In this document: piece by piece, positions 1-33,094 of the stretch
How the letters are laid out: every line of letters begins with the position of its first letter
Numbering within the stretch: the stretch's first letter is position 1
From: Alphaproteobacteria bacterium
GTDB lineage: Bacteria; Pseudomonadota; Alphaproteobacteria; Sphingomonadales; SMXR01
Direction: 5' to 3'
Length of the DNA stretch: 33,094 nucleotides
NCBI GenBank assembly: GCA_030634465.1
Contig: DAOWAS010000010.1
Span: 1-33,094 of the forward strand
Program-made: the position numbers and the translations under genes
Notes under the pieces: generated by a model
The model's input: only the letters and a program-made list of their open reading frames with translations
The model's database searches: none
What the model was told of the DNA's origin: nothing

Positions 1-608
1 GGATATGCCACATGCCCTTGCACACCCATGACCGTTAGGCGCACATTCATACTGCCACGACGTCCAATTTTGATCATCTCACCCATTACATTCGGGTTTG
101 TGGGCTCACCCACTATGCAATAATCAATTACCTCGTCACGCTCAGCCAACGCCTCTAGCATTTTGCGAGTGCCGTTAATGGCGGGGCCTTCTTCGTCGCC
201 TGTAATTAGCAATGATAGCGATCCTGTCAGCTCATCTTGGTTATGGCGTGATGCCGCCGCGATAAATGCGGCAACCGCACCCTTCATGTCTGACGAGCCA
301 CGACCAAACAATTTGCCATCACGCACAGTGGCGGCGAAGGGGTCATCGGCCCATGCATCGGCATTGCCCACAGGCACAACGTCGCTATGCCCTGCAAAAC
401 AAAGGTTGGGCGATGCCGTACCACGGCGGGCATATAGGTTATCAATAGTTGGCGTGCCTTCTTCTGAGAACGGCAAACGCACACAATTAAAGCCCAAACC
501 TGTGAGGGTATGTTCCAGCAGGTCAAGTGCGCCATCATCATGTGGGGTTACGCTTTCGCATCGGATAAGGTCTTGCGCCATTTTTATAGGGTCGATTTTT
601 TTAGTCAT
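1..608 (-). CDS. dapE: Succinyl-diaminopimelate desuccinylase, 3' part cut by the window edge
   Basis: My reverse-strand reading from ATG at 608: [32 protein letters not shown]...[15 protein letters not shown]...[17 protein letters not shown]...[16 protein letters not shown]20 peptidase / DapE motifs; lies next to dapD. Open at position 1. Confidence 0.93.
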
Positions 609-623
609 TTTTATTTATTCCAA

Positions 624-1457
624 TTAGTCTCTTAGCAACTGGTTAATTGATGTTTTTGCTCTAGTTTTTTCGTCCACACGTTTGACAATTACTGCGGCGT
701 AAAGGTCTGGGTCTTGGCGACCGTCTGCTCTGATCTTGCCCGCAACTGTGCCCGGCACAACCACCGCACCTTCTGGCACCTCGCCATATGTTATTTCGCC
801 TGTCTCGCGGTCAACAATTTTGGTAGACTGGCCCAAATATACCCCCATAGAAATAACCGCACCCTTACGCACAATTACCCCCTCTGCCACCTCAGACCGT
901 GCGCCAATAAAGCAGTTATCTTCAATAACCACGGGGTTGGCCTGCAATGGCTCTAACACACCGCCAATGCCGACACCGCCAGACAGGTGTACGTTTTTAC
1001 CAATTTGGGCGCAGGAACCAACGGTTGTCCATGTGTCGACCATTGTGCCCTCGTCAACAAAAGCGCCAATATTTACAAACGATGGCATTAGCACCACACC
1101 CTTGCCAATAAACGAACCTTGGCGCACCACAGAACCCGGCACGGCACGAAAGCCCGCCTCGGCAAACTGCTTGTCACTCCAACTGGCAAATTTTAGCGGA
1201 ACCTTGTCGTACGCCTGACCAATGCCTGCGTCCATAACCGTGGTTTCGTTAAGGCGGAAAGAAAGCAGAACCGCTTTTTTTAGCCATGTGTTTACCTGCC
1301 AATTAGCACCAACTTTTTCTGAAATACGTGCTTTGCCGCTGTCTAAAAGTAAAAGCGCTTGTTTAACAGCATCAGCCACATCGCCTGTAGTTTGCGGGGT
1401 AATGTTATTTATATTGTCAAAAGCTTCTTCAATTATAGCTTCTAATTCTTTGCTCAT
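624..1457 (-). CDS. dapD: 2,3,4,5-tetrahydropyridine-2,6-dicarboxylate N-succinyltransferase
   Basis: ORF 624..1499. [15 protein letters not shown] is the natural start at 1457. Left-handed beta-helix hexapeptide pattern ([40 protein letters not shown]). Confidence 0.95.
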
Positions 1458-2137
1458 GCTTTCTCTCCCAACACGCTGTTTAGCCACGCCTCCAAGCAAT
1501 TTATTTCATGGTCCACATGTTGTTCACTATAATCTATATCAGCCCACGGGCTATCAGTTTGTAGCCACACGGTTTTTATTCCCATTTTATGGGCGGGTGT
1601 CAGGTTGCGCGCCATATCATCAATCATCACCGCTTTGGTAGTATCCACATCAAAATGCTCAACAAAGCTATCGTATGCTTTTTGTTCTGGTTTTGGCACA
1701 TAGCCCGATTGCCCCACGCCAAAAATTCCATCAAACATATGTTCCATGTTCAGGTGTTTTAACAGCCGCTCGCCATGCCCGCGTGAGCCATTGGTAAAAA
1801 CCAGTTTTCTGCCATTTAATTTTGAAATTTGCTCACAAAGATTGGGTGCTGGTAAAATGGGGGCAAGGTCAACATCGTGCACATAATCTAAAAAGCTTTC
1901 AGGCTCAACACCGTGGTTTGCCATTAACCCGCTTAAGGTTGTGCCATATTTAACAAAATAACCCTTTTGAATAACCTTGGCTTCGTCATACTCGACCCCC
2001 AACAGGTCAGCAATAAAGCCACCCATTCGCACATCCATTTGCGGGAAAAAATGACTGTCCGCAGAGTAAAGCGTGTTGTCTAGGTCGAATATCCAGACAT
2101 TTTTATCGGATATATCTGATGGGTTGTTATGTGACAT
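1454..2137 (-). CDS. HAD-superfamily hydrolase, pyrimidine 5'-nucleotidase (SDT1-like)
   Basis: [38 protein letters not shown] and [22 protein letters not shown] are HAD motifs I-IV. 4-bp ATGA overlap with dapD. Confidence 0.88.
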
Positions 2138-2266
2138 GCTGTTCCAAAACCGTTAGTAATAACTTGAAGCCACAAGCTTGGCTGACGTAAGGTGGGTTAT
2201 AACCCGTTTATAGCTCTATGGGACAGTGAAAGTAACCCCTCAAGATTAAAAGTGAGTTTATATTAA

Positions 2267-3541
2267 ATGTCTGATGATAAAAACAAACCAAGCGAAGGTG
2301 TTATTCTTGAGGGAGAGGTTATACCCAACACCGACAAAAAGTACGAACAAGCAAAAAGTGCCTTGGCTGTTGGCGATGCTGAACAGGCCCACGCCCTAGC
2401 CAGCAACAAAGAAACCCCGCCTGAGGTTTTATATTATTTAGCTGAAAACGGTGATGATGAGGCTAGGGTGGGCGTTGCCAAAAACACCGCAACCCCCATG
2501 CAGGCTGATGAGATATTAGTTGATGATGAACACGCCGAAGTGCGCATGGAACTGGCGCGAAAAATTGCCCGCATAATTCCCAACCTGAACCCTGATGATG
2601 CCGACGAACTGCAAAAACACAGCATTAATATTTTAAACAAACTGGCCGAAGACCAATTGCCAAAGGTGCGGGAAATTATTGCCACCGAATTAAAAGAAAC
2701 TGACAAAGCACCAAAAGAGCTAATTATAAAACTAGCCCACGACCCCGAAGAAATTGTTGCTGCACCAATTTTAGAATATTCTCCTTTGTTAAGCGATAAC
2801 GACCTTAGAGAAATTGTTGCCGCAGGGGTGGTTGGCGAGGCGTTAGAAGCGATTTCCAGACGCAAGAAAATTAGTGACGATTTGGCAGAGGCCATTGCCA
2901 GCACATTGGAAATTCCTGCTGTTGCCGCCCTGTTAACCAACAAAGATGCCGATATTAGAGAAGAAACAATGGTGAAAATTGTAACTCAGGCACAAACCAC
3001 AGAAGTGTTGCACAAACCATTGGTGGAGCGACCAAACCTGTCCCTGCGGATTATGAAACGTGTGGCAGGTTTTGTGGCATCGGCACTGGTTCATAAAATG
3101 GTTGATAACGCCCAGTTAGATGAAAAAACCGCAAGTGAGTTGATAAGGCGCACCCGCAAGGTTATTGACGGCCAAGCACCCGATATTGAAGACACCATGT
3201 CTGCCCAAGAAAGAGCGATGGACTTTTTAAATCGAGGCATGTTGGATGACGATCTGGTTTTGGATCTGATTAAAAACAGGAAAAAACAATTGCTGGTTCA
3301 CTGTCTGGCACTTATGGCGAGCCTGAGCGTGCCTGTGGTTGATAAAATTTTATCATCAAAAAACGGTCGTGCTGTAACTGCACTGTGTTGGATGGCAGAA
3401 TTGAAAATGCGTACAGCAATTGAAGTGCAAATTAAAATAGCAGGCGTGCCACACGCCCAAGCGGTGCAAGCCAAGGGCGGAACCGACTATCCATTCAACC
3501 AAGCAGAAATGCAGCAAAACTTGCTATTTTTCACAGGTTAA
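2267..3541 (+). CDS. DUF2336 (HEAT-like repeat) protein
   Basis: 424-aa ORF with alpha-helical repeats: EVLYYLAENGDDEARVGVAKNTATPMQADEILVDDEHAEVRMELARKIA. Typical alphaproteobacterial DUF2336 layout. Confidence 0.8.
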   Translation: MSDDKNKPSEGVILEGEVIPNTDKKYEQAKSALAVGDAEQAHALASNKETPPEVLYYLAENGDDEARVGVAKNTATPMQADEILVDDEHAEVRMELARKIARIIPNLNPDDADELQKHSINILNKLAEDQLPKVREIIATELKETDKAPKELIIKLAHDPEEIVAAPILEYSPLLSDNDLREIVAAGVVGEALEAISRRKKISDDLAEAIASTLEIPAVAALLTNKDADIREETMVKIVTQAQTTEVLHKPLVERPNLSLRIMKRVAGFVASALVHKMVDNAQLDEKTASELIRRTRKVIDGQAPDIEDTMSAQERAMDFLNRGMLDDDLVLDLIKNRKKQLLVHCLALMASLSVPVVDKILSSKNGRAVTALCWMAELKMRTAIEVQIKIAGVPHAQAVQAKGGTDYPFNQAEMQQNLLFFTG

Positions 3542-3561
3542 AAATAAGCAGGGTAATAAAA

Positions 3562-4218
3562 CTAGGTTTCAAGCAGGAAGGCCACTTCGGTGCGTACATC
3601 TTCCAAACCCTCAGCCTTAACAGAACTGGTTTTCAATATGGTCGGGTGACAAGCAACAAATTTTTTGGCTTCCGCGGCTACGCTTTCAAACAGTTTTTCA
3701 CGCGCACCTTTTTTAACCTTGTCCAGTTTTGTCAAAACCAATTGATAAGACACCGCCGCAACATCAAGCATTTTCATAATGTCTTTGTCGTTTGCCTTCA
3801 GGCCATGGCGACCATCAATAAGCAAAAATACCCGTCTTAAGTTTGGGCGACCCTGCAAATATGCTTTCAGCAGTTCTGTCCACGCCGCAACCTCAACCTT
3901 TGACACTTTGGCATAACCATAACCGGGCAGATCAACCAGATAAAACGGTGTGCCGCGCTCAGCACCCAAGGTGAAAAAGTTTAATTGCTGGGTGCGACCA
4001 GGGGTGTTGGATGTTCGCGCCAGTGCTTTTCTGCCAGTTAGGGCGTTTATCAAGCTGGACTTGCCAACGTTAGAGCGACCGGCAAACGCCACTTCGCACT
4101 TGTCAGGGTCGGGCAATGTGTCCAAAGACACCGCCCCCATAATAAAGTCAGCCTCACCACTAAACAGCAGCCGTCCTTTTTCGATCAACTCATCTGAGTG
4201 TGGTTTGTCCATTTCCAT
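3562..4218 (-). CDS. engB: Ribosome biogenesis GTP-binding protein YihA/YsxC (EngB)
   Basis: G motifs: FAGRSNVGKSSLINALTGRKALARTSNTPGRTQQLNFF, LVDLPGYGYAKVSK, LTKLDKV. Confidence 0.95.
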   Translation of the reverse strand: MEMDKPHSDELIEKGRLLFSGEADFIMGAVSLDTLPDPDKCEVAFAGRSNVGKSSLINALTGRKALARTSNTPGRTQQLNFFTLGAERGTPFYLVDLPGYGYAKVSKVEVAAWTELLKAYLQGRPNLRRVFLLIDGRHGLKANDKDIMKMLDVAAVSYQLVLTKLDKVKKGAREKLFESVAAEAKKFVACHPTILKTSSVKAEGLEDVRTEVAFLLET

Positions 4219-4221
4219 CAG

Positions 4222-5967
4222 CTAGTCCTTAATAGAAACGCCCATACGGCGCATAATTACCCATTGTTGCAAAATGGAAAGCAGGTTGTTCCATGTCCAA
4301 TAAATTACCAAACCAACAGGGAATGGTGCCAAAATAAAGGTGAACAATATTGGCATCATCAAGAATATTTTTGCCTGAATGGGGTCAGATTGTTGTGGGT
4401 TCATTTTTTGTTGCAAGTACATTGTTAAACCCATCAAAATAGGCCAAATGCCAACAGCTATCATGCTTGGTGGATCCCAAGGAATTAAGCCAAACAAATT
4501 TAATGGTGTTAGCGGGTCGGGTGCTGACAGGTCGCTGATCCAGCCAAAAAATGGTTGGTGGCGCATTTCAATGGTTACAAACAAGGTTTTATAAAGAGCG
4601 AAGAAAACAGGTATTTGCAGCAATATTGGCAAGCAACCAGCCATTGGGTTTACTTTTTCTTTTTTATACAGCTCCATGGTTTCTTGCTGTTGACGCATAC
4701 GGTCATCTTTATATTTCTCACGAATTTCTTTCATTTTAGGTGATAGTTTTTTCATTTTCGTCATTGATACATATTGCTTGTTTGCCAATGGATAGAAAAT
4801 AAGCTTCACTGTGATGGTAAGAAGCAAAATGGCGATGCCGAAGTTACCAACCAGACCATAAAAGAAATCTAACGCCATAAACATTGGCTTGGTTAAGAAA
4901 TATAACCAACCCCAATCGATAGTACGGTCAAATAGTGCGGCGCCAAACTGTTCGCCATATGCATCAATAAGGTTAACCTCTTTAGCGCCAGCAAACAGGT
5001 GACTTGTAATTTCAACTGAGCCACCCGCAGGGGCTATCATTTCAGCGTGAAGATAATCAACCTGATAACGCTCAACCGCCTCAGAACCGTTGTAGAAAAA
5101 GCGTGTTGATGCTGGAAGGTTTTGGTCTGGCACCATAATTGCCATCCAATATTTATCGGTAAAACCAAGCCAGCCGCCTGTGGTTTGTGTTTCAAAACGG
5201 CCATCATCTCTAAGGTCGTCATAATCAATTTCTTGCAACTCGCCACCTAAAACACCAATGGGGCCTTCGTGTAAAATTACAAAGCCTGATGTGTCAGGGC
5301 GACCTTTGCGGCTGATAACACCATAAGGTGCCAGCGCAATATCGTTAGTGGTGCTGTTTTGAACTGCATCAGTAACGGTGAAAGCATAATCCTCATCAAC
5401 ACTAATGATGCGGGTAAATAAAAGCCCTGCGCCGTTAGCCCAGCTTAGGGTTATTGGGTTGGCAGGGGTTAGTTCGCCCGAAGATGCGCTCCACAATGTT
5501 TCGGTGGTAGGCAAGTTAACAGAAGCACCTGGGCGTGTTGCCCAACCATATTCCGCATAATAACCATCCATGCCTTCAGATGGGTGGAACAGCTGAACAT
5601 TATCAGTATCCTCATCCAGACTTTCCATATAATTATTCAGAGAAATATCATCTAACCTAGCGCCACGCAGGGCAATGCTACCTGTTAATGATTGTGAACG
5701 AATGTTAATGCGAGGAGAAGGAGAGCTTGCTGCTACAGGTTCAGCACCTGCCCCAGCACCCATAACCTGAGGAGAGAGACCAGATTGCGGTTGCGGCGTT
5801 AGCGAGCTATCTGCCATGGGGTCACTATATGCGCTCCCATTTGCAGCCATTTCTTGCTCGAACTGAGCTTGTTGTTCCATTTGCGGTGCTTCAACAAACT
5901 GTTGATAAACAATAAGAACCACAAGGGACAGCACAATTGCCAATATCAGGTTTCTTTGGTCACTCAT
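4222..5967 (-). CDS. yidC: Membrane protein insertase YidC
   Basis: 581 aa. Periplasmic domain plus conserved C-terminal core (GWLYFLTKPMFMALDFFYGLVGNFGIAILLLTITVKLIFYPLANKQYVSMTKMKKLSPKMKEIREKYKDD). Confidence 0.97.
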   Translation of the reverse strand: MSDQRNLILAIVLSLVVLIVYQQFVEAPQMEQQAQFEQEMAANGSAYSDPMADSSLTPQPQSGLSPQVMGAGAGAEPVAASSPSPRINIRSQSLTGSIALRGARLDDISLNNYMESLDEDTDNVQLFHPSEGMDGYYAEYGWATRPGASVNLPTTETLWSASSGELTPANPITLSWANGAGLLFTRIISVDEDYAFTVTDAVQNSTTNDIALAPYGVISRKGRPDTSGFVILHEGPIGVLGGELQEIDYDDLRDDGRFETQTTGGWLGFTDKYWMAIMVPDQNLPASTRFFYNGSEAVERYQVDYLHAEMIAPAGGSVEITSHLFAGAKEVNLIDAYGEQFGAALFDRTIDWGWLYFLTKPMFMALDFFYGLVGNFGIAILLLTITVKLIFYPLANKQYVSMTKMKKLSPKMKEIREKYKDDRMRQQQETMELYKKEKVNPMAGCLPILLQIPVFFALYKTLFVTIEMRHQPFFGWISDLSAPDPLTPLNLFGLIPWDPPSMIAVGIWPILMGLTMYLQQKMNPQQSDPIQAKIFLMMPILFTFILAPFPVGLVIYWTWNNLLSILQQWVIMRRMGVSIKD

Positions 5968-6020
5968 TTTTATTTCTCTCTCTTCACATCCAACTTGTCA
6001 GTTTAAAAATTCTCACGCGC

Positions 6021-6308
6021 TTAGTGCGCCTTATGTCCAGAACAGCAACTATTACTTGCTTCGTCTTTTTTGTGGTTTTCTGGAACTGGGTCAAAACCCT
6101 CACCACCCCACGGGTGGCAACGCCCAATACGCCTTAACGCCAACCACACACCCTTAATGCCGCCATGACTTTCAATGGCCTCAACAGCATATGCACTGCA
6201 AGTGGGTTGGTAGCGACAGCTAGGGGCCAGCATAGGCGAAATGAAACGAGAATAGAGCTTGATAAAGCCCTTCGCCACAAACGCCAAAATTGTATTTAGC
6301 TTATTCAT
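6021..6308 (-). CDS. yidD: Membrane protein insertion efficiency factor YidD
   Basis: [62 protein letters not shown]. Likely start MNKLNTIL at 6308. Confidence 0.95.
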
Positions 6309-6346
6309 TTCCCCGTAATATCCTTGGCATAACAATTACAGCACTA

Positions 6347-6799
6347 TTAACTATTTTCTATTTTTGCCAAAATCTTTTCAGCATCTTTAACCAACAGTGC
6401 AAATGGTCTTTTTATGGCAGCTTTTCTACCCACCATTACATAATCTTTATCGCTGGCAATTTTTGGTGCAATGACCAAGCGAACCAGCTCACGCATTTTT
6501 CTTTTTACTCTATTGCGCTCAACCGCGCCACCAACTCTGCGTGATGCGGTATAGCCAATTTTAGGCACCCGCTTTTCATCAAATGGTGCGCCACATTGCA
6601 ATATAAAACCTGTGGTTACAAACTTTTTATTTGCCGCCGCCACCGCTAAAAACTCTGGTCTTTTTTGCAAGCGTGGTGGCAGTGGATTGCGACCATCATT
6701 TATAGAAAAAGCCGACCGTTCTTTGAAACGACCGACTTCAATTTCATTATTCTTATTTTGGCTTTTACTGGGCAAGGCAGACCTCCACCCCTCTGTCAC
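6347..6799 (-). CDS. rnpA: Ribonuclease P protein component
   Basis: 150 aa. RNP core KRVPKIGYTASRRVGGAVERNRVKRKMRELVRL. Located between rpmH and yidD. N-terminal start uncertain. Confidence 0.93.
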   Translation of the reverse strand: MTEGWRSALPSKSQNKNNEIEVGRFKERSAFSINDGRNPLPPRLQKRPEFLAVAAANKKFVTTGFILQCGAPFDEKRVPKIGYTASRRVGGAVERNRVKRKMRELVRLVIAPKIASDKDYVMVGRKAAIKRPFALLVKDAEKILAKIENS

Positions 6800-6841
6800 A
6801 TAATATAAAACAATGCTTTGGCCTAAGCAAAAGAGTTTTAT

Positions 6842-6976
6842 TTATGCAGAGAGGCTCTTACGACCCTTGCTGCGACGTGCTGTAATAACACGACGTCCAC
6901 CTGGTGTTGCCATTCTTGAACGGAAACCGTGGCGGCGTTTGCGTACCAATACGCTTGGTTGATATGTTCTTTTCAC
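6842..6976 (-). CDS. rpmH: 50S ribosomal protein L34 (GTG start; below the ORF-track length cutoff)
   Basis: My reverse-strand translation from GTG at 6976: [44 protein letters not shown] (44 aa). Confidence 0.95.
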
Positions 6977-7275
6977 TTCATTTCTCCATTACCAGCTTGT
7001 CTGGTCTTGTAGGGCTTTGTCGGCACATCATCAATTAGAATAATGCTCATAACCCTACTTAAAATCACGAATGGCGGTGTATAACTAGCGAAACTGGGTT
7101 CGTCAACCATTTGAGCACGCTTTTCTTACCTTTTTTCCTTAATAAAATGCAAAAAAAGTTCGTTTCAACGATTATGCCACTCATTTTATCGAAACATTGG
7201 GGGACAAACCCTTGCCAGAATGGGCTAGTATAGATATTAAAGTAACTGCGTTTAACCAAATAAACCCTAGGCTTT

Positions 7276-8142
7276 ATGATCATTTATAGAAAAAATATGC
7301 AACCGGGTAAGGTATCACTAAACTGGCTTTTTACGGCCTGTCTTGTCTTGGCATTTTTATTTTTCTGGCCCAGCAATGTTCATGCTGAAAATGACAATTG
7401 GCAACAATGGTCACAGCATAATGAGGCCTCTACAGAGGAAATTGACCATTCTGTATGGAATCGCCTGCTACAAACATATGTCAGCACCAACACCCACGGG
7501 CAAAACCTGTTTAACTATGGGGCGGTATCGCCAGCAGATATGCGCGCGCTAAAACATTATTTAGAAATGCTTTCAACCACCCATGTGCAAGACCTGAACA
7601 AAAATGAACAACTGGCATTTTGGATAAACACATATAACGCCATTATTGTTCAGGCTATTTTAAAGTCATATCCAGTTGATAGTATATTGGATGTTGATGG
7701 TAATATTTTTAACCGTGGGCCGTGGAGGGATAATTATTTTTCAGTTGGCGGCACGCCAATTAATTTATTTAACATCCGCCATAACATTGTTTTTGCAAAC
7801 TGGGACGATGTTAGAATAATTTACGCCCTGTCTTGCGGGGCAATTGGCTGTCCGAACATTGGCTCAAAAGCAGTTAGGGGCAAGCATGTTGATGGCTATC
7901 TTGATGCCGCCGCAGTAGCATTTATTAACGGCCCCCAAGCAATTTTAAAATTTAAGGAACACAGCATAAAAATATCTAAACTTTTTTACTGGTCTAAATA
8001 TATATTTAAAAGAGAAGATGTTGGGTTCTTAGAACATATAAAGTCATATGCTATTGGCGGTATTTCTCGTAAATTAAAAAATACAGACCATATAGATGGT
8101 TACGGCTTTAATTGGGATTTGAATGAGGCTGGTAACGAGTAA
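7276..8142 (+). CDS. DUF547 domain protein, probably exported
   Basis: N-terminal hydrophobic signal (LNWLFTACLVLAFLFFWPSNVHA). DUF547-type core LNKNEQLAFWINTYNAIIVQAILKSYPVDSI...IRHNIVF...YALSCGAIGCPNIG. Confidence 0.85.
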   Translation: MIIYRKNMQPGKVSLNWLFTACLVLAFLFFWPSNVHAENDNWQQWSQHNEASTEEIDHSVWNRLLQTYVSTNTHGQNLFNYGAVSPADMRALKHYLEMLSTTHVQDLNKNEQLAFWINTYNAIIVQAILKSYPVDSILDVDGNIFNRGPWRDNYFSVGGTPINLFNIRHNIVFANWDDVRIIYALSCGAIGCPNIGSKAVRGKHVDGYLDAAAVAFINGPQAILKFKEHSIKISKLFYWSKYIFKREDVGFLEHIKSYAIGGISRKLKNTDHIDGYGFNWDLNEAGNE

Positions 8143-8182
8143 CTTGAAACGACAAAACAGGCGCAGGGTGGGCGTAAGTGAA

Positions 8183-9625
8183 ATGCCTAACAAAACGGGG
8201 GAAAATAAAAAACTGGTAAAAAACAGCCTTACAATGAGGTTGTTATTATTCACCATAGCATTCGTTTTGGTTTTTGAAGCTTTCATATTTGTCCCCGCTA
8301 TTGTTCAATTTCGCACCTCGTTTTTAGAGCAACGCCTTGCCTCTGGCACAACCGCCGCCCTTTCATTAGAAGAAATTCCTGGCAACCAAATTAGCCCCAC
8401 CTTGAAAGAGGAGCTTCTTACCTCGGCACAAATTCAGGCTATTATCATAACCAGAGAAGACAGCAGAATGCTTGCTTTACGGTCCGACATGCCCTTTACC
8501 CTAGTTGGGCGGTTTGACCTTCGTGAAAGCAGTTTTATCTCAGACATAAAAGATACTTTTGCGGTTTTCACCCGTGGTGGCGAGGGGGTTATTCAGGTGG
8601 CAGGGGCGCCCATGACCCCAAGGTTTAAACTTGTGGAAATAGTAGTTTGGGAAAAACATCTTTACGATGGCATGGTGGCATATAGCTTTAATATTTTAGG
8701 CACATCACTGCTTGTTTCATTGCTTACGGCGGGTTTTATATTTGTGTTTCTTCAGTTTTTTGTGGTTAAGCCCATAACCCACATGACCAAAAGCATTACT
8801 GGCTTTCGCGCCAACCCTGAGGATGCTCGCCAAACCTTAAAAGCATCGTCTAGGTCAGATGAAATTGGCATGATTGAACGCGAGCTGTGCCGAATGCAGG
8901 AGGAGCTTAGACAAGCCCTGAACCAAAAGTCCAAACTGGCAGAGCTGGGCTTGGCGGTTAGCAAAATTAATCACGACCTAAGAAACATTCTTGCCACGGC
9001 GCAGCTTTCGTCAGAACGGTTGCGGGAAATAAAAGACCCAACCGTAATAACCCTTACCTCACGGCTAATTTCATCGGTTGATAGGGCGATTGACCTGTGT
9101 GAAAGCACATTAAAACACGGCCGTGCTGATGAAGCCGCCCCCAACCAAGCAAACATCAAACTGCACAGTTTGCTTGCTGATGTTGGCTCGGCATTAGGGT
9201 TTGATGATAAAAACAAACACGGTTGGCAAATTGAAATAGATGAAACACATGAAGTTTTTGCCGATGCTGACCATATGTTTCGGGTTTTTCTTAACCTTGG
9301 GCAAAACGCCAAACAGGCTATGGGTGAAGATGGGTGCATTGTGATTCGTACAGAAAAGGGTGGTGAAAAAAGTGATGAAAAGGATAGTGCAAACACCGAC
9401 CATATTTATGTTGAAGACACTGGTTACGGTATTCCTGAAGCTATTCAAAACGACCTGTTCACCCCATTTATTAACAGCAACAAAGCAAAAGGCACGGGGT
9501 TGGGGCTTGTGGTCGCACGTGAGCTGTTGCGCGCCCACGGCGGCGAACTCGCATTGTTAAAAAGTGGCAAGCAGGGAACGGTTTTTCATATACGCCTACC
9601 TGTAAAGTCGAAAGGCACTAAGTAA
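8183..9625 (+). CDS. Membrane sensor histidine kinase with no adjacent response regulator
   Basis: ORF 8123..9625, likely start MPNKTGENKKLV at 8183. Two TM segments, HAMP-like linker, H-box AVSKINHDLRNILATAQLSSERL, N-box NLGQNAKQAM, G-box DTGYGIPEAIQNDLFTPF and GTGLGLVVARELL. Confidence 0.9.
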   Translation: MPNKTGENKKLVKNSLTMRLLLFTIAFVLVFEAFIFVPAIVQFRTSFLEQRLASGTTAALSLEEIPGNQISPTLKEELLTSAQIQAIIITREDSRMLALRSDMPFTLVGRFDLRESSFISDIKDTFAVFTRGGEGVIQVAGAPMTPRFKLVEIVVWEKHLYDGMVAYSFNILGTSLLVSLLTAGFIFVFLQFFVVKPITHMTKSITGFRANPEDARQTLKASSRSDEIGMIERELCRMQEELRQALNQKSKLAELGLAVSKINHDLRNILATAQLSSERLREIKDPTVITLTSRLISSVDRAIDLCESTLKHGRADEAAPNQANIKLHSLLADVGSALGFDDKNKHGWQIEIDETHEVFADADHMFRVFLNLGQNAKQAMGEDGCIVIRTEKGGEKSDEKDSANTDHIYVEDTGYGIPEAIQNDLFTPFINSNKAKGTGLGLVVARELLRAHGGELALLKSGKQGTVFHIRLPVKSKGTK

Positions 9626-10408
9626 ATGACCCTAATGAGCTGGCAACCGAAACAGTATGACAGCTTTGCGGCTGAGCGCGCCGCACCAATTGACGACCTG
9701 ATAGGCGCCATACCACCGCAAGGTTTTAAACGCATATTTGACTTGGGTTGCGGCACAGGTGCCGCCATCAACACCCTTAAAAAACACTATCCTGCCGCAG
9801 AAATTATTGGGGTGGATGGTGACGAGGCAATGCTAAAAACCGCAAAAACCAACCACCCTGACGTTAGCTTTGTCCACCAAGATATTTTAACTTGGGCAAA
9901 TGAAACAACCCCAACCGACAACACCCTTATTTTTTCAAATGCCGCCCTGCATTGGCTGGACGACCACCAAGATATTTTACCCCAACTGTTAAGCTTGGTG
10001 AAAAACAATGGTTGCCTTGCGGTGCAAATGCCCAACAATTGGGGCGAGCCATCTCATACCCTAATGATAAAACTGGCTAAAAGCCAGCCTTGGGCACAGC
10101 AACTGAAGGGGCTGGTTAGGGAAAAACCTGTGCTTGATGAAAGTGAGTATAAAAAACTGTTATCGCCCATTTCAACACATCTAAATATTTGGTCAAATAC
10201 GTATAACCACACCCTTAAAGGTGAAAATGCGGTTATTAACTGGCTAAAAGGTTCTAGTTTAAAATATTATCTCGATGGGCTAGCCCCCGACCAACAGCCT
10301 GACTTTTTGGAACTGTTGAGCAAAAAGCTAGATAACGCCTACCCCCCTCAGGCTGACGGCAACACCATTTTCCCATTCATTCGCATGTTTATTGTGGCGA
10401 ATGGTTAG
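9626..10408 (+). CDS. tam: SAM-dependent methyltransferase, trans-aconitate 2-methyltransferase-like
   Basis: RIFDLGCGTGAAINTLKKHYPAAEIIGVDGDEAML (motif I). N-terminal WQPKQYDSFAAERAAPIDDLI is typical of Tam. Confidence 0.8.
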   Translation: MTLMSWQPKQYDSFAAERAAPIDDLIGAIPPQGFKRIFDLGCGTGAAINTLKKHYPAAEIIGVDGDEAMLKTAKTNHPDVSFVHQDILTWANETTPTDNTLIFSNAALHWLDDHQDILPQLLSLVKNNGCLAVQMPNNWGEPSHTLMIKLAKSQPWAQQLKGLVREKPVLDESEYKKLLSPISTHLNIWSNTYNHTLKGENAVINWLKGSSLKYYLDGLAPDQQPDFLELLSKKLDNAYPPQADGNTIFPFIRMFIVANG

Positions 10409-10456
10409 CCTTGGGGTGTTAGCTTCAAGGTGTTAGCTTCAAGGTGTTGGCTTAAG
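10402..10456. repeat. 14-bp tandem repeat: two perfect copies plus two degenerate flanking copies
   Basis: Perfect GTGTTAGCTTCAAG at 10416-10429 and 10430-10443. Degenerate GTGTTGGCTTAAG at 10444-10456 and TGGTTAGCCTTGGG at 10402-10415. Confidence 0.85.
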
Positions 10457-10897
10457 TTGCTGAAGTTGTAGCGTGGCATTATCCATATAACCCTCTAAAT
10501 CTGCCAAATATCCACCTATGCCTTGTTGGTTTAAACCAAGCAAAGCATCTTTTAACACCGCTAGGCGCGACAATTCTAACTGTGCTGAAAACCAATGACG
10601 TTGTTTTTCTTCTTGCCCGGCGCTTGCCATTAGCTCAAGTGCCTCTGCATATTTTTTCTGCTGATCGGTTATTTCATCCATCAGCTTTATAACTTCCGCA
10701 CTTAATGGCTGTTGCTGTTGTGGCTCTTGCTTATCCGCAACAACCACCGTTTCTTCTGCAACCATCAGCCTTGGGTCGGTTCGCAGTTCAAACCCTTCAT
10801 CAAGGCGTGGCCAAGCATCACGGTCAGACCCAGCGCATGATGCCACTATAAATAGTGCGCAAAAAGATATGGAAAATTTGCAGAAACGAGAGGTCAT
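10439..10897 (-). CDS. Small putative lipoprotein of unknown function
   Basis: MTSRFCKFSISFCALFIVASCAGSDRDAW has a signal peptide with a lipobox-like VASC. The remainder is helical and Q/E rich. Start placed at the second Met of ORF 10439..10933. Confidence 0.65.
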   Translation of the reverse strand: MTSRFCKFSISFCALFIVASCAGSDRDAWPRLDEGFELRTDPRLMVAEETVVVADKQEPQQQQPLSAEVIKLMDEITDQQKKYAEALELMASAGQEEKQRHWFSAQLELSRLAVLKDALLGLNQQGIGGYLADLEGYMDNATLQLQQLKPTP

Positions 10898-11047
10898 AAA
10901 AATTCCTAAACAATAGTATAAAAAATGAACCATAAGCGATGTTAGACGTTTTAAAAATAAAAATATGATAATTGGTGTGAATCCTCTTGAAACCTGTGGG
11001 TAATATGTTTAGGTTCCCCGAACTATCCGCAAATTGATGTGACAAAT

Positions 11048-11124
11048 GCGCTCGTAGCTCAGCTGGATAGAGCACTAGACTACGAATCTAGGGGTCAGGG
11101 GTTCGAATCCCTTCGAGCGCACCA
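11048..11124 (+). tRNA. tRNA-Arg (anticodon ACG), CCA encoded
   Basis: Manual cloverleaf: GCGCTCG/CGAGCGC acceptor, GCTC/GAGC D-stem, CTAGA-CTACGAA-TCTAG anticodon arm, AGGGG-TTCGAAT-CCCTT T-arm, then A-CCA. Confidence 0.96.
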
Positions 11125-11130
11125 TCAACC

Positions 11131-11160
11131 AAAAGCCACCCTTTACGGGTGGTTTTTTTG
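11131..11160 (+). terminator. Rho-independent terminator after tRNA-Arg (copy 1)
   Basis: CCACCC-TTTAC-GGGTGG hairpin followed by TTTTTTT. Confidence 0.88.
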
Positions 11161-11263
11161 TTGAGGGATGCTTTAATGTGGGGAGCGATCCTGTTCGTTC
11201 ACGAAGCGAGCCATTTATGGCGCAGCGCAGTAGACGTGTTGAACCACTTGTGGTGAAACCGTC

Positions 11264-11282
11264 AATCCCTTCGAGCGCACCA
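11264..11282 (+). repeat. Direct repeat of the tRNA-Arg 3' end
   Basis: AATCCCTTCGAGCGCACCA at 11264-11282 is identical to tRNA positions 11106-11124. Confidence 0.95.
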
Positions 11283-11326
11283 CTTCACTTTTTGCGATGC
11301 CGCCCGCCAACCCATCGCGGCAAACC

Positions 11327-11356
11327 AAAAGCCACCCTTTACGGGTGGTTTTTTTG
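11327..11356 (+). terminator. Second copy of the tRNA terminator
   Basis: AACCAAAAGCCACCCTTTACGGGTGGTTTTTTTGTT at 11323-11358 is identical over 36 bp to 11127-11162. Confidence 0.88.
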
Positions 11357-11387
11357 TTTTCTGGTTATTTCAAAAACAGAACTATCA

Positions 11388-11416
11388 TTGACTTCCCACG
11401 TTACGGCGCGCTATAG
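11388..11416 (+). promoter_or_regulatory. Predicted sigma70-type promoter
   Basis: TTGACT (11388-11393), 17-nt spacer, CTATAG (11411-11416). Would give a start near 11422-11424. Confidence 0.65.
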
Positions 11417-11422
11417 CCTTGC

Positions 11423-11548
11423 TTAGGTGCTCAGGGGTGCCTAGCCCGCCGAAAGACTTATCACCCTGGAATCTTAATTTGAAATGTCACCTAACGTTTC
11501 TTCTGGATTATACGGAGCGGGAAAACTATCCAGAGTAGGAGAAACCAA
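11423..11548 (+). ncRNA. Candidate structured 5' leader (possible cis-regulatory RNA) of the 168-aa ORF
   Basis: TTAGGTG (11423-11429) pairs with CACCTAA (11488-11494). CAGGGGTG (11432-11439) pairs with CACCCTG (11462-11468) with one bulged G. GTTTCTTCTGGAT (11496-11508) pairs with ATCCAGA-[gtagg]-AGAAAC (11528-11545), placing the SD in the bulge. By hand only; no folding software run. Confidence 0.5.
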
Positions 11549-12055
11549 ATGGTTGATATTATCAGCTCATTAAAAGCGAACGCGCGCATACTTCACCGTC
11601 AGGCACAAGCTGGCGATAAAGATGCCCTTACACGTATTACTAAAAACCACGGGCTTGGTCTAAAACCCAGCCTTGAAACCGACCTTAAACGTCGCCATTG
11701 CCTAACAGTTGTTGCCCGAGAATTGGGTTTTAACAGTTGGGGTCACGCACAAAGCGTTATTGATGGCAAATCTGATGATGACTTTGGCACACTATTAAGC
11801 CCAACACGGTGTACGGTACATTGGAATGTATGGTCAGCTAATTATGATGAGGCCAAAGCTATACACAGTGAAAAAGGTGGTTACTTGCTTGCCTTCAAAA
11901 ACCAATTTCTAATTGTTGATGAGCATTTCATAACCACACTTGGTCTGGATCCAAACGATAAGAACTGGACTGAGATGGGGCATAACTGGGTAAAACCAAA
12001 TAGTTTGGAGGCCCGCAAAAACCTTTATGCAAAGTTAGCTGAAAACATAATGTAA
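11549..12055 (+). CDS. Uncharacterised 168-aa protein
   Basis: ORF with AGGAG SD 8 nt upstream of ATG. The LKRRHCLTVVARELGFNSWGHAQSVI segment resembles N-terminal segments of some uncharacterised proteobacterial proteins. No firm family assignment. Confidence 0.8.
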   Translation: MVDIISSLKANARILHRQAQAGDKDALTRITKNHGLGLKPSLETDLKRRHCLTVVARELGFNSWGHAQSVIDGKSDDDFGTLLSPTRCTVHWNVWSANYDEAKAIHSEKGGYLLAFKNQFLIVDEHFITTLGLDPNDKNWTEMGHNWVKPNSLEARKNLYAKLAENIM

Positions 12056-12064
12056 AAAATATAA

Positions 12065-12090
12065 GGTCAGCCTTAACGGGCTGGCCTTTT
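12065..12090 (+). terminator. Rho-independent terminator
   Basis: GGTCAGCC-TTAACG-GGCTGGCC followed by TTTT, immediately after the 168-aa ORF. Confidence 0.75.
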
Positions 12091-12174
12091 GCTTATGGCT
12101 CTTTTTCTACCCATAAAAACATGATAGACACGGCGAAAGTGTAAATTAGCAAAAAGAAAAACCAAAGAAAAACG

Positions 12175-13209
12175 ATGGACACACCACTAGAGCAAATAGA
12201 TGAACTGATAGGGCTGTTGCCCCTGCCCGTGTGCGTGGTTAACCCAGTGCGAATATTGACCAATGCAAACAAGGCTGGAAAAGCGGTGTTTCCCCGCCTG
12301 ACCACAGGGCAGGACATTGCATTTTTCATGCGTGACCCCGCACTTTTAGAGGCCTGTGTAAAAATTATAGAACACGGCGGCAGTGCTGAGGTTGAAGTTG
12401 AAGAGCTTGGCACACCAAGACGGTTTTTTAATGTAAGCCTGTCGGCATTTAACAAAACCAGCGAAAACAAAAATTATGTAATGATGATTTTTACCGACGT
12501 GACCCTGTCCAAAGAAAGCGAAAAAAGCCGGTCAGCATTTGTGGCAAATGTTTCCCACGAACTACGCTCGCCCCTAACCACGCTTATGGGCAGTATTGAA
12601 ACCCTGCAAGGGCCAGCAAAAAACGACCCCGAAGCACAGGTGCGATTTTTAGGGCTGATGGAACAAGAAGCCGCCCGCATGAAGCGCATTGTGGACGAAT
12701 TGTTGTCATTATCTAAAATGGAAATACAGGCCCACATGCCACCAGAAGAAGATGTGGATATGTTGGGGGTGCTGTCGCGCACATGTGATGTTTTGGAAAA
12801 TCAGGCACATAAAAAGTCTATGACCATAATATTAGATGCACCCGATAGCCTGCCCACGGTACGGGGAGAGCGTGACCAGCTTATTCAGGTGTTTCATAAT
12901 TTGGTTGATAACGCCATTAAATACGGCGATGAAAACACCAAAATAACCATTGGCGCAAAAGTTAATGACAAAAGCTTAGAGCTTTTTGTGCAAAACTTTG
13001 GCGGTGTTGTTTCATCAGAAAAACTTCCTCGCCTTACGGAACGCTTTTACCGTGTGGACAAAAGCAGGTCACGAGATTTGGGCGGAACGGGGCTTGGCCT
13101 TGCCATTGTTAAGCACATAGTTAACCGCCACCGTGGTGCGTTAGATATTAAAAGCTCTAAAAGCGGCGGAACAGTGTTTTCCATAACCATTCCAACCAAT
13201 ATTAATTAA
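12175..13209 (+). CDS. phoR: Phosphate regulon-type sensor histidine kinase PhoR (apparently soluble)
   Basis: PAS-like N-terminus, H-box FVANVSHELRSPLTTLMGSIETL, N-box NLVDNAIKYGD, DLGGTGLGLAIVKHIVNRH. Directly upstream of pstS. In-frame TAA upstream of the start (in cggcgaaagtgTAAatt). Confidence 0.88.
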   Translation: MDTPLEQIDELIGLLPLPVCVVNPVRILTNANKAGKAVFPRLTTGQDIAFFMRDPALLEACVKIIEHGGSAEVEVEELGTPRRFFNVSLSAFNKTSENKNYVMMIFTDVTLSKESEKSRSAFVANVSHELRSPLTTLMGSIETLQGPAKNDPEAQVRFLGLMEQEAARMKRIVDELLSLSKMEIQAHMPPEEDVDMLGVLSRTCDVLENQAHKKSMTIILDAPDSLPTVRGERDQLIQVFHNLVDNAIKYGDENTKITIGAKVNDKSLELFVQNFGGVVSSEKLPRLTERFYRVDKSRSRDLGGTGLGLAIVKHIVNRHRGALDIKSSKSGGTVFSITIPTNIN

Positions 13210-13218
13210 TAATATGCC

Positions 13219-13258
13219 CTGTAACACTCCTGTCACATTTCCGTAAACTTGTGGTCGC
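13219..13258 (+). promoter_or_regulatory. Pho box (PhoB binding site) upstream of pstS
   Basis: CTGTAAC-actc-CTGTCAC with 11-bp periodicity (13219, 13230), continuing weaker as CCGTAAA (13241) and TGGTCGC (13252). Matches the CTGTCAT-N4-CTGTCAT consensus. Confidence 0.82.
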
Positions 13259-13309
13259 ACTCATCTCCTATTTTCCCCATATTGATTATTGAGAATATAG
13301 GAAATAAAG

Positions 13310-14341
13310 ATGAAATTGAGATCATTAATAATTGGACTGACACTAACCGCATCTGTAGCAACCCCTGCGCTAGCTGGTGATGAAATTCGTGTAGTGGGTT
13401 CGTCCACAGTTTATCCGTTTTCAACAGTGGTGGCTGAGCGTTTTGGTCGCATGACCGAATATGCAACACCTGTTGTTGAAGCAACAGGCACTGGCGGCGG
13501 TATGAAGCTTTTTTGTTCTGGTGTTGGTGAAGACACCCCAGACATTGCCAATGCGTCACGCCGTATTAAAGATAGCGAGATTGAGAAATGCGCTGAAAAC
13601 GGTGTAGATGAAATTGTTGAAGTTAAAATTGGTTATGACGGGATTGTTCTAGCCAACGCAGTGGGTTCAACGCTTTATCATCTGTCTCAGCGTGATATTT
13701 TCTTGGCCCTAGCCAAAAACATACCAACTGAAGATGGTAGCTTGGTTGAGAACACATACCAAACATGGCAGGAAATTAACCCATCGCTTCCAAATATTAA
13801 AATTGAAGTTTTAGGCCCACCGCCAACATCTGGAACCAGAGATGCGTTTTCTGAATTGGTTTTGGAAACTGGTTGCAAAACCTTTCCGTGGTTGAAAGCG
13901 TTAAAAGATACCGACAAGCCACGATTTAAAGCTATTTGCCACGGTCTACGCGAAGATGGTGCATATATCGAAGCAGGTGAAAACGATAACCTGATTGTAC
14001 AGAAACTTAGCGCCAACCCAACCTCCCTAGGCATTTTCGGGTTTAGCTTTCTTGAGCAAAATTCAGACAAGGTTCAGGCCAGCTTTATTAGCGAGCATGA
14101 GGCAACATTTGAAAATATTGCCAGCGGTGATTATCCAGTTTCACGCTCATTATATTTTTATGTGAAAAAAGCTCACTTGGATGAAGTTCCCGGCTTAGCA
14201 GAGTTTGTGAAGTTATTTATGGACGAGCGTGCAATTGGTGAAGATGGCTTTTTAACAGAACGTGGCCTAATCCCCATGGGTGAAGACGAGTTGGAGACAT
14301 GGCGCTCTAGCGTTTTAAGTTTCACCCCAATTGAGAAGTAA
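13310..14341 (+). CDS. pstS: Phosphate ABC transporter substrate-binding protein PstS
   Basis: Signal peptide ending ATPALA. IRVVGSSTVYPFSTVVAERF...VEATGTGGGMKLFCSG...GPPPTSGTRDAF. Followed by pstCAB. Confidence 0.94.
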   Translation: MKLRSLIIGLTLTASVATPALAGDEIRVVGSSTVYPFSTVVAERFGRMTEYATPVVEATGTGGGMKLFCSGVGEDTPDIANASRRIKDSEIEKCAENGVDEIVEVKIGYDGIVLANAVGSTLYHLSQRDIFLALAKNIPTEDGSLVENTYQTWQEINPSLPNIKIEVLGPPPTSGTRDAFSELVLETGCKTFPWLKALKDTDKPRFKAICHGLREDGAYIEAGENDNLIVQKLSANPTSLGIFGFSFLEQNSDKVQASFISEHEATFENIASGDYPVSRSLYFYVKKAHLDEVPGLAEFVKLFMDERAIGEDGFLTERGLIPMGEDELETWRSSVLSFTPIEK

Positions 14342-14371
14342 TTTTAAAACAAAACAGGACCATAATTTATA

Positions 14372-15328
14372 ATGGCAAGTTCGTTGCGAAGGGTTGAGAA
14401 AAGACCCATAAGCTTTACATCACTACCTGATCGGCCGATAAGAATTTTTCTTATCGGCTGTTCTACTGTGGCAATTTTAATTACTATTGGGATTATTTTT
14501 TCCCTTATTTTTGAAACCGCAAGGTTCTTTGCCCTTGTGCCCATACAAGATTTTCTTTTTGGTTTAACGTGGAGCCCGCAAACAGCAATTCGTGCTGACC
14601 AAGTGGGTTCAGGTGGCTCCTTTGGTGCCATACCATTGTTCCTTGGCACATTTATGATAAGCGCGATTGCACTTAGCATTGCCGCCCCTATGGGGGTGTT
14701 TTCTGCTATTTATTTAAGCGAATATGCCAAGCCCGCCCACCGCGCAGTTATCAAACCTCTTTTAGAAATTTTGGCAGGTATTCCAACTGTAGTTTATGGC
14801 TTTTTTGCCGCCATTGTTATTGCCCCCGCCATACGCGGTTGGGGTGAGGGTGTAGGTCTTTCCATAGCATCTGAAAGCGGTTTGGCCGCAGGCCTTGTTA
14901 TGGGAATTATGATTATTCCTCTTGTTTCATCACTGTCTGATGATGTCATAAGAGCGGTTCCAACCTCGCTACGCGAAGGGTCATTAGGACTAGGCGCAAC
15001 ACGGTCAGAAACCATAAAAAAGGTGGTTTTACCTGCGGCATTACCCGGCATTGCTGGTGGTTTGTTGCTGGCACTTTCTCGTGCCATTGGCGAAACCATG
15101 ATTGTGGTTATGGCGGCGGGGCTTTCAGCCAACCTTACCTTTAACCCATTAGAGGCGGTTACCACCGTGACAGTGCAAATTGTGGTGCTATTAACTGGTG
15201 ACCAAGAGTTTGACAGCGCAAAAACACTGGCGGCTTTTGCCCTTGGTCTGATGCTATTTATAATTACCCTGTTGCTAAACATTGTTGGAAACTGGGTCGT
15301 AAACCGATATCGAGAACGCTATGTATAA
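14372..15328 (+). CDS. pstC: Phosphate ABC transporter permease PstC
   Basis: Permease EAA region LREGSLGLGATRSETIKKVVLPAALPGIAGGLLLALSRAIGETM. Operon context. Confidence 0.93.
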   Translation: MASSLRRVEKRPISFTSLPDRPIRIFLIGCSTVAILITIGIIFSLIFETARFFALVPIQDFLFGLTWSPQTAIRADQVGSGGSFGAIPLFLGTFMISAIALSIAAPMGVFSAIYLSEYAKPAHRAVIKPLLEILAGIPTVVYGFFAAIVIAPAIRGWGEGVGLSIASESGLAAGLVMGIMIIPLVSSLSDDVIRAVPTSLREGSLGLGATRSETIKKVVLPAALPGIAGGLLLALSRAIGETMIVVMAAGLSANLTFNPLEAVTTVTVQIVVLLTGDQEFDSAKTLAAFALGLMLFIITLLLNIVGNWVVNRYRERYV

Positions 15329-16628
15329 TCCTATGTATAAATCTGAAAAAAAACCTGACAATACCGCTTCAAAACTAAGCACAGGGAGCTTGCCTGGGGT
15401 TGCAAAACGCCACCGTAGCGAGCGCATGTTCAAGGCAACTGGCCTTATTGCCATTGCGGGTGGGCTTTTGTTTTTGCTGTTTGTGCTAGTTTCAATTGGC
15501 ATCAGTGGCATTGGCGCTTTTAAGAAAACCTATATCAACCTGCCTGTGCCTAGCACCATAATGCAACAGGTTTTGGACAGTGGTATTGATGATGCTGACT
15601 ATTATTCACTAAACCGAAAAGCACTGCGAGAGCGGTTTCCTGATATTAGTGGACGCAGGGACAAACGCGCACTTTACAGGCTGGTAAGTGCCATTGCCGA
15701 GTTTGAAATGAAAGATCAGGTCGTTGAACTGGCACCCACAACCAACGCACCAATAACCATTAAATTTACCGCATCAGACGATGTTGATATGTATATTAAA
15801 GGAACGGTTGATGTTGCAGAAAGTGGTGCCGCGGGGCGGTTAAATGCCAAACAGGTTGATCTGGTAAATACTCTAAAACAAGCAGGCGCAATTGAGGTTG
15901 GTTTCAACTGGGGTTTCTTTACCAACAGTGACAGCCGCGACCCTGAACTAGCTGGCATTAAAGGGGCGTTTATGGGCTCACTTTTCACCCTTCTGGTGTG
16001 TTTGGTTTTATCTTTTGTGGTTGGGGTTATGAGTGCCATTTACTTGGAAGAATTTGCCCGTAAAAACAAATTTACCAGCTTTATTGAGGTTAATATTAAC
16101 AACTTGGCGGCGGTGCCGTCCATTGTTTACGGTCTGCTTGGCCTTGCTATTTTCCTTGGCTTTTTTGGCATGCCGCGTTCGGCATCACTGGTTGGTGGTC
16201 TTACGCTTGCGCTAATGACCCTGCCAACAATTATTATTGCTTCACGAATTTCACTGCAATCAGTACCGCTATCAATTCGTGAGGCCGCATACGGCCTGGG
16301 TGCCACACAGGTGCAAATGGTTTTCCACCATGTGTTTCCGCTTGCTCTTCCCGGCATGTTAACTGGTACAATTATCGGCATGGCACGTGCGCTTGGCGAA
16401 ACAGCACCACTGCTAATGATTGGCATGGTGGCATTTATTGCTGATGCCCCAAGCAACATAATGGACCCCGCCACCACCCTGCCTGTGCAGGTTTATTTAT
16501 GGGCAGATAGCCCCGAGCGTGCCTTTATGGAAAAAACATCAGGAGCAATATTGGTTCTTATTGCAACACTAATAGCATTTAATTTAGTAGCAGTTGTCCT
16601 GCGCAAGAAATTTGAAAAAAGATGGTAG
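15321..16628 (+). CDS. pstA: Phosphate ABC transporter permease PstA (with large extracytoplasmic insert)
   Basis: [50 protein letters not shown]. 8-bp overlap with pstC. Confidence 0.93.
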
Positions 16629-17425
16629 AAATAATGCAAAACGAAACTGAAAAATCAACAGAGAAAACAGCGATTAAAATTCAAGCCAAGAATGTGGGTG
16701 TAAGTTATTCTGGAATGGTTGCCCTGAAAGATGTGCAAATTGATATAACTGAACGCAAGGTTACCGCTCTTATCGGGCCATCTGGTTGTGGCAAAACAAC
16801 GTTCCTGCGCACCATGAACCGCATGAATGACATTATTGAAGGTTGCGAAGTAACTGGCGAAATTTTGCTAGATGGCGAAGATATTTACGATACGCAGGTT
16901 GACCCAGTTGTACTAAGACGGCGTGTGGGCATGGTTTTTCAAAAACCCAACCCGTTTCCAAAGTCTATTTTTGACAATGTAGCGTATGGCCCAAAAATTC
17001 ACGGCCTTGCAGACAAAAAAGACGAACTAGAATATATTGTTGAAAAAAGTTTGAAGCGCGCTGGTTTGTTTGATGAGGTAAAAGACAGGCTTAATGCACC
17101 GGGAACCAGCCTTTCAGGCGGACAACAGCAACGGTTATGCATTGCCAGAGCAATTGCGGTTTCGCCTGAGGTTATTTTAATGGACGAGCCATGCTCGGCA
17201 CTGGACCCCATTGCAACGGCGCGCATTGAAGAACTTATTGATGAAATTAAAGAACGCTATACCATTGTTATGGTAACCCATTCCATGCAACAGGCCGCAA
17301 GGGTTTCACAACAAACAGCGTTTTTCCACTTAGGCGAACTGGTAGAACAGGGCGAGACAGAAACAATTTTCACCAACCCCAGAGACCCTCGAACCGAGGC
17401 ATATGTAACTGGTCGAATTGGATAG
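16622..17425 (+). CDS. pstB: Phosphate ABC transporter ATP-binding protein PstB
   Basis: Walker [10 protein letters not shown], signature [17 protein letters not shown], Walker [23 protein letters not shown]. Confidence 0.97.
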
Positions 17426-18164
17426 AAAGGAATTAAACATGGCTGCAAGTCATATTGTTAAAGCTTACGATGAAGAGCTAGCCGATCTAAACCGGTTGAT
17501 AGTTGAAATGGGCGGTCTGGTTGAAAGCCAGTTGGCATCTGCTATTGAGGTGCTGATAAAGCACATGCCAGAAGAAGCCAAAGCTGTAATTAAACAAGAT
17601 AAAAAAATTGATGAGATGGAAATTGCCATTGATCAATTAGCAACTAGGCTTTTAGCTTTGCGCCAACCCATGGGTGAAGACCTTAGAAACATTGTTGCGG
17701 CACTTAAAATGTCCAACAATATTGAGCGCATGGGCGACTATGGTAAAAATATTGCCAAGCGGGCAATAACCATTTCTCACCTGCCAATTTTAAACAAAAC
17801 AAGCGCAAGTATTGAGCGTATGGGTGAAATGGTTCGTATTATGATCCGTGAAACTCTGGATGCATACATTAGAAAAGATAAAGATTTAGCGCTAGAGGTT
17901 ATTGAAAAAGACCAGCAGGTTGATCAAATTCACACCAGCTTGTTTAGGGAAATTCTAACCTATATGTCTGCCAACCCAGACACGGCCACAAGCTGCACTC
18001 ACCTTTTGTTTATTGTAAAAAATATTGAGCGCATTGGTGACCATACAACCAACTTGGCAGAGCAAATTTATTACATAGTTTCTGGCGAACTGGTAAATGA
18101 AGACCGTGTCAAAGAAGACAAGTCAGCCTATGTTGCCGTTGAAGGCGAAGGTAAAAATAACTAG
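17418..18164 (+). CDS. phoU: Phosphate signalling regulator PhoU
   Basis: [28 protein letters not shown]...[21 protein letters not shown]...[25 protein letters not shown]. Confidence 0.96.
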
Positions 18165-18186
18165 CATGGTTGCTATAGGAAAAAAT

Positions 18187-18885
18187 ATGACTTTTAAACC
18201 GCTAATATTTGTTGCTGAAGATGAAGTAGGACAGGCAGAAATACTTCGCTACAACCTTGAGCAAGAGGGCTTTAAAGTTGCTGCGGCTAATAACGGCTTG
18301 AGCGCATTAGAGAAAATTAAAGAACAACAGCCAGACCTTTTGGTGTTGGACTGGATGTTGCCCGAAATGTCAGGAATTGAAGTTTGCCGCAAACTACGCG
18401 CAAATGACGAAACCAAACGACTACCCATTATTATGCTGACAGCGCGAGGCGAGGAAGATGATCGCCTGCGTGGGTTTGAGGTTGGTGCTGATGACTATGT
18501 GGTTAAGCCATATCTGGCTAGTGAGCTTATCGCTCGCATTTGGGCTGTGCTACGGCGCACCCGCCCAGAACTGGAAGAAGAAAAACTGGAATTTGAAGGC
18601 ATTGTTCTTGATTTAGCCCAACACAAAACTATACGCGATGGCGAGCAGATTGAGCTTTCAACCACCGAGTTTAGGCTGTTGCGGGCATTGCTTTCACGTC
18701 CAGGGCGGGTTTTTTCTCGCGCACAGTTAATCGATTTGGCGTGGGGAACGGGTATTTTCTTAGAGGACAGAACCGTGGATGTGTGTGTAAGACGCATTAG
18801 AAGTGCGCTTAATGTTGGTGATAAACCAGATCTTATACGCACTGTGCGTGGCACGGGCTATTCAATTGACAAGGCCAATAAATAA
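18187..18885 (+). CDS. phoB: Phosphate regulon response regulator PhoB
   Basis: Receiver (LLVLDWMLPEMSGIEVCRKLR, GADDYVVKPY) plus OmpR-type winged helix (LLRALLSRPGRVFSRAQLIDLAWG...TVDVCVRRIRSAL). Start MTFKPLIFVAEDE at 18187. Confidence 0.95.
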   Translation: MTFKPLIFVAEDEVGQAEILRYNLEQEGFKVAAANNGLSALEKIKEQQPDLLVLDWMLPEMSGIEVCRKLRANDETKRLPIIMLTARGEEDDRLRGFEVGADDYVVKPYLASELIARIWAVLRRTRPELEEEKLEFEGIVLDLAQHKTIRDGEQIELSTTEFRLLRALLSRPGRVFSRAQLIDLAWGTGIFLEDRTVDVCVRRIRSALNVGDKPDLIRTVRGTGYSIDKANK

Positions 18886-18909
18886 CAGAAACCTGTTAAG
18901 CACAGCCTC

Positions 18910-18935
18910 CCTAGCCAAATATAACCTTAGCTAGG
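18910..18935. terminator. Possible hairpin terminator between convergent phoB and DUF3126
   Basis: CCTAGC...GCTAGG inverted repeat at the convergent junction. No long U run. Confidence 0.35.
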
Positions 18936-19139
18936 CAGGTCTTCTTCAATAATTGCCATGTGAAAGGCGTAGGATAATTCGCCCTCGTCTTCATCGCGGT
19001 AAACAACGCCAATAAATTCAGAACCAATTGTAACTTCTGCGCTGTCTTCAGCCTGTTCACGCTTTTTAATTTTAATGCGATCATTACCAAAGGTGCCTCT
19101 AAGGTATTTTTGCAATTTTTCTATTTCATTAAATGTCAT
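18927..19139 (-). CDS. DUF3126 family protein
   Basis: 70 aa: MTFNEIEKLQKYLRGTFGNDRIKIKKREQAEDSAEVTIGSEFIGVVYRDEDEGELSYAFHMAIIEEDL. Characteristic alphaproteobacterial small protein. Confidence 0.85.
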   Translation of the reverse strand: MTFNEIEKLQKYLRGTFGNDRIKIKKREQAEDSAEVTIGSEFIGVVYRDEDEGELSYAFHMAIIEEDLPS

Positions 19140-19523
19140 GACAAACTTTCTCTAATTACTTTCTTAATTACGGTGGAAACCCACACAAAACTATCAATTT
19201 GGTTGGGCATTTTTAAACTTCTTTTTCCAATGAAGCAACCATTTCATAAACAAATCATCGGCAAAAATCATAAAAAATACTCAAAACTGGTGCGCAATAA
19301 ACATATAAAAAACAGCTTTTTCGGGTAATTTATTGTATAATTACCACTTAATTATAATTTTATTATTCTTTTCGTCATTTCTTGTGTTGACTTGCTACAA
19401 TTATGACATAATTAAACCTCACACAGCACTTCACTTTAAAACATGTGTGTAAAAAACATACTCTTGAGTTTAGTATTTAGTTTGGTATGTGGACCTAAAG
19501 ATAAGGTCAAAAAGGAAGATAAA

Positions 19524-20150
19524 ATGAACAGATTATTTCCATTAGTGATGATAATCATTGTTTTTACATTGGGCGGGTTTTCTCAACTTAACGAGGCAAG
19601 CCACGCACCAAAACAATCTTTTAGCCAGCAAAACAATTCTGCTGCTCAAAACCAACAAAAAATGGATGATATTCAGTTTTTTGATAAAAACACCCAAGTT
19701 CGTTTTAACGATTATATCAATACAGTTCAGGTTGCCGCAGACAGCTTTAATGCTGAAGCGCACTGCCTTGCCCAAGCAATATATTTTGAAGCCAGAAGCG
19801 AACCTGTTGAGGGTCAGCTAGCTGTTGCGCAGGTTGTTATGAACCGTGTTGGCGACCGCCGCTACCCTAGTTCAGTTTGCGGTGTGGTGTTTCAAAACGA
19901 ACGCATGAGACACCGTTGCCAGTTCTCATTTGCCTGCGATGGCAAGTCTGATCGCCCTCGTGAAGCCAGAGCATGGAACCTTGCTAGCCGCATAAGCTAT
20001 GTGGCAATGGCTAACAACTGGCACGACATTACCAATTCTGCCACCCATTACCATGCCAGCTATGTTCAGCCATATTGGGTTACTAGCATGGAAAAAACAG
20101 CTCATTACGGTCAGCACCTTTTCTACTCAACCGTACGCCCAAGCCCATAA
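19524..20150 (+). CDS. Cell wall hydrolase (SleB / Hydrolase_2 domain)
   Basis: Signal-like N-terminus, then CLAQAIYFEARSEPVEGQLAVAQVVMNRVGDRRYPSSVCGVVFQN...CQFSFACDG. Confidence 0.9.
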   Translation: MNRLFPLVMIIIVFTLGGFSQLNEASHAPKQSFSQQNNSAAQNQQKMDDIQFFDKNTQVRFNDYINTVQVAADSFNAEAHCLAQAIYFEARSEPVEGQLAVAQVVMNRVGDRRYPSSVCGVVFQNERMRHRCQFSFACDGKSDRPREARAWNLASRISYVAMANNWHDITNSATHYHASYVQPYWVTSMEKTAHYGQHLFYSTVRPSP

Positions 20151-20299
20151 TTCCCCTCATATTGCTGGCATTGTTTAGTGGCGCATGCAAATAAACTTAT
20201 AAAATGCTTTGCCTTATTTACTAATTAGATACAAAATTTACTTATAATTTACATAGTTTGCCGAAAATCAAACATTGCTAAGTTAGTTATAACCTTAAT

Positions 20300-20701
20300 G
20301 TGGACCTTGAGATGGCGGAAAACCTGATAAGTACCGAATTGTTAGACAGTTATCTTACCTATACTGCCGAGAGCTTGACCAAGCTTGAAAAACACTTGGG
20401 CAACCTGCAAAGCCAAGAGGCTGAGGATCCGCAGCTACGCCGTGATATTTTTGGTATTTGCCACGATATAAAAGGAATGGGCGGCAGCTTCAACTATCCC
20501 CTAATGACAGATGCGGGTACGTCTATTTGCCATTATCTAAGAAAGCTGGACGAAACCACGCCCACAGAAAACAATTTGATCGAGGCGCATGTAAAAACAA
20601 TGCGGGTAATTATTGATAATAATATCACTGGTTCGGGCGGCGATACAGGAAAACAGCTAATAGACAGGTTAAATGAGCTTGTTGAACACTCTTTAGCCTA
20701 G
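20300..20701 (+). CDS. Stand-alone histidine phosphotransfer (Hpt) domain protein
   Basis: 133 aa with LRRDIFGICHDIKGMGGSFNYPLM (HDIKG phospho-acceptor motif) inside a helical bundle. No kinase domain. Confidence 0.85.
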   Translation: MDLEMAENLISTELLDSYLTYTAESLTKLEKHLGNLQSQEAEDPQLRRDIFGICHDIKGMGGSFNYPLMTDAGTSICHYLRKLDETTPTENNLIEAHVKTMRVIIDNNITGSGGDTGKQLIDRLNELVEHSLA

Positions 20702-20856
20702 ATTCACCCTTAAATTTAAAGAAAATACACAATAATGTACATTAAAGCTTGGAAATGGTTAAAATTTTAACTAAATAGTAAATACATTTAACCATGTTTA
20801 AGCTGGAATAATTAAGCTTCATGCATAAAATGGCTTAAATAAAGGAATTAAAGCAA

Positions 20857-22572
20857 TTGCCTATGCCTAGTAGAAAAAAGAGTAGCTCACGAATTAAACG
20901 CGCTTCAGCCGAAGAGCGTCTACTCGACTATGCAAAAGGCCTAAAAAAATTCCGCAAGGGACGCCGCGCTGTTTTAATACGCATGTCCGCCCTGACCAGA
21001 CTTTTTGATGAAAGACGCTACCGCAGCGCCGCCATGAAAAACTTTGCTCCTTTAATGCAAGATTTTGAAGGTATTCTACTAGAGTTGGATAACCACGACA
21101 TATTATGCGGTCTTAATGGTGCCACCTACGCCAACATGGACAGTATTGTTTTAAAGATTCGCATTATGTTCAGGGACGATGAAAACCTTAAAAAATTCGA
21201 AGACATGGAAGACGATGCCTTTGTACAGTGGTGGGACATTGAAAAAGATTTTGATAGTTTTCTAGAGTTTTCCAAAGAACGCTACAACCAGTTACGCATT
21301 AACGAGGCTGAGCGTGCCGCCGCTGAAGATCAGAAAAAAACAATTGGCGATAAAATTTTCTCGCTGTCTTCTGGCGGTGCCTTATCTTCTGGCAAAATGG
21401 GCGGCGACATAGAGGGCTTAAAAAACAGATTTGCTAATTTAGGCAAGAAAGACACAGAAAAAACTGCGGGAAAAGCTACGGGAAAATCCACGGAAAATCC
21501 TGCAGAAAAACCTGGCCTTGCCGCGCGCTTCTCACAAGTTAACAAGTCGTCAGGTTTGGAAAGTCTAGCCTCACGGGTATCTAACAACGAAACAGAGCAA
21601 GCACCCGAGGTACTGGAACAAGAAATTGTTGTAGAACAAGATGTTGAGGCACCAGAAGAAGATCAAGCTCCGAACAAAACAAACAGGGGCAATAAAAAAA
21701 CAAGTAATAAAGCAAAAAAAGAACAACCAAAAAATTTGGCTACAGATTTTTCTTATCAAAACCAAGACCCGACTGAAGACGACAGACCCCCTGGAATTCA
21801 GCGCAACATACGCTATGTGGAAATTAAACCACCCAAAAAAGAAATTGAAATCAGGCCTGTTTCTGCGATGGATTTGGAAAAAATTGAAACCGCCATTATG
21901 GCAACAGACCTGTCGCCAATGGTAAGCAGAGAAGATATTCGCCTTATTTCAGGCAAGAAAAAAGCCAAAACCGTTTTCTCAGACCGTAGCGTACCCATTC
22001 CGCTTGTACGTGAGCGCTTCTTACCCCTTGTTGATATTAGTTCAGACAGGTGGTTTATGCGCCATCTGCGTGAAATTGTTGACAGGCGCACCTTAATTGC
22101 CTCTCTAGACTTTAGCGACCCTAGTGCCATGGCTAGAGGTTTCAGGGTCAGCATTGACCTGATAGATTCGAAAGAATTTATGACCTTTGAGCGCAACACC
22201 AGAAAAATAAAAAGAAACCAGTTAATTCTGGAGTTTTCTTTTCAGGATATCGTATCAAAAGTATCTGACTATTTACGGGTTCAGGACATATTGCAGGCAC
22301 GAGGGTACCAAATTTGTATTGGCGACATGGACCCTTATATGTTCACCCTGCTTAACCGTTCTGTCATTCGTTCCGACTTTGAAAAAGTGCGCTGGACCAA
22401 AGAATTTGAACAAGAAGCAACACAAGAATGGAAAGATGTGTTTAAAGACATGGTCAAAACCGTTGGTCGTGAACGTGTTATTCTTGTGGCGTGTCGTGAT
22501 AAAGCGGCGGTCGAAGCTGGGCAAGCACTGGGAATTTCATTGTTCCACGGTTCGTATGTAAATATGCTTTAA
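20857..22572 (+). CDS. Large protein with degenerate EAL-like C-terminal domain and charged low-complexity linker
   Basis: 571 aa. C-terminal LILEFSFQDIV...DILQARGYQICIGDMDPYMFTLLNRSVIRSDFEKVRW...RVILVACRDKAAVEAGQALGISLFHGSYV follows EAL architecture without the canonical catalytic motifs. K/E/T-rich middle. Confidence 0.75.
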   Translation: MPMPSRKKSSSRIKRASAEERLLDYAKGLKKFRKGRRAVLIRMSALTRLFDERRYRSAAMKNFAPLMQDFEGILLELDNHDILCGLNGATYANMDSIVLKIRIMFRDDENLKKFEDMEDDAFVQWWDIEKDFDSFLEFSKERYNQLRINEAERAAAEDQKKTIGDKIFSLSSGGALSSGKMGGDIEGLKNRFANLGKKDTEKTAGKATGKSTENPAEKPGLAARFSQVNKSSGLESLASRVSNNETEQAPEVLEQEIVVEQDVEAPEEDQAPNKTNRGNKKTSNKAKKEQPKNLATDFSYQNQDPTEDDRPPGIQRNIRYVEIKPPKKEIEIRPVSAMDLEKIETAIMATDLSPMVSREDIRLISGKKKAKTVFSDRSVPIPLVRERFLPLVDISSDRWFMRHLREIVDRRTLIASLDFSDPSAMARGFRVSIDLIDSKEFMTFERNTRKIKRNQLILEFSFQDIVSKVSDYLRVQDILQARGYQICIGDMDPYMFTLLNRSVIRSDFEKVRWTKEFEQEATQEWKDVFKDMVKTVGRERVILVACRDKAAVEAGQALGISLFHGSYVNML

Positions 22573-22595
22573 CTGCAAGCCAAGCCACCAAACAT

Positions 22596-23141
22596 TTATT
22601 GTGGTGAGCGTTTAGCCAAAATTCTTTGCAAGGTTCTTCTGTGCATCTTTAGCCTGCGGGCTGTTTCTGATACATTCCTGTCACACAATTCATATACACG
22701 CTGAATGTGTTCCCACTTCACCCTGTCTGCGGACATAGGGTCTTCTGGCGGCACTGGTTTGTTGTCGCCCTCGGTTTTTAATGCGGCAAAAATATCATCT
22801 GGGTCGGCGGGCTTAGCCAAATAATCAACCGCACCAACCTTTATGGCATTAACTGCGCTAGTTATGTTTCCATAACCAGTTAGAACAACTATTTTTATAT
22901 CAGGGTGGTGGTCACGCAAAATAGGAACAAGGTCCAAACCGTTTTTATCATCCAAGCGAATGTCCACAATGGCATAATTGATATCGCTTTGGCCTGACAA
23001 CACCTCAGCCTCAGCAAAACTTTCTGCACTTATTACCACAAAGCCACGTCGCTCCATTGCCCGCACCAGTTGGCGGCGAAAAGGGGCATCATCATCCACA
23101 ACCATAAGCTGGTTAAGGGTGCTGTTGGTGGTTTGGCTCAT
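22596..23141 (-). CDS. regA: Redox/global response regulator RegA/ActR/PrrA
   Basis: Receiver (MVVDDDAPFRRQLVRAMERRGF, IVDIRLDDKNGLDL) plus Fis-type HTH HIQRVYELCDRNVSETARRLKMHRRTLQRIL. Confidence 0.94.
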   Translation of the reverse strand: MSQTTNSTLNQLMVVDDDAPFRRQLVRAMERRGFVVISAESFAEAEVLSGQSDINYAIVDIRLDDKNGLDLVPILRDHHPDIKIVVLTGYGNITSAVNAIKVGAVDYLAKPADPDDIFAALKTEGDNKPVPPEDPMSADRVKWEHIQRVYELCDRNVSETARRLKMHRRTLQRILAKRSPQ

Positions 23142-24478
23142 TGCAGTTCCCATGGAATGCCACCGGCATCACTGTTTTTTGTACCAATTTCTTCAAAAAC
23201 AGCACGGGGCCAAACAATATCAATTTGTGCGCCACCCATCATGCTATTGCCAAAACTAACCTGCCCGCCTGTGCGCTCTATCAGGGTTTTGGCGATAAAA
23301 ACACCCAAACCCAAACCACCGGCCACAGCCTCGTCCACACCTTCAAGCTCATCTCGGGTGGATATGTATGGCTCACCAAGCTTATCCACCACCGTACGGT
23401 CAAACCCAGGGCCATCATCCAAAATACTTATACGCAAAACATCGTCATCCCAACCAATGTGAATTTCAATTGTCTGGCTGGAAAAACCCACAGCATTCTC
23501 AATAAAGTTACCTATGCCGTGGATAATTTCTGGCTTGTTAGAAACCATGGGCTGTTCGCCGCTACCCCCTTTACCCTCACCCTGCAATTTGATGATAATT
23601 TCACGGTCATCGGTTTTATGATTGTCTATGGCTAGCTGAACCAGTGCCTCAACAGGCAAACGACGCAACAGGTCTTCACGCTCATCAGCATGGGTTGATG
23701 AAAGTTGTTTCAATATCTCACGACAGCGCAGGGCTTCTTGGGCTATTACCGCCATATCCTCGCGGTAAGGGTTATCTTCCTTCATATCATTCATAACCTC
23801 TGTAGCGGCTAGGGTTATGGTGCCAAGGGGCGTGCCCAGTTCGTGTGCGGCGGCGGTGGATAGCGCGCCCAAAGCCGCCAAACGCTCTTCACCCGCAAGG
23901 GCGGCTTGGGTGGCAACCAATGCTTCATATTTTTTGTGCAGGTCGCCGCCAACCTTAAAAAGATAATACCAAATAACCATAAGCGACAGCATTAACAACA
24001 GCCACAAAACCAGTTCACCGCCCGCCAGCCACGCAACAACACCACTGCCAAAAGCAACCAACAACAACAGCGCAAGCGAAAGGTGCGACACTAAAACCAG
24101 CGCCGCCACACAAACCGCAACAAAATAAAACACCGCTAACGGCGTTGCCAAGCCACCAACAGCCCACAACATTAACGAAAGGTGGGCAACATCAAAACCA
24201 AGTTGAAAAAATGCCCCGCCCTGGGAAAGGTTTTTTCCCTTGCGACCAGTAAGCCAATAATAACTGTTAAAAATAACCGCCAACGCCCAAATGCTAAGCA
24301 CAAGCTTTTCAGCCATGAAAGCTGGGTGTGACTTAACCATAACTATAATAAAAATTAACTGGGCAAACAGCATTACCCAGCGCGCCAAAACAAAATTATG
24401 CAACTTAAAGCCCAGCGCCCCTAAAGGGTCACCCCCAACAGCCCCCACATGCTCTTTGTTTCTTTTGGCATTGAACAA
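23138..24478 (-). CDS. regB: Redox sensor histidine kinase RegB/ActS/PrrB
   Basis: Multiple TMs, H-box ALGALSTAAAHELGTPLGTITLAATEV, CREILKQLS, ATPase G-box DDGPGFDRTVVDKLGEPY. ATGA overlap with regA. Confidence 0.94.
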   Translation of the reverse strand: MFNAKRNKEHVGAVGGDPLGALGFKLHNFVLARWVMLFAQLIFIIVMVKSHPAFMAEKLVLSIWALAVIFNSYYWLTGRKGKNLSQGGAFFQLGFDVAHLSLMLWAVGGLATPLAVFYFVAVCVAALVLVSHLSLALLLLVAFGSGVVAWLAGGELVLWLLLMLSLMVIWYYLFKVGGDLHKKYEALVATQAALAGEERLAALGALSTAAAHELGTPLGTITLAATEVMNDMKEDNPYREDMAVIAQEALRCREILKQLSSTHADEREDLLRRLPVEALVQLAIDNHKTDDREIIIKLQGEGKGGSGEQPMVSNKPEIIHGIGNFIENAVGFSSQTIEIHIGWDDDVLRISILDDGPGFDRTVVDKLGEPYISTRDELEGVDEAVAGGLGLGVFIAKTLIERTGGQVSFGNSMMGGAQIDIVWPRAVFEEIGTKNSDAGGIPWELQ

Positions 24479-24514
24479 TTTTTTGCCCCATTACATAAGG
24501 TTAGAACCCTAAAA

Positions 24515-25081
24515 TTATTGTTCTAAAGCATCCCTAACAATTTTTATTATTCTGGACGACCTTGTTTCTTCAGCATAATCCATAGCGGTGCGACCAGTAT
24601 AGTCAGATACATCAATATCTGCGCCCATTTCAATCAACCCCGAAATTACCCGCCTTTTACGGCTTCTAATGGCTCGCATCAGGGCTGTTTCACCGGTTTT
24701 ATTGGCACGGTTTACATCAGCCCCATGTTCTAACAACAGGTGAATACTGTCCATGTCGCCAGCATCAGCACGGCGCATCATGGCCGTTTCATCGCTTCCC
24801 ATAATACTGGCATTGGGGTTTGCTCCGTTTTCCAGCAAAAAGGTCATTAGCCTTACGTTTGCCATATCTGCCGCTATTATAATGGCAGGAACCCCATCAG
24901 CGTCACGCACATTGATATTTGCACCACTGCCCAGCTTATCGAGCATTTTGGCATAGTCTTGCTCTTTGACAGCCTTCATAAAGTCCCAACTGTCTGAGAA
25001 CTGAGCCTGAGCAACAAGCGGCTGCGCCATAAACCCTAAAACAAGAACCATACCTAAAAAATTTTTAAACATTGTCGTCAT
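24515..25081 (-). CDS. Exported ankyrin-repeat protein
   Basis: Signal peptide MTTMFKNFLGMVLVLGFMAQPLVAQA followed by ankyrin repeats (ADGVPAIIIAADMANVRLMTFLLENGANPNA, DMDSIHLLLEHGADVNRANKTGETALMRAI). Confidence 0.9.
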   Translation of the reverse strand: MTTMFKNFLGMVLVLGFMAQPLVAQAQFSDSWDFMKAVKEQDYAKMLDKLGSGANINVRDADGVPAIIIAADMANVRLMTFLLENGANPNASIMGSDETAMMRRADAGDMDSIHLLLEHGADVNRANKTGETALMRAIRSRKRRVISGLIEMGADIDVSDYTGRTAMDYAEETRSSRIIKIVRDALEQ

Positions 25082-25204
25082 TATATTTCTTTCTTTTGCA
25101 AAGCTATAGATACTGTTTATATGTTTTACTTAAATATTTGGCAATTTTATGATACGCCGCACCTAATATTTACACAGGTTACATAAATTATAGAGGAAAA
25201 CAAA

Positions 25205-25825
25205 GTGAACAGCCATAAACGAGCTATTATAAACGGAATTATAATCGGTATTGTGCTTATTGTGGCAATTGGTTTTGCCCTCAAACCCGACAATGCCAAC
25301 ACCCCAGCACCAACAACTTCTGGACAGGCAATAATTGGTGGCAACTTCGCCCTGACCGATGACACTGGCGAGCGCCGCACCAACCATGACTTTTCCAACA
25401 ATTATATGCTGATTTATTTTGGCTATAGTTTTTGCCCTGATGTTTGCCCACTAGATTTGCAAAAAATATCAATGGCACTTTCATTATTGGAAGAAGAAAA
25501 TATTGACATATCAGCCCTGCAACCACTTTTCATTACGGTTGATCCTGAGCGTGATACCCCGGAAATGATGCATGAGTATCTAGAAAACTTTCATCCTAAA
25601 ATTCTTGGGCTAAGCGGTAGCTTGGATGATGTTAAGATAGCCGCACAGGCATACCGTGTTTATTTTAACAAAGGCGACGTTGATGAGGGTGGGTCATATT
25701 TAATGGACCATTCTTCAATTATGTATCTTATGGGACCAACTGGCACTTATTTGCGCCACTTCTCGCCTCAAGCGACACCACAACAATTAGCAGATGGCAT
25801 TAAGGCTGTTTTGGGCGCTAATTAA
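25205..25825 (+). CDS. SCO1/SenC family copper-binding protein
   Basis: YFGYSFCPDVCPLDL (CxxxC) and LMDHSSIMYLMGPTG (metal-ligand His). N-terminal TM anchor. Confidence 0.94.
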   Translation: MNSHKRAIINGIIIGIVLIVAIGFALKPDNANTPAPTTSGQAIIGGNFALTDDTGERRTNHDFSNNYMLIYFGYSFCPDVCPLDLQKISMALSLLEEENIDISALQPLFITVDPERDTPEMMHEYLENFHPKILGLSGSLDDVKIAAQAYRVYFNKGDVDEGGSYLMDHSSIMYLMGPTGTYLRHFSPQATPQQLADGIKAVLGAN

Positions 25826-25835
25826 GGTGACTAAG

Positions 25836-26288
25836 ATGACTAAAAAGACCAAAGAGAAACCATTTTGGCTAACTATCGCTTTGGATAAAATGTCTTCTGA
25901 GCAATGGGAAAGCCTGTGCGATGGTTGCGGCAAATGCTGTTTGCATAAGCTTGAGGATGATGACACAGGCGAGGTACATTATACCAATGTTTCGTGCCGC
26001 CTTTTGGACACTGAAACTGTGCTGTGTAAAAACTATGGTGAGCGCAAACGCTTTGTACCCGACTGCATAACCCTGACACCTGAAAAATTAAAAACTATTA
26101 ATTGGCTACCCGCCACCTGTGCTTATCTTTTAATTGCGCAAGGACAACCCTTGCCACGGTGGCACCATTTAATATCTGGTTCTAAAAACACAATTCACGA
26201 CCAAGGTTTTTCAGTTAAGGGTAAAATTATCTGTGAAAAAGAGGCGGGTGATTTACAAGACCATATTGCTGATGATGGCGAGTTTTAA
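25836..26288 (+). CDS. YcgN / UPF0260 cysteine-cluster protein
   Basis: LCDGCGKCCLHKLEDDDTGEVHYTNVSCRLLDTETVLCKNYGERKRFVPDC. Start MTKKTKEKPFWL at 25836. Confidence 0.93.
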   Translation: MTKKTKEKPFWLTIALDKMSSEQWESLCDGCGKCCLHKLEDDDTGEVHYTNVSCRLLDTETVLCKNYGERKRFVPDCITLTPEKLKTINWLPATCAYLLIAQGQPLPRWHHLISGSKNTIHDQGFSVKGKIICEKEAGDLQDHIADDGEF

Positions 26289-26289
26289 C

Positions 26290-28326
26290 TCATCTGGCTT
26301 GCTCTAACACTATATTAGCGTCATCCATAAACTGGTGCCAAATTCTGGCGGGCATTCCGCCACCAGTTACCCGCACCATTGGTGTGTTATCGTCATTGCC
26401 CAACCACACAGCCGCCGTTAGCTGACCTGTGTAGCCGATAAACCATGCATCCCTGTAGTTTTGGCTTGTGCCAGATTTTGCCGCCACATAGTAGCTATCA
26501 GACCTTGCTGCCCGCCCTGTGCCATATGCAACAACGGCTTCTAATAACGGTCTTAAGCTGTTCAGGTTATCCGCACTTATAACTTGGCTAATTTCAGCAG
26601 GCGGACGGCGATATAACAACGCCCCGCTTATTGAGCGCACCTCTAAAATGCCATATGGCTCAACAGCATAGCCACCGTTTGCAAGGCTTGAATAAGCCCT
26701 GACCATATCCATCATTTTAACCTCAAACGCACCAAGGGCAATGCTGGGGTGGGGGCGCATTGGGCTGGTTATGCCCAAACGACGCGCCACATCTATGACA
26801 TTTTCCCGCCCTGCCCACTCGGACAATTGCACCGCAATGGTGTTTATAGAGCGGGCAAAAGCATCTTTTATGGGTATCCTGCCCGCAAATGTTCCTGAAA
26901 AATTATTTGGCTCCCAACCATCAATATTAAGCGGCTCGTCATTTAGCTTGCCGCTCATGGACATGCCTTTTTCAATGGCGGCTAAATATATAAATGGCTT
27001 AAACGAAGAACCGGGCTGGCGCAGTGCCTGAGTACTGCGGTTAAACTGGCTTTCGCTATAACGCCTGCCGCCAACCATGGCCTGTACCGCGCCATCAAAC
27101 GACAATGCCAGCATGGCACCCTGACCTATTTTAGCATCTTCTGCGGCACCGCCCGCCAAGCCATCGCGCATGGCACGCACCGCCGCATTTTGAATTTGCG
27201 GGTTTAAACTGGTGTAAATAACCATTGGTTGGTGTTGGTTTTCAACTAGGCTTGGCATTTCCTGAAAAACCCAGTCGGTAAAATATCTGTCTTCGCCACC
27301 AACTTGTTTGGCTGAAATTGCTGGCGGATTTTCCTGCCAAAACACTTGCTCTTCGTAATTAATAAAACCAACGGAGGTCATCGCCCCCAGTACAATCCGT
27401 GACCGTTCATATGCGGCATTTTTGTTGCGCAGAGGCGATAGCCTTGATGGTGCCTTAACCAAACCTGCCAACAGTGCGGCCTCGCCAATGCTTAGGGTTT
27501 TTGCACTATGGCCAAAAAACTTTTGCGATGCCGCCTCAATACCATATGTGCCAGAGCCAAAATAAACCCTGTTCAAATAAAGCGTCAAAATGGTTTCTTT
27601 GCCAAACTTTTGCTCCAGCCAAAGTGACACAAGCAGTTCTTGCACTTTTCGCTTTACGGTGCGTTCGTGCGACAAGAAAATATTTTTAGCCAACTGTTGG
27701 GTTAAGGTGCTGCCCCCTTGCCGCAAGCGACCCTTGGACAAGTTTACCCATAAAGCCCTTAAGACCGAGCGGGTATCAATGCCAGAGTGTTCAAAAAAAC
27801 GCCTGTCTTCAATGGCGACAATTGCTTGTTTCATAATGTCTGGAATGTCGCTGTGGGTTAGCTCCTTATCCAATACAGCACCATATGTAACCAATAGCGA
27901 GCCATCATTGGCGCGTATTTCAACCCTGTCATTTTCACCTGGCGGCGGCAGGGCATCTAAATCAGGCAGATCTGCGGCTAAATAAATGGCAACAAAACCA
28001 AGGGCAATGCCAAACCAGACACCAGCCACAGCTAGCCAGTATAAACCCTTAAGCCATTTTTTCTTAGCACCTGATTTTTCGGGTGTATCAACCACTGGCT
28101 CTAATGGTGGCGTTAGGGGTGGCTCAATATCTGGCTCTAGGTTTGGTTTAGGCTCAAGTTCAGGGTCAAGTTCCTGCCCTGATTCGGGTTCAGGCTCATA
28201 ATCAGGTTTATCTGCCTCTTTTGAACACGGTTCTTCATCGCCAGTCGGCTCAACCTCACCATCAACCGACTGTTCTTCACCATCTATAAGTGGTTCGTCA
28301 TCCTTATGGTGATCGTCCTCACCCAC
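26290..28326 (-). CDS. Penicillin-binding protein 1A-type bifunctional transglycosylase/transpeptidase
   Basis: GT51 motifs VAIEDRRFFEHSGID and GGSTLTQQLAKNIFLSHERT. Transpeptidase motifs PGSSFKPF, SINT and KSGTSQNYRDAWFIGYT. Confidence 0.95.
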   Translation of the reverse strand: MGEDDHHKDDEPLIDGEEQSVDGEVEPTGDEEPCSKEADKPDYEPEPESGQELDPELEPKPNLEPDIEPPLTPPLEPVVDTPEKSGAKKKWLKGLYWLAVAGVWFGIALGFVAIYLAADLPDLDALPPPGENDRVEIRANDGSLLVTYGAVLDKELTHSDIPDIMKQAIVAIEDRRFFEHSGIDTRSVLRALWVNLSKGRLRQGGSTLTQQLAKNIFLSHERTVKRKVQELLVSLWLEQKFGKETILTLYLNRVYFGSGTYGIEAASQKFFGHSAKTLSIGEAALLAGLVKAPSRLSPLRNKNAAYERSRIVLGAMTSVGFINYEEQVFWQENPPAISAKQVGGEDRYFTDWVFQEMPSLVENQHQPMVIYTSLNPQIQNAAVRAMRDGLAGGAAEDAKIGQGAMLALSFDGAVQAMVGGRRYSESQFNRSTQALRQPGSSFKPFIYLAAIEKGMSMSGKLNDEPLNIDGWEPNNFSGTFAGRIPIKDAFARSINTIAVQLSEWAGRENVIDVARRLGITSPMRPHPSIALGAFEVKMMDMVRAYSSLANGGYAVEPYGILEVRSISGALLYRRPPAEISQVISADNLNSLRPLLEAVVAYGTGRAARSDSYYVAAKSGTSQNYRDAWFIGYTGQLTAAVWLGNDDNTPMVRVTGGGMPARIWHQFMDDANIVLEQAR

Positions 28327-28331
28327 GGAAA

Positions 28332-30788
<2,457 letters not shown>

Positions 30789-30821
30789 TCACTTGGCTCA
30801 ATCGCCAACTTACTTTCGGTT

Positions 30822-32075
30822 TTAAACCTCAACACTGCCATTACTGACAGATAAAAACTTTGCCTTACCCGCTAATGAGCTAAAAAGCCCCTCGTCTGTG
30901 CCTGTTAGCCACGCCTGACAGTTCAGGTCGATCAACTCATCAAACAAATTAGCCCGCCTGCCTTCGTCCAAATGCGCTGAAATTTCATCCAACAACAAAA
31001 TTGGTGCCTGACCACAAAGTGTTCGTTGCAAGCGCACATCAGCCAGAACAATACCAATTAACAGTGCTTTTTGCTCGCCCGTTGAACACAGTTTTGCCGG
31101 CATGTCTTTTTTCAAATGATGCACCAGCATATCTGTTTTGTGGGGTCCAATATTTGTGCGCCCTGTTGCCCTGTCCAAACCACGCGAGCTTGCCAATTCT
31201 TTAGCAAAACCATCTTCCACCTCAAGCGCAAACTGGTTCTCCAACTGGTTTTCCAACAAACCGTCTAGTGACAATTTCGCATTTGGAAAAGCGCCATCAG
31301 TTTGGCTTTCAATTTGCCCCATCAAGTGCGCCAAGGTTTCGTTTCTGGCGGCGGCAAGCGCCACGCCATGTTCAGCCATTCTTTTCTCTAACGCTTGCAA
31401 CCAGCTTGGGTCAGCTTGGCGGTCTTTGTCGCTTAAAATTGCAATGCGTTCCCGCATGGTGCGTTCATACGCACCCAAATGGCGGCTGTGGTCTGGGTGC
31501 AGCCCCTGCACAAAACGGTCAAAAAACTTTCTCCTGCCAGATGCGCCCTCTAAAAACAGCCTGTCCATTTTTGGTGTTAGCCAAACCATTGAAAGCATTT
31601 CTGCCAATGCCGCAGGGCCTGATGCGGCCTCGCCATCTATTCTAACTATGCGGCGGTCCATTTGCTTTGCGCCACCTTGGTGCTTGGCGCCATTTTCACT
31701 GGAATCACCACCGTTTGGCACAATTCCCGTGCCTAGCCGCGCTAAACCCGCATGTCCCACCACCTCTGCCGATACCGCCCAACTGCCATCACCCGAATTT
31801 CTCGATACTTCCGACAATTTGGCACCGCGCAAACCACGCCCTGGGGTTAAATATGACAATGCCTCTAAAAGGTTGGTTTTGCCTGCGCCATTTTCGCCAA
31901 ATAACACTATAGGGCTAGCCGCACCTTGGGCTACATCTAGCTTCACTGCGTCATAATTCCTGAAATTTGTAAGCAAAATATTTTCAACAAATATACCATC
32001 TGAACAATCGCTTGCCTGACAACCACCGTTATAACGGTTGTAACCTTGGCTGTTCAAAGGTTTTGCTTGTACCAT
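30822..32075 (-). CDS. recF: DNA replication and repair protein RecF
   Basis: ILLTNFRNYDAVKLD, VLFGENGAGKTNLLEALSYLTPGRGLRGAK, CSTGEQKALLIGIVLADVR, ILLLDEISAHLDEGRR. Start codon uncertain (long N-terminus). Confidence 0.95.
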   Translation of the reverse strand: MVQAKPLNSQGYNRYNGGCQASDCSDGIFVENILLTNFRNYDAVKLDVAQGAASPIVLFGENGAGKTNLLEALSYLTPGRGLRGAKLSEVSRNSGDGSWAVSAEVVGHAGLARLGTGIVPNGGDSSENGAKHQGGAKQMDRRIVRIDGEAASGPAALAEMLSMVWLTPKMDRLFLEGASGRRKFFDRFVQGLHPDHSRHLGAYERTMRERIAILSDKDRQADPSWLQALEKRMAEHGVALAAARNETLAHLMGQIESQTDGAFPNAKLSLDGLLENQLENQFALEVEDGFAKELASSRGLDRATGRTNIGPHKTDMLVHHLKKDMPAKLCSTGEQKALLIGIVLADVRLQRTLCGQAPILLLDEISAHLDEGRRANLFDELIDLNCQAWLTGTDEGLFSSLAGKAKFLSVSNGSVEV

Positions 32076-32151
32076 ATTTCACTCGCAGCAATGCACCACA
32101 TAAAAACAAGGCTAGGTTGAGCCACAAACGGCTAGCGACAAATAAAGGCTA

Positions 32152-33094
32152 TCAAACGCGCATAGGCATAAGAACGTATAGCGCCTGTGCATCTTCGCCA
32201 TCACGAAGAATGGTTGGCGATGCACTATCAGCCAGTTCTGCCTTAACCGTGTCGCCCTCAATTTGTGCCAAAATGTCTAGCAAATAACGGGCGTTGAAAC
32301 CTATTTCCATAACATCAGCACCGTAAGACACCGCAACTTCCTCGGTAGCGGTTCCATTTTCAGGGCTGTTTACTGAAAGAATAATTTTATCCTTTTCAAT
32401 GTTCAGCTTTACGGAACGGGTGCGGTCAGTAGAAATTGTTGACACACGGTCAACAGCCTCTGCCAACATATGACAATCGGCCTCTAAAAACTTTTCATTA
32501 CCCTCAGGGATAACCCGTGTGTAATCAGGAAATGTGCCATCGATTAATTTTGATATCAGCACAATGCCGCCAAACTCAAAACGAATTTTTGTGTCTGAAA
32601 GTGACACCGCAATGTCATCAGCTTCTTCCTCGATTAGCTTGCGCAATTCGCCCACAGCTTTTCTCGGAACAATAACCCCAGGCATGCCCTTGGCACCCTC
32701 TGGTAACGCAGTTTCAACCTGAGCAAGACGGTGACCGTCAGTTGCCACAGCACGCAAGCACGGCGTATCGCCATCTGCCACATGCAGGTAAATGCCGTTC
32801 AGATAATAGCGGGTTTCTTCGGTTGAAATGGCAAAACGGGTTTTGTCAATTAAACGACGCAGCTCACTTGCTGGAACTTTAAACGAGTGCGGCAGGTCGC
32901 CACCTGACATTACCGGGAAATCTTCTCTCGGCAAACAAGCCAGGGTAAATTTTGAGCGGCCAGACTTTAACGAAAGGCGCGGGTCCTCACCAAGCGACAA
33001 TTCAACATCCGCACCATCTGGTAGCTTTCTAACAATATCGAACAGAGTTTGCGCCGGAACTGTTGTTCCGCCACCCTCAGCGATATCGGTGCTA
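32152..33094 (-). CDS. dnaN: DNA polymerase III beta subunit (sliding clamp), N-terminus beyond the window
   Basis: Reading continues through 33094: STDIAEGGGTTVPAQTLFDIVRKLPDGADVELSLGEDPRLSLKSGRSKFTLACLPREDFP...LMPMRV. Confidence 0.97.
   Translation of the reverse strand, partial: STDIAEGGGTTVPAQTLFDIVRKLPDGADVELSLGEDPRLSLKSGRSKFTLACLPREDFPVMSGGDLPHSFKVPASELRRLIDKTRFAISTEETRYYLNGIYLHVADGDTPCLRAVATDGHRLAQVETALPEGAKGMPGVIVPRKAVGELRKLIEEEADDIAVSLSDTKIRFEFGGIVLISKLIDGTFPDYTRVIPEGNEKFLEADCHMLAEAVDRVSTISTDRTRSVKLNIEKDKIILSVNSPENGTATEEVAVSYGADVMEIGFNARYLLDILAQIEGDTVKAELADSASPTILRDGEDAQALYVLMPMRV

Follow-up and report, generated by a model that had tools for sequence, protein, structure and literature searches.

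In autoregulatory ribosomal-protein leaders, one gene family is always present in the controlled unit, polycistronic units included. A 2017 survey reportedly described 224 motifs, most of which should be in Rfam. The preQ1-III and preQ1-I/II RNAs are pseudoknotted translational riboswitches; preQ1-III has a separate domain whose docking partner is the loop of a hairpin close to the Shine-Dalgarno sequence (PMC11625349). The yjdF (azaaromatic) riboswitch is a widespread leader associated almost exclusively with one gene to which no function is assigned (PMC4793209).

We analyzed a 33,094-nucleotide stretch of DNA from an Alphaproteobacteria bacterium (contig DAOWAS010000010.1 of assembly GCA_030634465.1), referred to in its entirety as the window. 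Positions 11424-11548 are the leader of a gene encoding a 168-aa protein. Judged by sequence comparison, this leader is a genuine conserved cis-regulatory RNA absent from Rfam 15; the decisive evidence is comparative and does not come from folding energy. Ribosomal-protein leaders resemble it in having one family per unit, but the family here is not ribosomal. Like the preQ1 classes, it combines a pseudoknotted, predicted sensing domain with occlusion of the Shine-Dalgarno sequence, which in preQ1 is ligand-dependent (PMC11625349). However, none of the preQ1 models matches it in sequence or covariance, and the genes differ. In contrast to preQ1-III, the loop docks to the putative sensing domain and the Shine-Dalgarno sequence lies in the base of the same hairpin. 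With yjdF it shares association with one gene, possible translational control and nearby regulators of aromatic-compound responses, whereas yjdF is a four-stem junction for which no pseudoknot is mentioned and which occurs mostly in Firmicutes (PMC4793209). The leader RNA also differs from yjdF in its gene family and in having no Rfam match. By these tests, it belongs to neither the preQ1 classes nor yjdF.

The initial annotation had described a structured leader of no recognised class, and a search with the covariance models of Rfam 15, judged at the gathering score, bears this out. No family matched the leader in the window or at the related loci L005, L006, L022, L024, L027, L028, L044, L046, L076, L091 and L108. 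The best score was for freshwater-2 (19.8 bits against a cut-off of 49.9) and came mainly from the ribosome-binding site. Within the limits of the literature covered, no report of the association between this RNA and this gene was found.

The RNA is found repeatedly in front of homologous genes, in taxa that are far apart. Its roughly 40 distinct loci are spread over Alphaproteobacteria, Myxococcota-labelled MAGs and other Pseudomonadota. At each of them it stands at the head of a transcription unit in which a homologue of the 168-aa gene is present, an exclusive association. Homologues with 40-49% identity are found in Kordiimonas and related genera of the same order; Eilatimonas also has them, as do MAGs labelled Rhodobiaceae and Myxococcales/Deltaproteobacteria. 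When 385 alphaproteobacterial genomes were searched with R1, a covariance model built on the 5' domain, nine matches were obtained besides the window. Eight of them stand in front of a member of this protein family; the weakest is within coding sequence. Outside the Alphaproteobacteria, a Pseudomonadota-wide sample and targeted family searches recovered the RNA at L044 and L094-L099 (7/7 genomes of one genus), at L076 and at L046, L091, L092 and L093. Weaker model matches (L039, L045, L074-L075 and L077-L090) were judged to be chance, as none has a homologue behind it and almost all fall inside or across long reading frames. The 20 pattern matches in viral contigs were also attributed to chance, with scores of at most 25.6 bits and no homologue downstream of the two best. 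Homologues of the protein were not found in viral contigs, nor was any homologue of the 168-aa protein found in phage records.

Across relatives, the elements follow one order: GGYGC-loop-GGYGCC, CCGCC-N-AAAG, a short hairpin, CACCCUG, a variable stretch and a hairpin with a GAGCGG loop that immediately precedes the Shine-Dalgarno sequence. The distance to the start codon is similar across these homologues. The single departure from this arrangement is L026, which has the first part only. There (3932-4012), a divergent homologue follows a shortened leader that keeps P1 and PK1 (AAGGG/CCCUU) and has apparently lost PK2 and P3, with the Shine-Dalgarno sequence directly after PK1. This leader may represent the RNA in minimal form. 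The consensus combines a 5' H-type pseudoknot domain, which has a CCGC-C-N-AAAG core, with a second pseudoknot that docks this domain onto a hairpin loop (Table 1). The base of the docked hairpin, GUUUCUUC/GGAGAAAC in the window, conceals the Shine-Dalgarno sequence.

Table 1. Elements of the leader, its probable promoter and the gene that follows, in window coordinates.
Feature	Position	Strand	Description
Probable promoter	11388..11417	+	TTGAC(T) at 11388, alpha-type -10 (GC)TATAGC ending at 11417; from sequence and recurrence of TTGAC
P1 hairpin	11424..11443	+	TAGGTGC 11424-11430 with 11437-11443; 7 bp, two G-U
PK1 5' strand, CAGGG	11432..11436	+	In P1 loop; pairs with 11464-11468
PK2 5' strand, CCCGC	11445..11449	+	Docks to P3 loop at 11517-11521
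Unpaired core, (C)-N-AAA	11450..11454	+	Between PK2 and mini-hairpin; from column conservation
Mini-hairpin, GA-CTTA-TC	11455..11462	+	Two pairs, 11455-11456/11461-11462
PK1 3' strand, CCCTG	11464..11468	+	Pairs with P1 loop
P2 hairpin, GAAATGT/ACGTTTC	11481..11500	+	11481-11487/11494-11500; from minimum-energy fold
P3b 5' strand, anti-Shine-Dalgarno, GTTTCTTC	11496..11503	+	Pairs with 11538-11545
P3a hairpin, TGGAT/ATCCA	11504..11532	+	11504-11508/11528-11532; loop carries GGAGCGGGA
PK2 3' strand	11517-11521	+	In P3a loop
3'-side bulge, GAGTA	11533..11537	+	5 nt in window; 3-8 nt in relatives
P3b 3' strand, GGAGAAAC	11538..11545	+	Includes Shine-Dalgarno GGAG
168-aa gene	11549..12055	+	N-terminal half weakly PF20066-like

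A comparison of orthologous leaders had been proposed in the initial annotation; in it the element recurs, and compensatory changes support P1, PK1, PK2 and P3. Statistics for the 5' domain were calculated over 12 pairs in 26 aligned leaders, with partners slid by 1-3 columns and 500 shuffles as controls. Standard pairs make up 92% of pair cells, compared with 39-55% after sliding; two-sided changes occur in 8 of the 12 pairs, and 0/500 shuffles reach the observed values. Sixteen leaders can be aligned across this domain with 10 invariant columns, although the homologues they precede share only 36-52% identity with the protein of the window. The L026 leader was excluded (only P1 and PK1, a shortened remainder, 15.5 bits). 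When partners were permuted 20000 times among 23 diverse leaders, the observed pairing was never reached for P1, PK1 or P3a plus P3b (0/20000 each) and was reached 17 times for PK2. For P2 the count was 622/20000, which is weak comparative support.

All of the sequence words named in the initial annotation are present in the window at the coordinates given there, but the pairings differ in how they fare among relatives. Its outermost helix (TTAGGTG/CACCTAA, 11423-11429/11488-11494) can be drawn in the window but finds no support in relatives, where 8366/20000 partner permutations do as well. We rejected this helix, which competes with the conserved P1 hairpin. In P1 itself, the first two G-C pairs are invariant in 26 relatives. 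The second helix, proposed as nested within the first, is conserved but has a different topology: it is formed by the P1 loop and is the H-type pseudoknot PK1, with compensatory changes at 5/5 pairs. The loop-loop contact suggested between CCCGC and GCGGG corresponds to PK2 and is conserved with compensatory changes. CCGC/GCGG is replaced by CCAC/GUGG in L027 (Rhodobiaceae-labelled), L076 (non-alphaproteobacterial) and L109, and there are lineage-specific extensions such as CAACCGC/GCGGUUG in L010. The third helix is conserved and covarying and is better described as P3b plus P3a with the 5-nt bulge GAGTA; the sequences of both parts vary between lineages while pairing is maintained within each. 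A further long-range pairing noticed by eye, between the P2 loop and a P1 strand (UCAYCC in several loops), was not systematic.

The remaining elements of the 5' domain are the mini-hairpin and the core. In relatives the mini-hairpin reads G[C/U/A]-NNNN-[G/A/U]C, and its second pair, which is C-G, U-A or A-U depending on lineage, shows a two-sided change in 9/26 sequences. The unpaired core nucleotides (AAA, CA) are nearly invariant and aptamer-like. Because of this near-invariance, the core suggests a binding site for something, with (C)-N-AAA as the candidate pocket.

In the window and most of its relatives, the Shine-Dalgarno sequence is covered by P3b; in the GIY-YIG operons described below, L038 and L076, P3b borders it instead. 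The earlier view that the Shine-Dalgarno sequence is partly sequestered was right to place it within the third helix but understated the case, as it lies wholly inside. A structured leader that could gate translation, as originally suggested, is supported by conservation in two phyla, covariation and a closing helix over the Shine-Dalgarno sequence in most members.

On this comparative evidence, the leader is probably a translational riboswitch of a class not in Rfam, with ligand binding predicted. The 5' part (P1, PK1, the mini-hairpin and the CCGC-C-N-AAAG core) would be the sensing domain, docking via PK2 onto the P3 hairpin loop. Docking would stabilise P3 and its basal helix P3b, hiding the Shine-Dalgarno sequence and lowering translation; with the domain undocked, P3b could open and the gene would be translated. 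A closed P3 should block translation, the Shine-Dalgarno sequence being wholly contained in P3b in the window and in most of its relatives. Because PK2 connects the P3 loop with the 5' domain, binding by that domain would shift P3 towards closure; PK2 is the predicted ligand-dependent step. The 3' strand of P2 overlaps the anti-Shine-Dalgarno strand, so P2 and P3b are mutually exclusive in the window, where P2 could capture that strand as an alternative. We lean towards a fuller reading: a new class of riboswitch, with two pseudoknots in its aptamer and members in at least two phyla, would sense a possibly toxic or xenobiotic compound and control one gene family, joined in some genomes by a GIY-YIG protein and a MarR-like regulator. 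Conserved from Alphaproteobacteria to Myxococcota but without an entry in Rfam 15, the RNA offers a ready and strong candidate for a new class of riboswitch. It also provides a first way into a protein family that has neither an assigned function nor a known fold. The ligand or RNA-binding protein, once identified, would tell what these genes respond to, and the consensus and covariation make direct testing possible.

The exclusive gene association also fits feedback autoregulation, in which the 168-aa family protein would bind its own leader and stabilise the structure hiding the Shine-Dalgarno sequence, as in ribosomal-protein leaders. This is the serious rival, although less likely than a riboswitch. 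A member of the one protein family is encoded in all of the roughly 40 units, as the first or the third gene, and the RNA is single copy per genome. Among 279 alphaproteobacterial genomes, 11/11 full-length homologues have the RNA, ten strongly and L109 at 20.6 bits. The N-terminal half of the protein is net positive in most family members, but the whole proteins are near neutral (mean pI 7.4) and the C-terminal half is acidic in most. Domain and fold searches recognised no RNA-binding fold in the family, and a homologue on a Janthinobacterium plasmid stands without the RNA. No known match was found for the C-terminal half, and a fold search with the 168-aa protein model (pLDDT 91) against the PDB and viral models returned nothing. 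In the 279-genome sample, the RNA was absent at three proteins with the N-terminal domain only. The N-terminal domain alone (GFxSW type) is seen without the RNA in 534-629-codon open frames of other Alphaproteobacteria (L111, L112 and L113).

An RNA thermometer, an sRNA target or another leader with no ligand or protein of its own, in which P3b melts or is invaded, would suit the short and bulged basal helix over the Shine-Dalgarno sequence. It is improbable, however, as a thermometer needs only P3, which leaves the near-invariant 5' pseudoknot domain and PK2 unexplained. Far less probable still is a conserved leader peptide acting by attenuation: many leaders do contain closed reading frames of 8 codons or more, but these differ in position, frame and length, several leaders have none, and the leaders show changes that compensate pairing and inserts of variable length.

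The folding check proposed in the initial annotation did not favour the leader, whose stability in the window is average for its composition and no better than that of shuffled sequence (z 0.19). The 3' halves of 27 related leaders have a mean z of about -0.15. We set minimum-energy folding aside as uninformative; with stability not above chance, the case for a structured RNA rests on comparison. Chance complementarity in an ordinary 5' UTR, with which the average folding energy agrees, is contradicted by all comparative tests and refuted by the covariation, leaving it hardly credible.

The homologue usually follows the RNA directly and alone. In four operons (L046, L091, L092 and L093), the RNA is followed by genes for a GIY-YIG-fold protein and a MarR-like protein (weak match), and the 168-aa homologue is the third gene. 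The first genes of these operons are of other families, yet the same operons hold the main gene family. The best structural match of the GIY-YIG-fold protein is the I-TevI catalytic domain (E 6e-5). These four proteins have RLG, CVK or FVN in place of YIG, and they may not be active nucleases because the tyrosine of the second motif is missing. The Janthinobacterium lividum plasmid NZ_CP139977 (L067, L068) carries a 168-aa homologue right behind a gene for MATE efflux and, at a separate place, a GIY-YIG/MarR gene pair resembling the one in the four operons. The RNA accompanies neither of them. The RNA was likewise absent at the plasmid GIY-YIG relatives L068-L073. In Kordiimonas (L015, L016, L018 and L020), and not elsewhere, the homologue lies upstream of frames of groES size (95-111 aa) and groEL size (550-556 aa), a likeness based on size only.

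A promoter had been proposed as TTGACT (11388-11393) and CTATAG (11411-11416) with a 17-nt spacer. Both words exist, and TTGAC also lies upstream of most orthologous leaders listed, but CTATAG is a poor -10 by E. coli rules and an E. coli-type sigma-70 scan did not report the site. TATAGC (11412-11417), with an 18-nt spacer, is a better -10. Together with the recurrence of TTGAC, this makes a transcript start near 11424 plausible. Just upstream of the promoter, the 3' end of a tRNA-Arg gene (19 bp; 11106-11124 and 11264-11282) and its terminator (36 bp; 11127-11162 and 11323-11358) are each repeated exactly, resembling the outcome of site-specific insertion or duplication at a tRNA gene. Among the loci tested, a tRNA-Arg is otherwise near the RNA at the Myxococcota-labelled L022 only. 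Downstream of the 168-aa gene, positions 12175-17425 of the window hold a histidine kinase gene followed by genes for a substrate-binding protein, two permeases and an ABC ATPase, the gene order of a phosphate-type transport operon.
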